A program made the translations under genes and the position numbers. The notes beneath the pieces were generated by a model that saw only the letters and a list, made by a program, of their open reading frames with translations, did no database searches and had not been told where the DNA came from. From contig JBBPIG010000013.1 of NCBI GenBank assembly GCA_038040445.1, positions 62,001-126,000 of the forward strand: a DNA stretch of 64,000 nt, written 5' to 3'. Each line of letters opens with the position of its first letter. Within the stretch, counting starts at the first letter, position 1. Shown in pieces: positions 1 through 64,000 of this stretch. This DNA is from Acidobacteriota bacterium. Lineage in GTDB: Bacteria; Acidobacteriota; Blastocatellia; UBA7656.

Positions 1-690
1 TCGTTGTCGGCGCAGGTACTCTTCAAAGAATTGACCGTGCGGCACGTCGAACGGCATGTTGAGTAAGATCTTTGACTGACGTGTTCCCTCCGAACAGACC
101 CGCGAGTACTTCTCGACGAGAGCCTTCACCTCCTGCTCGAACGCATCCGTCTTAACGACGTGATCTATCATTCCAATTTCATAGGCGCGGCGGCCGTCTA
201 TGTTCTCGCCCGACAACACCATCCACTTCGCTCGCCCGAGTCCGATGTACCGGGGCAACCTGAAAGTGCCAAGCCCCGGGATGATACCTTCCTTAATGGC
301 CGGCAGTCCGAACTGACAGTCCTCAGTTCCGATGCGAATGTCGCAAGCGAGCGCCAACTGCAGCCCTCCGCCCAAGGCGTAGCCGCGCATCGCACAAATC
401 AGTACCTTCTCGGCCTGCTCCAATATCCGCAGCGCCCTATCCCAGTTCTCGTAGTACTGGTGAGGGGTCTCTCCGGCCTGCAGTTCCTTCAGGTCTATGC
501 CCGTGCAAAAGGCGCGGCCCGCGCCGCTGATGAGCACGAGACGTACATCCGGGTCGTCGCGAATCAACTCGGCGGCTCGATTCATGTCCAGCGAGCCCTG
601 GTAGTTCATTGCGTTGAGTAACTCCGGACGGTTCAGAGTCAAGTACCCGATTCGTCCGTCCTTCTCGAAGTACATGGTTTCGAGTTTCAT
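1..690 (-). CDS. Enoyl-CoA hydratase/isomerase family protein (partial, 3' end outside window)
   Basis: Read on the minus strand from ATG at 690; 230 residues are visible and the C-terminus runs off the window edge. The crotonase fold is clear. The first oxyanion-hole segment (AFCTGIDLKEL, about residues 60-70) and the second (GYALGGGLQLALACD, about 103-117) are intact, and a Glu sits in AIKEG (about 134). Members hydrate or isomerise acyl-CoA thioesters in the cytoplasm, as in beta-oxidation or phenylacetate-type ring degradation. It lies 47 bp downstream of the phenylacetate-CoA-ligase-like gene on the same strand, so the two are probably co-transcribed and may act on the same CoA-activated aromatic or fatty acid. 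The exact substrate cannot be read from the sequence. Confidence 0.88.
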   Translation of the reverse strand, partial: MKLETMYFEKDGRIGYLTLNRPELLNAMNYQGSLDMNRAAELIRDDPDVRLVLISGAGRAFCTGIDLKELQAGETPHQYYENWDRALRILEQAEKVLICAMRGYALGGGLQLALACDIRIGTEDCQFGLPAIKEGIIPGLGTFRLPRYIGLGRAKWMVLSGENIDGRRAYEIGMIDHVVKTDAFEQEVKALVEKYSRVCSEGTRQSKILLNMPFDVPHGQFFEEYLRRQR

Positions 691-737
691 CGGTACCTCT
701 TTTCTTTTGACGCGAGATTCATTTGGTGGAGCGCGCG

Positions 738-2057
738 CTAAAGCTTTCGCCTGTCAACCACACGCACCGCCTTACCCTCGCTTCTTTCGATCTCCCGGGG
801 GCCAACCAGCTTCACGTTGCAGGTGATTCCAAGCGCGCTCTGCACCTCGAAGCTCAATCGTTTTTCAAGCTGCATCAAATGGTCTCGATTTCCGTAGACC
901 TCGGCTTGCGTCTCCACCAGCACATCGAGTTCGTCCATGTAGTCTGAGCTTCGATCGACGACGATCTGATAGTGAGGCTCGACCTCACTCACTTGCAAAA
1001 TGACGGTCTCGATCTGAGACGGAAACACATTCACACCGCGGACAATGATCATGTCGTCGGTTCGCCCAACCACCCGCTCCATCCGGACGCTCGTGCGCCC
1101 GCAGTCACACTTCTCATACGAGAGTCGGGTACGATCTCGCGTCCGATAGCGTAAGAGAGGAAGCGCTTCTTTCGTTACGCACGTCAAAACAAGCTCGCCC
1201 ATCTCACCGTCCGGCAATCGTTCGTCTGTGACTGGGTCGATGATCTCGGCAATGAAGTGATCCTCGAAAATGTGCATCCCCCGCTTCGCGGTGCACTCGA
1301 CGGAAACACCGGGTCCGATCACTTCTGACAGGCCGTAGACGTTGAGAGCTACAATGCCCAGCCGCGACTCGATCTCCTCTCGCATACGCTCGGACCACGG
1401 CTCAGCGCCGAAGAGTCCTACTCTCAGAGGAAGCGATTTGAGATCGATGCCATCTTCTTCCGCCACCTCGGCCACCATGAGAGAGTAGGATGGCGTGCAG
1501 CACAGAACGGTGCTGCCGAAGTCGCGCATGACCATGAGCTGCCGCTTTGTGTTCCCGCCCGAAACTGGAATGACCGCGGCGCCGATTCTTTCAGCTCCAT
1601 AGTGAAACCCCAGACCGCCGGTGAACAACCCGTAGCCATAAGCGTTGTGAACGACATCATCCGAGGTAACGCCCGCCGCCGCGTAGCTGCGCGCCATTAA
1701 GTCAGACCAGAGATCGATGTCGTTGCGCGTATAGGCCACCACCGTCGGCTTGCCCGTTGTTCCACTCGACGCGTGAATGCGAATGACTTCTTTCATTGGA
1801 ACCGCGAGCAGTCCGAACGGGTAATGGTCACGCAGATCGCTCTTTGTGGTGAACGGCATTCTAGCCAGATCATCGAGAGAACGGATGCCGTCGCAATTAA
1901 CTCCAGCTTCACTCAGCTTGTCCCGATAGAAAGGCACAGTCTTCGAGATTCTTTCGACGCCGGAACGCAGACGCTTCAACTGAAGGCTCTCGATTTCGTT
2001 GCGTCCGATTATCTCGACTTCGTCACGGATGTAGGAGGTTGCGATCGGTTTTGACAT
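738..2057 (-). CDS. Phenylacetate-CoA ligase-like AMP-forming acyl-CoA ligase
   Basis: 439-residue adenylate-forming enzyme of the PaaK family. It carries the P-loop-like motif [16 protein letters not shown], the A5 region [12 protein letters not shown] and the C-terminal [21 protein letters not shown]-type hinge; a CDCGR segment precedes the hinge, as in PaaK relatives. Family members activate aryl or acyl acids to CoA thioesters with ATP in the cytoplasm. I chose the internal Met at 2057 (MSKPIATSY) because the 19 residues of the longer frame are unlike the family N-terminus and would extend further into the preceding gene; the chosen start gives normal length. The start lies just outside the end of the upstream DUF1080 gene (stop at 2071), and the enoyl-CoA hydratase follows, so this looks like a small CoA-acid catabolic operon. 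Phenylacetate itself as substrate is unproven. Confidence 0.88.
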
Positions 2058-2070
2058 CGAACTGGTTCTT

Positions 2071-2832
2071 CTACAAGGGTCTGATCCAAATATTGCGGTA
2101 GCGCACCGGATCACTATGGTCCTGCAGCCTTACTGAAGCCTTCGGACCGTGTGCGATGTAGAGCGCCGGTTGGTCGTGCCAGGTGTTGCCGTAGATCTCC
2201 ACGTTATTCTGAATCAGCACTCCGTTGTGCAGCACCGTTATGCGAGCGCGCTCGATCACCTTTCCCTGTTCGTCGAACTTCGGCGCCTTGAAGATGATGT
2301 CGTAGCTCTGCCATTCGCCGGGCTTGCGCGAGGCGTTAACCAGCGGCGCGTGCTGCTTATATATCGCTCCGGCCTGACCGTGGTAATAGGTCTTGTTGTT
2401 GAATGAATCAAGCACCTGCACCTCATATCGTTCCATGAGGTACACACCGCTGTTGCCGCGCTCCTGTCCTTCGCCTTTGACGTCAGATGGCGAGGCCCAT
2501 TCGATGTGCAACTGACAGTCGCCGAACTCGTCCTTGGTGGCAATGTCACCGGTCTTCGAAGCTATCTCGACGTAACCGTCCTTCACCTTCCATTTTGCTT
2601 CGCCGCCATCGTTCACGCTGCGCCACCTCGACAGGTCCTTGCCGTCGAATAGCACGATCGCGTCCGACGGCGGATCGCTGTTGGTCTTGCCAGGGGCGAC
2701 GACTGGCGGCTCTTTCTTCGGCGGTGGAAACGGCTGCGGTTCCTGCGCCTGACTTCCAACGCCAACGCAGGACGCAACCAGCGACAGAATTGAAAGACCA
2801 GCAAGTATTCTGAGGTTCATAGCACTTTTCAC
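2071..2832 (-). CDS. Secreted DUF1080 (3-keto-disaccharide hydrolase-like) lipoprotein
   Basis: About 253 residues. The N-terminus has a hydrophobic stretch ending in LSLVASC, a lipobox, followed by a Pro/Lys-rich linker, so the protein is probably lipid-anchored. The rest matches the DUF1080 beta-sandwich ([11 protein letters not shown] near residue 65-75, then [18 protein letters not shown] and a [28 protein letters not shown]-type end, which I shorten here). DUF1080 domains are associated with 3-keto-glycoside hydrolysis and sugar binding. A GTG at 2832 overlaps the DinB stop as GTGA and has an AGGAG about 11 bp upstream; ATG 2820 is the alternative start and would keep the same signal peptide. 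It is coupled to the DinB-like gene. Substrate unknown. Confidence 0.82.
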
Positions 2833-3380
2833 TCTGGTTTCTTCTCCTTTGATGGATTTCTGTTGTACTCGCGCGACTGTCCCTTTGGGATGCTTATCCA
2901 TTGCCAGCTCCCGCCGTTCACTATGCGCGCCAGCAGGACAATCTGGCCAACGTGATATGAAACATGAGCGAGTGATCGGCATAGCGCTTCGTGGACCATC
3001 CAGGTCTGGCCCCTAATGTAGACGTGCCTTTGGAGGTGCTCATCGGTCAATTTTGAGAGCTCAGATTCCAGCACTTCCCAACCTCCCGCCCACATTTGCT
3101 CAACGTCTCTTCTGTCGTACTTCGTCTCTTCGAATTCTGAGTCCCTATCCCTCCACGGTTTCTCCCCGTCACTGGTCAGAAAATCGGTGAATCGGGAGAT
3201 CAGATTGCCGCTGATGTGCCGCACGATCATCGCGATCGAGTTATTGTCAGCGCTAAGTACTTCGTTGAGGGCCTCGTCGGAAACCTGTTGTATCGCTTTC
3301 TCGCCGATGCTCCGGTATCGCACGTATTCATCTACAAGGTCTTTGATCAATCTGTTCCCCCTCGGTAGCGACGAATTCAT
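2829..3380 (-). CDS. DinB-like / DUF1572 family protein
   Basis: 183 residues from ATG 3380 ([15 protein letters not shown]). The helical four-helix-bundle pattern of DinB-like metalloenzymes is present, with candidate metal ligands in [14 protein letters not shown] (His about 47) and in [21 protein letters not shown] (two His near the C-terminus, about 151-155). The HxxxHxGQ arrangement is typical of DUF1572. Such proteins bind a divalent metal and some are thiol transferases, but the reaction of this one is unknown. The 57-residue upstream extension of the frame is arginine-rich and unlike the family, so I excluded it. Its stop overlaps the GTG of the following DUF1080 gene, suggesting translational coupling; it is divergent from proS with about 200 bp between. 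Confidence 0.8.
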
Positions 3381-3583
3381 TCGTTCATCGGTGCCGTCTC
3401 GTATCGTCGGCGGCCTGTACTGGCCAAGGCCCACCAATATAGCCGCTAACAGCTTCTGAATCCATAACGAAGTTGCACGCGCGCCTCGGCCATTTGCTTG
3501 ACTGCCGCGCGAAGCAGTTGCTAGTTTGTCTCGTTCTGTTGCGCTGTTCAATCTTGACAGTGGACGGCTCGAGGAGTGAAGCG

Positions 3584-5350
3584 ATGCGTTGGTCCAACTT
3601 GTTCATCCCAACTCTGCGCGAAGACCCGGCTGACGCCGAAGTCACCAGCCATAGGCTACTGGTTCGCGCCGGATACATACGCCAGCTTACCGCAGGCGTC
3701 TACTCGCTGCTCCCGCTCGCCCAGCGAGTGCGCTTGAAGGTCATCCAGATCATCCGCGAAGAGATGAACCGCATAGGCGGGCAGGAGTTTCTGCTGCCGG
3801 CTATTCATCCCGCGGAAGTCTGGAAAGAGTCGGGACGCTGGGAAGTTATGGGCGACAACATGTTCCGGCTGCGAGACCGTAAGGGCGCGGATATGGCGCT
3901 GGGCATGACTCACGAAGAGGTTTTCACCACGATCGCGCGCAACACCTTGAACTCATACCGGCAGCTTCCACAGGTCTGGTATCAGATTCAGACCAAGTTC
4001 CGCGACGAGGCGCGTCCGAAATCAGGCTTGCTACGAGTGCGCGAGTTCACAATGAAGGACGCTTACTCGTTCGATGTTGATTGGGCTGGACTGGACAAGT
4101 CTTTTCAAGATCAATACGACGCCTACTGCCGAATCTTCACACGCTGCGGGCTGAAGTACACATCGGTGGAAGCAAGCTCCGGCGCGATGGGCGGGAGCAA
4201 GTCCACCGAGTTCATGGTTCGAACCAATGCCGGCGAGGACAACATCGTGGTGTGTGAAAACTGCGGCTACGCCGCGAATGTCGAGAAGGCTACGTCAAAG
4301 CTCGAGCCCGTGGATGACGAAGGCGGACCCGCCGCCGCCGAGGAGTTTCCGACGCCAGGGGTTCGCACCATCGAAGATCTTACGACTTTTCCCGGGGGTG
4401 CTTCGGCGGAGCGGCAGATCAAAACGCTTGTCTTCGTTCTCGACGATCAGATCGCGCTCGTCTTGATGCGCGGGGATCACGAGCTCAATGAGACCAAGCT
4501 CATGGACGCGAGCGGCGCCATAAACGTCAGACCCGCGCAGCCCGAGGAGATTCGCGAAGCGCTCGGAGCTTCAGCCGGTTCGCTGGGCGCGGTAGGAGTG
4601 ACGCCAGCTTCTCATCCGAAGATTTTTCGCGTGATCGCCGACGACGCTTTGCAGGGCAGACAAAACATGACCACCGGCGCAAACAAAGACGACCACCACT
4701 TGCGCGGAGTGTCGATCGATCGCGACATCAGAGTTGATAAATGGGCAAGCCTTCGCGTAGTCAAAGCCGGCGAGACCTGTCCGAACTGCGATGGCACGCT
4801 CGACGTGTTCAAAGCGGTCGAGGTCGGGCACATCTTCAAGCTCGGAACAAAATACTCCGAGAGCATGGGCGCGCGAGTTCTGCTTGCGGATGGAACTGAC
4901 GTGCCGATCATCATGGGCAGCTACGGAATAGGTGTCGAGCGCGTACTGACTGCGGCCGTCGAGTTGTACAACGATGAAGCAGGCATAAGCTGGCCCGCAT
5001 CGATCGCGCCGTTCCACGTAGTCGTGACTCCGGTCAACATCAAGGATCAGGCGATTCTGGACGCGGCCGAACGCGTCTACGATGGGCTGCACAAAGCGGG
5101 CATCGAGGTGTTGATCGACGATCGCGATGAGCGCGCCGGTGTGAAGTTCAACGATTCAGACTTGATCGGAGTGCCTTTTCGAATCACGGTCGGCAAGAAA
5201 ATCAAGGAAGGCAAGGTAGAGTTGTTCACTCGCGCAACACGCCAGTCGGAGGATGTTTCGATCGACTCCGTCGTTCAGACCGTTCGCGACAAAGTCGAAT
5301 CGGCAATCGCGCGAGTGGACGCAGCCACCGAGTCGCCGTCGGCTCAATGA
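3584..5350 (+). CDS. proS: Prolyl-tRNA synthetase (bacterial type with editing insertion)
   Basis: 588 residues from ATG 3584, preceded by GAGGAG at 3571-3576; the frame stays open upstream but those 37 residues are not family-like. It is a class II synthetase that charges tRNA-Pro in the cytoplasm. Visible parts in order are the N-terminal [13 protein letters not shown] start, the motif 1/2 region ([21 protein letters not shown]), the signature segment [15 protein letters not shown], the long YbaK-like editing domain (about residues 230-400), motif 3 ([12 protein letters not shown]) and the anticodon-binding C-terminus ([18 protein letters not shown]). Length agrees with the bacterial form (about 570-590). 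Monocistronic or followed by a secreted-protein gene 82 bp downstream. Confidence 0.97.
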
Positions 5351-5432
5351 AGGGAGCCTGGATTCGAGATCAATCCGTTCCGGCGGGCTAAAGAAAGCGC
5401 TACGAGTGTTTAATAGAAAAATGAGGCGAGGC

Positions 5433-5960
5433 ATGGATCATCCGAGACGAGGCGCTTTGTTGATTGGGTTCGCTTTGATTCTAACGCTGGCGGTGCAGAA
5501 GTCCGCCGGGTCGCAAAGCGCTGGCACACGAAGCCCGGCATTCGCCGCGGTGCGTTCCTTCTACGCATTCCACCTGGCTCACAACAAGGACTTCACCGTT
5601 CGCAACGTTCAGCAGCGGAAGCGATGGCTCACGCTCGAGTTATATAAGTTGTTACTCAACGAACTAAAGCGCCAGGCTGAAGAGAGCAAAGCCCATCCCG
5701 ACGACGCCCCCTATTTCGAAGGCGATCCGTTGACCGATTCGCAGGAATATCCCGATTCGTTTCGCGTGGGAAAAACCGATGTCAGCGGAGATCAGGCGAA
5801 GGTTACTGTAACGCTTATGTGGAGTGCGCGAACGAGCCGCGGCCGCGACAAGCGAGAGATCGTCGTCGAAGTAACGAAGAGCGGTCAAGCATGGTTGATC
5901 AACGACGTCATCAACAACAAAGGATCCAGCCTGCGTGATGAGCTGAAAAAGCAACACTAA
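5433..5960 (+). CDS. Secreted protein of unknown function (DUF3828-like)
   Basis: 175 residues. The N-terminus MDHPRRGALLIGFALILTLA is a signal peptide with cleavage expected after the AGSQSAG region. The mature part starts with a helix (FAAVRSFYAFHLAHN) and ends in strands (KVTVTLMWSARTS, EIVVEVTKSGQAWLINDV), the layout of DUF3828/NTF2-like periplasmic proteins. That family assignment is tentative. A second ATG lies four codons upstream at 5421; I prefer 5433 because GAGG at 5423 is well spaced from it. It follows proS on the same strand with only about 80 bp between, and may be read through from it. No catalytic residues recognised. Confidence 0.7.
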   Translation: MDHPRRGALLIGFALILTLAVQKSAGSQSAGTRSPAFAAVRSFYAFHLAHNKDFTVRNVQQRKRWLTLELYKLLLNELKRQAEESKAHPDDAPYFEGDPLTDSQEYPDSFRVGKTDVSGDQAKVTVTLMWSARTSRGRDKREIVVEVTKSGQAWLINDVINNKGSSLRDELKKQH

Positions 5961-5999
5961 TCGCCCTGGGAGCAGCCAATTGGCATTTGGAGCAAGCAA

Positions 6000-6464
6000 A
6001 TGAAAAGAATGATTCTAGTCTTAGCGCTCGTCTTGTGCGGGCTCAACGGGGCCGCGGCCGGAAGCGACTTCGACCGACTGAAGGCGCTAGTGGGCGAATG
6101 GGAGAGCACAAGTCCGGAAGGAAAATCGCGAATTACTTTCGCGTTGATTTCCAACGGGACCGCCTTGATGGAAACGATGGTCAACGAGAACATGATGACC
6201 ATCTATCATCGGGACGGTAACGCCATTTTGATGACTCACTATTGCTCGGCGGGCAATCAACCCAGGATGCGAGCCCAGGGTTCGAGAGGCGACAGTATTG
6301 TCTTTCAGTATGTCGATGCGGCCAATCTAAATGGTAGCGCGGACGGTCATATGCGCCGGCTGGTGATTAAGTTCAAAGACACAGATCACGTGACCGAAGA
6401 GTGGACCTGGAAACAAGCTGGAAAGGAAACGGTGTCCGTGTTTCACCTGCAGCGTGTGAGGTAG
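6000..6464 (+). CDS. Small secreted protein (lipocalin/DUF1579-like)
   Basis: 154 residues with a clear signal peptide (MKRMILVLALVLCGLNGAAAG). The mature protein begins FDRLKALVGEWES and is rich in alternating beta strands, ending in EEWTWKQAGKETVSVFHLQR, which resembles small lipocalin-like or DUF1579-like secreted proteins common in Acidobacteriota; such proteins start with an L-x-G-x-W motif, seen here as LVGEW. Ligand and function are unknown. It sits 39 bp after the preceding secreted protein and is the last gene before the integron-recombinase remnant. Confidence 0.7.
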   Translation: MKRMILVLALVLCGLNGAAAGSDFDRLKALVGEWESTSPEGKSRITFALISNGTALMETMVNENMMTIYHRDGNAILMTHYCSAGNQPRMRAQGSRGDSIVFQYVDAANLNGSADGHMRRLVIKFKDTDHVTEEWTWKQAGKETVSVFHLQRVR

Positions 6465-6581
6465 TCGCGTTTGGCTGACGCTCGATTATGCGCAGTTAAG
6501 AATCGCGGCGCGCGGATTCACGCCTGTGTCACGCGCCGATCAGATATGCCGCTTCTCCGGTTTTGGGTTGGCCTTAGACAC

Positions 6582-6695
6582 TTCATCCGCACGGTTCAGG
6601 AGCTACCGGGCCACGGCGGCGTCAACACCAACATGATTTTATTACGCAGTGTTCAACAAGGGCGGGTTAGGAGCAGTCCAGCGGATAAGCTCTGA
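6582..6695 (+). pseudogene. 3' remnant of an integron-type tyrosine recombinase (IntI/XerC-like)
   Basis: The frame ending at the TGA 6693-6695 reads HFIRTVQELPGHGGVNTNMI and then degenerates, ending SSPADKL. Intact IntI/XerC-type recombinases end DIRTVQELLGHxDVxTTMIYTHVLNxGGxGVxSPxDxL, so box II His-Arg context (LGH) and the terminal SP-D-L signature are recognisable. Reading the second half in another frame recovers NKGGLG, showing compensating small indels. The catalytic Tyr of MIYTH is lost (MILLR here). The first two thirds of the gene are not recognisable upstream of 6582. It lies about 200 bp before the first cassette and its 3' end faces the cassettes, the opposite arrangement from class 1 integrons. 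A different XerC/D-like recombinase is an alternative, but the nearby attC sites favour IntI. Confidence 0.75.
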
Positions 6696-6829
6696 ACGCG
6701 GAGCTCGGACTATCCCAGTCGGATTATACAGAAGGAACAGTGTTGCTAACGCCTCTGAGAGGTGACATTAGCTCACGAAGGGCAACCGATTCAACGATCA
6801 GACAATAATCGGTCAAAATCGTCCAAGCT

Positions 6830-6902
6830 GACATTGGCTTGTGCAGAAGGAATCTTCTGGATAAAAGGGATATACAGTTTTCTGTCGAATTTCATGTTGG
6901 GC
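6830..6902 (+). other. Candidate attI / insertion point of the first cassette
   Basis: GTTGGGC at 6896-6902 matches the simple-site core GTTRRRY. Recombination in integrons occurs between G and TT, and the first six bases that follow, TTGGGC (6897-6902), are the exact complement of the inverse core GCCCAA of the attC at 8031. That is the rule for the first and last core of one cassette, so 6896/6897 is very probably the left junction. The stretch upstream of it to about 6830 would be attI; it has no conserved sequence by which to define its edge. The whole 6696-6896 interval has no gene I can support. Confidence 0.6.
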
Positions 6903-6969
6903 GGCTTGGCACGGTGTAGCAAGTGTCCAAGCAAACTGGCCGCGGACGAAACTTGGAGGGTCAACTCTA

Positions 6970-8064
6970 ATGGGCAGAATCAGATCATGGTTCCTACCTA
7001 CGCACCGAGGAACTGACGACGACATACATAGCTACGGTTCGCTGCCCTTCTTACTTGGTCTAGTCGGCTTAGGGTTCGTTGGCATCTTTGTTTATGCGAT
7101 ACAGTTTGGCGCGAGCGCCTCATTGATAGCCAGCGTGGGTTCAATGGTAGCGGGAGCCTCTTTAATCGTCGGCGGTCTTCTTGGCTTCCTCTTTGGCATA
7201 CCTCGCAGCTTGGCATCTGATCATCCACAGTCTATCGATGAGGTTGAAAATGAGAACGACGCTGGCGGAAGAGGGACAGACTTTCGAGCCAATACGAACC
7301 TGGAACAGATCTCGGACTGGCTAACCAAAATCCTCGTTGGAGTCGGTCTCGCAAAGATTTCAGGGATTTCGGAAGGGTTAAATGGGGCCGCCAACACTAT
7401 ACAAGAAGGCCTTGGTAGCCCTCCACAGAATCATGTTCTGGCCCTTGCGATTCTCGTCTACTTTCCAGTGTGTGGGTTTCTGATTGGTTATCTGTGGACG
7501 CGCCTATTTCTAGCACCAGCGCTCACAAGGTCAGAAGCTGCCAGGATCAGAGAAAAAGAGCGAAAGAAGGCGGAAGAAAATGCCATCCATAGCCTTTCGG
7601 AAACAAGTCCCGAAGCTCCGGTAGCCAAGGGCAGGGCTGAAAAACAACAATTTGGACTTTGGGTAGATGATAATCCGTCCAACAATGCATACCTCAAACA
7701 GTCATTTGAGAAGCTGCTAGGTATTGAGTTTGATCTGAGCTTATCAACGGATGACGCATTAGCAAAAGCAAAGACGAAAAAGTATGCCGCGATTATTTCG
7801 GATATGGGGCGTCCCCCAGACCGTCAGGCGGGCTATACGCTTTTGCGCAAGCTCAAAGAGTCCAATGGTTTGAATAGTCCTACGCCATTTATTATCTATG
7901 CATCGGGTGCAAGCATCCCGGCAAATCATGATGCTGCTATAATCAATGACGCTTTCGGCAGTACTAGTAGTCCGCAAGAGCTTCTTCAACTGGTGCGAAC
8001 CGCGTTGGGGACTGCTCACGATAAAGAGCCGCCCAACAAGTCATTGGAGCCGACCGCGAGTTAG
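6970..8064 (+). CDS. Membrane protein with C-terminal receiver-like domain (integron cassette gene)
   Basis: 364 residues. Residues about 24-42, 48-72 and 155-178 are hydrophobic and probably span the membrane. Between the last two lies a cytoplasmic loop (GFLFGIPRSL onward), and a charged Lys/Glu-rich helix follows (about 187-205). Residues about 225-350 look like a response-regulator receiver: an acidic pair in LWVDDNPSNN, a candidate phospho-acceptor Asp in AAIISDMGRP, and a Ser in IIYASGAS. The conserved Lys of normal receivers is missing, replaced by a NDAFGSTSSPQEL end. So phosphotransfer is doubtful and a degenerate receiver is more likely. No DNA-binding output domain is present. The last residues NKSLEPTAS are encoded by the attC arm. 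I do not know its function; a signalling or defence role is only inference from the architecture and cassette location. Confidence 0.75.
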   Translation: MGRIRSWFLPTHRGTDDDIHSYGSLPFLLGLVGLGFVGIFVYAIQFGASASLIASVGSMVAGASLIVGGLLGFLFGIPRSLASDHPQSIDEVENENDAGGRGTDFRANTNLEQISDWLTKILVGVGLAKISGISEGLNGAANTIQEGLGSPPQNHVLALAILVYFPVCGFLIGYLWTRLFLAPALTRSEAARIREKERKKAEENAIHSLSETSPEAPVAKGRAEKQQFGLWVDDNPSNNAYLKQSFEKLLGIEFDLSLSTDDALAKAKTKKYAAIISDMGRPPDRQAGYTLLRKLKESNGLNSPTPFIIYASGASIPANHDAAIINDAFGSTSSPQELLQLVRTALGTAHDKEPPNKSLEPTAS

Positions 8065-8134
8065 CGTGCCTCTCATCGTTAACTTGGATGGTCGCAGCGT
8101 TGCGTGCGCGGCGGCTCAATTCCGGCGTTAGAGC
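8031..8134 (+). other. attC recombination site of cassette 1
   Basis: Inverse core GCCCAAC at 8031-8037 and simple core GTTAGAGC at 8127-8134. Between them the inner arms TTGGAGCCGACCGCG (8044-8058) and CGCGGCGGCTCAA (8107-8119) are complementary once a G and an A in the left arm are bulged out. Two extrahelical bases spaced five to six nucleotides apart are the structural hallmark by which integrases recognise attC. Length about 104 bp is within the normal range. The 3' end of the upstream coding sequence runs into the site, which explains its odd C-terminus. Confidence 0.85.
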
Positions 8135-8149
8135 CGTTGGAATGCAGAC

Positions 8150-8518
8150 GTGAATCAGGATGAGATGATTGAGAAGATATTCAAGCATGCGTCCGCATCG
8201 GAAGCCGGTGATTACTATCAAGTCTCTTTTGACGATGACGATGACCCCGAGAGCATCGACGGACCATACCTCCTGATTCAGCGTCAGTTTGAATTCCCCG
8301 ATGATGACTCATACTATTTGGAGAGCGACGACACCAGGCTTTGCGGCCACGTCAAGGTGAGAGCGGCCACGCTGAGCAACGAGTTCCTATCTATCGACTT
8401 GCTGGCCGATAAATGGACCACGCTCAGAATTCGATATGGCATTAGCCAGGGTGATTTCGAAGCGTTCGAACGAATCGTTACAATCATGTTCGAAGACAAG
8501 GTGTTCCGCCACGATTAA
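8150..8518 (+). CDS. Small acidic protein of unknown function (cassette 2)
   Basis: 122 residues from a GTG at 8150, which lies 23 bp inside the cassette. The protein is strongly acidic, with a DDDDD run near residue 28 and several Asp/Glu pairs. The segment YLLIQRQFEF followed by strands HVKVRAATLSNEFLSIDLL is faintly reminiscent of small immunity proteins (Imm10-like), but I would not assign it. No signal peptide or membrane segment. It is the only gene in its cassette. An in-frame ATG (at 8162) is an alternative start. GC content is lower than in neighbouring core genes, as expected for a cassette gene. Confidence 0.6.
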   Translation: MNQDEMIEKIFKHASASEAGDYYQVSFDDDDDPESIDGPYLLIQRQFEFPDDDSYYLESDDTRLCGHVKVRAATLSNEFLSIDLLADKWTTLRIRYGISQGDFEAFERIVTIMFEDKVFRHD

Positions 8519-8603
8519 CCGACTCGGAAGTTGGGCGGTTCCACCCAGCGAGATGGGAGAGTACGCTGTGAATCCGCGGATGGTTTAACCTATCGTTATG
8601 TGT
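8513..8603 (+). other. Degenerate attC-like site of cassette 2
   Basis: The simple core GTTATGT at 8597-8603 and an inverse core GATTAAC at 8513-8519 are 91 bp apart. The inner arms are poor; the best pairing I see is GCGGTTCCAC against GTGAATCCGC with bulges. The inverse core overlaps the stop codon of the cassette 2 gene. Support comes mainly from the simple core, whose complement nearly matches the inverse core GCATAAC of the next attC. It may be a decayed site. Confidence 0.4.
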
Positions 8604-8658
8604 GTTGTCCTCCAACTGCCGGCTTGAGCGGTGCTGGCTTTCCCGATAACATCCGTGA

Positions 8659-8952
8659 ATGGAGTATCAGATCTCGCTCACGGAGAGCGCGAAGAAAGAT
8701 ATTGCTTACTTCGAAGCGAACGAGCAGCGCCTCATCGTGACGGGGATCATTTCTCATTTGAAGACGGACGCCGAAACGGAGACTAGAAAGAAAGAAGCAG
8801 ATTCGCCCCAATCCAATCGCTCCTTGGGAGCTGAGACTCGATAGGTTCCGAGTTTTCTATTCGGTTGAAGAAGGCCACAATTTGAAATTGTTGCCGTGGG
8901 ACACAAGGAACACAATGACCTCTTTATTCGAGGAAAGAAGGTGCAGCTATGA
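8659..8952 (+). pseudogene. RelE/ParE-family toxin with two frameshifts (cassette 3)
   Basis: The frame opens at ATG 8659 with MEYQISLTESAKKDIAYFEA, a RelE/ParE N-terminus. After about 47 codons the reading must shift to continue as IRPNPIAPWELRLDRFRVFYSV, the core of RelE toxins (W-E-L-R...R-V-F-Y). A second shift near 8890 restores IVAVGHKEHNDLFIRGKKVQL. All parts of a normal toxin of about 95 residues are present, split over frames. Toxins of this family cleave mRNA at the ribosome or poison gyrase; this copy should be inactive unless the shifts are sequencing errors. Its TGA overlaps the antitoxin start as ATGA, giving a toxin-first pair. Confidence 0.75.
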
Positions 8953-9278
8953 AGACGGTTAACCTGAAGACGGAATCTCCCTCGGTGGGTGAGTTACTGG
9001 CAATGGCTCGGGAAAAGTCCGTGCTCCTCGTCTCAAAAGATGGCGCAACCTTCGTACTTGAAGAGGCAGACGAGTTTGACCGGGAGGTGGCGGAACTCGG
9101 TGGCAGTGAGAAGTTCATGAAGTTCCTGAGGAAGAGATCCAAAGAAAAAGCGGCAACCTCGATCGAGCAATTCGCTAAGGAGCTGATTCCTGGGCCGCAT
9201 AACACCACGTTGCAGCCGCCGAGCCGCGCGCGACGTAAATCCAAGTCCCAAAGAAACCCCCGCGCGGCTCGCGGCTGA
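8949..9278 (+). CDS. Putative type II antitoxin (toxin-first pair, cassette 3)
   Basis: 109 residues. Residues 1-45 (PSVGELLAMAREKSVLLVSKDGATFVLEEADEF) follow the Phd/YefM-like layout: a short helix, then a beta pair with K/E-DG and an acidic stretch, used for operator binding. The middle (SEKFMKFLRKRSKEKAATSIEQF) would wrap the toxin. The last 25 residues (after LIPGP) are Arg/Pro-rich and are encoded by the attC, so they are probably not functional. It overlaps the broken toxin gene by four bases. With an inactive partner the antitoxin may be relict or may neutralise related toxins. Confidence 0.65.
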   Translation: MKTVNLKTESPSVGELLAMAREKSVLLVSKDGATFVLEEADEFDREVAELGGSEKFMKFLRKRSKEKAATSIEQFAKELIPGPHNTTLQPPSRARRKSKSQRNPRAARG

Positions 9279-9295
9279 ACGTGAGGCCGTTAGCC
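9197..9295 (+). other. attC recombination site of cassette 3
   Basis: Inverse core GCATAAC (9197-9203) and simple core GTTAGCC (9289-9295). The left arm 9206-9230 (begins CACGTTG, ends CGCGCG) pairs with 9261-9283 (begins CGCGCGG, ends GAACGTG) over 23 base pairs, leaving only a G and a C unpaired in the left arm. This is the same pair of extrahelical bases at the same spacing as in the site at 8031-8134, which argues strongly that both are true attC sites. Loop of about 30 nt. Confidence 0.88.
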
Positions 9296-9438
9296 GGACG
9301 CGATCAACGCCGAGCGAGCGCCTAGTCAGACTTGTTGGAGGGGATGCGCCGCTGAAGCCGATCGAGTACCACGCCACGAATGCGTGTGAGCGCATCGGTG
9401 AATGGCCGTCGCGGGTGAGTCGCATGACGTTCGGCAGC

Positions 9439-9469
9439 TTGCGCTGATCGCAACCCAAGAGTGTAGAAT
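9439..9469 (+). promoter_or_regulatory. Possible promoter of the toxin-antitoxin pair
   Basis: An extended -10, TGTAGAAT (TAGAAT at 9464-9469), lies only six bases before ATG 9476, and a weak -35 TTGCGC is at 9439-9444 (19-bp spacer). This spacing would give a leaderless transcript. No Shine-Dalgarno sequence is seen before the ATG. The remaining interval from 9296 holds no gene I can support. Confidence 0.35.
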
Positions 9470-9475
9470 GCACCT

Positions 9476-9658
9476 ATGGAACGAGACCTTAAGGAAGAAG
9501 CAAAGCGCCTGATCGATAGCCTTCCGTCTCTTTCGTCGTGGGAGCAGTTGATGTACGAGATCTATGTGCGTGAGGCGATTGAGATGGGGCTCGCTGACAG
9601 TAACGAGGGCCGAAAGACGCCCGTCGAGGACGTTCGAGCGGAGTTTGGCTTGCCATAA
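9476..9658 (+). CDS. Antitoxin of a RelE/ParE-type toxin-antitoxin pair
   Basis: 60 residues, all-helical and acidic: LKEEAKRLIDSLPSLSSWEQLMYEIYVREAIEMGLAD followed by TPVEDVRAEFGL. This helical pattern, with a terminal VEDVRAEFGLP toxin-neutralising tail, is that of short antitoxins that precede RelE/ParE toxins. Its stop TAA and the toxin start overlap by one base (TAATG), as expected for a coupled pair. It may be a further cassette of the adjoining integron whose attC has been lost, or simply a chromosomal module. Confidence 0.8.
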   Translation: MERDLKEEAKRLIDSLPSLSSWEQLMYEIYVREAIEMGLADSNEGRKTPVEDVRAEFGLP

Positions 9659-9945
9659 TGAAGGTGAACTGGACCGCCGCGGCACGCGCTCAATTGCGCG
9701 ATATCCGAGGGTTTGTCGCCCGCTCTTCTCCTCAGTATGCGACCAAGATGGTTGATCGGCTCACGCTGCGGTCTCAGCAGATCGCCAGCTTCCCACGCTC
9801 AGGACGCATCGTACCAGAGGCGAACGATGTCAATATCCGCGAGGTACTCGAGGGGCCGTATCGTCTCATCTACCACATCCTCGAAGACGAGATCGATATC
9901 ATTGCTGTTGTGCATGGCGCGCGGCAGTGGCCGGAAGAACCATAG
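9658..9945 (+). CDS. RelE/ParE-family toxin
   Basis: 95 residues with the complete RelE/ParE pattern: VNWTAAARAQLRDIRGFVA at the start, the central SFPRSGRIVPE, REVLEGPYRLIYHI in the core, and IDIIAVVHGARQW at the end, with the usual conserved Arg/Tyr and the terminal H-x-x-R. ParE relatives inhibit gyrase and RelE relatives cleave mRNA at the ribosome; the sequence does not decide between these. Normal length and no disruption, so the pair with the preceding antitoxin is probably functional. Confidence 0.88.
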   Translation: MKVNWTAAARAQLRDIRGFVARSSPQYATKMVDRLTLRSQQIASFPRSGRIVPEANDVNIREVLEGPYRLIYHILEDEIDIIAVVHGARQWPEEP

Positions 9946-10064
9946 TACACTCATCGAACTTGCCTCTTGAACGAGCTTCAAATCCTGCAATCGCATAGGG
10001 CCGTAACCTTTCCGTGTCTCGGCAGTTTAAACAGTAAGAAGCGACGCGCGCTGGAGAGGATGGA

Positions 10065-10652
10065 TTGAAGGTTCAAGGAACAGACACGGCGGAGCGGCTT
10101 GCGATCGAGGCCGCCCAGAAGGACCCTGCCCGGTTCGCCGAGCTTTACGAGAATAACTTTGAACGCGTGTATGCGTACATCGCGCGGCGCGTCCGCGACC
10201 GCCATGAAGCCGAGGACTTGACCTCCGAAGTTTTTCATCAGGCGCTGGCTAATCTTCCGCGCTTTGAATGGCGCGGTGTGCCTTTCGCCGCGTGGCTCTT
10301 CAAGATCGCTGCGAATTCGATTATCGATCGCTCGAAACGCGTGGCCAAAGAGAGCGAAGTCCCCATGACCCTCGATCTTCCCGCGGACGTCAGCTCTCAG
10401 CAAATTGAAGATGAAGTAGAACAGCGCGCACGGCTCTTCAAACTGGTCGATCGGCTTCCGTCAGATCAGCGACGCGTGATCGGAATGCGCTTCGCCGAAG
10501 AAAAGAGTATTCGCGAAGTCGCCCAAGAGCTTGGGCGCACGGAAGGCGCCGTGAAGCAGCTTCAATTCCGCGCGCTGCAAAACCTGCGGACCTGGGAGCG
10601 CAGCCGTCCCGGCCGCCTGCCAGGTAAGCAGACAGGTAACACGAATGGCTAA
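10065..10652 (+). CDS. RNA polymerase sigma factor, ECF (sigma-70) family
   Basis: 195 residues from TTG 10065 with GGAGAGGA at 10053-10060; no ATG is available in a sensible place. Region 2 (FAELYENNFERVYAYIARR to AEDLTSEVFHQAL, about residues 22-70) and the tryptophan-containing 2.4-like segment (WLFKIAANSIIDRSKR) bind core polymerase and the -10. Region 4 (LPSDQRRVIGMRFAEEKSIREVAQELGRTEGAVKQLQFRAL, shown in parts) reads the -35. It is cytoplasmic and redirects transcription under stress. The following gene overlaps by eight bases and begins like a short anti-sigma factor, so the pair is probably a sigma/regulator unit that controls the VOC genes downstream; this last step is inference. Confidence 0.92.
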   Translation: MKVQGTDTAERLAIEAAQKDPARFAELYENNFERVYAYIARRVRDRHEAEDLTSEVFHQALANLPRFEWRGVPFAAWLFKIAANSIIDRSKRVAKESEVPMTLDLPADVSSQQIEDEVEQRARLFKLVDRLPSDQRRVIGMRFAEEKSIREVAQELGRTEGAVKQLQFRALQNLRTWERSRPGRLPGKQTGNTNG

Positions 10653-11619
10653 CGCGACCTTGATAGAACAACTCGATGAAGCGCTGGAGGCGATCCTCGC
10701 CAACCCCGGTGCGCCGCTTCCGCCTGTGAACGCGAGTGTCGATGCGCTGCTTCGCGTTGCTGCCGAGTTGCGCGATCTTCCTCGCGCGGACTTCAAAGCT
10801 CGTCTTAAGGCTGATCTCGAAAGGAGAGCATCTATGCGAACGACCGCAGTCAAACCGATCCGTGAGGGTTTCCATACGATCACTCCATATCTCATCGTCA
10901 AGGAGGCGGCTGAACTGATCGATTTCGTGAAGCAGGCATTCGGCGCCGGCGAACTCTATCGAGGTACGGGAACAGCCGGCGGGATCCACGCCGAGGTGAA
11001 GATCGGAGACTCGATTGTCATGATGGGAGGCGGCCCGGCTTTGGGTCGAGCTTCGAGCCCGACTGGAATTCACCTCTACGTCGAGGATGCCGACGCTGTT
11101 TATGAGCGCGCGTTGCAAGCGGGCGGTACATCTATGTACGGACCAGTGGATCAGGTCTATGGAGACCGCGAAGCCGGCGTTAAGGACCTGTCGGGCAATC
11201 ATTGGTACATTGCCACGCACAAAGGAGCCGGGCACATCCCCGAAGGCCTTCGCACAGTGACGCCCTTTTTGCATCCACGCGGCGCAGATCGGATGATTGA
11301 CTTCCTAAAAGAGGCCTTTGGCGCGGAAGAGGAATCTCGAGCGCAGTCGCCGGACGGTGTCATTCATCACGCGACGGTCAGGATCGGCGACTCAATGATT
11401 GAGATGGGTGAAGCCCACGGCGAATGGCAACCGATGGCCACGACGTTTTTCATGTACGTGGACGATGTAGACAGCGTGTACCAGCGCGCGGTTGCGGCGG
11501 GCGGTGTTTCGCAAAGCGAGCCGGCCGATCAGCCTTATGGAGACCGCGTAGCGGGCGTATCGGATCCGTTCGACAACGTCTGGTATATTGCCACTCACAT
11601 AAGGGACGCACCGGCGTAG
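10645..11619 (+). CDS. Anti-sigma-like N-terminus fused to two VOC (PhnB-like) domains
   Basis: 324 residues. Residues 1-62 (IEQLDEALEAILANP, VDALLRVAAELRDLPR, FKARLKADLERR) resemble the cytoplasmic N-terminal part of anti-sigma factors usually encoded after ECF genes. Residues about 70-195 and 200-320 are two vicinal-oxygen-chelate domains of the PhnB type (TITPYLIVKEAAELIDFVKQAF; GIHLYVEDADAVYERAL; VYGDREAGVKDLSGNHWYIATH, and the repeat TVTPFLHPRGADRMIDFL). VOC domains bind metals or small hydrophobic ligands. The gene overlaps the sigma gene by eight bases. The fusion suggests that a ligand-binding domain senses a signal and controls the sigma factor. An internal ATG after the N-terminal part (about 10834) preceded by GGAGAG could give a VOC-only product. 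The stop codon lies inside a TAGTCCG repeat. Confidence 0.8.
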   Translation: MANATLIEQLDEALEAILANPGAPLPPVNASVDALLRVAAELRDLPRADFKARLKADLERRASMRTTAVKPIREGFHTITPYLIVKEAAELIDFVKQAFGAGELYRGTGTAGGIHAEVKIGDSIVMMGGGPALGRASSPTGIHLYVEDADAVYERALQAGGTSMYGPVDQVYGDREAGVKDLSGNHWYIATHKGAGHIPEGLRTVTPFLHPRGADRMIDFLKEAFGAEEESRAQSPDGVIHHATVRIGDSMIEMGEAHGEWQPMATTFFMYVDDVDSVYQRAVAAGGVSQSEPADQPYGDRVAGVSDPFDNVWYIATHIRDAPA

Positions 11620-11731
11620 TCCGTAGTCCGTAGTCCGTAGTCAAACGGAACGCAGTTCTCATTTTGAGCGAACCAACTGGCGACTGACCACGGAACCACG
11701 GACTACGGACTACGGACTACGGACTACGGAC
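11615..11731. repeat. Inverted repeat of (TAGTCCG)n words
   Basis: The left arm 11615-11642 is four copies of TAGTCCG/GTAGTCC; the right arm 11683-11731 is five copies of CGGACTA with a CCACGG variant. The two can pair into a hairpin of about 26 bp around a 40-nt loop. The left arm includes the TAG stop codon of the upstream gene. The same words recur at 14129 and 21580. Likely a terminator-like or mRNA-stabilising hairpin, or a mobile intergenic word repeat. Confidence 0.85.
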
Positions 11732-11765
11732 TTGAGAGACCATATCAACGAAAGAGGAGAGATTC

Positions 11766-12233
11766 ATGACAACCAAAGTCAATCACATTCCGGCAGGCTA
11801 CCACACCGCGACGCCTTACTTGATAGCGAAGGACGCGGCGGCTGCCATTGAGTTTTACAAGAAAGCCTTCGGCGCGACGGAACTCGAGCGCATTACCGAC
11901 GAGAGCGGAGCGGTAAGGCACGGCGAGTTCAAGATCGGCGATTCACCATTCATGATCACCGACGAGCACCCGGATTACCCGGCCTGGCAAAGCCCGCTGT
12001 CTCGCGGGGGCTCGCCCGTGCACATCTATCTCTACGTCGAGGACGTCGATGCCGCGTTCAAACAGGCGATCTCTTGTGGGGCGGCGGAACTGCTTCCGGT
12101 GCAGGACCAGTTCTACGGGGACCGAAGTGGCGCACTGACCGATCCATTCGGCCACGTTTGGTACATCGCAACGCACATCGAAGACGTCTCGTCCGAAGAG
12201 ATCATGAGGCGTGCAGCGGAAGGCAAGCATTGA
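11766..12233 (+). CDS. VOC family (PhnB-like glyoxalase fold) protein
   Basis: 155 residues with one vicinal-oxygen-chelate domain: TATPYLIAKDAAAAIEFYKKAFGA at the N-terminus, the central VRHGEFKIGDSPFMITDE, VHIYLYVEDVDAAFKQA, and QFYGDRSGALTDPFGHVWYIATH at the end. The last contains the usual D-P-F-G-H and W metal-site/loop pattern of PhnB-like proteins. It is about 50% similar by eye to the two domains in the preceding protein and to the next gene, so the three probably arose by duplication. An AAAGAGGAG Shine-Dalgarno is in front. Ligand unknown. Confidence 0.88.
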   Translation: MTTKVNHIPAGYHTATPYLIAKDAAAAIEFYKKAFGATELERITDESGAVRHGEFKIGDSPFMITDEHPDYPAWQSPLSRGGSPVHIYLYVEDVDAAFKQAISCGAAELLPVQDQFYGDRSGALTDPFGHVWYIATHIEDVSSEEIMRRAAEGKH

Positions 12234-12307
12234 ACCGTCAAGGTGCTTAGCCTTTTTTGTGAGCGACGGATACACTGATTCAGCTATCGAAGAAAGAGGA
12301 CAAGATC

Positions 12308-12769
12308 ATGACAAGCAAACCGGCACGCGTGCCGCAGCCCGCCGTTACTCCCTACTTGACGGTCAAGGGCGCGGCCGACGCGATTGAGTATTACAAGAAG
12401 GTGTTTGGAGCTGAGGAAACAATGCGCCTTGCGGAACCTGATGGGAGGATCGGACACGCCGAGATTATGATCGGTGGTTCGCCCATTATGATGTCCGACG
12501 AGTACCCTGACCTTGACGCGCTCAGTCCGCAATCGCGCGGAGGCTCGACGGTGGGGATACATCTTTATGTCGAAGACGTCGACGAAGTGTTTTCCCGAGC
12601 TGTGGCTGAAGGTGCTACCGCGGCTCGCCCGGTGAAGGATGAGTTCTACGGCGACCGGTCATGCAAATTGGTCGACCCGTTCGGACACGTTTGGTACGTG
12701 TCAACGCGCAAGGAAGACTTGTCCGCTGCGGAAGTGACGCAGCGCTATAACGACTTGATGAAGCAATAG
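12308..12769 (+). CDS. VOC family (PhnB-like glyoxalase fold) protein
   Basis: 153 residues, third of the VOC proteins in this cluster: PAVTPYLTVKGAADAIEYYKKVFGAEE, then GHAEIMIGGSPIMMSDEYP, GIHLYVEDVDEVFSRA and FYGDRSCKLVDPFGHVWYVS. The DxF-G-H and W at the end are conserved with the paralogue at 11766. It begins 74 bp after that gene with GAAGAAAGAGGAC before the ATG, so both are probably in one transcript, perhaps under the upstream ECF sigma factor. No operon partner is present after it; PrxQ starts 174 bp downstream. The 12770-12942 interval holds no further feature I can support. Confidence 0.88.
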   Translation: MTSKPARVPQPAVTPYLTVKGAADAIEYYKKVFGAEETMRLAEPDGRIGHAEIMIGGSPIMMSDEYPDLDALSPQSRGGSTVGIHLYVEDVDEVFSRAVAEGATAARPVKDEFYGDRSCKLVDPFGHVWYVSTRKEDLSAAEVTQRYNDLMKQ

Positions 12770-12942
12770 CCCGGATCGAGTCCCACGCAAGAGATCAGCA
12801 CACGTTTCCGGTCGGCGCAGTTGAGGAGGCGTCGGCATGCTCTCCGTGTTAGACTCTCGATGGACGCTTCAGTGCTACAGACGGCGGCCCGAACGGCCGC
12901 CGCCCCGAGATTCACCGACCGAGCCGAAAGGATAAACTGAAC

Positions 12943-13404
12943 ATGCTTGAAGCAGGAAACCCGTTTCCGAATTTCTCCCTCCCAAACCAGGACGGCAAGA
13001 CCGTGAGCCTCGGCGATTTCGCGGGCAAGTGGCTTGTGGTTTATTTCTACCCGAAGGACGATACCCCCGGCTGCACGATTCAAGGCAAGTCCTTCACCGC
13101 AACCAAGTCCGATTTCGATGCCGCCGGCATCAACGTCGTCGGCGTCAGCCAGGATGACGTGGACTCGCACAAGAGTTTCTGTGACAAGTTCAGCTTCACG
13201 ATCGATCTACTCGCCGATACGAACGCCGAGATGCTCAAGGCGTGCGGCGTCGGCCAGTCCGAGTACAAAGGCACGATGTACTGGGACAGGACTTCGTTCG
13301 TAGTAGATCCCACCGGAATCGTGCGAAAGGTTTACGAGAAGGTGAATCCGCAAGGGCACGAGACGGTACTGCTCGGCGACATTAAGCACTTGAAGGGCGA
13401 GTGA
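12943..13404 (+). CDS. Peroxiredoxin, PrxQ/Bcp family
   Basis: 153 residues, thioredoxin fold. The peroxidatic Cys is in DDTPGCTIQG (C44), flanked by the PxxxTxxC residues that stabilise its thiolate. The family-typical resolving Cys five residues later is Lys here, so this belongs to the PrxQ group that uses a different Cys (C80 or C101) or an external thiol. It reduces hydrogen peroxide and alkyl hydroperoxides in the cytoplasm with reducing equivalents from thioredoxin. The C-terminal SFVVDPTGIVRKVYEKVNPQGH is normal. Single gene, monocistronic; another peroxiredoxin of the 1-Cys type is at 45508. The start is ATG 12943, preceded by GAAAGGA. Confidence 0.95.
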   Translation: MLEAGNPFPNFSLPNQDGKTVSLGDFAGKWLVVYFYPKDDTPGCTIQGKSFTATKSDFDAAGINVVGVSQDDVDSHKSFCDKFSFTIDLLADTNAEMLKACGVGQSEYKGTMYWDRTSFVVDPTGIVRKVYEKVNPQGHETVLLGDIKHLKGE

Positions 13405-13714
13405 CTCACTATCTTGAAACCAGAACGTGCCGTTGAGTAGTATTATCCTCGGAAGCTCGAGCAAAGCGAGGTTGTTGAAACGCAAAGCCGGGTAGTTCGA
13501 AGTTCATCGCATTTACCTTCAAGGCGTACTTGTTTCGTCGCTCGGATTGTCACGGTGGCTGGGTATAGACTCTTCCACGGATTCGATGCCGCGCCGCGTG
13601 CCGGGATTCCCCTTCAGTGGATCACACTTGTTGCGAAAGGGAATCCTTTAGAATGGCTTCCGCAGAACGATCCCTCCACGAGGAGGAGACATTTTCAGTT
13701 ACGGAGGATTTCAA
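13405..13714. other. Gene-free stretch with an imperfect hairpin
   Basis: No gene I can support. It contains an imperfect hairpin at about 13599-13652 (GGGATTCCCCTTC facing GAAAGGGAATCCTTT) that could act as a terminator or attenuator for the small secreted protein gene downstream. A clear GGAGGAG just before ATG 13715 is its Shine-Dalgarno region (13682-13686). Confidence 0.4.
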
Positions 13715-14092
13715 ATGAAATACAGAGTTGTGATTTTTTCAGCCGTCCTGGTGCTTGCCTCGCTAACGTTGGCGTTGGCCGCGCACGTGGATGGCAAATG
13801 GACGGCTACGGTCCCCGGCCGGGGCGGTCAAACGAGCGAGACAACCTTCACCTTCAAGTCTGATGGCGCCAAGCTAGCTGGGACAGTGTCGACACCGCAG
13901 GGTGAGACTCCCATTTCCGACGGAGTCATCAAAGGGGATGAGATTTCTTTCACGATGACATTCGAGGCCCAGGGCAACTCAATCAAGCTGCTTTACAAGG
14001 GGACGGTCGCTGGCGACGAGATCAAGTTCACGCGGACCAGAGAAGGCAGTGACCAGCCTGGCCGGGAGTTCACGGCGAAGAGAGTCAAGTAG
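13715..14092 (+). CDS. Small secreted beta-rich protein of unknown function
   Basis: 125 residues with a signal peptide (MKYRVVIFSAVLVLASLTLALAAH, shown here in part as VLVLASLTLALAA). The mature part begins VDGKWTATVPGRGGQ and consists of alternating strands, ending GREFTAKRVK. Proteins of this form (xGKW, TFTFKxDGxKLxGTVS, IKGDEISF) are frequent in Acidobacteriota and are of unknown role. No disulfide pairs or catalytic residues seen. The gene is followed by an inverted repeat and then a secreted hydrolase. Confidence 0.75.
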   Translation: MKYRVVIFSAVLVLASLTLALAAHVDGKWTATVPGRGGQTSETTFTFKSDGAKLAGTVSTPQGETPISDGVIKGDEISFTMTFEAQGNSIKLLYKGTVAGDEIKFTRTREGSDQPGREFTAKRVK

Positions 14093-14128
14093 CGCCGAAA
14101 CGACATTCAGTAGAAAAAAAGCATGGAG

Positions 14129-14183
14129 GTAGTCCGTAGTCAGTGGTCCGTTAGCTACGGACTACTGACCACGGACTACGGAC
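14129..14183. repeat. Inverted repeat of TAGTCCG words
   Basis: Left arm GTAGTCCGTAGTCAGTGGTCCG (14129-14150; shown in full as 22 bases split 20+2) and right arm ending GACCACGGACTACGGAC (to 14183) form a hairpin with a 4-5 nt loop. It sits between the two secreted-protein genes and lacks a clear U tract. It is the second of three loci with the same word family (see 11615 and 21580). Confidence 0.8.
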
Positions 14184-14231
14184 AACCCCCATGGCGCTTG
14201 AGCTGCAAAACTCTTTCTGATGGAGGATAAG

Positions 14232-15125
14232 ATGAGAAAAGCGATGATGATTGTTACCGTGCTGGTGCTGCTGTTAGCTTCCATTCCGGCACTCGCGCAG
14301 AGTTCTGCTGCCGCTCGCGATCAGCACGCGGAGCACATGGCCTTCAACGCGGTTGAGCAGGATTGGGCAAAACAGCGCGCGGATAAATCGCCGCGCCATC
14401 AGGAATGGGTGAAGGTCAAGAACGGCACACGCGAAGTGAATTCTTTTCTCGTGTTTCCCGAGGTCAAGAGCAAAGCGACGGCCATCATCGTCATCCACGA
14501 AATCTTTGGGATGAGCGATTGGGTGCGCAGCTTGACCGATCAACTTGCGGAAGCCGGTTACATTGCAATTGCTCCCGACTTGCTTTCAGGGATGGGTCCC
14601 AAGGGCGGCGGCTCAAGCGAGTTTGATCGCAGCGGCATCGGCCAAGCCATCCGTGACCTGCCAGCCGACCAGATCACTGCCGACCTGAATGCCGTCGCTG
14701 ACTACGTATCCAAGCTCCCCGCCTCAAACGGCAAAGTCGCGGTCGGCGGATTCTGTTACGGTGGCTCCCAGACCTTTCGGTTTGCGACTAACCGGCCAAG
14801 CCTCAAGGCGGCGTTTGTCTTCTATGGCGGCGGGCCGGAGAGCAAAGAGGCGATCGCCAAGATCAAGTGTCCGGTATATGGGTTCTACGGCGGCAGCGAT
14901 AGTCGCATCAATGCGACGATCCCCAAAAGCCAGGAATTGATGAAGGAAGCGGGCAAAACCTATGAGCCGGTCACCTACGCGGGCGCGGGGCACGGCTTCA
15001 TGCGTGCCGGCGAAGATCCGACTGCCAACGAGGCGACCCCAGAGGCAAAAGCAATCAAAGAGGCAAACAAGAAGGCTCGCGACGAGGCGTGGGTTCGGTG
15101 GAAGGACCTGCTCAAGAAACTCTGA
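14232..15125 (+). CDS. Secreted dienelactone hydrolase family protein
   Basis: 297 residues from ATG 14232, which has GGAGG at 14222-14226; the frame also opens at 14220 but without a ribosome site. A signal peptide (VLVLLLASIPALA) directs it to the periplasm. The dienelactone-hydrolase triad is visible: nucleophile Cys in GGFCYGGSQ (C175), Asp in YGGSDSR (D223) and His in GAGHGF (H254). The family hydrolyses lactones or esters; substrate here unknown. The segment HEIFGMSDWVR near residue 90 is the oxyanion-side loop. It is preceded by a TAGTCCG hairpin and followed by a set of palindromic repeats. No operon partner is obvious. Confidence 0.9.
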   Translation: MRKAMMIVTVLVLLLASIPALAQSSAAARDQHAEHMAFNAVEQDWAKQRADKSPRHQEWVKVKNGTREVNSFLVFPEVKSKATAIIVIHEIFGMSDWVRSLTDQLAEAGYIAIAPDLLSGMGPKGGGSSEFDRSGIGQAIRDLPADQITADLNAVADYVSKLPASNGKVAVGGFCYGGSQTFRFATNRPSLKAAFVFYGGGPESKEAIAKIKCPVYGFYGGSDSRINATIPKSQELMKEAGKTYEPVTYAGAGHGFMRAGEDPTANEATPEAKAIKEANKKARDEAWVRWKDLLKKL

Positions 15126-15228
15126 AAGACCGAAGCTGTCCGCATCGCGCTCCTAACGGCATTGCTGCCGAGGTCGTTAACGGTGGGAACATCTACACGG
15201 GTGCTGAAAAAGTTAAACCGGGGTCCCG

Positions 15229-15418
15229 AATCCCACCAACGCAGTTGGTGGATCGTTCATACGTGGCCTACAAGTAAGAGCGCAGCTTGCTCTTGAATCC
15301 CACCAACGCAGTTGGTGGATCGTTCATACCCAGCCTAACTCAACGCTCGGATGCACTTTCCGGCTGATCAAGCTAGGGTTGGATATGAACGATCCACCAA
15401 CTGCGTTGGTGGGATTGC
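15229..15418. repeat. Three copies of a palindromic 'CCACCAACGCAGTTGGTGG' repeat
   Basis: A unit of about 30 bp, whose core is the palindrome CCAACGCAGTTGG extended to ATCCCACC...GGTGGATCGTTCATA, occurs at about 15229-15259 and 15296-15328 in direct orientation and at about 15385-15417 in inverted orientation. Each core is self-complementary, and the outer copies can also pair with each other. The third copy lies in the 5' region of the next gene, just upstream of its true start. Probably a REP-like element. Confidence 0.85.
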
Positions 15419-15474
15419 ACCTGAACTCGTGTGTCACCGACTTTTTCAGCAGCCTGCTGGATTGGGGGGTACCA

Positions 15475-17001
15475 ATGAAGCTGCAAGCTTGCGCGATACT
15501 CACTATCTGTAGCCTGGCAGCGGCGACGCAGACTGTCGGGCTACAGGTCAAACCTGATGTGACCGGCACTCGAAAGGCCGGCGAAATCGTGCTCGAGCCG
15601 GCGTCGCTGTCCACACCGGAGACTGGAGCCCTCAATTTCGAGTTAGGCACGCTGTATGTGCCAGAAAACCGCGCCGACCCGAAAAGCCGAATCATAGGCG
15701 TCGGGTTCGCGCGATTCCGGGCGCTGCAACCGACGACCGCCCCGCCGCAATTTCATCTGCCCGGCGGCCCGGGCGATTCCTACCTGAGGGGATTGAAACA
15801 GGACAACCGGCAACTCGCGCGCTGGATAAAGAGCATCAACATCTATAGGCGCGTCGGCGACGTGGTATTCGTAGACCAGCGAGGCAATAGCGAACGTGGC
15901 GAGATCCTGAAGTTGAAGTACCGAACACCAGACCAGCCGCTTGATCAACCAACTAGTCTTGCGCGCGCGACGGCCGCCTTTGTCGAAGGAGCGCGCGCGG
16001 CTGTCGCTGAATATGAGAAGAAGGGAATCGACTTGCGCGGATACACGGTCAAAGAATGCGCGGACGATGTCAATGATCTGCGGCGCGCGTTGGGCTACGA
16101 TCGAATCACGCTCGTAGGGACCAGCTTCGGGTCGCAATGGAGCTTCGCCGTTATGCGCCGCCATCCCGAGGTGATTGCACGCGCGTTGCTCTCGGGGGTG
16201 GAACCGCTCGATTACGGCTACGATATGCCGTCGCACGTTTTTGCCGCAGTTCAGCGAATGTGGTGGGAGGCCGAAAAGGACCCGCGACTCAAGCCTTACC
16301 TTCCGCGCGGTGGATTGATGACAGCGGCTCGCGAGGTCTTCCGGCGGCTCGATCGCGGCGCGGTTCAGGTGAGACTCTCGGACACGGTCACCGTTACGGT
16401 CGGGCGCGAAGATTTCCAGAGGGACTTTCCTCGAGGGGCGAACGGACCGGCCTTTCTGTTGTCATTGTATTACGAACGGTACGTCGCGTGGGTACTCCCG
16501 CTGACTATCGCGCGCCGCAGCCGGGAAGTTGAAACTGTGCTGATTGGTCCGTTGATCGACACGAGCCTCGGGGTGACGCCGAAGCGCGAGCATCTGCTCA
16601 GGACTGACGCCGGGACGGAGTTCCTGGGGCAATGGAATTTCGACAGCTATCTGGCGACGGCAGACATCTGGCCGACCGCCGACGTGGGCGACGAGTTTCG
16701 CAACGAAGTCGTGTGCCGCATCCCGGTCGTCTTCGCGCAGGGCGATTGGGATACTTCTACGCCGGTTGAGAATACCTTGAATGTCGCGCACTACTTTCTG
16801 AACGGGCGAGTGCTGATTGCTGAGCACGGTGGACATGGTGTGCTCGATCCAATAGCCGACCACCTCCCGGAGGTCATGTCAGTCCTGTTGGAGTTTCTGA
16901 AAACCGGCAACACCGCCAACGTGCCCGCGCGCGTGAGTTTGCCCGTGCCGAAGTTCCTAGCGCCGGACTTCCCGCTGCCCGCATCGAAACCGAAGGCGTG
17001 A
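15475..17001 (+). CDS. Secreted alpha/beta hydrolase (TAP-like C-terminus)
   Basis: 508 residues from ATG 15475; the frame is open back to 15379 but that part is made of repeat sequence. The N-terminus (MKLQACAILTICSLAAATQT) is a signal peptide. The nucleophile Ser is in VGTSFGSQW (S217); an oxyanion/HGGPG-type loop is HLPGGPGDSYLRG near residue 95. The acid and His are in QGDWDTSTPVENT and EHGGHGVLDP near the C-terminus. The layout matches prolyl-aminopeptidase/TAP-like alpha/beta hydrolases that cleave peptides or esters outside the cytoplasm. Its closest substrate is unknown. Monocistronic, with a 145-bp gap to a convergent VOC gene. Confidence 0.85.
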   Translation: MKLQACAILTICSLAAATQTVGLQVKPDVTGTRKAGEIVLEPASLSTPETGALNFELGTLYVPENRADPKSRIIGVGFARFRALQPTTAPPQFHLPGGPGDSYLRGLKQDNRQLARWIKSINIYRRVGDVVFVDQRGNSERGEILKLKYRTPDQPLDQPTSLARATAAFVEGARAAVAEYEKKGIDLRGYTVKECADDVNDLRRALGYDRITLVGTSFGSQWSFAVMRRHPEVIARALLSGVEPLDYGYDMPSHVFAAVQRMWWEAEKDPRLKPYLPRGGLMTAAREVFRRLDRGAVQVRLSDTVTVTVGREDFQRDFPRGANGPAFLLSLYYERYVAWVLPLTIARRSREVETVLIGPLIDTSLGVTPKREHLLRTDAGTEFLGQWNFDSYLATADIWPTADVGDEFRNEVVCRIPVVFAQGDWDTSTPVENTLNVAHYFLNGRVLIAEHGGHGVLDPIADHLPEVMSVLLEFLKTGNTANVPARVSLPVPKFLAPDFPLPASKPKA

Positions 17002-17145
17002 GGAGCCTAAGGCATGGCGGCATAAGGCCACCGGTGAGCTCGCGAAGCCGTTCGAACGAAGGGAGCAATAATTGTTACCCCCCGACGAGGTTAGAGCCCG
17101 GAGAGTCTGTTTCATGGAACGCTTTTGGCTTGCGTCTGGCCGCTA

Positions 17146-17547
17146 TCAACGGCCGGTGAATAAGGTCTTCTCATCCACAAAGCAAAGCCCGTTGCCCCAG
17201 GGATCCCTAACGTAGAACGATCGCTCACCCCAGGGGCGTTTGACGATGTCGCCGGCGCGTTCTTCGTGGACCTCCTCCGTTGAGAGGCATCCTAGCTCGC
17301 TCGCACGTTCGTGAACCCTTTCGACGTCCTTCACCGAGAAGTAAACGTCATCGACGTTGGGCGACGGCTCGATATCGCCGGGTGCCGGGTCAAGAATCGC
17401 CAGGATCACCGGGCCACAATCGAAGTAAGCTCGCGAACCACGCAGCTTCCTTCCCTTGATCCCAAGCAGTTTGGTATAGAAGTCGACGGCCGCATCGAGG
17501 TCGGCAACCTCCAACACCACTCGGAACAGCTTAGGCGCGTCAGCCAT
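17146..17547 (-). CDS. VOC family glyoxalase-like protein
   Basis: 133 residues: LFRVVLEVADLDAAVDFYTKLLG at the N-terminus, YFDCGPVILAILDP in the middle, then VDDVYFSVKDVERVHERASELG and a C-terminal WGERSFYVRDPWGNGLCFVDE. The D-P-W-G-N and E-R-S-F-Y pattern is typical of single-domain VOC proteins, with the C-terminal Glu as a metal ligand. Unlike the PhnB-type proteins at 10645-12769 it belongs to the more ordinary glyoxalase/bleomycin-resistance type. Cytoplasmic, function unknown. Transcribed away from the hydrolase gene in a convergent arrangement. Confidence 0.85.
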   Translation of the reverse strand: MADAPKLFRVVLEVADLDAAVDFYTKLLGIKGRKLRGSRAYFDCGPVILAILDPAPGDIEPSPNVDDVYFSVKDVERVHERASELGCLSTEEVHEERAGDIVKRPWGERSFYVRDPWGNGLCFVDEKTLFTGR

Positions 17548-17709
17548 CGTTCATCTCCTTTCTGCGATTCAACAGTGAACCAAAGTCGGAGAAGCGATTG
17601 AGAAATACCCGTGACCCCGGCCGAACTGAATCACTGTCGCCGGTCAGCCAAGGCTAAAGTGATAGTTGCGCCGGTATCATCATGGTTTCGGCATGGTTTC
17701 AGCCGGGTT

Positions 17710-18138
17710 TCAGCGCCGTCCATAGAGTCTCAAAGTTGGCCGCCGCCGCCAATTCTCCTTCTCGTACCAGAACTCCACGCTTCGTATGCCTCGCCGGTCA
17801 CCCGGCAGGTCAATCGCGCGTGTCCTTCCGCCAGCGCGTATTCGCTCCCGGACGTCGACCTGATGATCGGCGCCGTTCTCAAAATGAACGACCACCCGGT
17901 TGAATTCAATGGCGCCGCCTTGAACCTGGAGCTGAATCGCCCGGAACCCCCCGCGCGCGTTCACACGGATGTTGTCGTGGTCCGACCTGCCGTCTACGTG
18001 AGATTGTCCGAGGTATTCCCATCGTCCCCCGCGGTCACGGTCGTCGTCGCGGTTACGCCTCTGAGCATCTGTAGCAATGGTGAAACTGAACAGCAGAACC
18101 AACGCACCAACCACGCGAATCGATCTTTGTAAGTTCAT
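17710..18138 (-). CDS. Small secreted protein, DUF2541-like
   Basis: 142 residues from ATG 18138 (GGAG in GAAGGAGAAACC just upstream; an upstream ATG at 18153 is less likely). The N-terminus VVGALVLLFSFTIATDAQ is a signal peptide. An Arg/Asp-rich stretch (RRNRDDDRDRGGRWEYLGQ) follows. The C-terminal part (FRAIQLQVQGGAIEFNRVVVHFENG to IRSVEFWYEKENWRRRPTLRLYG, in parts) has the beta-strand pattern of DUF2541. Function unknown; basic and possibly surface-associated. Confidence 0.72.
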   Translation of the reverse strand: MNLQRSIRVVGALVLLFSFTIATDAQRRNRDDDRDRGGRWEYLGQSHVDGRSDHDNIRVNARGGFRAIQLQVQGGAIEFNRVVVHFENGADHQVDVRERIRAGGRTRAIDLPGDRRGIRSVEFWYEKENWRRRPTLRLYGRR

Positions 18139-18211
18139 GGTTTCTCCTTCCAAACGGATTTGATGACTATGTCCTCAGGCTAGCATGCGGAGCATCCCTG
18201 TTCAAACCCGC

Positions 18212-18437
18212 AAGGGCAAAGTGCGAAGGGCTAAGAGCAAAGTGCGAAGGGCTAAGAGCAAAGGGCGAAGCGCTAAGAGCAAAGGGCAAAGGGCTAAGAG
18301 CAAAGGGCAAAGGGCGAAGGGCAATGGGATCCTTCGCCCTTCAGCATTCGCCTTCTGCTCTTTGCCCTTTGCCCTTAGCGCTTCGCCCTTTGCTCTTTGT
18401 TCGTTGCTCTTTGCTCTTTGCCCTTTGCTCTTTGCTC
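18212..18437. repeat. Large palindrome of GGGCTAAGAGCAAA / GGGCAAA words
   Basis: The left arm (18212-18328) is a run of imperfect copies of GGGCTAAGAGCAAA and AAGGGCGAAGGGC. The right arm (18331-18437) is the reverse complement in style (CTTTGCCCTTTGCTCTTTG). Together they could fold into a stem of more than 100 bp around GGATCC. The right arm ends on the stop codon of the ankyrin gene and the left arm ends about 70 bp upstream of the DUF2541 gene. It resembles the other word-palindromes of this window in design but not in sequence. Confidence 0.9.
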
Positions 18438-19518
18438 AGCCACCGAGCAACGCGACGATCTTGGGGCGGCGCTTCGCCTGCGCAAGTTCCAGAGGCGTGT
18501 TGCCTTCGTTGTCCTGCCGACTTGAGTCACCGCCGGCATCAAGAAGGGCTTTCAAAACCTTTTCATTGCCGCGCGAAACCGCTTGATGGACGGCGGTCCA
18601 GCCTTGCTCGTCGGCAACATTGGGGCTCGCGCCGCGCTCGAGCATCCACAGCGCTTGTTTGAACTGCCCCCAGCGAATCATCTGGTTCAGCAGCGGCTTG
18701 CCTTCGTCTATCGCTCGATCAAGCTTCGCGCCCCGGCGCAATGCCAGTTCGGCCAGTTCGGTTTTGTTACGCCAGACGGCCGGGGTCAACGCTTGAGTCG
18801 GGTCGGCTCCTCGCTCGAGAAGCAGCGCAAACACTTCACGCTGCCCCGACGCGACGGCAAAATAAACGGCGTCGACATCGTGCCCCCAACTCCTCACCCG
18901 CGCCGCTATCTCAGCGTCCCGATCCAGCAATAGCGTGGCGACTCGAAGCAAATCGCTTTGGATCTTTTTGTTTGTCGCGCCCAGACGAGACCCGGCCGAG
19001 CAATGAAGAGCGGTCAGGCCGCCCGGATCGCACGCTTTCGCGAAGCCGGGCTCCTTACTGAGAGCCGATTCAACGTAGCGAATATCGCCAAGCGCAGCCG
19101 CTACAAATCCGTCGATCACGGCTCCTGCTTGCCGCAGCGCTTCGACGTAAGCCGCTTCGCCCACGAACGCCGCGGTGATGATCGCGCGAGTGGCGGGCCA
19201 GCCGCCGAGTTGCTCCGGGTCAGCTCCCTTGGCGAGCATCCATTTCAACAGAGCTAGTCGTTGGGGCAAAGCGGTTCCCTCTTCTGCGTGAGGCTTTTCT
19301 TGAATCAGCGCGTGTAGCGGCCGGTAATTTCGCCAGTTCGCGTTCAGGTCCGCTCCGTTCTCTAGGAGAAGCTCGAGCGCCTTGGCCCAACCCAGTTGAG
19401 CCGCTTCCCCGATCGCCTGCGCAGACCGCGCGGTTTCGGGGTTGGAACGAAGGAAAGCCTTCACTTCGGCGAGATCGCCGGATCGCAGGCACTCTATCAA
19501 GGTCTTGTGACTTGGCAT
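18436..19518 (-). CDS. Ankyrin repeat protein
   Basis: 360 residues, about nine ankyrin-like units. Well-formed ones are AAQLGWAKALELLLENGADLNANW (near residue 40-62), LLKWMLAKGADPEQLGG, VFALLLERGADPTQALTP, ALWMLERGASPNVADEQGWTAVHQAV and VLKALLDAGGDSSRQDNEGNTPLELA. The last two units carry the TPLxLA consensus. No signal peptide, so probably cytoplasmic and protein-binding. ATG 19518 begins MPSHKTLIECLRSGDLAEV, itself a half-repeat. Partner unknown. Its 3' end abuts the GGGCAAA palindrome. Confidence 0.88.
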   Translation of the reverse strand: MPSHKTLIECLRSGDLAEVKAFLRSNPETARSAQAIGEAAQLGWAKALELLLENGADLNANWRNYRPLHALIQEKPHAEEGTALPQRLALLKWMLAKGADPEQLGGWPATRAIITAAFVGEAAYVEALRQAGAVIDGFVAAALGDIRYVESALSKEPGFAKACDPGGLTALHCSAGSRLGATNKKIQSDLLRVATLLLDRDAEIAARVRSWGHDVDAVYFAVASGQREVFALLLERGADPTQALTPAVWRNKTELAELALRRGAKLDRAIDEGKPLLNQMIRWGQFKQALWMLERGASPNVADEQGWTAVHQAVSRGNEKVLKALLDAGGDSSRQDNEGNTPLELAQAKRRPKIVALLGG

Positions 19519-19680
19519 AGCCTCCCGTTGCCAATCGCTGAAGAGCTGCCCTAATGATTGGCGAGTTTTAGAAAACTACCTTGACCACGCCACAGTCGTA
19601 AAGCTGTGCACGCACAGCGCGTGAGATGACGAGATGTGTACGCGCGCAAAACTGAAGCGCATCCCTGTTGTTCATTAAGT

Positions 19681-19709
19681 TTGACACGCGCTTAGCTCTA
19701 CGATATTTT
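19681..19709 (+). promoter_or_regulatory. Sigma-70-type promoter of the oligopeptide-binding protein gene
   Basis: TTGACA at 19681-19686, a 17-bp spacer, then TATTTT at 19704-19709. The -35 is a perfect match and the -10 fits at four of six positions. It lies about 50 bp upstream of ATG 19760 in a 242-bp intergenic region that holds no other feature I can support. A purine-rich CAAGGAGCAC sits just before the ATG. Confidence 0.65.
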
Positions 19710-19759
19710 CTCTTGCGAGCAGGCATCGATTCAGCGCGTCCCCCCAAGGAGCACAAACA

Positions 19760-21574
19760 ATGAGGAACTTCGTCGCCGCCGTCGTGATGACCGCGATGAT
19801 CGTTGGCGCCGGCTGCAATGGAGGCGCTCCGAGTGTTGCGAGCGGCACTCCCAATCCACCTTTTCAAGGCGACCCGCCACAAGACGCGTACAAGTACACG
19901 GGTGAGACAGGCGTCTATGGCGGCACGCTCGTGCTATCGGAGCCTGACGACCCAAAGACGTTTAACATCATTCGCGCTACGGATGGTGCGACTGCGGATG
20001 TGCTGTGGTTCAACATCTTCCGCTGCCCGGTTGATTATCGTAACGGCGGCGATCCGCCTGACTTCGACCCCGGACTTTGCACAAAGTGGGAAGCGTCTCC
20101 AGACGCGAGAACATGGACCTTTTACTTGCGGCGCGGCGTGAGATGGTCCGACGGCGAGCCATTCAATGCGGACGATCTGGTATTCACCTACAACGTGATC
20201 CTTGACAAGAACGTCGACACCGCGGCCCGCGATGTATTCATCGAAGGGAAGGACGAGAACGGCGCGCCGATCTATCCTGAGCTTGAGAAGCTCGACGACT
20301 ACACCGTCCGCTTCAAGCTGCATCAGCCTAACGGGAGCTTCCTCGACGCGATCTACAATCTTTGGCTTATACCCCGGCACAAGTGGGAGCAGCCCTGGCG
20401 CACCGGGAGGTTCGCCGAGACGATGAAGCTGAGCGATGACCCGAGCAGCATCGTCGGATTGGGGCCGTTCCGCTTGAAAGAATACGTCAGCGGCCAGCGA
20501 GTCGTGCTGGAGCGCAACCCATATTTTTGGAAGGTCGATAGCCGCGGCCAACGGCTCCCTTACCTCGACCGCATGGTCTTCGTTATCGTCAAGGACTTCA
20601 ATACGGTCCAGTCCAAGTTCCAGGCGGGTGAGATCGACGTGATGCCGCGCGTTCGTCCGCAAGACTATGCGCTGGTCAAGAGAATGGAAGGCGCGGACAT
20701 CAAGGTTGAAGACATTGGCGTATCGTATGACACAAACTGGATCGCGTTAAATCAGAACACCGGCAGCGATCCGAAGACTCACAAGCCCTTTGTCGAGCCG
20801 TGGAAGCTTCGGCTGTTTCGCGACCAGAAATTCCGGCAGGCTGTCTCGTACGCCATCAATCGCGAGGCGCTCGCCAACACCGTATTCTCGGCGCGAGGCG
20901 TGCCGATCTATTCATTCGTTACCCCCGGAGACAAGCTCTGGTTTAGCGATGACGTGGTGAAGTATCCGTTCGATCCGCAGCGCGCCCGGCAGATGCTTGG
21001 CGAAGCCGGGCTCAAGGACACCAACGGAGACGGCTTCCTCGAGGACTCAGCAGGTCACACCGTAGAAATCAACATCGTCACTAATGCCAGCAACAGCCAG
21101 CGCGTCGAAACCGCGAGTTTCGTCGCCAAGAGCCTGCAAGATATCGGCGTCAAGGCCAACGCGGTTCCAGTTGCGATGGGCGTCATGGTCGACAAGATGC
21201 AGGCGACTTTTGACTTCGATGCAATGGTGCTCGGTTGGCAGGTGAACCCGCCGCCTGGGCCGAACGGCTCCAAGAACATCATCTTGTCTTCGGGCCTAAA
21301 CCACGTGTGCTTCCCGAGCCAGGGAAAGCCCTCCACTGAATGGGAAGCCCGCATTGACCTGCTCGTGCAACAGGTGGAGTCGTCCCTGGATCACGCGGAG
21401 CGCTATAGGCTGTGGGCTCAAGTCCAACGAATCTGGTCGGAGTACTTGCCTGAGATCAATCTGGTGGCTGCGCGCGAGGCCGTAGCCTACAAGAACAGAT
21501 TCGGCAACCTCCGCCCTTCCGCTCTGCCGCCTCGCGCCACGTGGAACTGCGAAGAGATTTATGTGAAGAAGTGA
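19760..21574 (+). CDS. ABC transporter substrate-binding lipoprotein (peptide/dipeptide type)
   Basis: 604 residues. The N-terminus MRNFVAAVVMTAMIVGAGC is a lipoprotein signal with lipobox VGAGC (Cys at about 19), then a Gly/Pro-rich linker. The rest is SBP_bac_5 (family 5 extracellular solute-binding protein): FNIIRATDGATADVLWFN, TWTFYLRRGVRWSDGEPF, LVFTYNVILD, FRLKEYVSGQRVVLERNPYFWK, FRQAVSYAINREAL and a C-terminal LPEINLV. Such proteins bind oligopeptides or other solutes outside the membrane and pass them to DppB/C permeases, both of which follow at 21669 and 22755. No ATPase is encoded nearby, so one must come from elsewhere. Confidence 0.92.
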   Translation: MRNFVAAVVMTAMIVGAGCNGGAPSVASGTPNPPFQGDPPQDAYKYTGETGVYGGTLVLSEPDDPKTFNIIRATDGATADVLWFNIFRCPVDYRNGGDPPDFDPGLCTKWEASPDARTWTFYLRRGVRWSDGEPFNADDLVFTYNVILDKNVDTAARDVFIEGKDENGAPIYPELEKLDDYTVRFKLHQPNGSFLDAIYNLWLIPRHKWEQPWRTGRFAETMKLSDDPSSIVGLGPFRLKEYVSGQRVVLERNPYFWKVDSRGQRLPYLDRMVFVIVKDFNTVQSKFQAGEIDVMPRVRPQDYALVKRMEGADIKVEDIGVSYDTNWIALNQNTGSDPKTHKPFVEPWKLRLFRDQKFRQAVSYAINREALANTVFSARGVPIYSFVTPGDKLWFSDDVVKYPFDPQRARQMLGEAGLKDTNGDGFLEDSAGHTVEINIVTNASNSQRVETASFVAKSLQDIGVKANAVPVAMGVMVDKMQATFDFDAMVLGWQVNPPPGPNGSKNIILSSGLNHVCFPSQGKPSTEWEARIDLLVQQVESSLDHAERYRLWAQVQRIWSEYLPEINLVAAREAVAYKNRFGNLRPSALPPRATWNCEEIYVKK

Positions 21575-21579
21575 AGAAG

Positions 21580-21668
21580 ATGTCCGTAGTCCGTAGTCCG
21601 TAGTCAGTCGCTGATTGGAGAAGGAAGTTCGATTTGACCACGGACCACGGACTACGGACTACGGACTA
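21580..21668. repeat. Intercistronic TAGTCCG inverted repeat
   Basis: The left arm 21582-21606 (GTCCGTAGTCCGTAGTCCG then TAGTCAG) is complementary to the right arm 21637-21668 (GACCACGGACCACGG then ACTACGGAC repeats). The right arm touches ATG 21669, so no Shine-Dalgarno lies in the normal position before the permease start. In a binding-protein/permease operon such a hairpin could lower permease synthesis or protect the upstream message. Third of three TAGTCCG loci. Confidence 0.85.
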
Positions 21669-22640
21669 ATGAATACCTTCCTCATAAGGCGATTGCTGGC
21701 GGCCATCCCTCTGATAATCGTAGTCACCTTCATCACGAAGGCGCTGCTGGTCGCCTCGCCCGGGAACTTCCTCGCTGATCTGAGGCTCAACCCTTCCATC
21801 ACCCGCGACTACGTCGAACAGATGGAGCGAATGTATCACCTCGACAGCAACAACGTGTTCGAGCGCTACTGGTATTGGGTATGGCCAGCGCTCCAGGGCG
21901 ACCTCGGATACTCGTTTACAAAGAACGCGCCGGTCTCGTCGCTCATCGGAGAGCGGCTGCTGAACACGCTTTTGCTCACTGGCTCGGCGTTGGCGTTCTC
22001 GTGGGTGTTTGCAATTCCGCTTGGGATGCTGGCTGCTGTGTACCGCAATCGCTGGGTCGATAAGCTGATCGGATTCATTTCGTTTTTCGGGCTCTCTATT
22101 CCCAGCATTTTTTTCTCGTTGCTGATGATCCTGTTCGCCGCCAAGACCGGCCTGTTCCCGGCGGGTGGCATTCACAATCAAGTGATGTGGGATGTGATGA
22201 CTTCCTGGGAGAGGTTCGTCGACACTCTCTGGCACCTGGTGCTGCCGATGATCGTGCTGGGTACCATCGGACTGGCTCAGTATGTCCGCCAGATGCGCAG
22301 CGAGATGATAGAGACCCTGTCGCAGGACTACATCCGCACTGCGCGCGCAAAGGGGCTGAGCCGGTGGCGAGTGCTGACAAGACACGCGCTTGGAAACGCG
22401 ATCAATCCGCTCGTGACCATCTTCGGATTCTCGCTCGCAACTTTGCTCGCGGGCGCGCTGCTGACCGAGTACGTGTTCGGGTGGCCGGGCTTGGGAACGC
22501 TTATCTTCGACGCGCTCGTAAACAAGGACGAGCCCATCGTGATGGCTTCAGTGGTGATGCTGGTGCTGATGCTTGTGATCGGAAATCTGATCGCAGACGT
22601 GCTGCTCGCTATCATCGATCCGCGAATACGGCTCGAGTGA
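21669..22640 (+). CDS. ABC transporter permease (DppB/OppB type)
   Basis: 323 residues from ATG 21669; the frame upstream is repeat sequence. Six membrane segments can be placed: TFLIRRLLAAIPLIIVVTF at the N-terminus, LLNTLLLTGSALAFSWVFAIPLG, LIGFISFFGLSIPSIFFSLLM, LWHLVLPMIVLGTIGLAQYV, PLVTIFGFSLATLLAGALL and SVVMLVLMLVIGNLIADVLLA (segments overlap in length). The EAA loop is in YIRTARAKGLSRWRVLTRHALGNAINP, where it contacts the ATPase. Typical for the B-subunit of peptide/nickel importers. Follows the binding-protein gene with an inverted repeat between. Confidence 0.93.
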   Translation: MNTFLIRRLLAAIPLIIVVTFITKALLVASPGNFLADLRLNPSITRDYVEQMERMYHLDSNNVFERYWYWVWPALQGDLGYSFTKNAPVSSLIGERLLNTLLLTGSALAFSWVFAIPLGMLAAVYRNRWVDKLIGFISFFGLSIPSIFFSLLMILFAAKTGLFPAGGIHNQVMWDVMTSWERFVDTLWHLVLPMIVLGTIGLAQYVRQMRSEMIETLSQDYIRTARAKGLSRWRVLTRHALGNAINPLVTIFGFSLATLLAGALLTEYVFGWPGLGTLIFDALVNKDEPIVMASVVMLVLMLVIGNLIADVLLAIIDPRIRLE

Positions 22641-22754
22641 TATTCGGAGAGCGATTTGGAGTGCGCCGCCCTCTGCTATGAACTTTGTCGGACGAGTCAT
22701 CGCCGGCGCTTTGGCTTTTCCCATTTACTTCAGTGGCGTCCTGAGCGAGAACTG

Positions 22755-23933
22755 ATGAACGAACACTATGAAAAAACGGAGATGACCTTGCAGGAAGACG
22801 CAACGGCGTCCGAGCCGGCCGGCAATACAGCCGCAGAAGCTGGCTCTGCTTCGTCCGTTCGCAGGCGTTCGCCCTCACAAATACTCTGGCTCAAGCTGCG
22901 CCGCAACCGCACCGCGATGATTGGCCTCTACACTCTCGGAGTGATGTACGCGGCTGCGATTCTGGCTGGGTTTATCGCGCCTTACAAGTACGACAACGCC
23001 AGGCACGATCTGCCGTTTTATCCGCCGATGCTCACGCGCGTCCACATCTTCGACGAAGAAGGACGCCTGAGCCGGCCCTTCGTCTATGAACTCATTCCTG
23101 TCGATCCTCAGCTTGCGAGCTATCGCGACGACACCTCTAAGAAACATCCGATCAGACTCTTCGCCCGTGGAGACAGCTATAGCATACTGTGGCTCATCAG
23201 CTCGGATATCCACCTGTTTGGGGTGGACGAACCTGGACACATCTTTTTGTTTGGCTCGGATAAGGTGGGCCAGGATATCTTCTCGCGTATTCTTTTCGGG
23301 GCTCAAGTCTCGCTATCGATCGGAATCATCGGCATCCTGATCTCGACGATCATAGGGATGATAGTGGGAGGCATAGCGGGATACTTTGGCGGCGTGACCG
23401 ACTTCGTGCTTATGCGCGTGGTCGAAGTGCTGCTCGCGCTCCCGGGTCTGTACTTCATCCTGATCCTGCGCCAGGTATTCGGCACCGGCATGAGTTCAAC
23501 ACATATCTACTTCATCATCGCATTCATCCTGGCGTTCATCGCGTGGGCCACCGAAGCGCGGGTGATTCGCGGAATGGTTATGTCGATCAAGGAGCAGGAA
23601 TACGTGATAGCGGCCCGGGCCATGGGCTTCAGCAACTCCCGGATCATCATTCGCCACATACTGCCAAACACGCTTTCATTCGTTATCGTGACCGCTACGC
23701 TTTCGGTGCCCTTCTTTATACTCAGCGAGGTCGCGCTTTCGTTTCTCGGCGTTGGGATACAGGAGCCGGAAGCGAGCTGGGGAAACATGCTGATAGCCGC
23801 TCAAAACAATCGGCAGCTTATAGACTTTCCGTGGGTGCTGATTCCGGGCGTGTTCATTTTTGTCGCGGTGATGGCGTGGAACTTTTTGGGAGATGGGTTG
23901 CGAGACGCGGCTGATCCGAGAACATTGAGCTAG
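22755..23933 (+). CDS. ABC transporter permease (DppC/OppC type)
   Basis: 392 residues from ATG 22755. Residues 1-45 are a hydrophilic Glu/Ala-rich leader, then LWLKLRRNRTAMIGLYTLGVMYAAAILAGF is the first membrane segment. An extended extracytoplasmic region follows (about 90-185), longer than in usual DppC. Then GIIGILISTIIGMIVGGIAGYFGG and further segments follow. The EAA loop is in YVIAARAMGFSNSRIIIRHILPN, and the C-terminus ends FLGDGLRDAADPRTLS, the classic OppC end. Same operon as the two preceding genes, 115 bp after the DppB-type gene. The energising ATPases are not in the window. Confidence 0.93.
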   Translation: MNEHYEKTEMTLQEDATASEPAGNTAAEAGSASSVRRRSPSQILWLKLRRNRTAMIGLYTLGVMYAAAILAGFIAPYKYDNARHDLPFYPPMLTRVHIFDEEGRLSRPFVYELIPVDPQLASYRDDTSKKHPIRLFARGDSYSILWLISSDIHLFGVDEPGHIFLFGSDKVGQDIFSRILFGAQVSLSIGIIGILISTIIGMIVGGIAGYFGGVTDFVLMRVVEVLLALPGLYFILILRQVFGTGMSSTHIYFIIAFILAFIAWATEARVIRGMVMSIKEQEYVIAARAMGFSNSRIIIRHILPNTLSFVIVTATLSVPFFILSEVALSFLGVGIQEPEASWGNMLIAAQNNRQLIDFPWVLIPGVFIFVAVMAWNFLGDGLRDAADPRTLS

Positions 23934-24009
23934 CGGGGATTGGCTAACATAGCCGGTTCGTCTAGACTGGACGCATCCTGGGTGGAGTTCTAAACCAGGA
24001 GGCTTCGGA

Positions 24010-24363
24010 ATGGCAGACGAAGAAATCCAAAGAGCTATAGAGTTCATCCTTCAACAGCAGGCACAGCAGCAGGCGGAGTATGCCGCCAGGCTCGAGAGAG
24101 ACGAGTCGCGGCTCGCCAGACTCGAAGAGTCCTTTACGACTCTTGTCGAATTGGCCCGACGCGCGGATGAGCGCCAAGACACAATGGGCGAGACCATGGC
24201 GACGCCAAGCCACACGATGAACGAGTTGCTGCAAAGGACGCTTACTGACGAGTCGCGGCTCGCCAGCCTTGAGGAGTCCTTTAAGATGCTAGTCGAATTG
24301 GCCCAGAAGCACGGAGCGATTGGTCGCCCTGGACCAGACCATCGCGACACCAAGACGCCCTGA
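24010..24363 (+). CDS. Coiled-coil protein of unknown function
   Basis: 117 residues, nearly all helical and predicted coiled coil: MADEEIQRAIEFILQQQAQQ is followed by a heptad-like run of Gln/Glu/Arg and LEESFTTLVELARR twice (about residues 30-52 and 85-100). It resembles short coiled-coil proteins common in Acidobacteriota. The reading frame stops early at 24363, and homologous-looking helical sequence continues in other frames to about 24570, so this is likely the 5' part of a longer frameshifted gene. Function unknown. Confidence 0.55.
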   Translation: MADEEIQRAIEFILQQQAQQQAEYAARLERDESRLARLEESFTTLVELARRADERQDTMGETMATPSHTMNELLQRTLTDESRLASLEESFKMLVELAQKHGAIGRPGPDHRDTKTP

Positions 24364-24570
24364 ATGAGTTGGTGCAAAAGGATGATCACGCTTTCAGCAG
24401 TGCCGAGCCAAATGGATGCGAGACTGACCAAGGCGCAGATTCGTTCTGACACGAAGACTGCAAGAGTCACAGGCGCGCTTTGGAGCTCAAGAAACTTAGG
24501 CACGGTGGGAGAGAATGTTCTTGATATTCATGCTCCCGAGGAAGATAATTCCGAATCAAGAGCGCCTTGA
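24364..24570 (+). pseudogene. Frameshifted 3' continuation of the coiled-coil gene
   Basis: After the stop at 24363 the frame beginning DALNELVQKDDHAF continues the helical pattern for about 29 codons. A further shift then gives QMDARLTKAQIRSDTKTARVTGA. At least two shifts are needed to join these to the upstream coding sequence. No separate start with a ribosome site is seen. It is a decayed or sequencing-damaged 3' half rather than a separate gene. Confidence 0.4.
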
Positions 24571-24575
24571 AGAAC

Positions 24576-24731
24576 ATGAAGAATAAGGAACAACTCATCG
24601 TTCGCGTTGTCGATTCAAAGAAGCCTCCGAGGGAGAAGATATCAGATGCGGAGTTCCGTCGGCGGCTTAAGAGGATAGATGAGTGGAGGAAAGAGCGCCT
24701 TGCCGAGCTTCGCTCCAAAAACTCGCGTTGA
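24576..24731 (+). CDS. Small charged helical protein
   Basis: 51 residues from ATG 24576: MKNKEQLIVRVVDSKKPPRE then AEFRRRLKRIDEWRKERLAEL. It is strongly basic and helical. The end overlaps the start of the next frame at 24679 by about 53 bp. The pair (short basic helical protein followed by a 120-residue partner) may be an operon or a two-gene module, but I do not recognise either family. It is too short to be reliable on its own, but the base composition is AT-richer than surrounding core genes. Confidence 0.4.
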   Translation: MKNKEQLIVRVVDSKKPPREKISDAEFRRRLKRIDEWRKERLAELRSKNSR

Positions 24732-25044
24732 AGTTTATTTGCCCGTCCGTTACGAAGCCGCTTATCAGGAGACCCTAGCCTGGGTCATTCGAGAATTCAC
24801 TGAACTGCACGGTGGCTGCACGGTCATCGAAAACGCAGGAGGATACTACCTTTCGAACTTCAATCAGATTATTGACGATCGCGTCAGTCTGATCTACTGC
24901 GACCTTCCTATGAATTGGTCAAAGCGCCGGGACCGGATTGATGCTCTCAAGTACTCGGCCAATCTCCAATCGTTTCTGTTGAAAAATCTTTGGGAAGAAT
25001 CTGTGTTGATCGCTGTTTATCCTGTGTCGCATAGCGCAGTCTAA
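24679..25044 (+). CDS. Hypothetical protein
   Basis: 121 residues. Strand-rich core: VEVYLPVRYEAAYQETLAWVIREF, then CTVIENAGGYYLSN and DRVSLIYCDLPMNW, ending LLKNLWEESVLIAVYPV. No signal peptide, cytoplasmic. The start is uncertain: the ATG at 24679 overlaps the preceding small gene, and an internal TTG is possible. I do not recognise a family. It is in the AT-rich patch between the ABC operon and ptsH. Confidence 0.55.
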   Translation: MSGGKSALPSFAPKTRVEVYLPVRYEAAYQETLAWVIREFTELHGGCTVIENAGGYYLSNFNQIIDDRVSLIYCDLPMNWSKRRDRIDALKYSANLQSFLLKNLWEESVLIAVYPVSHSAV

Positions 25045-25068
25045 GAGCGTAGTTAGGTGGCTACCATT

Positions 25069-25872
25069 ATGGAAAAGGAGCCAAAGTTTCGTCTTGGCAA
25101 TCTTGATTTTCAGATCAAGTTTGCAGATCGGAATGAAGGTCTGCCACAACTCTTAAACTCCCTAAACAACCTTACCCAGTTTGTCCTTAATACCCCAGAG
25201 CCACAATCTACCGCCGATCACCTTATCATAGAGCTTGGTTCAATAATCACTGAGGACTTAGGCGAAATAGTTACTCTTTGCTATAACGGCTTCATTAATG
25301 GAGCAATGAAAATACTGCGCGGAATGTTCGAGCGGACCGTAACCCTTTTCCACATTGATCAGTACCCAGATGAAGCAGAAGCATTTGAGAACTACCATTA
25401 CATTGATCTTTATAAAATGGCAGTTGAACTTGAGCAAATACATCCTGGAGAGTTTTTTACTAAAGAGCAGTTTGACGAAATCAAGGCAAGACGCGATAAG
25501 GTAAAAGGGAATTACCTCGTTAGATGTGAATGCAGAAAGGACTGTCCTGAACAACACATAAATGTGTCTTGGTCCAAGCTAGGTCTTGTCCAAATGGCAA
25601 AAGCCAGAGGTTTCAAGGGGAGAGTACTCGTCTTCAGTTACTACATGGGTATCAAAGAAACGCATCCGAAGATGGGTGCGATCTATGACAGGCTTAACGT
25701 CAGGTATGGCGACTCACAAGAGACTGATGAAAAAGGAGTGTTTGTTATGGCGCTATATCTTATGATGGAAGTTGTCCGGGCGATCAAAGAAAGGTTCAAC
25801 CTTGACGAAATAGAGGAGTCGTACCAGGAATGCATCTCATTAGTGAAAGAGATGTATACGCCAACCGAGTAG
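25069..25872 (+). CDS. DUF5677 domain protein
   Basis: 267 residues from ATG 25069 (a GTG at 25057 is possible). The DUF5677 pattern is clear: LIIELGSIITEDLGEIVTLC near the N-terminus, GFINGAMKILRGMFERTVTLFHI, FENYHYIDLYKMA, and a helical C-terminus with ALYLMMEVVRAIKERFNL. All-helical and cytoplasmic. The gene is clearly AT-richer than its neighbours, consistent with transfer. A CECRKDCPE cysteine cluster near residue 155 is unusual and could bind metal. DUF5677 proteins occur next to defence or phage genes, but here the neighbours do not confirm a role. Confidence 0.78.
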   Translation: MEKEPKFRLGNLDFQIKFADRNEGLPQLLNSLNNLTQFVLNTPEPQSTADHLIIELGSIITEDLGEIVTLCYNGFINGAMKILRGMFERTVTLFHIDQYPDEAEAFENYHYIDLYKMAVELEQIHPGEFFTKEQFDEIKARRDKVKGNYLVRCECRKDCPEQHINVSWSKLGLVQMAKARGFKGRVLVFSYYMGIKETHPKMGAIYDRLNVRYGDSQETDEKGVFVMALYLMMEVVRAIKERFNLDEIEESYQECISLVKEMYTPTE

Positions 25873-25940
25873 GACTACGTGTTATCCCCAACCAAGCCCA
25901 TTGCGTTCGCTCGGATTTGACTCACTATACATCGAGAGTA

Positions 25941-26231
25941 ATGCAAGAACGAACCGTAACAATCTCCAACCGGCTCGGCCTTCACGCTCGCGCGGCCGCG
26001 CGGCTGGTTCGCCGTGCCTCGCAATTCAACAGCAACGTCACCCTTCTCCGCAAAGACACCGGCGAAACCGCGGACGGCAAATCAATCCTCAGCGTGCTGT
26101 TGCTTGCCGCATCCCTCGGTACAAGCCTTATAATCAAGACCGAAGGCGACGATGAAGAGCGCGCAGTGAATGCGCTCGTGGAATTGGTGGAACAGAAATT
26201 CGGAGAGGAACTATCAGATGGCGTCTTCTAG
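25941..26231 (+). CDS. ptsH: HPr family phosphocarrier protein
   Basis: 96 residues from ATG 25941; the upstream 37 codons of the frame overlap nothing family-like. The active-site His is in NRLGLHARAAARL (H15), which receives phosphate from enzyme I. A Ser in ADGKSILSVL (S48) corresponds to the regulatory Ser-46 of Gram-positive HPr, so HPr kinase control is possible; no kinase gene is in the window. The gene overlaps the enzyme I gene by 14 bases and is therefore coupled to it. No EII permease is nearby, which suggests a regulatory PTS. Confidence 0.93.
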   Translation: MQERTVTISNRLGLHARAAARLVRRASQFNSNVTLLRKDTGETADGKSILSVLLLAASLGTSLIIKTEGDDEERAVNALVELVEQKFGEELSDGVF

Positions 26232-28011
26232 CGTGATTCGTTCGCGCGACGTGAAACTGCAAGGTGTTCCCGCTTCACCCGGCGTAGCGGCCGGACGCGT
26301 TCTCAGGCTGGATGAGCGCGGCCGACATCAGTTCTACTACATCGGCGTCTCCGCCGCGCAGGCGCGAATGGAAGTCCGCCGCTTGCGCGAGGCGCTTCAA
26401 GAAGCGCGCGCTCAACTCCAGGAAATCAAGGTCCGGCTTGCCGAGGAGTTGGGCTACGAACACTCCTTCATACTCGACGCGCATCTGCTGATGCTCGAAG
26501 ACAAGCGGTTGATTGAAGAGCTCAACCACGAGATAACTACGCGGCGAGTAAACGCCGAATGGGCGGTTCGCTCCGTGGCCGATCGCATCATCAGTGCTTA
26601 CAACAAAGTAAACGATCTCTACCTCCGCGAGCGGACGTCGGACCTGGAAGACGTCGCCACTCGGCTTCTCACGATACTTTCGGGACACGACAAATTCGAT
26701 CTATCGAAGCTCGACCAGGACGTGATCATCGTAGCGAACAACATCTGGCCTTCGACCGTCGCCGAGTTGGACTTCAAGCACGTATTGGGGTTCGCTACCA
26801 ACACAGGCGGGTTGACCTCGCACTCGGCGATCATTGCGCGCTCGCTGGGCATACCGGCGGTCGTCGGTCTTCACGAGGTGACCCGGTTGGCCAAAACGGG
26901 CAATGTCATCGTGATCGACGGCGCGGAAGGCTGTGTCATTCTGCGTCCGACGAAACCCGTTCTGACGGCGTACCTCGGTAAGCGAAAACGCGAAGCGGGT
27001 GGCCGCACGCGGCCTGCCGCGGATGCCGCGCAAGCAGCGGAGACGACCGACGGCGTGCGGATAACCTTGCGAGCGAACGTCGAGCTTCCCACTGAAATCG
27101 AGTCGCTCGCGCTGTTTGGAGCCGAGGGCATCGGCCTCTACCGTTCGGAGTTTCTTTTCCTCAATCGGCTCCCCGAGCTGCCAGGTGAAGATGAGCAATA
27201 CGAGGTCTATCGCAAACTGGCTCTGGCGACGGGCGATGCCGGCGCAAATATTCGAGTGTTTGATTTAGGCGGCGACAAGCTTGCGCTAGGAGGCTTCGAA
27301 GCCGAGCAGAATCCTGCGCTTGGCCTTCGTGGGATGAGGCTCTCGCTCAAAGTGGAACACGTCTTCCGCACCCAGCTTCGTGCCATTCTGCGAGCCAATC
27401 TTCACGGTCATCTGCGAGTCGTGCTGCCGTTGATCAGCACCATAACCGAGTTGCGAGAGGCCAAACGTATTATCGCCGACGTGAAGCAAGAAATGGCCGA
27501 GGCCCGAGTCGAACACAACGCCGAACTTCCCATAGGCGTGATGATAGAAGTTCCCGCGGCGGCGATGATGGGCGACGTATTCGCTCGCGAGGCAGACTTC
27601 CTGAGTGTGGGCACCAACGACTTGATCCAATACATGCTCGCCGTGGATCGGGCCAATGAAAACGTCGCGCATCTTTATCAACCGCTCCACCCGGCGATAC
27701 TGCGGACGATCGCGGATCTGGTTCGAGTTGCCGAAGCGGAGCAAGTGCCTCTCGAGCTGTGCGGCGAAATGGCCGCCGATCCGCTGCAAGCAATCGCGCT
27801 GATCGGGCTCGGAATTCGCACACTGAGCCTCGTGCCGGGATCGATTCCGCTGGTCAAGAACGCGATTCGCTCAGTCGAGCTTGAACGAGTGCGCGCGCTG
27901 TTGAAGGAAGCGATGAAGCTGACTTCATCTACGGAAGTCGAAGAGTTGCTCGCAAGCGAGTTGCCTCGTCAAGCTCCCCGCTTTTTCGCGGCGTGGTCAT
28001 CGCGGGCCTGA
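26218..28011 (+). CDS. ptsI: Phosphoenolpyruvate-protein phosphotransferase (PTS enzyme I)
   Basis: 597 residues from ATG 26218, inside the end of ptsH. The phospho-accepting His is in GGLTSHSAIIARSLGIPAVVG (H202; shown in two parts: GGLTSHSAIIARS and LGIPAVVG). The HPr-binding N-terminal helices come first (VRRLREALQEARAQLQEI). The PEP-binding barrel includes EGIGLYRSEFLFL, RVFDLGGDKL, IGVMIEVPAAAMM, VGTNDLIQYMLAVDR and ELCGEMAADPLQAIALIGLG. It transfers phosphate from PEP to HPr in the cytoplasm. Length is slightly above the E. coli form (575). Complete and without disruption. Confidence 0.96.
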   Translation: MASSSVIRSRDVKLQGVPASPGVAAGRVLRLDERGRHQFYYIGVSAAQARMEVRRLREALQEARAQLQEIKVRLAEELGYEHSFILDAHLLMLEDKRLIEELNHEITTRRVNAEWAVRSVADRIISAYNKVNDLYLRERTSDLEDVATRLLTILSGHDKFDLSKLDQDVIIVANNIWPSTVAELDFKHVLGFATNTGGLTSHSAIIARSLGIPAVVGLHEVTRLAKTGNVIVIDGAEGCVILRPTKPVLTAYLGKRKREAGGRTRPAADAAQAAETTDGVRITLRANVELPTEIESLALFGAEGIGLYRSEFLFLNRLPELPGEDEQYEVYRKLALATGDAGANIRVFDLGGDKLALGGFEAEQNPALGLRGMRLSLKVEHVFRTQLRAILRANLHGHLRVVLPLISTITELREAKRIIADVKQEMAEARVEHNAELPIGVMIEVPAAAMMGDVFAREADFLSVGTNDLIQYMLAVDRANENVAHLYQPLHPAILRTIADLVRVAEAEQVPLELCGEMAADPLQAIALIGLGIRTLSLVPGSIPLVKNAIRSVELERVRALLKEAMKLTSSTEVEELLASELPRQAPRFFAAWSSRA

Positions 28012-28017
28012 ACAGGT

Positions 28018-28971
28018 TCAGGGCCAGCCGGGAAACAGAAGATCGATCATGTCCGGCGCGTCGAACCAGTAATCGTAGAATGCTTCATCGCATTTCTTGA
28101 CTCGCTTGCCGTACTTCTCCTCGAAATAATTCGACCAAAGCGGGCGCCGCCCATCAATGTCTGTGAAGCCGTACTCCTGCGCGAGGTCCCACGAGCTGAA
28201 CACTCGGCCTGACTTGCTGAACACATTCGGATCCGAGGCGAGCGCCGCGACGGCACGGCCTACATAGAACGGCGTTTCGGACGCGAGAAAGTTCGGGTCC
28301 TTCTTCGCCCCTTCCTGCCAGTTCTCTTCGGTGACGCCAAAGTGATCGAGCATCGCTTCAGAACGCAAATAGCCCGGTGTTACTGCAACCGATGTGATCT
28401 TGCGCTTGCGAAGCTCTCTGGCCATCGCGAATGCAAGACGAATGACTGAAGTCTTCACCAGGTCATAGAAGATGTTCCCGCGATACGTAAACGAGTCTCC
28501 ATCGGTGATCTCGACGATCAATCCCGGACCAGTTTCGATCACGAGCGGAGCTGCATAGTGACTGGTGATGATGTGCGAGAACACGGCGCGCTCCATCATC
28601 AGCCTGCCTTGTTCGAGGGAGACCTGCCAGAACGTCTTGCCGAATTCCGTCAACTCATCCCCGCCCCAGATATCATTTACTAGAATGTCGAGACGCCCCT
28701 GTTCTTTCTTCACCCGTTTGAACAGGGCATCAACTTGCGCTTCCACCGTGTGATCGACTTGCGCATGGATACCAACTCCTCCGCGCGCGGTCACCATTTC
28801 CGCAGTCTCTTCGATCGTTTCGGTACGATTTCGCGTCGCGGGTTTGCCTCTAACGCTGCGTCCCGTGCAGTAGACTGTCGCTCCTGCTTCGCCGAGCGCG
28901 CAAGCAATGCCGCGCCCAGCGCCGCGTGTTGCCCCGGCGACGACGGCGATTTTCCCTTGCAGTTGTTTCAT
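28018..28971 (-). CDS. Short-chain dehydrogenase/reductase (SDR) with extended C-terminus
   Basis: 317 residues. The Rossmann nucleotide motif is GATRGAGRGIACAL (about residues 13-26). The active-site Tyr/Lys are in YRGNIFYDLVKTSV (YxxxK), and a D-I-W-G-G-D segment takes the usual NNAG place. The last 60 residues (RVFSSWDLAQEYGF, FYDYWFDAPDMIDLLFPGWP) are not typical of small SDRs and match a subgroup found beside YafY-type regulators. It reduces or oxidises an unknown carbonyl with NAD(P)H. It is divergent from the YafY gene at 29218, with a palindrome between, so that regulator probably controls it. Confidence 0.9.
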   Translation of the reverse strand: MKQLQGKIAVVAGATRGAGRGIACALGEAGATVYCTGRSVRGKPATRNRTETIEETAEMVTARGGVGIHAQVDHTVEAQVDALFKRVKKEQGRLDILVNDIWGGDELTEFGKTFWQVSLEQGRLMMERAVFSHIITSHYAAPLVIETGPGLIVEITDGDSFTYRGNIFYDLVKTSVIRLAFAMARELRKRKITSVAVTPGYLRSEAMLDHFGVTEENWQEGAKKDPNFLASETPFYVGRAVAALASDPNVFSKSGRVFSSWDLAQEYGFTDIDGRRPLWSNYFEEKYGKRVKKCDEAFYDYWFDAPDMIDLLFPGWP

Positions 28972-29016
28972 ACAAACTCCTCTTGACGAGTGTCCGACAC
29001 ACTTCAGTTTGTCGGA

Positions 29017-29128
29017 GTTCAGAGTTCAAGCTTCAGCTTGCATGATTCGATCGCGTTAAGCCCTGGAAGCAAGCTGAAGCTTGAACTCTGAACGACGAAC
29101 TTCCGCCTGAAGGCCGAACTACGAACTC
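29017..29128. repeat. Hairpin repeat element, copy 1 (GTTCAGAGTTCAAGC)
   Basis: The left arm GTTCAGAGTTCAAGCTTCAG (29017-29036) plus CTTGC pairs with GCAAG plus CTGAAGCTTGAACTCTGAAC (to 29093), about 25 bp perfect, with a 27-nt loop. It is followed by CCGCCTGAAGGCCGAACTACG. Nearly the same arms and trailer recur at 62828-62945, with a T/C change in the arm. It lies between the SDR and the YafY gene, before the palindrome at 29156. Confidence 0.9.
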
Positions 29129-29154
29129 TACACGTCGAAGTATATCGATCGAAC

Positions 29155-29170
29155 TTGACACCATCTGTCA
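29155..29170. promoter_or_regulatory. TGACA-N5-TGTCA palindrome at the YafY/SDR divergent region
   Basis: TGACACCATCTGTCA (29156-29170) is an inverted repeat with a 5-bp centre, overlapping a TTGACA-type -35 (29155-29160). It is followed at a slightly long distance by TAAAGT. It is placed between the divergent SDR and YafY-type genes and is a plausible operator for the WYL regulator, controlling itself and the SDR gene. A GAGAGGAGG Shine-Dalgarno lies just before ATG 29218. Confidence 0.55.
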
Positions 29171-29217
29171 TATTTCTCTGCTAAAGTTTCTCTCCGGACC
29201 GAGCGAGAGGAGGTCAT

Positions 29218-30189
29218 ATGCGCGCCGACCGTCTGCTTTCAGTTCTGCTACTCCTGCAGGTTCATCGCCGACTGACGGCCCGTGAACTGGCCAAGCGGTT
29301 AGAAGTTTCGGAGCGGACCATTCATCGCGACATGGAAGCCTTAAGCGCGGCCGGCTTTCCGGTTTTTGCTGAGCGCGGAAGCGGCGGCGGCTGGATGTTG
29401 GTCGAAGGCTATAAGACCAATCTGACCGGCCTCAACAAAGACGAAATTCAAGCGCTGTTTCTCACCAAGCCGTTGCGGCTTCTTGCAGACCTCGGGCTGG
29501 CCAAAGCTTCCGACGCGGCGATGCTCAAGCTCTCGGCCGCGCTGCCCTCCTCCTATCGTGACAACGCCGAGCATGCACGTCAGCGCATCCACATCGACAT
29601 TACAGGTTGGAACCGCAGCGACGAGCGCGTTCGGCTGTTGCCGGTGCTTCAACAAGCGGTGTGGCAAGAGCGCAAACTCAAGTTCACCTACGAACGAAGC
29701 GGCGGCTGTGACGCGGTCGAGCGTTTGGCGGACCCGCTCGGACTCGTAGCAAAAGGCAGTGTGTGGTATCTGGTCGCTGTTGTTGATGGCGACATTAGAA
29801 GCTATCGCGTCTCGAGAGTCCTAAGCGCAGAGTTAACCGGCGAACCTTGCGTTCGTCCCAACGGATTCGCCTTAGCCGAGTATTGGGAACAGTCAACCGT
29901 GACCTTCAAGGCTCAGCTTCCTCGCTATCAGGCTACGGTCCGAGCCCATCCCGATGTTTTCCCTCGAATGAGTTTCGCGGGAAGGTTCGCACGCATCGAG
30001 CACGCGTACCCGCCAGACCCGGATGGATGGATTAGAGTAGCGATGCGATTTGATGTGGAAGAAATGGCTTGCGAGTACGCGTTGAGCTTCGGCGCGAAAA
30101 TGGAGGTTCTGGAGCCGGATTCGTTGCGCGAGAAAGTCATCACCGCGGCGAAGAGCGTAGTTGCTTTCTACGCAGCGCGAGCAGGCTAA
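29218..30189 (+). CDS. YafY-family HTH/WYL transcriptional regulator
   Basis: 323 residues. The N-terminal helix-turn-helix is RLTARELAKRLEVSERTIHRDMEALSAAGFPVFAERG (about 17-55; shown here as RLTARELAKRLEVSERTIH). A linker helix follows. The WYL domain is at about 145-235 (LKFTYERSGG, PLGLVAKGSVWYLVAVVDG, RSYRVSRVLSAELTG). The C-terminal WCX part ends the protein. Such regulators bind small nucleotides or ligands through WYL and act as repressors or activators. It is divergently paired with the SDR gene; the palindrome at 29156 is a candidate operator. Confidence 0.93.
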   Translation: MRADRLLSVLLLLQVHRRLTARELAKRLEVSERTIHRDMEALSAAGFPVFAERGSGGGWMLVEGYKTNLTGLNKDEIQALFLTKPLRLLADLGLAKASDAAMLKLSAALPSSYRDNAEHARQRIHIDITGWNRSDERVRLLPVLQQAVWQERKLKFTYERSGGCDAVERLADPLGLVAKGSVWYLVAVVDGDIRSYRVSRVLSAELTGEPCVRPNGFALAEYWEQSTVTFKAQLPRYQATVRAHPDVFPRMSFAGRFARIEHAYPPDPDGWIRVAMRFDVEEMACEYALSFGAKMEVLEPDSLREKVITAAKSVVAFYAARAG

Positions 30190-30273
30190 CGTGATCACAG
30201 CATGAAGTCCTGATTAAGGTGTACATACCCACCTCGTCAGAGGTGGGTGCGTGATGTTACAGCGCGCAACTCT

Positions 30274-31035
30274 CTACGGCTCAGGGGTTGAGCCACCGTA
30301 TATGATCACCTGAGTGCCGATCGGCGTCATCTCGCTGAACTCTTCGGATGCGAACATCGGGATTCGAATGCAACCGTGGCTCGCGGGTTGAGTGGGCACA
30401 GCCGGATTGCCGTGAATGGCGATGCCGCCGACGATGTAGTTCGGATAGTAGAGCAAACCGAGCTTGCTTTTTCGCCAACCCGGGATTTTGCGGTAGATCC
30501 TGAAACGCCCAACAGGCGTGATGGCGGGCTCAGTTTCGCCTTCTATCTCGAAAGGCTTCCCATTGCCGGTCGAGACCGGAAGAATCTTCGACACCTCTCC
30601 GCTGGCCGCTACTACAAACAATACTTGCCGCTTCAAATCGACTTCGATATGAGCGAAGCCCGGCTCGCGCGGAGACGGAGGGGTAGCGGTTCTCAAAGCT
30701 TCCAGTTCGCCGATTGTCAGCTTGCCGGTGCGCAGACGGTCCTCGACTTTTTGAAACGCTATCAATCCGTGCCGTGAAGCTTCGCCCCATTTCCCGTCGG
30801 CTTCTCCGATCCAATAACCGAGATCGGCCAGGCGCTGCTGGGCCTCGCTGATCATCTCCCTCGTGACTTTGGTCTTTCTGGGCGGCCTCTGGGCGCGCGG
30901 AGCTGACTTTGCCGCTTGCATCGCTGGCTGCGCGGCGGCCGCGGAACTTGTGACTGTCGTCATTCCGATCACAGCGGCTAGCAAGCTTATGCTGATTGCC
31001 CGCGGCATCTTCTTCAAAAAGACATTGCTTCTCAT
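30274..31035 (-). CDS. L,D-transpeptidase (YkuD domain) with peptidoglycan-binding domain
   Basis: 253 residues. A signal peptide (SISLLAAVIGMTTVTSSAAAAQ, in part) is followed by a basic linker, then a putative PG_binding_1-like region (SEAQQRLADLGYWIGEADGKWGEASRHGLIAFQK, about residues 62-95, in parts). The YkuD domain has the catalytic His-Cys motif in HGNPAVPTQPASHGCIRIP (Cys in SHGCIR). Such enzymes make 3-3 cross-links in peptidoglycan or attach lipoproteins to it. It is in the periplasm or outer wall. It is a single gene on the minus strand, convergent with the YafY gene. Confidence 0.92.
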   Translation of the reverse strand: MRSNVFLKKMPRAISISLLAAVIGMTTVTSSAAAAQPAMQAAKSAPRAQRPPRKTKVTREMISEAQQRLADLGYWIGEADGKWGEASRHGLIAFQKVEDRLRTGKLTIGELEALRTATPPSPREPGFAHIEVDLKRQVLFVVAASGEVSKILPVSTGNGKPFEIEGETEPAITPVGRFRIYRKIPGWRKSKLGLLYYPNYIVGGIAIHGNPAVPTQPASHGCIRIPMFASEEFSEMTPIGTQVIIYGGSTPEP

Positions 31036-31436
31036 ATCTCAAGTATATCTGTGCAATTTCAACGCCACTACTGCCGGCTGCCTTCTAACTCTCGCGACAG
31101 CGTTCCTTTCGCAAAGGTCATTCGAGAGCCGAACTTGCGAAGCGACGCCGCAGGGGCCGCAGGCTCGACCAGGCATGATAGCGTCACCCCCGGGGAACTG
31201 AGGCGTCCGCCGAACAGTCGCGGTGTATGTTCACGTATCGCCGGTTTCGGAATCCGCTCACCCGCATGCTATGATTACCGGCAGGCAAGATCTTGCGTTT
31301 GACAGAGGTAACCCCGCATGACTCAGACGAGCAACCCAACTCAGGAAATGAATCTGTAGAAGTGCGGTCGTGGCAGAAGTGATTTCTCCTCATCACCGAA
31401 TAGAACAGATCACTACACCAAGGCGAGGGATACATC
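31036..31436. other. Gene-free stretch before the AlbA_2 protein gene
   Basis: About 400 bp with no gene I can support. A tiny frame at 31318 (MTQTSNPTQEMNL) follows GAGGTAACC but is too short to call. No strong hairpin is seen. The region presumably holds the promoter of the gene at 31437 and of the divergent L,D-transpeptidase. Confidence 0.3.
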
Positions 31437-32735
31437 ATGGCACGCGGCAGAAAGTTCAGGACGACGCGGCGGATTCCCGACAGTGAGCGCTCCTTGTTCG
31501 AGCAGAAACTGACCGGGCGTTACTCGCGCACGCTCGATCGAACTGATCTGCTCGGCTTGATTCGCGGCGGAGAGGACACTCACCTCGAGTTCAAGATCCG
31601 GCTCGTCAACACAGACAAAGTCGTAGGCGAAATAGTGGCCCTGGCGAATGCCGGAGGCGGCGCGATCATCTTCGGCGTCAACGATCAACGCCGAGTCGAA
31701 GGGCTGGACGATCCCGAACAGGTCGAGGAACAGCTCATCGACATCTGCCGGAATCAGATCAAGCCGCCCGTTTTCCCCCGAATAGACAAAGTTTCATTCG
31801 ACAACGGAACCCGCATAGTCGTGCTTCAAGTGGACGACCGCCGCGCGCCTCATAAAACGCCTGACCATCGGTACTTCATCCGGATAGGATCGACTAAACG
31901 CGAGGCTGAAGGTAGCGAGATAGCCGCGTTGTTTGCCCGCTCACGAGTCGCGTCGCTTGAAGACATGCCGCTGGTTACCGCCGCGGTCGAAGATGTGGAC
32001 GAAGCGCTGGTGTGGAGCTACATCCGCGATCTTGAAGGCGAGACGTTTCGCGAGCCCGACGGATTTCCAACCGCGCTGGCAATGCGCGACTTGAGGCTGG
32101 CGGCGGATTACGGCGGCAGCATAGCGCCCAGTCTCGCGGGCTTTCTGCTATTCGGCCGCAGCGCAGCGGTTCAGCAGATCGTTCCACAGAGCCAGATCAC
32201 GCTAACGCGGTTCTCCGGCGCCGACACGACCTCGCCCGTTATCGAAACCGCTGAGTTCGTCGGGAATGTGACGCGGCTGTTCGATAACGCGCTGTTCTTT
32301 CTCAAGCGGTACGTCGATCTCTGGGATACTCGCCCGCCGCGCACACCCTTGAATTCGAGCGCCGAGAGGCGCCCGCCCATCCCTGCGCGCGCGAACTATT
32401 CCCGCTCCGCGGTGATCGAGAGTCTGACAAATCTGCTGGTGCATCGCGACTATTCGATCGCCGGATCAAGCGCGCGAGTGTTGATACTCGACGACCGGCT
32501 CGAGTTCATAAATCCAAGCCGCACGAATGGAGCAACGCGCAAGTCGATCGAGTACGGCGCGACTGAACACACCAACCCACGGCTGCACCACGTGTTCACC
32601 AGCGAGGAGTATGGCATCGAGCGAGCCGAGCGCGGCATACCAGCTCTAAGGCGCGCGCATCACGCGGTCGCCCGCCGCGAGCCTCGAATCTCGCTGCTTG
32701 GCGATGAGTTTCGCCTGGAGCTCTACGGCGTTTGA
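31437..32735 (+). CDS. AlbA_2 (Schlafen-like) ATP-binding domain protein, RecG-like C-terminus
   Basis: 432 residues. Residues about 35-150 are an AlbA_2/Schlafen-like domain: EDTHLEFKIRLVNTDKVVGEIVALANAGGGAIIFGVND, in parts as THLEFKIR and LANAGGGAIIFGVND. The HKTPDHRYFIRIGSTKREAEGSEI segment also fits. The C-terminal part (RSAVIESLTNLLVHRDYSIAGSSARVLILDDRLEFINPS, in parts) is the HATPase_c_4-type region of such proteins, with the EALxNAxxHRDY-like motif ESLTNLLVHRDY. Such proteins are DNA- or RNA-associated regulators, sometimes defence-linked. The last 60 residues are Arg-rich. Cytoplasmic; role unknown. Its Shine-Dalgarno is GGCGAGG. Confidence 0.82.
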   Translation: MARGRKFRTTRRIPDSERSLFEQKLTGRYSRTLDRTDLLGLIRGGEDTHLEFKIRLVNTDKVVGEIVALANAGGGAIIFGVNDQRRVEGLDDPEQVEEQLIDICRNQIKPPVFPRIDKVSFDNGTRIVVLQVDDRRAPHKTPDHRYFIRIGSTKREAEGSEIAALFARSRVASLEDMPLVTAAVEDVDEALVWSYIRDLEGETFREPDGFPTALAMRDLRLAADYGGSIAPSLAGFLLFGRSAAVQQIVPQSQITLTRFSGADTTSPVIETAEFVGNVTRLFDNALFFLKRYVDLWDTRPPRTPLNSSAERRPPIPARANYSRSAVIESLTNLLVHRDYSIAGSSARVLILDDRLEFINPSRTNGATRKSIEYGATEHTNPRLHHVFTSEEYGIERAERGIPALRRAHHAVARREPRISLLGDEFRLELYGV

Positions 32736-32812
32736 TTCGATTGGCGAGGGTCGTTTACTATTCTCGCGCGGGGCGCGCACAGCGGTGCTGATGTTGAAGG
32801 GGAGTCCAAATC

Positions 32813-33421
32813 ATGGCAGCACATCCAAAGCGGAAATACACTCTCGAGGAATACTTCGATCTCGAGCTCTCTACGAATGAGAGGTTCGAGTATTGGAACG
32901 GCGAGGTATTCTCGATGAGCGGCGGGAGTGAGGAACACGATCAGATCGAAGGCAATACCTATCTCACGCTCCGTCTCGCACTGCGTGGGCGCGAATGCCG
33001 TGTCTTCACGGCCAATATGCGCATCAAGGTCCCTAGTTTGCCGCCTTATCGTTACGGCGATGTGTCAGCGCTCTGCGGTCAACCAATCTTCGAGAAGATC
33101 GGCGGAGTCGACGCGTTGACGAACCCGCTGCTGATCATCGAAGTGTTGTCTGACTCAACGGAAGCGTACGACCGTGGAGACAAATTCACGCACTACAAAT
33201 CTATCCCGAGCTTAAGAGAGTATCTGTTGATAGCTCAGCACCGTCCGCACATCACTCACTATGCGAAGAACGAGGACGGCTCGTGGAGCTACTCCGAAAT
33301 CAACGATCTTTCCGCGAGCATTCACCTCTCGTCAGTCGATTGCGTGCTGGAGTTGACTTCGGTCTACGAAGGCGTCACGTTCCCGGCAGCGCCGCCGCCT
33401 AACCTTCGTGAGCCTTCGTGA
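32813..33421 (+). CDS. Uma2 family (DUF820) endonuclease-fold protein
   Basis: 202 residues. The DUF820/Uma2 pattern is clear: YTLEEYFDLELSTNERFEYWNGEVFSMSGGSEEHDQIEG (in parts), then RYGDVSALCG where family members carry PDxxV, and PLLIIEVLSDSTEAYDRGDKFTHYKSIPSLREYLLI (in parts). The E-V-L-S-x-S-T and D-R-x-x-K residues are the PD-(D/E)xK nuclease-like core. Here the usual PD is GD, so the first acidic residue is kept. Cellular role of Uma2 proteins is unknown. It lies 78 bp after the AlbA_2 gene and ends in a bidirectional terminator. Confidence 0.88.
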   Translation: MAAHPKRKYTLEEYFDLELSTNERFEYWNGEVFSMSGGSEEHDQIEGNTYLTLRLALRGRECRVFTANMRIKVPSLPPYRYGDVSALCGQPIFEKIGGVDALTNPLLIIEVLSDSTEAYDRGDKFTHYKSIPSLREYLLIAQHRPHITHYAKNEDGSWSYSEINDLSASIHLSSVDCVLELTSVYEGVTFPAAPPPNLREPS

Positions 33422-33448
33422 GTCTCTCCTCCAGAAGCGCTGTGGAAC

Positions 33449-33478
33449 AACCGGCCGCATCCGAGGACGCGGCCGGTT
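33449..33478. terminator. Bidirectional hairpin terminator
   Basis: AACCGGCCGC (33449-33458) and GCGGCCGGTT (33469-33478) form a perfect 10-bp stem with a 10-nt loop, followed by TTGAGTTT. It lies between the convergent Uma2 gene and the giant secreted-protein gene, so it probably ends both transcripts. Confidence 0.8.
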
Positions 33479-33507
33479 TGAGTTTCTAGTGGTGCCGAAC
33501 ACTAACC

Positions 33508-36500
33508 TCAGAATGATTTGGTCCAGGTGCCGAACGGTTTGAACGGATTGCCTCCCGCCGCCCGATCTACGGTTACGTCTATGGTCTTCTTCGGTCCTCG
33601 CCCCGCGGATGTTCCCAGAGAGAAAGCGTTCGCGAGGAAGAGATCGCCCGGCGTCCCCGAGATCGTCGCATTGAAGCGGCTGGTGGCTGCGGCATCGTCG
33701 TACCACAGCCTCGCCGTTCCGCTACGATGACCGCTGCTGGCAGCAATGCGCACCGACAGGCGCAGTCCCAGCGTGTCGCCCGCACAGAGATTCGCCTGCG
33801 AGCTCAGCGCGAGGTTGATTGTGTCGAGAATGGCGTTGTTGAACCCGCTGCTACCGCCGGGTACATCGTTGAGCTGGCCGGAACCTATCACGCTACCGTT
33901 CCTCAGCACTTCAGCCAACAGATCGAACTTCGTTCCAACGTCATCGCTGTTCTTCAGTCCTATCCAGACCTTGGCCGGGCCGAGCGCGGTGAGTTGTGGA
34001 ACATTCACCGTTATTGTGAAGCTGCACGAAGAAGTCAGGTTAGCAGAGTCAGTCGCCGTGCAAGACACGGTCGTCGTGCCCACCGGGAATGTCGAACCCG
34101 ATGGAGGCGAACAAACGGGCGCCGCAAGTGAACAGTTGTCGCTCGCGATCGGAGCCGAGTAAGTGACAACTGCCGAGCAGACTCCGGCGTCGGTGCTAAC
34201 CGTGATGTTCGGCGGACAGATGATCTGAGGAGCTTGATTGTCAACGACCGTCACCGTGAACGAGCAGGCAGCCGTATTGCCTGCGGTATCGGTCGCGGTG
34301 CAGTTAACGGTAGTCGTTCCCTTTTGGAAGGCCGAGCCAGACTGGGGATTGCACGCGACGCTCGCCCCTGAACAGTTGTCACTGGCAGTCGCTGTATAGG
34401 TGACGACAGCCGAGCACAAGCCGGCATCGGTATTCCTGTTGATGTTGGCCGGGCAGGTGATCGCCGGCGGCTGAGTGTCGTTGACTGTGACTGTCTGTTG
34501 GCACATTGCAGAGTTTCCTGCCGCGTCTGTCGCAATCCAGGTGATCGTTGTCATGCCGACCGGATATGGAGCCGTAAGCGCCAGCCCATCGCTTCGCGTG
34601 CCGGCTGGAGTCACGCTCCCATCAATGTTGTCTGTCGCAGTCGCCGCTCCGGTGTTCACGCTAGCGGAACACTGGTCGGGCGAATTTGATGTCGCCACAT
34701 TGGCCGCGCAGGTGACTATCGGCGGAGTTGTATCAGCCGCGTTACATGTGTTAAGCAGAATAAACACTTTTTGGCTGTCGGGGGCGGCCACAGCGATGTC
34801 CGGCTTGCCGTCACCATTGAGATCGGCGGCGACAAGTCCGAACGGCCCCTGTCCGACGGGGAAATAAGTTGGAGTTGAGAAGGAGCCTGCCCCATCGCCG
34901 AGCAAAACAGCTACTGAGGGATTTCCAAACCTCACTTGCACGACGATGTCGGCGTTGTGGTCACCGTTGAAATCAGCAACTCTTACTATGGTTGCGTGAT
35001 CACCCGTCGCATAGAAAGTGGGAGCGCCGAAGCTGCCCGACCCATTGCCTAAGAGAACGGATACGCCGTTGCTCAATTCATCGGCAACAACAAGATCTAG
35101 GTTGCCGTCGCTGTTGAAATCGGCAATCGCAAGCGTGACCGGCGTGCATCCAGCCGGGAAGCTAGTCGGCGGGGCAAACCCGCCCGCTCCGTCGCCTAGC
35201 TGGATAGAGACACTGCAACCATTGTGATTCGTTGTGACGAGGTCGAGCTTACCATCTCCGTTGAAATCGGCTGTCGTTATTCCGAAGGGGCCCGACCCAG
35301 CAGTCAATATCGTGGCCGGGCTGAACCCGCCCGCGCCGTCTCCGAAGAAGAGGCGCACGTTAATCTTACCCTGATCTGTTACTGCCAGATCGAGATTGCC
35401 GTCACGATCAAAGTCTCCAAGCGCCGCATACCTTGCGTTGCCTGGGACCGGGAGGATCGCCGTGGTGGTGAATCCTCCTGCACCGTCACCGAGCATGACT
35501 GCGCAGCTAGCACCGGAATAACATGGGATCGCAAGATCGAGCTTGCCGTCGTTGTTGAAGTCTCCGACTTCGACAGAGTTGGGGATGCTCGGTGTTGTGA
35601 AATCTCCGCCGTGAGTGAACCCGCCTGCACCGTTGCCCAGGAAGATGGACACAATGTCTGCGCCCTGATTGATCACCATATCAACCTTGCCATCGTTGTT
35701 GAAGTCGGCTGCTGCAATGAAAACCGGACCCTGTAATGGAGCGATCTCGGCCGGCGGGCCGAAACTCGGTGTAGTGCATACAGACTGTGGCCGGGTATCA
35801 CTGACCGTGACAGTGAAAGCGCGAGAGGTGGCATTGCCCGCACTATCGGTCGCAGCGCAATTGACCGTAGTTGCGCCAATCGGGAAGATCGCTCCAGACG
35901 GAGGATTGCAGGTGAGGCTTACACTTGAACAATTGTCACTGGCCGTCGCCACGTAGTTCACTACCAATGAGGACAGGCCAGAATCAACATACTTGGTGAA
36001 GTTACCAGGACAGATGAGAGTCGGCGGCTGCGTGTCGTTGATCGTGATGGTCTGCTGGCACGTTGCCGAGTTGCCAGCGCTGTCAGTGGCCGTCCATGTG
36101 ATCGTGGTCGCGCCGACCGGATACGGAGCAGAGAGCGATTGAGCATCACTGCGCACGGCGGTCGGAGTGATCGCGCCATCAACGTTGTCTGTAGCAGTAG
36201 CCGTCCCGGTATTCACATTAGCGGAACACTGGTTCGCAGCATTTGGCGCTGCAACGTTCGAAGGACAGATAATCGTCGGCGGAGTTGTATCAGCCGCGCC
36301 ACAAGTGTTAAGAAAAATCTGCACGTCACTGGCGCCAGCATTGCCAACGCCAAAGTCTGGTTTGCCATCGCGGTTGAAATCAGCGGCGACAACACTGATG
36401 GGGCTAGGCCCGACAGTAATGTTGTTCAGCCCGCCGAAATTCCCTGTACCGTCGCCAAGCAGGACCGAGATTCTACCTGCTTCTCTTTGTTGCACGACCA

Positions 36501-38013
36501 AATCCTGCTTATTGTCGCCGTTGAAATCTGCGACCGCGACGATGGATGGGTTGTCGCCCACCATAACATCAGTCTTGGGGCCAAAGCCGCCCGCTCCATC
36601 GCCAAGAAGAACGGAAAGACGGAAAGTCAATTCATTCGCTGTGACTAGATCGAGCTTACCGTCACCATTCAAATCGGCAATGGTAAATCGGTACGGAGTG
36701 TAGCCCGCGAGGAAGCTGGTCGGCGGCGCAAAGCCTCCGTTGCCATCGCCGAGCAAGATAGAGCCAGTGCCGTCCCTATAGTTCGTTACTGCGAGATCGT
36801 CTTTCCCATCTCCATTGAAATCGGCCGACGTCAGACCGTATGGACCCAAACCAGCCGTGAAGTTCGAAGGCGCGCTGAAGCCGCCCGTTCCGTTGCCGAA
36901 GAAGAGCCGTATGACATTTTCATCCTGCTCGGTTACGGCTATGTCGAGCTTGCCATCACGGTTGAAGTCGCGAAGCGCCGCGAATCTGGCGCCCCTCGGA
37001 GCTGAAAGGTTCGCTACCGTCGTGAATCCGCCCGCGCCATCTCCGAGCAGGACCGTCACGCTCCCGCCGAAGAAACACGGTACGGCCAGATCAGGCTTTC
37101 CGTCGTTATTGAAGTCTCCGGCCTCAACAGAATTCGGTGTGTGAGCTGTTGGGAATTCTCCGACACGAGTGAACCCGCCTGCCCCGTCTCCCAACAGGAC
37201 GCCCACCGAATCCGTTCCTTGATTGGTGGTAGCTAGGTCAAGCTTGCTGTCGTTGTTGAAGTCGGCGACGGTAACGTAGGTTGGACCTCGACCCGTAAAG
37301 AAGTTGCCCGCGTTGGCGAAACTCGGCGAACTGCAAGCCGGCGCTTGAGGAACGACGTTGAATAGAAACGTCTGCGGCTGCCCGGCGATGGTCAGAGTGA
37401 GAGATGCTGGGCTGACCTGATAGAGACCAGGAGCGAAGGCGCCGCTTTGGCCACCCGCAATCAGTAGGCAGACGAGGTTAGGCACAAGCACGATCGTCTG
37501 CACGCCACTAAAAGGCGTGTAAGCCGCATCGAGATAAGAGGACAACAAGTACTGACCCGAATAGCTGGCGGGGTCGATGGTGATACTAGTGTTGTTGAGC
37601 GTCAAGGTGTTGCCGCTGGACTGCGCGGCGATGGTATTGCCGACGCTCACCACGTGCCCGCCGCTGTCAACGGCAAAGAGGAAATTGGAGGAGAAGCCCG
37701 GGATTGCAACGTGAGAGCCTGAGTCAAGAAAATAGTCCATATTAGGCACAAGCACTATCGTCTGGGGGCCTCTGAGCGAGATGTATGCCGCATCGAGATG
37801 AGAAGACAATTGGTAGTGCCCCGTAAAACCTCCTGGGTTTATGACAAGGCTCGCGTTATTCAAGGTTAGCGTGTTGCCATCTGCCTGGGCGGCAACTGGA
37901 TTACTGACATTTATCACATGCCCGGTGCTGTCAACTGCAAAGGTGAAATTAGGGGCGAAGCCCGGGATCGGAACGTGAGTTCCATTATCAAGGACGTAGA
38001 CCATGTTAGGCAC
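33508..38013 (-). CDS. Giant secreted FG-GAP/VCBS and HYR repeat protein (main part; frameshifted from 38019-38489)
   Basis: 1501 residues. In order: about residues 1-220 two further copies of a beta-rich N-terminal unit (LVPNMVYVLDNGTHVPIPGF / NTLTLNNASLVINPGGFTG type); about 230-575 the first FG-GAP/VCBS block with repeated DFNGDGKxDL calcium-binding loops; about 575-745 HYR domains (TTPPTIICPSNV, TVNCAATDSAGN); about 745-1090 a second FG-GAP block; about 1090-1340 three HYR domains; about 1340-1501 a C-terminal domain (VWIGLKNSDDVGTKFDLLAEVL) seen at the end of related secreted proteins. The start codon here is internal to the true gene: the signal peptide lies in the frame at 38019-38489, and a TA duplication at about 38046-38051 separates them. 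The intact protein would be about 1660 residues, surface-exposed, possibly adhesive. Function unknown. Confidence 0.88.
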   Translation of the reverse strand: MPNMVYVLDNGTHVPIPGFAPNFTFAVDSTGHVINVSNPVAAQADGNTLTLNNASLVINPGGFTGHYQLSSHLDAAYISLRGPQTIVLVPNMDYFLDSGSHVAIPGFSSNFLFAVDSGGHVVSVGNTIAAQSSGNTLTLNNTSITIDPASYSGQYLLSSYLDAAYTPFSGVQTIVLVPNLVCLLIAGGQSGAFAPGLYQVSPASLTLTIAGQPQTFLFNVVPQAPACSSPSFANAGNFFTGRGPTYVTVADFNNDSKLDLATTNQGTDSVGVLLGDGAGGFTRVGEFPTAHTPNSVEAGDFNNDGKPDLAVPCFFGGSVTVLLGDGAGGFTTVANLSAPRGARFAALRDFNRDGKLDIAVTEQDENVIRLFFGNGTGGFSAPSNFTAGLGPYGLTSADFNGDGKDDLAVTNYRDGTGSILLGDGNGGFAPPTSFLAGYTPYRFTIADLNGDGKLDLVTANELTFRLSVLLGDGAGGFGPKTDVMVGDNPSIVAVADFNGDNKQDLVVQQREAGRISVLLGDGTGNFGGLNNITVGPSPISVVAADFNRDGKPDFGVGNAGASDVQIFLNTCGAADTTPPTIICPSNVAAPNAANQCSANVNTGTATATDNVDGAITPTAVRSDAQSLSAPYPVGATTITWTATDSAGNSATCQQTITINDTQPPTLICPGNFTKYVDSGLSSLVVNYVATASDNCSSVSLTCNPPSGAIFPIGATTVNCAATDSAGNATSRAFTVTVSDTRPQSVCTTPSFGPPAEIAPLQGPVFIAAADFNNDGKVDMVINQGADIVSIFLGNGAGGFTHGGDFTTPSIPNSVEVGDFNNDGKLDLAIPCYSGASCAVMLGDGAGGFTTTAILPVPGNARYAALGDFDRDGNLDLAVTDQGKINVRLFFGDGAGGFSPATILTAGSGPFGITTADFNGDGKLDLVTTNHNGCSVSIQLGDGAGGFAPPTSFPAGCTPVTLAIADFNSDGNLDLVVADELSNGVSVLLGNGSGSFGAPTFYATGDHATIVRVADFNGDHNADIVVQVRFGNPSVAVLLGDGAGSFSTPTYFPVGQGPFGLVAADLNGDGKPDIAVAAPDSQKVFILLNTCNAADTTPPIVTCAANVATSNSPDQCSASVNTGAATATDNIDGSVTPAGTRSDGLALTAPYPVGMTTITWIATDAAGNSAMCQQTVTVNDTQPPAITCPANINRNTDAGLCSAVVTYTATASDNCSGASVACNPQSGSAFQKGTTTVNCTATDTAGNTAACSFTVTVVDNQAPQIICPPNITVSTDAGVCSAVVTYSAPIASDNCSLAAPVCSPPSGSTFPVGTTTVSCTATDSANLTSSCSFTITVNVPQLTALGPAKVWIGLKNSDDVGTKFDLLAEVLRNGSVIGSGQLNDVPGGSSGFNNAILDTINLALSSQANLCAGDTLGLRLSVRIAASSGHRSGTARLWYDDAAATSRFNATISGTPGDLFLANAFSLGTSAGRGPKKTIDVTVDRAAGGNPFKPFGTWTKSF

Positions 38014-38018
38014 AAGGA

Positions 38019-38489
38019 CTACAGTCTGGACTCCTCTGAACGAGGTATATATGCCGCATCGAGATGCGAAGACAGTTGGTATTGCCCTGCATAGCTTCTT
38101 GGGTCGACAATGATGCTCGCGTTATTCAACGTGAGAGTGTTGCCGCTGGCCTGTGCAGCAACAGGATTGCTGATGTTAGTCACCTGTCCGCTTCCGTCAA
38201 CCGTGAAGGTGAGGTCAGAAGAAAAGCCCTGATGCTGGGCGCGCGCACCTGTGTCGAGATGGTATGTCCCTGGCGGAAGCTGCACCGTCTGCGATCCTCG
38301 ATACTCGGTCAACCTGTCAGAAATCAGGAAGTAATGTCCCGTATAAGCGCCGGGATCAATGTTGACTTGAAACGTAGGCGAGGCTTTTGTTAAAAACATG
38401 CCGGTCATTAGAAAAGTCGCGGCGAAGGCCAGCGAGACTAGCAGCCGAGAAATCCGCGCAGATTCCAACATTTTGATTCTTCTCATCAT
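38019..38489 (-). CDS. N-terminal part of the giant repeat protein (signal peptide and first units)
   Basis: 156 residues. The signal peptide is in SRLLVSLAFAATFLMTGMFL, followed by KASPTFQ. Then come one and a half beta-rich units (GTYHLDTGARAQHQGF; NNASIIVDPRSYAGQYQLSSHLDAAY). After AAY the frame reads IPRSEESRL and stops at 38019. In the next frame the same DNA continues as TSFRGVQTVVLVPNMVYVLD, which is the family unit, joining smoothly to the 33508-38013 frame. The join needs removal of two bases from TATATA. So this is one gene with a 2-bp expansion; a sequencing error or phase variation is possible. Confidence 0.85.
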   Translation of the reverse strand: MMRRIKMLESARISRLLVSLAFAATFLMTGMFLTKASPTFQVNIDPGAYTGHYFLISDRLTEYRGSQTVQLPPGTYHLDTGARAQHQGFSSDLTFTVDGSGQVTNISNPVAAQASGNTLTLNNASIIVDPRSYAGQYQLSSHLDAAYIPRSEESRL

Positions 38490-38559
38490 GATACACGCTC
38501 CTTCTTTCCAGTTATCGAGTGGTTAATTGATCGAGTCGCCTCAAGGGCCTGAGACGTTC

Positions 38560-38844
38560 TCATGAGTTGGCAGCCCAGCCAATCAGGCGCAGGAAAGACA
38601 GCGAATCAAGGCAGACACACAAGCGTCCTGCGGGCGTTTCGCTGAAATGAATCTCGCCGCGCTCCGTCGCGCGATAGATCGAGCGCGCGCTTGTGCCGGC
38701 CACAGCTGCCGCTTCGTCGACGCTGACCATTCGAGCCATCGCCGCGCAACCAGCGCACCAGGCCAGCGCCGGACTGGCGTATCTTCTGAGCACGACGGTC
38801 TCTTCAATGTCTAACCTGATTTCGGTTCGCTTCTTTCCCTTCAC
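38560..38844 (-). CDS. Small excisionase/MerR-like HTH protein with CxxC motif
   Basis: 94 residues from GTG 38844, which has GGAGG four bases upstream; the longer frame to 39021 lacks a ribosome site and its N-terminus is not family-like. Order: KRTEIRLDIEETVVLRR, then LAWCAGCAAMARMVSVDEAAAVAGTSARSIYRATERGEIHFSETPAGRLCVCLDSL (in parts). The VSVDEAAAVAGTSARSIYRAT segment is a helix-turn-helix of the excisionase type, and WCAGC may bind zinc. Related small proteins are frequent in Acidobacteriota. It may bind DNA near its own gene. Divergent from the CadC-like gene. Confidence 0.75.
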   Translation of the reverse strand: MKGKKRTEIRLDIEETVVLRRYASPALAWCAGCAAMARMVSVDEAAAVAGTSARSIYRATERGEIHFSETPAGRLCVCLDSLSFLRLIGWAANS

Positions 38845-39016
38845 TTCGCCTCCAACGATCACCGCGCAGGCTTGCGGCCCTGGTGACCGAACTTCGATCC
38901 GTTGTTTTATTGTTCCGATCAGGGCCTGGTGATGCGAGCGCCACATACGGCTGCCGAAAAGCTCTCGGCAATGGCTCGGAACGGCGCTGACGATACCTTT
39001 AAGCGGGTTGGAAGTC

Positions 39017-39060
39017 TTCACAAAGACTTCACATTCTCATCACATTCGTATCACAATGAT
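39017..39060 (+). promoter_or_regulatory. Four 11-bp-phased WTCACA repeats (OmpR/PhoB-type operator)
   Basis: TTCACA at 39017, TTCACA at 39028, ATCACA at 39039 and ATCACA at 39050: four direct repeats exactly 11 bp apart, on one face of the helix. OmpR/PhoB-type winged-helix regulators bind 11-bp direct repeats of this form. The gene at 39368 encodes such a DNA-binding domain, so autoregulation is a natural inference. The rest of 38845-39367 holds no gene I can support. Confidence 0.65.
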
Positions 39061-39367
39061 CGACCGAAACCGGCAGCTAGGCGAGACGAGGGAGAAAAAC
39101 CCCTGCATGCGCGCGTGGCGGGTTTCGCACAGATACAGCGCATGTGTGAATGGGGACAGAGAGAGATCGGTTCCCACTATGCGTTCTAGATCTTCATTCC
39201 AGACCTCGGCGGTACCTATCCTACGCCGAATGAAGGTCTACGAAGGCTATAGGCTGGGCAGGCGTTTTCCGTGATGAAACATTTGCGCGCAACGCACCAT
39301 CTATTATTGGAGACGCGGAAGTGTCTATTCTTATGCTTAGGTTCAAGCATTCACCTTTCAGACAGTC

Positions 39368-41314
39368 ATGAACGCGCAAACAAAACCCCTTTACGAATTC
39401 GGTCCTTTTCGTCTTGACCCGAAAGAGCACACTCTGCTGCGCGCGGGAGAGGCGGTCCCGCTCACGCCTAAAGTTTTTGATACGTTGCTTGCCCTTGTCG
39501 AAAGCGGCGGCCAGCTAGTCGAGAAAGACGAGTTGATGAATCGCGTCTGGCCGGACGCGATCGTTGAAGAGCGCGGCCTGACACAAAACATATTTCTGCT
39601 CAGAAGAGTGCTGGGCGAAGATGGCGCGCAAGCGAAATATATCGAGACCGTCCCCAAGCGCGGATACCGCTTCGTGGCTGAAATCAATCAGCGCCCAAAC
39701 GGCCAGATGGACTTGATTGTGCAGCGGCGCACGAGCGCCCGACTGAAGATCGAAGAAGAGACCGACATCGGCAATTGGAATGTCGCAAATGCCGCGACTG
39801 ACCCGTCCAGCCGCGAATCGAAAAAACGCGCGCGCAAGTTTACTATTGCGATGGCTGCCGCGGCGCTGCTGGTTGTGCTGGGAGCGGCGTTCTACGGGTT
39901 GATAGGGAATCGCGTAAAACCCGGAGAGACTGCGCCGCGCATAAAATCAATCGCCGTGCTGCCGTTCAAGGTGCTGAATTCAGATGATAACGGATACCTG
40001 GGAATCGGGCTGGCCGATGTCTTGATTACGCGGCTTGGCAATCTCAAGCAGATCAGCGTGCGCCCGACGAGCGCCATACTCAGGTACAGAGACCGCGAGT
40101 TTGACCCTGTGGCCGTGGGCCGCGAGCAGCGAGTCGATGCTGTGCTGGAAGGCCACGTGCACAATCTGGGCGAGCGCATTCGCATCACCGTGCAGTTGAT
40201 CAGCGTCCGCGACGGGTCGCCCGTATGGGCCGAGCAGTTCGATGAAAAGATGAGGGACCTCGCTGCGGTCGAGGATGCCATCTCCAGGCGTCTGGTCGGG
40301 GCGCTCGCGCTCAAACTGGACGCGGAGGAGAAGCAGCGACTGGCCAAACGCTACACCGACAACACAGAGGCTTACCAGCTCTACATCAAGGGCCGCCACT
40401 TCTGGAACAAACGCGATGAGGAGGGCCTGCGGAAAGCCATCGCTACCTTTCGGCAGGCGATTGATCTTGACCCGACTTACGCGCTCGCCTATGCCGGGCT
40501 GGCCGACTGCTACTCCTTTTTAGGGTCGGCTTATTTCGACCCGCTCCCGCCGAAAGAGGATATGCCGAAAGCCAAAGCAGCAGCCGTCAGGGCCGTCGAA
40601 CTGGACGACACGTTAGCCGAAGCGCACTCGGCGTTGGCTTTCGTTCAAGGTTGGTACGATTTGGATTGGCCCGGCGCGGAACGCGAATTAAAGCGCGCGC
40701 TGGAGCTGAACTCCAACTATGCGACCGCGCATCAAAGATACGGCTGGTACTTCTTAGCGATGGGGCGGCTGGATGAAGCGCTGGCCGAGATGAAACGCGC
40801 GCAGGAATGTGATCCGCTGTCGCCGGTTATCAACATCAACATCGGCGGCTTCCTCTACTATCAACGCCGCTACGACCAGGCGCTTGAGCAGTTTCAAAAG
40901 ATGGCAGAGATAGACCCAAGCTTCAGTTGGAATCCTACCTGGGCAGGCATGGCATATTTGGAGAAAGGCGATTTCACGCGCGCCATCGCAGGGTTCCAAC
41001 AAGAGAAGCAACCCTGGGAGCAAGGCGTATGGGGGCTTGGCGTGGCCTACGCGCGGTCAGGAAAACCAGCGGCGGCACGGAACATATTGAGTAGATTTCA
41101 GGAATTCGCCAGACAGCGTTATGTATCGCCTTCCGCGTTCATCCTGATCTACACGGCGCTGGGAGAAAAAGATCAGACATTCGCCTGGCTTGAGAAAGCT
41201 TATGAAGAGCGCGATTTTGATCTCGGCGTGCTGAAAGTTGATCCGAAGCTCGACCCGCTGCGCTCAGACCCGCGATTTACAGACCTGCTCAGGCGCGTCG
41301 GCCTCCCACAATAA
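39368..41314 (+). CDS. CadC-like membrane transcriptional regulator with TPR repeats
   Basis: 648 residues. Residues about 8-105 are an OmpR/PhoB-type winged helix (FRLDPKEHTLLRAGEAVPLTPKVFDTLLALVE; ETVPKRGYRFVAE, in parts). A single membrane segment is AMAAAALLVVLGAAFYGLIG (about 160-180). A FlgO/TolB-like domain follows (IAVLPFKVLNSDDNGYLGIGLADVLITRLG, in parts, about 195-300). Then TPR repeats (AYQLYIKGRHFWNKRDEEGLRKAIATFRQAIDLDPTYALAYAGLADCY in parts) run to the C-terminus. Such one-component regulators bind promoters directly from the membrane. Four 11-bp repeats about 310 bp upstream may be its operator. Followed by a strong terminator hairpin. Confidence 0.93.
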   Translation: MNAQTKPLYEFGPFRLDPKEHTLLRAGEAVPLTPKVFDTLLALVESGGQLVEKDELMNRVWPDAIVEERGLTQNIFLLRRVLGEDGAQAKYIETVPKRGYRFVAEINQRPNGQMDLIVQRRTSARLKIEEETDIGNWNVANAATDPSSRESKKRARKFTIAMAAAALLVVLGAAFYGLIGNRVKPGETAPRIKSIAVLPFKVLNSDDNGYLGIGLADVLITRLGNLKQISVRPTSAILRYRDREFDPVAVGREQRVDAVLEGHVHNLGERIRITVQLISVRDGSPVWAEQFDEKMRDLAAVEDAISRRLVGALALKLDAEEKQRLAKRYTDNTEAYQLYIKGRHFWNKRDEEGLRKAIATFRQAIDLDPTYALAYAGLADCYSFLGSAYFDPLPPKEDMPKAKAAAVRAVELDDTLAEAHSALAFVQGWYDLDWPGAERELKRALELNSNYATAHQRYGWYFLAMGRLDEALAEMKRAQECDPLSPVININIGGFLYYQRRYDQALEQFQKMAEIDPSFSWNPTWAGMAYLEKGDFTRAIAGFQQEKQPWEQGVWGLGVAYARSGKPAAARNILSRFQEFARQRYVSPSAFILIYTALGEKDQTFAWLEKAYEERDFDLGVLKVDPKLDPLRSDPRFTDLLRRVGLPQ

Positions 41315-41375
41315 AGTCGAAAGGTCGAAGCGAGCACAACAGGATTCGCTTTGCTCGCTTCGACCTTTCGACTTT
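41313..41375 (+). terminator. Perfect 24-bp hairpin after the CadC-like gene
   Basis: AAAGTCGAAAGGTCGAAGCG plus AGCA (41313-41336) and TGCT plus CGCTTCGACCTTTCGACTTT (41352-41375) are exact complements with a 15-nt loop, followed by TT. The words AAAGTCG/AAGGTCG repeat within the arm, as in the other intergenic word palindromes. It begins just one base after the stop codon and probably terminates or protects the transcript. Confidence 0.85.
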
Positions 41376-41389
41376 TCCGCGCGCTTTGA

Positions 41390-41659
41390 CTTTTATTTAT
41401 TCGCTATCTCGGCACTGAGGAATTTCAGCAGCGCGGTGTTGAACTCGCATACTTGGACTTGGGAAGAGCGTACGAGAAGAGCGATGAGATAGAGCAGGCG
41501 CTACAGAGCTACCTTGAAGCAACGCGGCTGGCTACATCTTTCGAAGGCGTCACCGAGGTCTTCTATCAACTCGGTGATCGCCATGTGCAGGCCTTAGTAC
41601 GGCGAGACGTCGACTTCTGGTTGAAGACTTGTTTGACTAGAGGGGAACTGATTAACTAG
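41390..41659 (+). pseudogene. 5'-truncated TPR-protein fragment
   Basis: An open frame from 41390 with no ATG reads LGTEEFQQRGVELAYLDLGRAYEKSDEIEQALQSYLEAT (in parts) and ends at 41659. It looks like one or two TPR units with a helical tail (VFYQLGDRHVQALVRRDVD). TTG 41453 is the only possible start. It is likely the 3' end of a lost TPR gene. It begins directly after the hairpin at 41313-41375. Confidence 0.45.
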
Positions 41660-41748
41660 CGTCGGCCTATCGGCAGACTACAGTTGTTTACGACTACTGA
41701 CGTAACGTCCAAGTCTCTTTTTCGCTTTCGTATGAAAGGGTTGCTCAA

Positions 41749-42090
41749 ATGAGATTCATCGCTGTCTCATTCCTGCTTGCCACGCTTGCGTTAGCGTCGT
41801 GTAGGCGAAGCGAAGGTGTAACAAACATCAACTCCGCTGCGCACGCAGCGAACGGAATTGAAGAGACATCCCCCAACCGGACTAATCCACATGAATCGTG
41901 CGTGAATGTTAACACCGCCACAAGCGAAGAGTTGACGAGACTGCCCGGAGTTGGCGACATCACGGCTCGCAAGATTGTCGTTTACCGCGAGCGGCACGGG
42001 CGGTTCCGCCGCCCCGAAGAGATAATCATCATCGAAGGCTTCAGCGAGCGGAAGTATCGAGCAATCGCTGCCCTGGTTTGTGTTGAGTAG
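41749..42090 (+). CDS. ComEA-like helix-hairpin-helix lipoprotein
   Basis: 113 residues. Lipoprotein signal FLLATLALASC (lipobox LASC, Cys 18) and a short linker lead to a helix-hairpin-helix: VNVNTATSEELTRLPGVGDITARKIVVYRERHGRFRRPEEIIIIEGFSERKY (about 55-105, in parts NVNTATSEELTRLPGVGD and ARKIVVYRE). The family binds DNA and in ComEA takes up transforming DNA, but short anchored versions of unknown use are common. It is preceded by a possible AAAGGG ribosome site. Confidence 0.85.
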   Translation: MRFIAVSFLLATLALASCRRSEGVTNINSAAHAANGIEETSPNRTNPHESCVNVNTATSEELTRLPGVGDITARKIVVYRERHGRFRRPEEIIIIEGFSERKYRAIAALVCVE

Positions 42091-42115
42091 GTTGGGGCCG
42101 TGATTCGCTATGTCG

Positions 42116-42574
42116 TCACTGGCGCGGCGGTGTGGCTGACAGCGGTCGCGGCGGAAACGCCTCGATGCTCGTCCTCAACTTCTCAATCCGTTCTGGTAGG
42201 TTCGCTCCAAAACAACCGCTGGCCCCGCCACCCGGAACGGGAATTGGCATTTCGTTTCCAAGCAAGCCCACGTCGAGATAGAGCGCTCCTTCTTTCCAGA
42301 CCCACTGAGGGAGGAGAAGGTCGACAGCCCCAAGAAGAAGCTCAACGCGGCGTTGACCTTCCGTCGGAATCCTGATTTGCGAGAATTCCGGCGCCAACTT
42401 AAATCCCGGCGTGGGGTGTACTGCTTGATCTTCTTGAGCAAGCAACCTGGCTCGAATTGTAGACACGGCAGCCACGTCCTTATTTCCTTGTTGTGCAGCG
42501 GCACTTCCTTGTTGTGCGGCGGCCGACGCGCAAGGCATGGCGGCAATCAACAGAACACCTAGAAGACTGTTCAC
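42116..42574 (-). CDS. Secreted protein of unknown function
   Basis: 152 residues from GTG 42574, with GGAGG five bases upstream. The N-terminus SLLGVLLIAAMPCASAAAQQ is a signal peptide. A Gln/Gly-rich stretch with a short repeat (QQGSAAAQQGNKD) follows. The mature part (RVELLLGAVDLLLPQWVWKEGALYLDVGLLG) is partly hydrophobic; there is no recognised domain and the Pro/Arg-rich end is low complexity. Divergent from the asparaginase gene. Confidence 0.55.
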   Translation of the reverse strand: MNSLLGVLLIAAMPCASAAAQQGSAAAQQGNKDVAAVSTIRARLLAQEDQAVHPTPGFKLAPEFSQIRIPTEGQRRVELLLGAVDLLLPQWVWKEGALYLDVGLLGNEMPIPVPGGGASGCFGANLPERIEKLRTSIEAFPPRPLSATPPRQ

Positions 42575-42680
42575 TTGGACCTCCTTGCACGGCGCTCAGC
42601 GAGGATTTAACGACACCAATATTAGACCTGTCCGATTGTCGTTTGCAATATCGTGCGCTAAAGTAAATCATCTTCGTCGG

Positions 42681-43718
42681 ATGTTCTCTCATCGAATGCA
42701 AGTCGAGCTTCCCATACTGGTAGAAGTCAGGCGAGGCGACCTGGTCGAATCGCGACACCGTGGCGCAATCGTAGTAGCCGAGCCCGGCGGCAACATCATC
42801 GCGCGTCTGGGCGACGAGGCTTTCATCACCTCCACGCGCTCGACCATCAAGCCAATTCAAGCAATCCCGTTCGTCACCGGCGGCGCGGCTGATCACTTCA
42901 GCGTAGACGAGCGCGAGCTTGCAGTCGTGTGCGCGTCGCACGAAGGCGAGCAGATTCACACCGAAACAATCGCCGGGATGCTCGCGCGCGCGGGACTCGA
43001 CGAAACGGCGCTGCGATGTGGAGCTCAACCTCCTTACGACGCCGAAACGGCGAAGAGGCTCGAAGCGGCCGGGCAGCCCTTCACTCAGCTTCACAACAAC
43101 TGCTCGGGAAAGCATACAGGGATGCTGATGACAGCGGTGCTCAAGGGGCTCCCGATCGACGACTACGTCTCCGCTGATCATCCCGTGCAGCGCGAGATAG
43201 TCTCCACCTTCGCGCGCTTCGCCGGCCTCGACGAAGACTTTCCGACTGCAATCGACGGATGCAGCGCTCCGACGTTTGGTGTTCCGCTCCGCTCGCTTGC
43301 CGTAGCGTTTGCCCGTCTGGCCAATCCTTCGGATCAAGATAGTGCTGTCGCGCAGGCGGCTCATCGCGTCGTGGCGGCTATGATCAATCACCCTGAGATG
43401 GTGGGCGGAACAAAAGGGCGCTTCGATACTGAACTGCTGCGAGCCGCCCACGGCAAGCTGATTTGCAAAATCGGCGCTGAAGCCGCGTATTCCGTCGGAG
43501 TGCTTCCCAGCGAGCAGTTCCCACGCGGCATCGGCATCGCATTCAAGATGGAGGACGGCTCATATCGTGGCCTCGGCCCGACGGTCGTGGAGACGCTGCG
43601 ACAACTGGGTGTGCTCGATCAACATGAGGGGGCCAACTTAGCGGCGTATCATCGCCCGGTGGTTGAGAATCGTCGTGGCATGAACGTCGGCGAGGTGCGT
43701 GCAGTATTTAAACTATGA
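42681..43718 (+). CDS. L-asparaginase, class 3 (rhizobial ReAV type)
   Basis: 345 residues from ATG 42681 (ATG 42696 is the alternative). Class 3 L-asparaginases use a Ser/Lys tandem rather than two Thr. The SxxK motif is in SSTRSTIKPIQA-like TSTRSTIKPIQ (about residue 52-62), and a second Ser follows in CASHEGEQIHTETI. The signature NNCSGKHTGMLMTA and DGCSAPTF are further family residues. It hydrolyses asparagine to aspartate and ammonia in the cytoplasm. Its stop overlaps the next start as ATGA, so it is coupled to an aminotransferase. Confidence 0.9.
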   Translation: MFSHRMQVELPILVEVRRGDLVESRHRGAIVVAEPGGNIIARLGDEAFITSTRSTIKPIQAIPFVTGGAADHFSVDERELAVVCASHEGEQIHTETIAGMLARAGLDETALRCGAQPPYDAETAKRLEAAGQPFTQLHNNCSGKHTGMLMTAVLKGLPIDDYVSADHPVQREIVSTFARFAGLDEDFPTAIDGCSAPTFGVPLRSLAVAFARLANPSDQDSAVAQAAHRVVAAMINHPEMVGGTKGRFDTELLRAAHGKLICKIGAEAAYSVGVLPSEQFPRGIGIAFKMEDGSYRGLGPTVVETLRQLGVLDQHEGANLAAYHRPVVENRRGMNVGEVRAVFKL

Positions 43719-44839
43719 ACCAGGCTATTCGCGCTCTTTTTCCGGTCACTCAGGAATACGTCTACCTGAACCACGCAGCGGTCGCGCCGCTGTCGACGCG
43801 AGTGCGCGATGCAATGAACGCGCTCGTCGAGGACGTGACTCGCAATGGCTCCGCGAACTACAGCGACTGGCTTGAAACCTACGAACGGACTCGCGAGTCC
43901 GCTGCGCGTTTGGTCAACGCTCGCATGCACGAGATAGCGTTTATGCGAAACACCTCGGAGGCGCTGTGTGCGGTAGCCAACGGCATCGATTGGCGCGAAG
44001 GCGATAACGTCGTCACTTGCGCCGTCGAGTTCCCCGCGAATGTATATCCCTGGATGCGGCTGTGCGAGGAGCGGGGCATTGCGATGAAATTCGCCGAAGA
44101 GCGCAACGGCCGGGTCGACACCGGCGAGTTGCTCTCGAAAGTAGACGATCGCACGCGCGTCGTGGCGATCAGTTGGGTCCAATTCGCAAGCGGCTTCCGT
44201 TCGGACCTCGCGCGCATCGGCAAGTTCTGCCGTGAACGCGGCATCGTCTTCGTAGTTGACGCGATTCAAGGCCTCGGCGGACTAAGGCTCGATGTCGAAC
44301 GCGACTTCGTCGACGCGTTCGCCGCCGACGCACACAAGTATTTGCTCGGGCCTGAAGGCATCGCACTGCTCTACGTTTCGGATCGCGTGATCGATCGCAT
44401 CAAGCCGACGGTGGTCGGTTGGACTTCGGTCAAGAACCATGAGCAATACCTGAATTACGAACTGGACTACCGCGACGGCGCTGGGCGTTTCGAGTGTGGA
44501 ACGCTAAACACTGCCGGAGTCTACGGCCTGGGGGCGGCCCTCGATTTGTTCCTCGAAGTTGGACCCGAAGAGATCGAGACATATCTCGTAGGACTGAGCG
44601 ATTATCTGGCCGAGCAATTGACGACGAAGGGCTACGAGGTGGTCAGCTCACGCCGCCCCGGCGAGACCTCGGCGATAGTCACCTGCAAACACGAACGCCA
44701 TGCGCCCTTAGACCTGTACCGGTTGCTGCGGTCGAAGAACATCCTCACTGCTCCTCGGGTGAATCGTTTGAGGATATCGCCTCACTTCTATAACACTCGT
44801 GAAGAGGTGGACGCACTCGCCGATGCGCTGCCGGATTGA
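43715..44839 (+). CDS. Class V aminotransferase (cysteine desulfurase-like fold)
   Basis: 374 residues. The PLP-binding Lys is in DAFAADAHKYLLGPEG (about residue 211). Other family residues are LNHAAVAPLS near the start, EIAFMRNTSEAL, VVAISWVQFASGFRSDL, and FECGTLNTAGVYGLGAALDLF. The lack of a Cys-rich flexible loop argues against a true cysteine desulfurase. A selenocysteine-lyase/isopenicillin-N-epimerase-like or serine-type aminotransferase is more likely. Cytoplasmic. It overlaps the asparaginase gene by four bases, so a joint role in amino-acid catabolism is inferred. An extended gene-free region follows. Confidence 0.9.
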   Translation: MNQAIRALFPVTQEYVYLNHAAVAPLSTRVRDAMNALVEDVTRNGSANYSDWLETYERTRESAARLVNARMHEIAFMRNTSEALCAVANGIDWREGDNVVTCAVEFPANVYPWMRLCEERGIAMKFAEERNGRVDTGELLSKVDDRTRVVAISWVQFASGFRSDLARIGKFCRERGIVFVVDAIQGLGGLRLDVERDFVDAFAADAHKYLLGPEGIALLYVSDRVIDRIKPTVVGWTSVKNHEQYLNYELDYRDGAGRFECGTLNTAGVYGLGAALDLFLEVGPEEIETYLVGLSDYLAEQLTTKGYEVVSSRRPGETSAIVTCKHERHAPLDLYRLLRSKNILTAPRVNRLRISPHFYNTREEVDALADALPD

Positions 44840-44963
44840 AGGAGCGCAGGCTCGATCGTAACCCGCAGTTGAGGGGCCTGGTTTCGCAACCAATCGAATT
44901 CATGCCTCAGGCTGCCCACCGGGGGCGCGTTGGGTTCTTGCGCGCGCTAGTCGGATAGCGTTG

Positions 44964-45072
44964 AGGCAATCCCAACGGGATTGCAGCCCAGAGCCCAAGG
45001 TTGCTGTACTCGGCTACCTTGGGTGGAGCAGCGGTGGTCCAGTCGCAACCCCAACGGGATTGCGTCCCGCAC
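44964..45072 (+). repeat. REP-like element, copy 1 (CAATCCCAACGGGATTG)
   Basis: It starts GGCAATCCCAACGGGATTGC, whose CAATCCC/GGGATTG arms are a palindrome, then CCCAGAGCCCAAGGTTGC and CGGCTACCTTGGG, whose CCCAAGG/CCTTGGG arms form a second hairpin, and ends CAACCCCAACGGGATTGCG. The same arrangement occurs inverted at 45205-45322. Confidence 0.85.
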
Positions 45073-45204
45073 CGGCAAGATTCACGATGTTTCAGAGCCA
45101 GTCTTAAACACTGTGCTCGCACTTTCATCGGTTCCCTCAGGTCTTTTTGCGTAGCGCCATATTAGCGTCACGTGTCAAGCGGCTGGCTCCTGAAGAACCA
45201 CAAC

Positions 45205-45322
45205 TAGCGGTCTGGGCCGCAACCCCGATTGGGGTTGGCCGCTATGTACATCTGTCGCCAGGTAGCCGAGTGCGGCAACCTTGGGCTCCGGGCTTCAATC
45301 CCGTTGGGATTGCCTTCCACAA
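45205..45322 (-). repeat. REP-like element, copy 2 (inverted)
   Basis: Read on the minus strand it gives GGCAATCCCAACGGGATTGA, CCCGGAGCCCAAGGTTGCC and CACTCGGCTACCT, then diverges, ending near CAACCCCAATCGGGGTTGCG. Over the first 55 bases it differs from copy 1 at only a handful of positions. The two copies face each other around about 130 bp with no recognisable gene; together they fill most of the 669-bp gap between the aminotransferase and the peroxiredoxin gene. Confidence 0.85.
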
Positions 45323-45507
45323 CTAAGCCTGGCTCACTGACAAATTGTCACCGCCTGGCCTTCCACACAAAACCCCGTCGCGCACCAGGGCTTGTCCATC
45401 AGTTGAATTTTGGTGCTCATCGGCATATATTCAATAACCTATCGGTTTTGCTCTTTGCACGGGCCGAGGGTATTGCATTTGATTCAAAAAAGAGAGGAGC
45501 ACAAATC

Positions 45508-46164
45508 ATGTCAATTAGATTAGGAGACGAAGCACCAGACTTCACCGCGGAAACAACCGAAGGCTCGATCCGGTTCCACGACTGGATGGGTGACAAGTGG
45601 GCGGTTCTGTTTTCTCACCCGAAAGACTTCACCCCGGTGTGCACCACCGAGCTGGGAGAAGCTGCTCGACTTAAACCCGAGTTCGAAAGAAGAAACTGTA
45701 AGATCATCGGCTTGAGCGTCGACCCCGCACACTCGCATACGAAGTGGGCGGTCGACATCGAAGAAACTCAGGGTCAGAAGCTGAACTTCCCCGTGATCGC
45801 CGACGCCGACCGCAAGGTCTCCGACCTGTACGAGATGATTCACCCGAACGCCAGTGAGACATTCACAGTGCGTTCGGTATTTGTGATCGGCCCGGATAAG
45901 AAGATAAAGCTGATGATCACATATCCGGCGAGCACCGGGCGGAACTTTGACGAAATCCTGCGAGTGATTGACTCACTACAGCTCACCGCGAAATATAGCG
46001 TCGCGACTCCAGTGAACTGGAAAGATGGCGACGATGTGATCATCGTGCCGGCCGTATCTGACGAAGACGCTAAGCAGAAATTCCCCGGAGGGTGGAAGAC
46101 GCTGAAGCCTTACCTGCGCATCGTTCCGCAGCCCGGCAAGGAGAAGGGCGCAAGCGGCGACTAA
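45508..46164 (+). CDS. 1-Cys peroxiredoxin (Prx6/AhpC-TSA family)
   Basis: 218 residues from ATG 45508, with GAGAGGAG 8-15 bases upstream; the frame stays open upstream to 45229 but that part contains repeat sequence. The peroxidatic Cys is in KDFTPVCTTELG (C45). The Prx6-type C-terminal domain is present (SVATPVNWKDGDDVIIVP; FPGGWKTLKPYLRIV), so this is the dimer type that keeps no second resolving Cys at the C-terminus. It reduces hydrogen peroxide in the cytoplasm with an external thiol. Followed by a terminator at 46204. No neighbouring reductase. Confidence 0.95.
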   Translation: MSIRLGDEAPDFTAETTEGSIRFHDWMGDKWAVLFSHPKDFTPVCTTELGEAARLKPEFERRNCKIIGLSVDPAHSHTKWAVDIEETQGQKLNFPVIADADRKVSDLYEMIHPNASETFTVRSVFVIGPDKKIKLMITYPASTGRNFDEILRVIDSLQLTAKYSVATPVNWKDGDDVIIVPAVSDEDAKQKFPGGWKTLKPYLRIVPQPGKEKGASGD

Positions 46165-46203
46165 TCACTCCGCCGGACGTCGTCACGACATCAAGGGCAT
46201 CGC

Positions 46204-46267
46204 AGGGCCCCGGTAGTCGCAATGAATCTGAGGTAAACGCTCAGTCTCATCGCGGCTGCCGGGGCCT
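46204..46267 (+). terminator. Hairpin terminator after the 1-Cys peroxiredoxin
   Basis: AGGGCCCCGGTAGTCGC (46204-46220) pairs with GCGGCTGCCGGGGCCT (46252-46267) with one bulge and a short mismatch, then TTTGG follows. About 31-nt loop. It ends the transcript 40 bp after the stop codon. The sequence further on to 46357 has no gene. Confidence 0.75.
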
Positions 46268-46357
46268 TTGGTCTTATCGGCCAAAAGATGCGCAGCGAGT
46301 CGATTCAGAAATAAAAAGGATTTGTTGGCTGGCCGGCGGATTAGCGAGCTTCGCGGA

Positions 46358-46924
46358 TCAATCGCCGCCTTCAGGGGCTTCCTTCAATTTGCGCTTGGCG
46401 AGTTGCTGGCGGACACCCTGCGTGTAGAGCTTCACGAACTCCAGTATCGACAGCGTCTGAGGCGCGCCCTCGTAGTAAAACGTACAAGCGTTGCCGACTT
46501 CGCGCTGGAGCAATCGCAAATCCATCGGATCGAGCGGGAACTTCAAACAGGCTTGAGGCGCGTGCGGAGTCGTGTAGATTGCGCATCGGGTGTTAAAAGG
46601 ACCTTCGTCGACAAAGAACGGGCATTGGAATTGAATCTTGCAGCAGAGACCGCAGCGATTGCACTCGCCGCGTTGATACGCCTTATAGCGATAAAGAATG
46701 TTGTCGGGCAGCAGGTTTGACAAAATCGTACGGCGCAGGGCTCCCCAGGTGTGAATCGAAAACGGCGCGTGCGCGACTTTTTTCGTAACGGCAACGGTCA
46801 TCTGCCAGTACATCCAGCGGCGTGATGGTACCTCGCTTGGAAGGGTTGCAGCTTCGGGCTGGTCGGCAATGATGTTATTGAAAACGTGAAGGACGCGGCT
46901 CTCCGGCTGCTTGTCTTGCGTCAT
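46358..46924 (-). CDS. YkgJ family cysteine cluster protein
   Basis: 188 residues. The cysteine cluster is GECNRCGLCCKIQFQCPFF at about residues 85-103 (C-x2-C-x2-CC-x5-C), followed by CAIYTTPHAPQACLKFP, which adds the conserved downstream cysteines. The pattern binds an iron-sulfur or zinc centre in YkgJ proteins. The N-terminal 75 residues are helical. It is cytoplasmic, with unknown reaction. It is on the minus strand, convergent with the peroxiredoxin gene. Confidence 0.85.
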   Translation of the reverse strand: MTQDKQPESRVLHVFNNIIADQPEAATLPSEVPSRRWMYWQMTVAVTKKVAHAPFSIHTWGALRRTILSNLLPDNILYRYKAYQRGECNRCGLCCKIQFQCPFFVDEGPFNTRCAIYTTPHAPQACLKFPLDPMDLRLLQREVGNACTFYYEGAPQTLSILEFVKLYTQGVRQQLAKRKLKEAPEGGD

Positions 46925-47225
46925 TAATTATCCTTTTGTTCAAGAAAATGATTGAGGTGCTCCAGACCGTGCAGACCAAACATCTGGGTATTGCGTCCAA
47001 CTAGCGAAGCCACCAAAGTGATGCAAGAGCGAACCTATGGTATCACAAAGAAAAGGCAAAGGGAAAAAGGGAAAGGCCCCGCTTCCGGGTGCATCTCTCA
47101 CCCGACTCTTGCTCGTTTCGCTTCTCTGACCGCTCGATTTGATCTATACTGCGCACGATTTTGCCGAAGCCGAATGTACAATCCAGAGGCCGGCGTTAAG
47201 ACGGCTGTTCGCAGGAGTCCAAGCG
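46925..47225. other. Gene-free stretch with a candidate promoter
   Basis: No gene I can support. TATACT at 47145-47150 is a reasonable -10 for the gene at 47226, with TTCTCT around 47122 as a weak -35 (17-bp spacing). A purine-rich AAAGGCAAAGGGAAAAAGGG run lies near 47051. The other half holds the promoter of the YkgJ gene, which cannot be placed exactly. Confidence 0.4.
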
Positions 47226-47651
47226 ATGGCGGCAGCAAGGTTCTGCTCTGAATGCGGCGAGCAACTGAGGGTGAAGCGCGTCAGTTCCCTGCCCTTTCGT
47301 TCGTTCTGCTCTCGCTGTTCTCCCCGTTTCAGGCGCGCTCGCCTGATGTTGATTGCGGCTCCCGTCTTGTGTGCCGCAATCGGATTCGCCATCGGTCATT
47401 ACGCCTCGGCGCGCGAGCCTTTCTTTTACATCGGCACTCCGGTCGAGTCGAGCGCAAGCCGTACTGCTCCTTCCACAGACCACACCTCAGCTCATTCACC
47501 AGCCGCAACCGAAGCTCGCACGCAACGTGAAAGGCTGGTCATCTCATCGAGCGGAGCGGATGCGATCTGCGGAGCACGAACGAAATCAGGCAAGCCATGT
47601 CAGCGCAAAGTTAAGAGCGGCGGTTACTGCTGGCAACACCGCTCGAAGTAG
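47226..47651 (+). CDS. Zinc-ribbon membrane protein with DUF5763-like C-terminus
   Basis: 141 residues from ATG 47226. An N-terminal zinc-ribbon (FCSECGEQLRVKRVSSLPFRSFCSRC, in parts: CSECGEQL and FCSRC) is followed by one membrane segment (LMLIAAPVLCAAIGFAIGHY, about 40-60), a Ser/Thr-rich linker, and a C-terminal CGARTKSGKPCQRKVKSGGYC module ending in WQH. The last module is a small cysteine/histidine domain of DUF5763 type found at the ends of many bacterial proteins. Role unknown. Its stop is 140 bp before the converging ligase gene. Confidence 0.8.
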   Translation: MAAARFCSECGEQLRVKRVSSLPFRSFCSRCSPRFRRARLMLIAAPVLCAAIGFAIGHYASAREPFFYIGTPVESSASRTAPSTDHTSAHSPAATEARTQRERLVISSSGADAICGARTKSGKPCQRKVKSGGYCWQHRSK

Positions 47652-47793
47652 CCGGCGAGGAGCCGGGCTCAAGCCGCCGAGAATCGGTTCGCGTCCTCAA
47701 GGCGCGACACAAAACCCGAGCGTCCAACTCAGCCCTCCAGCGAGACCTTGCGCTGATCGAGGCGCTGATCGAGGCGCTGCTCGGGCTACAAGT

Positions 47794-50340
47794 TCACAAA
47801 GAGGCAACGCGTTTCTGCAACTCAGTCGCGATGATCGCAGGATCGTCGTTGGGAGAGAAGCTCACCGCCTCGCCTATAGTAACTTTGATCCGGCCGCCGC
47901 GCGCGAAGTGCTCCCCACGTTTCTTAACCTCATACAAGCCATCGATCCGCGCCGGTACGATCTGAACGTTCAGCTTCCTGGCAAGCAAGCCAATGCCTTC
48001 CATGAATGGTTTCATCTGACCGTCCGGAGTGCGCGCGCCTTCGGGAAACACCAGCACGCTGTAGCCGCGGTCCATTGTCTCGCCCGCAAATGCGAAGCTC
48101 CTGCGAAAACCGCTCTTTTGCGGAAGTGGAAACACGTTGAACAACGAGACTACGAGCACGTACGCCGCGAACCAGATCAGCCGACTGAACCAGCCCGGGC
48201 CTGCCTGAGGATGACGCCAGCCGCGCAGGACTTCTCCTTCCATCGCAATGGCGAGCTTCCTTTGAAACCTCGCCGGCAGCGCTAGAAGAATCACTGCCGC
48301 GTCCACCATCGTGATGTGATTTGCTATAAACAACACCGGGCCTTGAACGCCTCTCAATCGCTCTTTTCCGATTACCGTCGCGCGACTCATCAATCGCGTG
48401 AGCGGCAGGATAACGAGATGGAAAACGGCGAACCGAATCCACGTGGCGGGAAAGCGCTGTGTCCACTCCGGGTATTCGTACTGAACCGCCGTCTCGCGCG
48501 CGCCCTCGCGAATTATCCTCTCGAGATCGCCTATGGTGGTCGCAGCAGTAAAAGCGGCTTCGTCAATGTCGACCTGATAATGGTCTTCGAGCGCGCCGAG
48601 TAACTCGACTCGCCCGAGCGAATCGAGCTTCAGATCCGACTCGAGATTCGCCGATTGATCGACGGTAGCCAGAGATTCGCCACTGACGCGTGCAACAGCG
48701 CTCAATATGAACGATGTCGGCGCGACTTGCCCATCGCCGTCTACTGACCTCTGATCTCTGGCCTCTGACCTCTGATTTACCTTCTCCTTCACTAGAAGCT
48801 TGCGGATCTTCTGCGTCGGGGTTCGCGGAAAATCCTCTTCGGGCCAAATGATCCAACGGCGCATCTGCTGATAAGGACTGAGCGTCTCGTTAGCGCGCTT
48901 CAAGATCGAAGCTACATCGGCTTGCTCGTCTCTCAGCAGCAGCACAGCAAACGGTTCGGGGCCCTGGGGAGTGTAGCTTTCGACCACCGCGCTATCTCGA
49001 ACCTCGGGTTGCGCATTCAACGCGGCCTCAAGATCGTCGGGGTAGATGTTCAAGCCCGCCGACGTTACGATCACGTCTTTCTTGCGTCCCTTAAAATAGA
49101 GGTTCCCTTGTTCGTCCAATTCCCCTACGTCGCCGGTTCGCAGCCAACCTTCTTCGTTTGTCATTGGCCGCAGCCCGCCGCCCCAGTAGCCCGGCGACAC
49201 GTTTTGGCCGCGCACCAGGATCTCGCCGCGCTCATCGAGCTTCACTTCGTGTCCGGGAAGCGTCTTGCCGATAGACCTGCGGCTGAGATTGAAAGGATGA
49301 TTGACCGTGATCAGCGCAGCGGCCTCGGTCATCCCGTAGCCCTGCACAACAGCGAACCCCAGCCTTCGCCAGAACGCTTCGGTTTCAGGAGACAACGCGG
49401 CCCCGCCTGATAGCAACGACCAGAACTTCCAACCGAACTGACGATGAACTCTGCGAAATGTCCACCATCGTTTGAGGAAGTGCTGGTGTTCAGCCGCGAT
49501 GAGTTTCCGCTTGAACGCTTCGCCTTCGCCTCGCGCCTCGTAGTCCCGCTCGATCTTGTTTCGCAGAGTGTCGAGCACCCGCGGCACGCTGACGATAACC
49601 GAGATGCGATGCTTCTTAACGGTCTCGATAATCTCAGAGGGATTCAGGGAGTCTTGAAAAACAATCTCGCCCGCGAGCAATTGCGGAACAATGATACCCA
49701 TAAACTGGCCGAAGACATGACTCAATGGAAGCAGGTTAAGAAATCGCACCGGATGAACAAGACGTTCGTACTTCAGATATTTTTTAATTTCCGGTTCCAG
49801 AGGGTTGATATTAGCGAGCAGGTTGCCATGGGTGAGACAGACGCCCTTTGGCTCGGCGGTCGTCCCTGAAGTAAAAATGATTTCGGCGATGTCGCTTTCA
49901 ACGATTTCGACCGGCGGATAAGGCTCAGCCGAATGAAGTGCAAGAACGTCGGACAGCTCTTCAAGCCAAAGGGCCGGCAAATTCATCTTCGAATCGCGCA
50001 GTCGCACGCCGCTTGAGAGAATCAGCTTTGCTCCTACTTGCTCCTGGACTCGATCTGCGAATTCGGCGGAGGCTTCAAAATCGAGCGGCACAACGATCAC
50101 ACCGCGCAGCAGACAACCGAAGAAAGCGGCCACCCACTCAGGGCAGTTTTCCGCCCAGAACAACACGCGGTCGCCTTTTGATATGTTCCGAGTTTCAAGC
50201 TCACGCGCGAATTGAAACGCCGTCGTTCTCAAACGGGCGTACGACCAGCGCGAGACTCTGAGCCCGCGGCGATGCGCGAGCGCTGTTTGTGACCCGTGCT
50301 TCTCGCAGTCATCAAGAAGACTCAGAAGGTTCTTGCGCAT
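47794..50340 (-). CDS. Fusion of AMP-forming acyl ligase, acyl carrier domain and PlsC-type acyltransferase
   Basis: 848 residues. Residues about 1-510 are an AMP-binding ligase (IIFTSGTTAEPKGVCLTHGN; VVQGYGMTEAAALITVNH; GWLRTGDVGELDEQGNLYFKGRKKDVIVTSAGLNIYP in parts). A linker at about 515-545 contains the RSEARDQRSV word repeat. Residues about 550-620 are an acyl carrier domain with the phosphopantetheine Ser in SDLKLDSLGRVELLGAL. Residues about 650-845 are a PlsC-type acyltransferase (ANHITMVDAAV, the H-x4-D motif; FPEGARTPDGQMKPF). The combination can activate a fatty acid, load it on its own carrier domain and transfer it to a lipid, as in Aas-type lysophospholipid acylation. Acts at the membrane (segments AVFHLVILPLTRL and LIWFAAYVLVVSLFNVF). 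Confidence 0.9.
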   Translation of the reverse strand: MRKNLLSLLDDCEKHGSQTALAHRRGLRVSRWSYARLRTTAFQFARELETRNISKGDRVLFWAENCPEWVAAFFGCLLRGVIVVPLDFEASAEFADRVQEQVGAKLILSSGVRLRDSKMNLPALWLEELSDVLALHSAEPYPPVEIVESDIAEIIFTSGTTAEPKGVCLTHGNLLANINPLEPEIKKYLKYERLVHPVRFLNLLPLSHVFGQFMGIIVPQLLAGEIVFQDSLNPSEIIETVKKHRISVIVSVPRVLDTLRNKIERDYEARGEGEAFKRKLIAAEHQHFLKRWWTFRRVHRQFGWKFWSLLSGGAALSPETEAFWRRLGFAVVQGYGMTEAAALITVNHPFNLSRRSIGKTLPGHEVKLDERGEILVRGQNVSPGYWGGGLRPMTNEEGWLRTGDVGELDEQGNLYFKGRKKDVIVTSAGLNIYPDDLEAALNAQPEVRDSAVVESYTPQGPEPFAVLLLRDEQADVASILKRANETLSPYQQMRRWIIWPEEDFPRTPTQKIRKLLVKEKVNQRSEARDQRSVDGDGQVAPTSFILSAVARVSGESLATVDQSANLESDLKLDSLGRVELLGALEDHYQVDIDEAAFTAATTIGDLERIIREGARETAVQYEYPEWTQRFPATWIRFAVFHLVILPLTRLMSRATVIGKERLRGVQGPVLFIANHITMVDAAVILLALPARFQRKLAIAMEGEVLRGWRHPQAGPGWFSRLIWFAAYVLVVSLFNVFPLPQKSGFRRSFAFAGETMDRGYSVLVFPEGARTPDGQMKPFMEGIGLLARKLNVQIVPARIDGLYEVKKRGEHFARGGRIKVTIGEAVSFSPNDDPAIIATELQKRVASL
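48742..48782. repeat. Word repeat inside a coding sequence (TCTGACC/TCAGAGGTC)
   Basis: On the plus strand CTACTGACCTCTGATCTCTG and then GCCTCTGACCTCTGATT follow one another. On the coding strand this is four near-copies of GAGGTCAGA/GAGATCAGA. It encodes the linker NQRSEARDQRSVDG between the ligase and the carrier domain. It is a direct word repeat of the intergenic style but in frame. No partner arm was seen in the neighbourhood. Confidence 0.7.
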
Positions 50341-50486
50341 GGTCTGACCGAAGGAGCGTTCGGCTACTCTGTCACGGCCTCAAAGCGGCGGCCACGATTA
50401 TCATAAGCTCCACCTGACAGGCTTAACCAGCCGTGCCTTGCGCGCCCCGGCCGCGTCAGATTGTGTGCCGCCCTGGGCGCCGCGCT

Positions 50487-50495
50487 TGCTATAAT
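50487..50495 (+). promoter_or_regulatory. Extended -10 promoter of the ABC permease gene
   Basis: TGCTATAAT (TG at 50487-50488, TATAAT at 50490-50495) is a perfect extended -10, about 43 bp upstream of the TTG start at 50538. It lies in the divergent region between the ligase fusion and the permease gene. No -35 is needed with an extended -10, and none is obvious. Confidence 0.7.
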
Positions 50496-50537
50496 TCCAG
50501 GTGCGGCCATTGATGTCTTTCAAATCGGAGTTTCACT

Positions 50538-51614
50538 TTGGACAATTTAGTCTTATCAAACATTTTCTACCGTAAGACCCGAACGGTGACAACGATGGCG
50601 GGAGTGGCGTTAGGCGTAGTCCTCGTCGTCCTCACCGTCGGGATTGCTCACGGCTTCTTGCACGATCAAGGCAGGCGCAACGCCGCCGTCACGGCTGAAA
50701 TCATTTTCGGGCCGCCGGGCTCGACGTTCGGTCTGAGTCTGAATCCAACGCTGTCGCTGCCCCTGAACCTGGCAGGCGAGATCCGATCTATCGACGGCGT
50801 AAGCGCGGTTGTTCCGGTCGGCCAGTATCTAAGCGGCCACGTCATTGACGGAATCGATTACGACTCGTTCACGCGTGTATCCGAACTGCGGGTAGTGGAA
50901 GGACGCCCTCTTCAATCCGGGGACGAAGCTATCATCGATCGCATTCAGCAGGAGCAGCGAAATTTGAAGGTGGGCGACGAGATGGACGTTTTTAATCGCC
51001 CTTTTCGCATAGTCGGCATATTTGAGCCCGAATCACTCGCACGAATAAAGGTACCGCTGACGACGATGCAACAGTTCTTGAATCGTCAGCTATGTTCGAT
51101 GTTGCTGGTGAAGCTCGCCGATCCGTCGAGGCAGGAAGAGGTGGCTGCGCAGATCAAAGAGGTCTTTCCGGAGCACAGCGTGACGCTGACTCGCGATCTG
51201 CCAATACTGATTGGGCGAGGCATTCCGGCGCTTCAAACGTTCTTAACGGTAGTGATCGCGCTGTCCATCATGGTTAGCTCGCTGGTCATTCTGCTGACGA
51301 TGTACACGACGGTAGCCGAGCGGACGAGACAAATCGGGGTGCTCAAGAGCCTGGGCGCTTCAAAAGCGTGGATCGCGGCCGACATCGAAAAGGAGGCCCT
51401 GCTGATAAGCGCGTTGGGTGTGCTGGTAGGCTCGCTGGTGGCGGTCGCCGGCAAATACTTCATCACTCATCTGACGCCGCTCAGTGTCGAGCTTGAGCCG
51501 CTGTGGTTGTTCTATGCGCTCGCGCTAGGATTGCTGGCGGGAGGGTTGGGCGCGCTTTACCCGGCGCTTAGAGCAGCAAACCTGGACCCGGTCACGGCAC
51601 TCGCCTATGAATGA
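50538..51614 (+). CDS. ABC transporter permease (MacB/FtsX type)
   Basis: 358 residues from TTG 50538, with GGAG at 50527-50530. Four membrane segments: TTMAGVALGVVLVVLTVGIA near the N-terminus (about 18-38), then about 235-262 (FLTVVIALSIMVSSLVILLTM), about 290-310 (LLISALGVLVGSLVAVAGKYF), and about 325-345 (LWLFYALALGLLAGGLGALYPAL). The large extracytoplasmic MacB-periplasmic-core domain lies between the first and second (about 45-220). The end motif YPALRAANLDPVTAL is typical of FtsX-like permeases. Partner ATPase is not in the window. Acts in the inner membrane in export or lipoprotein-related traffic; substrate unknown. Confidence 0.92.
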   Translation: MDNLVLSNIFYRKTRTVTTMAGVALGVVLVVLTVGIAHGFLHDQGRRNAAVTAEIIFGPPGSTFGLSLNPTLSLPLNLAGEIRSIDGVSAVVPVGQYLSGHVIDGIDYDSFTRVSELRVVEGRPLQSGDEAIIDRIQQEQRNLKVGDEMDVFNRPFRIVGIFEPESLARIKVPLTTMQQFLNRQLCSMLLVKLADPSRQEEVAAQIKEVFPEHSVTLTRDLPILIGRGIPALQTFLTVVIALSIMVSSLVILLTMYTTVAERTRQIGVLKSLGASKAWIAADIEKEALLISALGVLVGSLVAVAGKYFITHLTPLSVELEPLWLFYALALGLLAGGLGALYPALRAANLDPVTALAYE

Positions 51615-51759
51615 CGGCGTTCAGCGTTGCGCGCAGGAAGCGACGATGTGAACAGCACGCGCGCAGAGACGTGCTCACCCTGCGCTTCCTGCTCTTTTCG
51701 CTCCTAGCACGCAGTCCTACTGTCCTGTAATATCACGCCTGGAACGTCAAGGAGTCCCG

Positions 51760-52305
51760 ATGTATTGCCCGAGTTGCGGCTCAAACAATCAAGCTGAAGT
51801 GAAGTACTGCACGCGATGCGGGACCAACCTCGGAGTCGTGTCCGAAGCGCTCACCGGCAAGATTGCAGGGAATTTGGGGACCGATGAACGTATGGCGAAG
51901 TTGATGAAGGACTATTACCGTGGCCGGCGCGACACAATCACCGGCGCCGTTCTCATTCCGGCCGGGCTTTTGATCATGGCGATCATGGCGTTCGCGGGAA
52001 TGAAGCCCATCGGAGCGTTCTTCATCATTTGCTGGATGTTCTTCTGGGGAGCGGCGGCGCTCGCGGGCGGGTTGGGGAAATGGATCGCCTCTCGCACTGA
52101 GATGAAATCGCTCGGATATGGTTTCCAGAGCCAGTTCCAAGGCGCGCCTTTGCAGCAAGGTGCGCCGGCCGGTCGAGCGGAATTGCCGCCTGGCGGTTAC
52201 TCGACCGGGCCTGTCGGTCCCGGCAGCGTCACCGAACAGACCACTCGGCAACTCGATGCAGGCAGATATACGCGCCCGCCCGAACACGAGCAAGAACCGA
52301 GATAA
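51760..52305 (+). CDS. Zinc-ribbon two-TM membrane protein, paralogue 1
   Basis: 181 residues. The zinc ribbon MYCPSCGSNNQAEVKYCTRC (C-x2-C...C-x2-C) is at the N-terminus, a helix (DERMAKLMKDYYRGRRDTI) follows, and two membrane segments are at about 66-82 and 88-110 (AVLIPAGLLIMAIMAFAG; AFFIICWMFFWGAAALAGGLG). The C-terminal 60 residues are Pro/Gly-rich and end in a VTEQTTRQL-type motif. The same order is found in the next two paralogues. Cytoplasmic zinc ribbon with membrane anchor, of unknown role. The paralogue at 52316 starts 10 bp after the stop. Confidence 0.85.
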   Translation: MYCPSCGSNNQAEVKYCTRCGTNLGVVSEALTGKIAGNLGTDERMAKLMKDYYRGRRDTITGAVLIPAGLLIMAIMAFAGMKPIGAFFIICWMFFWGAAALAGGLGKWIASRTEMKSLGYGFQSQFQGAPLQQGAPAGRAELPPGGYSTGPVGPGSVTEQTTRQLDAGRYTRPPEHEQEPR

Positions 52306-52315
52306 GGAGGCAAAC

Positions 52316-52846
52316 GTGTACTGTCCAAGCTGCGGCTCAAACAATCAAGAGGACGTGAAGTTCTGCAATCGATGCGGTACGAACCTTGCCGTCGTCTCTG
52401 ATGCGCTTGCCGGGAACCAGACGGGCGCGCTTGAAACAGACGAGCGGGTGGTGAAGCTGCTCAAGGACTACTACCGCAGCCGGCGGATGACGATCATCGG
52501 GGGTGTTGCATCGTTGATCGCGCTGTTCAAGTTGACGATTATCCTCTTGATTGGCTTCCCCGAGAAATTGATGCTGCTGGCGGTACTGGCAGGCTGCCTG
52601 TTCCTTTACGGGATAGTCTCGCTGATGTGGGGATTACATAAGTGGAACGACTCGAGCAGCGAGATCAAAGCGCTTGGGATCTCGCCGCCCAAAGGAAAAA
52701 GGTTGGCGGCAGCGCCGGAGCAACTGCGACTCGCGGCCGAGCAGGCGAGCATAAGCACGCCGCGGTTCACGACCGACCCGATCAAGATTCCGGGCAGCGT
52801 CACTGAAAAGACGACGCACCTGCTCGAGGAGCGCGATTACAAGTGA
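52316..52846 (+). CDS. Zinc-ribbon two-TM membrane protein, paralogue 2
   Basis: 176 residues from GTG 52316, with AAGGAGG at 52304-52310; the frame stays open upstream but overlaps paralogue 1. VYCPSCGSNNQEDVKFCNRC is followed by TDERVVKLLKDYYRSRRMTIIGG, then membrane segments VASLIALFKLTIILLIGF and LLAVLAGCLFLYGIVSLMWG. The end GSVTEKTTHLLEERDYK aligns with the other two. Overlap of the start with the stop of paralogue 1 is nearly complete (10-bp spacing), implying one transcript. Confidence 0.87.
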   Translation: MYCPSCGSNNQEDVKFCNRCGTNLAVVSDALAGNQTGALETDERVVKLLKDYYRSRRMTIIGGVASLIALFKLTIILLIGFPEKLMLLAVLAGCLFLYGIVSLMWGLHKWNDSSSEIKALGISPPKGKRLAAAPEQLRLAAEQASISTPRFTTDPIKIPGSVTEKTTHLLEERDYK

Positions 52847-52851
52847 CTTGT

Positions 52852-53100
52852 GTCATCGGGTAGTGTCCTAATCTTGTGTTGATATTTGTAGGTGCCCTGG
52901 CGTACGACCGATGACGGGCGACGGAATATTTGGACTGCGGCGGCCTTTGTGCGTTGCCGCCGCTTTTGGTTATCGCCCACGAAACGACAGAAAGCGGTGT
53001 CAACGCAAAGACGCCACCGCAGTCCAAATACGCGCTCGCCGGATAGTGTCCTAGTCGACCAACACAAGATTAGGACACTACCTGTCATCGGTGGTCTATG
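52852..53100. mobile_element. MITE-like nested inverted repeat
   Basis: The outer arms are 52859-52880 (GGTAGTGTCCTAATCTTGTG then TTG) and 53069-53091, its reverse complement (CAACACAAGATTAGGACACT then ACC). The inner arms begin at about 52928 (TTTGGACTGCGGCGGC) and end at about 53032 (GCCACCGCAGTCCAAA), with extended matches between them. A second copy of TAGTGTCCTA is near 53044. The two arm pairs enclose about 20-80 nt with no coding capacity. It may be a non-autonomous element, inserted between paralogues 2 and 3 of the zinc-ribbon genes. No target duplication could be seen with confidence. Confidence 0.6.
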
Positions 53101-53220
53101 AGTTCTTAAGAATTGCATTGCCAGCGCCGCATAGACCACGGATGGAAACTGATTCGGCCGATTTGCGCGGATACTCCTCCTTCACGCGGCACGGGTTCGA
53201 GGTTCACATCGGAGCTTGAT

Positions 53221-53775
53221 ATGTACTGCCCAAACTGCGGCTCAAACAACCAGGCGGAGATAAAGTTCTGCACGAGATGCGGAACGAATCTCAACCTAGT
53301 CTCGGAAGCACTCAGCGGTAAGTCCGCAACTCCGTCCCAGCTCGACGAGCGGATGGTGAAGCTGCTCAAGGACTACTATTCGAGTCGCCGATCCTCTCTA
53401 ATTGGAGCGATCACGCTTCCCCTTGGCCTTGCGCTCTTAACGGCGATGTTCGTGACCGGCTTCCCCGAGCATTTGATGGTGTTCGCGTTGCTCGGACTTG
53501 GGCTGACGATCTACGGCGCAATCGCCGGCATCTGGGGAATCGAGCACTGGATAGACTCGACCAGCGAGATGAAGGCGCTCAATATTGCCGTACCGACCCA
53601 CTCATTACCTGCCGCTTCGAGAGATAAACTCGACACCTCGCGGATCACGTCAATTCCCACCCTGGTTGAGCGCTACTCGACTGATCCCATCGATCCCGGC
53701 AGCGTCACCGATGGCACAACCCGGCAGCTTGAAGGGCCGGCTCCTAAACGATCCGCGGAGTTGCAGTCAGAGTAA
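53221..53775 (+). CDS. Zinc-ribbon two-TM membrane protein, paralogue 3
   Basis: 184 residues from ATG 53221. MYCPNCGSNNQAEIKFCTRC is followed by LDERMVKLLKDYYSSRRSSL, then membrane segments IGAITLPLGLALLTAMFVTG and LMVFALLGLGLTIYGAIAGI. The C-terminal end GSVTDGTTRQLEG matches the others. It is the third of three tandem paralogues but is set apart by the inverted-repeat element at 52852-53100, so it may use a separate promoter. Confidence 0.87.
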   Translation: MYCPNCGSNNQAEIKFCTRCGTNLNLVSEALSGKSATPSQLDERMVKLLKDYYSSRRSSLIGAITLPLGLALLTAMFVTGFPEHLMVFALLGLGLTIYGAIAGIWGIEHWIDSTSEMKALNIAVPTHSLPAASRDKLDTSRITSIPTLVERYSTDPIDPGSVTDGTTRQLEGPAPKRSAELQSE

Positions 53776-53885
53776 GTCGTCGGGATCAGAGTCAATCGTT
53801 GTCTCGCAAGGTCTGTCGTGCTTAGCAGGAAGTCTTTCGGGAAATCAGATTGACCCGGCCGCGAACAACTACGTATCATCCCGGT

Positions 53886-54173
53886 ATGAGTAAGCCACTG
53901 ATCATCGAGGACGAACCGCTGACTCCTGAGCTGGCGCGAGCGTTTGAGAACGCGAGGCGCAACCTGCTCTGGTTCGACGCGCACGTCGAAGAACTAGAGG
54001 TCTACAAGCGGTATCGCGGCCGTTACGTCGCCGCGGCTGGCGGGGAACTGTTTGTCGCGGATACCGCCAAAGAGGTCAGAAGGCTGGCTCTCGAAACCCA
54101 TCCCGATGATCTGGCGCACACATTCAACGCGAGAGCTGAGCCGCATCTCTGCAGGCGCCCTCTCTCAGATTGA
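53886..54173 (+). CDS. DUF5678 protein, first copy (frameshifted C-terminus)
   Basis: 95 residues. The DUF5678 core is RYRGRYVAAAGGELFVADTAKEVRRLAL (about 45-72, shown as YRGRYVAAAGGELFVADT). The N-terminus MSKPLIIEDEPLTPELARAFE is almost identical to the second copy at 54656. After DDLAH this copy reads TFNARAEPHLCRRPLSD, whereas the second reads [18 protein letters not shown] deletion of about seven bases explains this shift. The gene downstream in the second copy (a retropepsin-like protein) is missing here. The core is intact, but the module looks decayed. Confidence 0.7.
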   Translation: MSKPLIIEDEPLTPELARAFENARRNLLWFDAHVEELEVYKRYRGRYVAAAGGELFVADTAKEVRRLALETHPDDLAHTFNARAEPHLCRRPLSD

Positions 54174-54244
54174 AACTCGTTAATCCAGCCGTTAATATCA
54201 CTGCTTACCGAGGCAGCGCTTGCTTCGCAAAAGACCACCCAGCT

Positions 54245-54589
54245 ATGAGTGCGACAGAAGAACTGACTAAGGCTACTGCGGAACAAATCCAGCGCCTATG
54301 CGATGAGATTGTTCGCTGTTTTCATCCTGAGAGAATCATCCTCTTTGGCTCTTACGCCTATGGTGACCCGTCGCCCGACTCTGACGTGGACCTTCTGGTC
54401 GTTATGCCATTTGAAGGAAGCTCACGTGAACAAGCTGCGAGAATTCGGAGCCTGATCGATACGCCGCTCGCCCTCGATCTTCTTGTTCGAAGCCCGAACC
54501 AGATTTCTGAACGCTTGGCAATGGATGACTTTTTTATCAGCGAAATCACGAAGCAGGGCAAGGTGCTTTATGAAGCCCATCACGCTTGA
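54245..54589 (+). CDS. MNT-type nucleotidyltransferase domain protein
   Basis: 114 residues from ATG 54245. The nucleotidyltransferase signature is FGSYAYGDPSPDSDVDLLVV (about 40-59): the G-S dipeptide, then D-x-D, which binds metal and nucleotide. MNT proteins pair with HEPN partners as toxin-antitoxin systems; the MNT partner AMPylates the HEPN toxin. Here the following frame starting at 54570 (MKPITLEWVDKARG) is a HEPN beginning that stops after 17 residues. So this MNT protein is probably without its partner. Confidence 0.85.
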   Translation: MSATEELTKATAEQIQRLCDEIVRCFHPERIILFGSYAYGDPSPDSDVDLLVVMPFEGSSREQAARIRSLIDTPLALDLLVRSPNQISERLAMDDFFISEITKQGKVLYEAHHA

Positions 54590-54623
54590 ATGGGTCGACA
54601 AGGCCCGCGGGAAAACGGATTGA
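54570..54623 (+). pseudogene. Truncated HEPN-domain remnant
   Basis: ATG 54570 opens MKPITLEWVDKARGKTD and meets TGA at 54621. The start MKP-x-T-x-E-W-x-x-K-A is typical of HEPN proteins that follow MNT genes. The stop lies where the duplicated DUF5678 segment (from about 54606) begins, so the insertion or duplication of that segment probably cut the gene. The ATG lies inside the MNT gene, which ends at 54589, an overlap of 20 bp usual for such pairs. Confidence 0.6.
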
Positions 54624-54655
54624 CCCCGCTAGCGACGACTACGTATCATCGTGCT

Positions 54656-54943
54656 ATGAGTAAGCAACTTGTCATCGAAGACGACCCGCTGACGCCCGAA
54701 TTGGCACGGGCGTTTGAGAACGCGAAGCGCAACCGATTATGGTTCAACGAGCACGTTGAGGAGCTTGAGGTCTACAAGCGGTATCGCGGCCGTTACGTCG
54801 CCGCGGCTGGCGGGGAATTGTTTGTCGCGGATACCGCCAAAGAGGTTAGACGGCTTGCTCTCGAAAACCATCCCGATGATCTCGCGCACGTGCGATACAT
54901 TCAACGTGAAAAACTGAGCCGAATCTATGCTTGTCATCGGTGA
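54656..54943 (+). CDS. DUF5678 protein, second copy
   Basis: 95 residues, MSKQLVIEDDPLTPELARAFENAKR, with the same core YRGRYVAAAGGELFVADTAK as the copy at 53886 but with the full C-terminus [17 protein letters not shown]. About 85% identical by eye. Its end overlaps the next start (54927) by 17 bases, so it is coupled to the retropepsin-like gene. DUF5678 proteins are small and of unknown function but often lie beside such genes in Acidobacteriota and Cyanobacteria. The DNA 54606-54655 upstream also matches that upstream of copy one. Confidence 0.75.
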   Translation: MSKQLVIEDDPLTPELARAFENAKRNRLWFNEHVEELEVYKRYRGRYVAAAGGELFVADTAKEVRRLALENHPDDLAHVRYIQREKLSRIYACHR

Positions 54944-55370
54944 GTGGTTGATTTGCGAGGATGGCGTCATAAGACCGACCCTTGCGGGCGTGGTGCGTAC
55001 TTCTGATGGCCAGATGGTTGACGTTCCCTTTCTCCTTGATGCTGGAGCTGATCGCACGGTCTTCAGCGCAGACTTCCTTGACTTGCTAGTGCCTCTTCAA
55101 AACACCGAGGTCGACCAGATTCGTCTCGCCGGTGTGGGCGGTAGCGTCTCTTCAATCACAATCGAGACAGCAATCGGTTTCATCCGCGACGACGGGAGAG
55201 TCGCAACCGTGCGCGGCCAGTTCGGTGTGTTTACAGAAGGTGAAAGCGCTGAGTTGTCAGTGCTGGGCCGCGATGTGACCAACAATTTCGCCGTCATTTA
55301 CGATTATCCCAATCGCGCGGTCGTTTTGCTCGCGCTCCCGCATTACTACGAGATCAAGAGACCATCCTGA
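54927..55370 (+). CDS. Retropepsin-like aspartic protease
   Basis: 147 residues. The retropepsin signature is [13 protein letters not shown] (about 33-45), where the catalytic Asp follows two hydrophobic residues; usual enzymes have D-[TS]-G, here D-A-G. The flap-like [11 protein letters not shown] follows. The C-terminal [16 protein letters not shown] resembles the second hydrophobic-Gly motif. It is cytoplasmic by lack of signal. It is coupled to DUF5678. The Asp-Ala-Gly change may lower activity. The module with DUF5678 is duplicated just upstream but there lacks this gene. Confidence 0.75.
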
Positions 55371-55380
55371 CAACCATCAG

Positions 55381-58593
<3,213 letters not shown>

Positions 58594-58679
58594 AGATTAT
58601 TCAGCGAGGCCACCGCATTGGAGTCTAGCGTTACTACCGAGCAGGTCTCAAAGCTTAAACTGCATCCCTTCCAATTCGG

Positions 58680-59377
58680 TCACAGTTGTCGCACGACACA
58701 TAAGACACTTGTCATTTGCCGCGAGCGTGGAAACATCCATGAAGATACTACCGCACTTGAGCCGCCAACAATCAGTCCCGGCGACCATGCCGCAGGGAAT
58801 GAGCCCGGAAAAATAAGCGATCTCGGCTCATTCTGCAACAACGAGATTGGTTGACTTCCAAAGAATGGCACATCACTCCTTTCCGATGATTTGCGCAATT
58901 CTGAGACTTGACTCTCAAGCTTCTTCTTTTCTGCTTTGCTGATGTTCAGTTGCGAGATAGCTTTCTTCAATTCCGACTCCTTGCCCCTAAGCTGAGACCA
59001 CGTTTCGGCCAAATGCGTAGTTTGTTCAGCAATATACCTACAAGATCCGTGATACGCTTCCGATAGTTTGATGCCGTAGTTTTCGATTTCGGTCTCTCTA
59101 GCTTCTTTCGAATGATCTTCTCGTTTCGAATGATCTTCTCGACGAGGTGTTCGGGGTGTTTAAGACGAAGTTTAAGCGAGTGAACAGCCGGCAGTGTCGA
59201 GAGTCGGCTTACGATGTAATCACCGGTTGCTTGCAATTCGCTACCCGAGCTTACGTGGAGACTATAAATTCTTTCCAGGTCGTCCCAGCTGAGGCCGGTT
59301 TGATCAAATTCTTCCTTGGTAAACGAGTACCGCTGCAGGAAATTGGCTTGGTCTAACTTCAACGGTGTTTCGCTCAA
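58680..59377 (-). pseudogene. RelA/SpoT-domain protein with an internal deletion
   Basis: The N-terminal frame (ATG 59377, ending at 58967) begins MSETPLKLDQANFLQRYSFT and continues WDDLERIYSLHVSSGSELQAT, SLKLRLKHPEHLVEKIIRNEK and RKRITDLVGI, as in RelA/SpoT-type synthetase proteins. In these proteins RITDLVGIR is followed by the catalytic core. Here the sequence jumps to a second frame that reads THLAETWSQLRGKESELKKAIS, the usual coiled C-terminal end of the family. The core between (about 150-200 residues) is missing. So the gene is a deletion remnant and cannot make (p)ppGpp. The 58594-58679 interval just before it is empty. Confidence 0.65.
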
Positions 59378-59674
59378 TGTCTCCCTCCTCGAAGGTCGTC
59401 TAGCTCCTTACGCCTCAAGCCCCAATCCTCCATATCCCGGGTTCAAAGCGTACAGTTCGTTACATGCGTTCCGCAAGTGGAGACGTCCGGCCGCAGGTTG
59501 GGTGCCAAGCTTGCAACAGGCCGCCCAGCGCACTGGGCTACGGAGCTTTCCAGAAAGGCAGATGCGTGATTCGGTTCACCCATTCATCCGTGTCGGACGC
59601 CAACCAGATCAAAAGGAGTTCCTGGCAAGTGCGTGACTCTCCCGGTTGAGACTGGCACCGGGAAGATACGCGGG
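59378..59674. other. Gene-free stretch
   Basis: About 300 bp between the RelA/SpoT remnant and the small zinc-ribbon gene. A possible small hairpin GGCCGCCCAGCGCACTGGGC near 59519 is seen. The region reads weakly in several frames but no frame has a ribosome site or family signal. Confidence 0.3.
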
Positions 59675-59902
59675 CTATGGGGCACTAGGCTTGTACTTTT
59701 CGTGGTAGCTGGTGCAGCCAGAGTCACAAGTTACCCACCGCGAGCCCGCCTCGGGCAAGTCAGTGACGACGAGCAGATGATTGCACTTCGGGCAGCGCGC
59801 TTTCACCTCAACGCCCTCGCTAAAGGCCAGGAGGGCTTCGAAGACCTGCTCCATCTCTGGGTGTTTCGCTAAGACCTGTTCGGGAATAGTTTGCACTGCC
59901 AT
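59675..59902 (-). CDS. Small zinc-ribbon protein
   Basis: 75 residues. MAVQTIPEQVLAKHPEMEQVF is followed by a helix, then a zinc-ribbon-like C-x2-C (RCPKCNHLLVVTDLPEAG) and CDSGC. The pairs C-P-K-C and C-D-S-G-C are spaced for a small metal site. Function unknown. The ATG lies 83 bp inside the end of the neighbouring helical gene, so the two share one transcript. Confidence 0.6.
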   Translation of the reverse strand: MAVQTIPEQVLAKHPEMEQVFEALLAFSEGVEVKARCPKCNHLLVVTDLPEAGSRWVTCDSGCTSYHEKYKPSAP

Positions 59903-60176
59903 GAGAGTCTAGTACCTCATAACCAGGTTCGGATAGGTTTCCATGTTGTTGCCGGTAGAAAGCATTAAGCCGGCGCAGCCGCGCCTGAAGCTCGGTCACA
60001 TAAGCTTCGCGATCACGACGGAAAGCCTCTTCGGTTTCTTCCATCTGAGGCGCCATATCTCGGCAGAGCGAAAGGTAGATGCTGACGCTCTGCTCGATTG
60101 TGAGCTGCTCGGCAGAACGGCGTTCTTCTCGCGCGGCTTTATCCCAGCCTTCGCATAGTGTTTTCAACTCCCGCAT
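59820..60176 (-). CDS. Small helical protein of unknown function
   Basis: 118 residues. MRELKTLCEGWDKAAREERR starts a helical, charged region (about 1-80: AEQLTIEQSVSIYLSLCRDM; EAFRRDREAYVTELQARLRRLNAF). The last 38 residues (HGSANYSRTGLSETPRDGAG) are low complexity and overlap the next gene in another frame, so the true protein may end earlier, for example by a lost stop. It is associated with the zinc-ribbon gene. No domain recognised. Confidence 0.55.
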   Translation of the reverse strand: MRELKTLCEGWDKAAREERRSAEQLTIEQSVSIYLSLCRDMAPQMEETEEAFRRDREAYVTELQARLRRLNAFYRQQHGNLSEPGYEVLDSHGSANYSRTGLSETPRDGAGLRSPPGL

Positions 60177-60235
60177 ACGGGCTTGATTATGTCAGTTCTC
60201 TCTTTGAGTCAGCTTGAGAAGCCGCTTGGGGCATT

Positions 60236-61132
60236 TTAAGAGCTCTTAGGGTTCTTCAGTCTCGCCGCCTCGACGACCTGCCGAATGGAATCGATGACCA
60301 ACTCAGGCTGATCGCGATGAATCAGGTGGCCGCTCTTCTCGGCAAAGATATGCTTGCTTCGGCTTGAGCGTCGCGCGAGGTCCTCTTGCAGCTTGATCCG
60401 CAGCTCTTCTCCCTTCGGCGCCAGCGAACGCAACTGAGGCGGGTAATCGTCCGGATTGTAGGATGTCTTTCCGCGCGACAACACGACGAGCGGCACCCTG
60501 GTGCGCCAATTCGCGGCTTGCATCTCAGCGTTGCTCTTCTCCAAGTCGATTTGCGTAACTCCCAGTAGTCTTTTACCTCCGCGAGCCTCCATTTCTTTTC
60601 GAGTCTCCGCTGGTAACATCGCGAGCCACCTAGCGGTCTCTTCCTCGTGAACCGAATCGACGAGCACTATGCCGGCTACATCTTTTGGATAGAGGCTGGC
60701 ATACATTCGCACGATGAGTCCGCCAAGAGAATGACCCACCAAAACGAGGCGTCCGGTCACCCCTGACTTAGAAAGCAGGAGGTGCAATTCGCGAGCTATC
60801 TGCGAGCTTGTCGTGGGCTGTTGCGGGGACGGATCACTCTTCCTCATTCCGGCTCGGTCATAGGAACAGACTCGTGTGAACTTGGCGATTTCAGGTTGAA
60901 TGTTGCTCCAGGTTTCCGACGAGGCATTCAACCCGGCTTCCAAAACCACAGTCGGGCTGCCGATGACCGCTTCTCCTGAACAATTGATATAGAGTTTGCG
61001 ACTACCAAGGTCAATCATACTACCCGCGGAAGATTTCTGAGTGGGAAAAGCATTGTGAGGACTGGCGGGGGTACCGGCTAACGGGACGGTTAGGATCGTG
61101 AGCAGGCACGCCGCGACTAATGTGAGTCTCAT
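60236..61132 (-). CDS. Secreted alpha/beta hydrolase
   Basis: 298 residues from ATG 61132; the 13-codon longer start at 61171 would precede the signal peptide. Signal MRLTLVAACLLTILTVPLAG. Nucleophile Ser in VLVGHSLGGLIVRM (S135), oxyanion-region VVLEAGLNASSETW (about 62-75), and catalytic His near the end in EKSGHLIHRDQPEL (about 275). An acid is probably in the LSRGKTSYNPDD segment or nearby. Typical of the alpha/beta hydrolase_1 family acting on esters outside the cytoplasm. Single gene on the minus strand; upstream is the nucleoside transporter gene, divergent. Confidence 0.9.
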   Translation of the reverse strand: MRLTLVAACLLTILTVPLAGTPASPHNAFPTQKSSAGSMIDLGSRKLYINCSGEAVIGSPTVVLEAGLNASSETWSNIQPEIAKFTRVCSYDRAGMRKSDPSPQQPTTSSQIARELHLLLSKSGVTGRLVLVGHSLGGLIVRMYASLYPKDVAGIVLVDSVHEEETARWLAMLPAETRKEMEARGGKRLLGVTQIDLEKSNAEMQAANWRTRVPLVVLSRGKTSYNPDDYPPQLRSLAPKGEELRIKLQEDLARRSSRSKHIFAEKSGHLIHRDQPELVIDSIRQVVEAARLKNPKSS

Positions 61133-61411
61133 GGACTTGTCTCCGTCTAGATCCGCACGTTGCGATATCATAGCCCATCCTTGTTGGACACCTCCACTCC
61201 GCCGATTGTGCTTGCGAAGCAGTCTTGCGCTGGAGCGCCCGTACTTTCTTGACTGTGTGTTGGAGGGTGCAAAGACATTTCAAAGACTCTCGCCTTAATT
61301 TTTCCGAGCCTATTTGTCGAACGGCCGATTAATCTGTAAGCCGTTGGCCTTCGGCGTTGATATCTTGTAATCTTCGGCCTCGCGCCAATTCAACACAGAA
61401 GGCGAGCAAGC

Positions 61412-62692
61412 ATGAAATATCACTTCATCTCGGCTGCAGGCCTCCTGATCTTTGCGGGAATCGCCTGGTTGCTGTCTACTGACCGTCGAAAGGTGTCATG
61501 GAAAACGGTCGCGTGGGGCATGGCGTTGCAGCTTGTGATTGGATTGCTGATCTTTCGCGTTCCAGGTTCACACCGCCCGTTTTTGTGGCTGAACGCCGGT
61601 GTTTTAGCTTTGCTCGACGCCTCGAAAGCCGGCACGGCTTTCTTGTTTGGGCCTCTTGCAAGCCCCGATGCGCCGGGATCGATCGGCTTCATTCTGATAT
61701 TTCAAGTCCTGCCCGTCGCGATCTTCTTCGCAGCGTTCACCGCGCTTCTATATCACCTGCGGTTGCTCCAGTGGGTAGTGCGTCTGTTCGCAAAAGTCTT
61801 TCACCGCACGATGGCAATCAGCGGGGCGGAATCCTTGTGCGGTGCAGCGAACATCTTCGTGGGCGTCGAATCGGCGCTGGTGATCAGGCCCTATCTCGAC
61901 AAGATGACGCGGTCAGAGCTGCTGACAGTGTTGACTACGGGGATGGCCACGGTCGCGTCGAGCACGCTTGGAATCTACGTGGCGTTCCTGACCGGCGTGT
62001 TCCCGCAGATAGCCGGCCATCTGCTGTCGGCTTCGGTGCTGGCGATTCCGGCGGCGATCGTCGTCTGCAAGCTGCTCGTTCCCGAGACTGAAACGCCTGA
62101 GACCGCGCTTGGAGTTCCGCCGGAAGACGAGTCCACGCGTGCGCGCAATCTGATGAGCGCGATCATCGCGGGCTCGATGGACGGCTTGAAGCTCGCAGCG
62201 GGAATCTCCGCGCTGTTGATTGCGATTCTGGGGCTCGTAGCGCTTGGCGACAAGATGCTCGGGCTCGGGAGCTCGTGGTTTGGAATGACCGAGCCGCTCT
62301 CGCTGGTAAGAATCTTGAGCTGGGTCTTTAGGCCGTTTGCCTACCTGCTTGGAATTCAGCCGAGTGACGTTCCTATGGCGGCGCGGTTGTTGGGAGAGCG
62401 CGTGATCCTGACCGAGGTTGTTTCTTACAACGATCTCGCTCAAGTTATCTCGAACGGACAGGTCAGCGACGGGCGCACGGTGGTGATCCTGAGTTATGCG
62501 CTATGCGGGTTCGCGCACGTGGCGTCGGTTGCGATCTTCGTAGGCGGCACGGCGGCGCTTTGCCCCAAGCGTCGCGACGATCTTGCCGCGCTTGGATGGC
62601 GCGCGTTGGTGGCGGCGACGTTAGCCACGTTGATGACGGGGTGCGTCGCAGGGATCTTTAGCAACGGCGAGGGCGTCTTGCTGCTCAGATGA
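61412..62692 (+). CDS. Concentrative nucleoside transporter (NupC/CNT family)
   Basis: 426 residues, about ten membrane segments. In order: [36 protein letters not shown], [19 protein letters not shown] ([20 protein letters not shown]), then the nucleoside-binding region [34 protein letters not shown] (in parts [13 protein letters not shown] and [13 protein letters not shown]). A hallmark of the family is GxxE..xxxxNxFxGxxExPxxxxPy, satisfied here. The later [14 protein letters not shown] and [17 protein letters not shown] are also family segments. It imports nucleosides coupled to sodium or protons at the inner membrane. Confidence 0.93.
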
Positions 62693-62827
62693 AGGACCGG
62701 AGTGAGAAACGCTTCGGTCGTTTTCCGATTCAATTCGGCGCAACGTCCTGCGCGGCTGAGTGATGTAAACTTGCAGGCGAGTGCAATGCGAGCGAATCCA
62801 TTCTCGAACCGCAGTTCGTAGTCACGC

Positions 62828-62945
62828 CTTGAGGCGGAGGTTCAGAGTTCAAGCTTTAGCTTGCTCCTAGTGCTTTACCCGATCGAATCACCCAAGCTAA
62901 AGCTTGAACTCTGAACTTCCGCCTGAAGGCCGAACTACGAACTAC
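62828..62945. repeat. Hairpin repeat element, copy 2 (GTTCAGAGTTCAAGC)
   Basis: GGCGGAGGTTCAGAGTTCAA plus GCTTTAGCTTG pairs with CAAGCTAAAGCTTGAACTCT plus GAACTTCCGCC, so the arm is up to about 36 bp with the outer CTTGAGGCGG/CCGCCTGAAG part. Followed by GGCCGAACTACGAACTACT. It is nearly the same as the element at 29017-29128, 34 kb away, with a T for C in the arm. It lies between the transporter gene and the GYD gene. Confidence 0.9.
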
Positions 62946-62962
62946 TAAAAAGGAGAACGAAT

Positions 62963-63286
62963 ATGCCTATCTATGTGACACTTCTCAAAAACACGGCGCA
63001 GGGCGCCAAGGAAATCAAGGACTTTGGAAACGCCGTCGAAGAAGCGGCCGGATGGATCGCTCGCGATGGCGGCAAGATACTCGGCGCCTATGCCCTTCAG
63101 GGTCACTACGATTTTCTCTGGATCACCGAGTACCCCGACGGGACGGGAATAGGAAAGTCGCTGTTGTCGGCGGCGGCCAGGGGGCTGGTTGTCACTGAAA
63201 CCTTGGAAGCCCTCCCGATCGATAAGTTTGTATCGCTGTTGAAGTCACCCGCGATGACCGAGCGATTCGGCCAGATCAAGTCGTAA
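62963..63286 (+). CDS. GYD domain protein
   Basis: 107 residues: MPIYVTLLKNTAQGAKEIKD, ILGAYALQGHYDFLWITEYPD and VTETLEALPIDKFVSLL. GYD domains are small dimeric alpha/beta proteins of ferredoxin-like fold; the Gly-x-Tyr-Asp core is GHYDFL here. Function unknown. AAGGAG at 62949 is its Shine-Dalgarno. It follows the hairpin element and precedes dtd by 75 bp. Confidence 0.92.
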   Translation: MPIYVTLLKNTAQGAKEIKDFGNAVEEAAGWIARDGGKILGAYALQGHYDFLWITEYPDGTGIGKSLLSAAARGLVVTETLEALPIDKFVSLLKSPAMTERFGQIKS

Positions 63287-63361
63287 GGCGCTAACCGAGT
63301 TTCCTCGTTCGAATCAGCGCGATCTTGCACTCCGCATATCCACAGTGCAAGACTGGCATCC

Positions 63362-63811
63362 ATGCGCGCAGTCGTGCAGCGAGTAACTGACGCCCGCGTC
63401 GAAGTCGGCGGCGAAATTGTCGGCGAAATCGGCGCGGGGTTTCTCGTATTGTTGGGTATCGCCGGCGATGATGCGAACACGGATGCCGATTATCTCGCGG
63501 AAAAGATCGTCAACCTTCGCGTATTCGACGATGACGAAGGGAAGATGAACCGGTCGCTTTTGGAAACGGCCGGAGCGATGCTGGTGGTTTCGCAGTTCAC
63601 GCTTTACGGCGACGTGCGCCGCGGCCGTCGCCCCTCTTACTCAGACGCAGCAGAACCCGAGAAGGCAAACGAGCTTTACGAATACTTCGTCGAGCGAGTG
63701 CGATCATTCGGTGTAAAAGTCGAGACCGGCGTCTTGCAAGCAACCATGAAGGTGAGTCTGGTCAACGATGGGCCAGTGACCATGTTGCTGGATAGTCGAA
63801 AGCTGTTTTGA
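63362..63811 (+). CDS. dtd: D-aminoacyl-tRNA deacylase
   Basis: 149 residues, full length. [26 protein letters not shown] at the start, then [11 protein letters not shown]-type ([12 protein letters not shown]) and the SQF(T)[19 protein letters not shown] motif (about 79-101), and [11 protein letters not shown] at the end, which holds the cross-subunit Gly-cisPro motif. It removes D-amino acids from charged tRNAs in the cytoplasm and so protects protein synthesis. Start ATG 63362. No operon partner is seen. Confidence 0.96.
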
Positions 63812-63930
63812 AGCTGAAGGGCCGGCAGTTCGGCATCACTCGAATGGTTGCCCTCTTCACCGGCCGTATGCGTTGCGCGTATGTTTGGACAGTGAGATGC
63901 AACGGCTGCTTCTGGCTTGGCTCAAGCAGT

Positions 63931-64000
63931 CTATTTCAGACCCGCATACTCTTTCTTCGCTTCAATCAAGATCGGCAAATCAGCATCCGCATCTTTCCAT
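63931..64000 (-). CDS. C-terminal end of a gene running off the window (TPR-type end)
   Basis: Only the last 22-23 codons are visible. The minus-strand frame ends WKDADADLPILIEAKKEYAGLK at TAG 63933-63931. The end W-K-D-A-D-x-D-L-P-I-L-x-E-A-K-x-E-Y is common at the C-terminus of TPR-containing proteins in Acidobacteriota, for example serine/threonine kinases with TPR tails. The start lies outside the window, so the rest cannot be judged. The 63812-63930 interval holds no feature I can support. Confidence 0.5.
   Translation of the reverse strand, partial: WKDADADLPILIEAKKEYAGLK

Follow-up and report, generated by a model that had tools for sequence, protein, structure and literature searches.

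The WTCACA array

Which protein reads four phased hexamers that lie some 310 bp in front of a gene for a CadC-like regulator, and which promoter do they serve? The question is raised by a locus of an Acidobacteriota genome at which TTCACA, TTCACA, ATCACA and ATCACA (WTCACA four times) follow one another in steps of exactly 11 bp, beginning at positions 39017, 39028, 39039 and 39050 of the window, by which we mean the whole 64-kb stretch of DNA that was analysed. A sequence-only reading had reported the four repeats and placed them about 310 bp upstream of the CadC-like gene. All four were found where it had put them, and 312 bp separate the last from the ATG at 39368.

39017..39022, plus strand: half-site 1, TTCACA, at about -34 to -39 of the predicted divergent start site
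39028..39033, plus strand: half-site 2, TTCACA, at about -45 to -50 of that start site
39039..39044, plus strand: half-site 3, ATCACA, at about -56 to -61 of that start site
39050..39055, plus strand: half-site 4, ATCACA, at about -67 to -72 of that start site
39056..39367, plus strand: DNA between the array and the regulator start codon, 312 bp, single-copy in the genome
39368..41314, plus strand: regulator with a winged helix, a transmembrane segment and C-terminal TPRs

The array is real and far above chance. When the window was scanned for exact 5-mers present in four copies at a single period of 7 to 20 bp, the scan yielded nothing but TCACA (period 11 bp) and a few tandem arrays with a period of 7 bp, and 100 first-order shuffles of the window returned zero. 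No second WTCACA array was found in the 6.7-Mb genome (three copies, one mismatch allowed), and the four-copy pattern, again with one mismatch allowed, is absent from seven relatives of the same order, because homologues of the adjacent regulator use other spellings (see below).

Other repeats were observed in the window. A second 11-bp array at 17673-17714 consists of about 3.8 copies of GGTTTCAGCAT (CTGAAAC, minus strand) and precedes a glyoxalase-like ORF of the minus strand (17146-17547) by about 130 nt; another regulator of the OmpR fold may bind there. Short tandem 7-bp arrays of GACTACG/CGTAGTC or close variants are spread over 10 kb (11615-11642, 11686-11732, 14155-14183, 21582-21605 and 21636-21668), and the region 18212-18437 holds long 7-bp and 21-bp tandem arrays of the AAGGGCA type as a facing inverted pair.

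The adjacent regulator

The regulator begins with a Trans_reg_C winged helix (PF00486, 8.7e-17; residues 27-102) with nothing upstream of it, and no receiver domain was found in the protein. Its hydropathy profile has a single strong hydrophobic peak at about residues 158-180, the predicted transmembrane segment, after which come the TPRs of the C-terminus. Over the whole protein the best NCBIfam match is HilA/EilA (NF009037, 134.7 bits against a cut-off of 589), and the CadC model (NF007540) gives 101.4 bits against a cut-off of 400, so that by curated cut-offs the regulator is neither. The closest solved DNA-binding domains are those of CadC (5ju7, E 7e-24) and ToxR. The protein is best read as a ToxR/CadC/HilA-like membrane-anchored one-component regulator.

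A cis-element shared by homologous genes

We collected 212 non-identical regions upstream of genes whose products have an N-terminal winged helix homologous to that of the 39368 gene; they come from Blastocatellia relatives, other Acidobacteriota and some records labelled Verrucomicrobia, and include metagenome-assembled genomes. In the last 75 nt ahead of the regulator start codon, 5-mer repeats spaced 11 nt apart number 32.6 per 1000 positions, with a secondary peak of 17.9 per 1000 at 22 nt, against a lag-11 rate of about 2 per 1000 in controls taken further upstream or inside the gene. In a three-copy test, a spacing of 11 bp takes 25 percent of the genes above the 99th percentile of shuffles, and spacings of 9, 10, 12, 13 or 14 bp take 0-2.4 percent above it.

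An iterated position matrix recovered a shared block in 162 of the 212 homologues (2 percent in the reversed-sequence control), the other 50 genes having no block at the matrix threshold. Its layout is AAGTC(C/T)T followed by half-sites of the form CTNAAA (TNAA-type) every 11 nt, and across the 162 loci the AAGTC box is the most conserved part. The A of AGTC stands most often 48-50 nt before the regulator start codon, with a tail reaching 318 nt, and the array usually ends 6-8 nt before that codon. A matrix trained without the window gene has its top score in the 64 kb, on both strands, at 39013, where it reaches 17.5 bits against a threshold of 12.3. The next score, 11.8 at 50307, is below threshold and inside a long ORF of the other strand, and we take it as chance. 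The window array is thus one case of a cis-element widespread in Acidobacteriota and some Verrucomicrobia, and equivalent repeats upstream of homologous genes, the check proposed with the sequence-only reading, do exist.

The window locus is at the edge of this family in one respect: its array starts 355 nt before the regulator start, against a maximum of 318 at the other loci, and 312 bp follow the array, compared with about 6-8 nt in most homologues. The intervening DNA (39056-39367) was considered as an inserted mobile element, a reading rejected on its single copy in the genome and its want of clear terminal repeats. A few inverted repeats resembling stem-loops occur in it, at a place that in homologues spans less than 10 nt.

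The recognition helix and the spelling of the half-sites

39572..39595, plus strand: recognition helix codons 69-76 (R G L T Q N I F), carrying the residues found to covary with half-site bases among homologues

The half-sites of one gene agree with each other, differ from those of other genes and track the recognition helix of the adjacent regulator. We measured mutual information between half-site bases and 112 protein columns in a set of 147 proteins below 75 percent identity, ranking the columns by summed z-score; the top five are, in order, residues 73, 76, 72, 70 and 69, all of them in the recognition helix, the control being the other columns of the same proteins and not a tree model, so that ancestry can inflate the signal. 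In a leave-one-out, nearest-neighbour test, six helix residues predicted the half-site bases with 0.68 correct, while 300 random sets of six variable residues gave a mean of 53 percent and at most 59 percent, and the whole domain minus the helix gave 60 percent.

Several pairings of residue 73 can be picked out by eye: Q73 with TNAA, V73 with CTAAA, K73 with CTGG, R73 with CGGAA or TTACA, D73 with CTCG and F73 with AAG. The window regulator has a rare glycine at residue 70, and in all five callable Gly70 loci, the window included, half-site position 8 is C, where the usual base is A; this pairing accounts for the odd CACA spelling in the window. Residues 69, 70, 72, 73 and 76 align with S86, S87, T89, Q90 and S93 of ToxR. 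In a structural study (PMC8517210), T89, Q90 and S93 belong to the surface inserted into the major groove, and the ToxR variants Q90R and S87A are cited as defective in binding. With more than 150 related regulators, each having its own spelling, a table of amino acids against DNA letters becomes readable.

A divergent promoter at fixed spacing

A strong A....T signature stands at a fixed place of the block beyond AAGTC, and it reads as a -10 element mainly on the minus strand, with an exact TAnnnT in 73 loci against 8 on the plus strand, or 121 against 36 by score. AAGTC and the minus-strand TAnnnT are 17 or 18 nt apart in 94 of the 162 loci and almost never at another spacing, a clear TAnnnT being seen in just 58 percent of loci. 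Circularity was controlled with 74 loci picked solely by an AGTC 43-62 nt before the start codon; of these, 41 have TAnnnT at 17 or 18 nt, the mean being 0.25 for each other spacing. As the spacer has normal promoter length, AAGTC (GACTT on the minus strand) lies in the -35 position. The assignment of a plus-strand -10 before the array, together with autoregulation, was dropped, the -10 being the minus-strand TAnnnT; the sole match of a sigma-70 consensus scan, on the plus strand within the array, was disregarded.

In the window these elements, and the genes that lie beyond them on the minus strand, are as follows.

39013..39018, minus strand: presumed -35 region AAGACT, the reverse complement of the conserved AGTCYT box, overlapping half-site 1
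38990..38995, minus strand: -10 hexamer TATCGT, spacer 17 nt, predicted start site about 38983
38560..38844, minus strand: divergent gene 1, a 94-aa HTH_17/excisionase-like protein, GTG start at 38844 after GGAGG
38019..38489, minus strand: divergent gene 2, 5' ORF with an N-terminal signal-like segment
33508..38013, minus strand: divergent gene 2, continued, a 1501-aa FG-GAP/HYR repeat protein

The -35 region matches TTGACA poorly, in GAC only. The 94-aa protein, presumably encoded by the first gene of the target operon, belongs to an uncharacterised family of small proteins that combine a CxxC motif with an HTH_17/excisionase-like helix-turn-helix scoring below curated cut-offs. The same family supplies the divergent gene in 13 other loci, at one of which (L015) it is likewise followed by a similar-looking FG-GAP-type secreted protein. 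The ORFs 38019-38489 and 33508-38013 are probably one gene for a secreted FG-GAP/HYR protein, split by a frameshift. The apparent frameshift lies near 38046-38052, where 264-bp repeats span the break, and may be natural or an assembly error.

By crude ORF calling, the neighbour on the AAGTC side is divergent at 113 loci and co-directional at 30, about 20 percent of loci having a same-strand neighbour; where flanks are long the figures are 67 divergent against 17 same-strand, compared with a baseline of 14 against 19 among the genes of the window. The divergent genes are diverse, and signal-like N-termini, by a crude rule, occur in 62 of 105, compared with 15 of 45 window ORFs. The minus-strand -10 at fixed spacing and the mostly divergent neighbours put the array between about -34 and -72 of a divergent promoter. 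This -10 is retained in 78 of 134 arrays close to the regulator ATG and in 16 of 28 displaced arrays; since displaced arrays keep it, the unit is the array plus the divergent promoter. The gap of about 310 bp in the window is then no longer puzzling, the distance to the regulator being irrelevant.

These results bear on what had first been proposed for the locus. That the array is an operator of an OmpR-family winged-helix protein is borne out for the type of array, of the Pho-box/tox-box kind, and for the adjacent regulator (162 of 212 blocks; helix covariation), and is not borne out for the promoter: the idea that the repeats serve the downstream CadC-like gene finds no support in the conserved -10, which lies on the minus strand. 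This favours instead the divergent HTH gene, which had been offered as an alternative target together with an unseen RNA; of the latter there is no sign, Rfam giving no match to an RNA element at the locus.

Proposed mechanism and alternatives

The array and its uniqueness in the genome, the promoter geometry, the divergent arrangement and the helix covariation were established computationally. It is very probable that the adjacent membrane-anchored regulator lands on these four repeats at the promoter of the divergent gene. We further consider it likely that the array is the private operator of this ToxR/CadC/HilA-like protein acting as an activator of the divergent operon; physical binding, and activation over repression, we infer from sequence. 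In such a scheme, the DNA-binding domains would occupy three or four half-sites in head-to-tail order along one helix face (a number of protomers that we infer), sitting directly upstream of, and overlapping, the weak -35 element of the minus-strand promoter. RNA polymerase would thereby be recruited to the divergent operon, which would yield the small HTH protein and then the secreted FG-GAP/HYR protein, the signal for activation presumably being received by the C-terminal TPR part of the regulator. Every paralogue has a half-site spelling of its own, which its recognition helix would read, and such private spellings suggest that each regulator mainly serves one neighbouring operon.

Alternatively, the array might be part of the regulator gene's own promoter or 5' leader and block its transcription. 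Since arrays mostly end 6-8 nt short of the regulator start codon, protein bound there would cover the leader of that gene too, and such negative autoregulation could coexist with divergent control. However, the -10 at fixed spacing is on the minus strand, both by exact match and by score, and displaced arrays, including that of the window at 312 bp, keep the minus-strand promoter and not the distance to the regulator; we judge autoregulation unlikely, if still the strongest of the competing accounts. Repression of the divergent promoter by the regulator, either as its only effect or in alternation with activation, is less probable again and in our view doubtful. A poor -35 hexamer, as found here, is typical of promoters dependent on an activator of the OmpR type, and the array, extending as far upstream as about -72, does not cover the -10 or the start site, although half-site 1 overlaps the -35 region, which is also a place for a repressor to bind, and ToxR activates or represses depending on the promoter (PMC8517210).

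The same winged-helix fold and the identical geometry of 11-bp direct repeats would suit a Pho box bound by a PhoB/PhoP-like phosphate response regulator, but there is one site in the genome, no receiver domain, and a spelling that tracks the helix of the adjacent regulator, which make a Pho box very improbable. We give next to no credence to a chance or functionless low-complexity repeat: that tandem repeats arise is shown by the short 7-bp arrays elsewhere in the window, but 162 homologues have equivalent blocks in equivalent places with gene-specific spelling.

Comparison with known systems

Regulators of the ToxR/CadC/HilA-like kind and direct repeats bound by OmpR-fold proteins are known in kind. 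The array resembles the Pho boxes of PhoB/OmpR proteins in the winged-helix fold that goes with it and in its head-to-tail 11-bp direct repeats overlapping the -35 region, and differs in having no receiver domain and no regulon, the genome containing one site. HilA and EilA, the enterobacterial SPI-1-type activators, likewise join a winged helix to a TPR-like C-terminus. HilA is cytosolic and has several operons under its control, and its site near -39 consists of two direct TTKHAT repeats at a distance of about 11 bp; the present system has a transmembrane segment and a single site. CadC, the activator of cadBA in E. coli, shares the winged helix, the one transmembrane helix and the one main target operon, but its sites are AT-rich, head-to-head and far upstream, at -153 to -113 (PMC5430869), unlike the direct repeats here, which lie between about -34 and -72 of the divergent promoter.

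ToxR of Vibrio cholerae is similar in being a membrane-anchored winged helix without a receiver domain and in using direct half-sites of the TNAAA type, near the family consensus CTNAAA, and the covarying residues fall on its T89, Q90, S93 and neighbours. Its tox-box is printed as TNAAA-N5-TNAAA (PMC8517210), two half-sites at 10 bp, whereas here there are three or four at 11 bp. The present system further differs from ToxR in having one operator per regulator, located at a divergent promoter, TPRs in place of the ToxR periplasmic domain, and dozens of paralogues per genome with different spellings.

Implications

A search of open-licence papers returned no report of this regulator class in Acidobacteria or of such a code, and no description of divergent promoters that, across a lineage, have private tandem operators and follow a readable code. 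We lean towards the view that genomes of Acidobacteriota and some Verrucomicrobia run dozens of parallel circuits, each of one regulator and one operon, in which membrane-anchored winged-helix/TPR activators act through private 11-bp tandem operators at divergent promoters of mostly secreted proteins and are kept apart by a helix code (residues 69, 70, 72, 73 and 76 against half-site positions 4-8). If this is true, the code is readable from sequence and could be used to predict or rewire targets.

For the large families of winged-helix/TPR regulators in Acidobacteriota, no known targets were found in the open-licence literature. About three quarters of the sampled regulators now have a target promoter predicted from sequence alone, and are thereby connected with divergent genes, many of whose products have signal peptides (by a crude test). 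Such a code is hard to obtain from a few model regulators with degenerate sites; hundreds of natural regulator-operator pairs would make the recognition code of the OmpR/ToxR fold directly testable.
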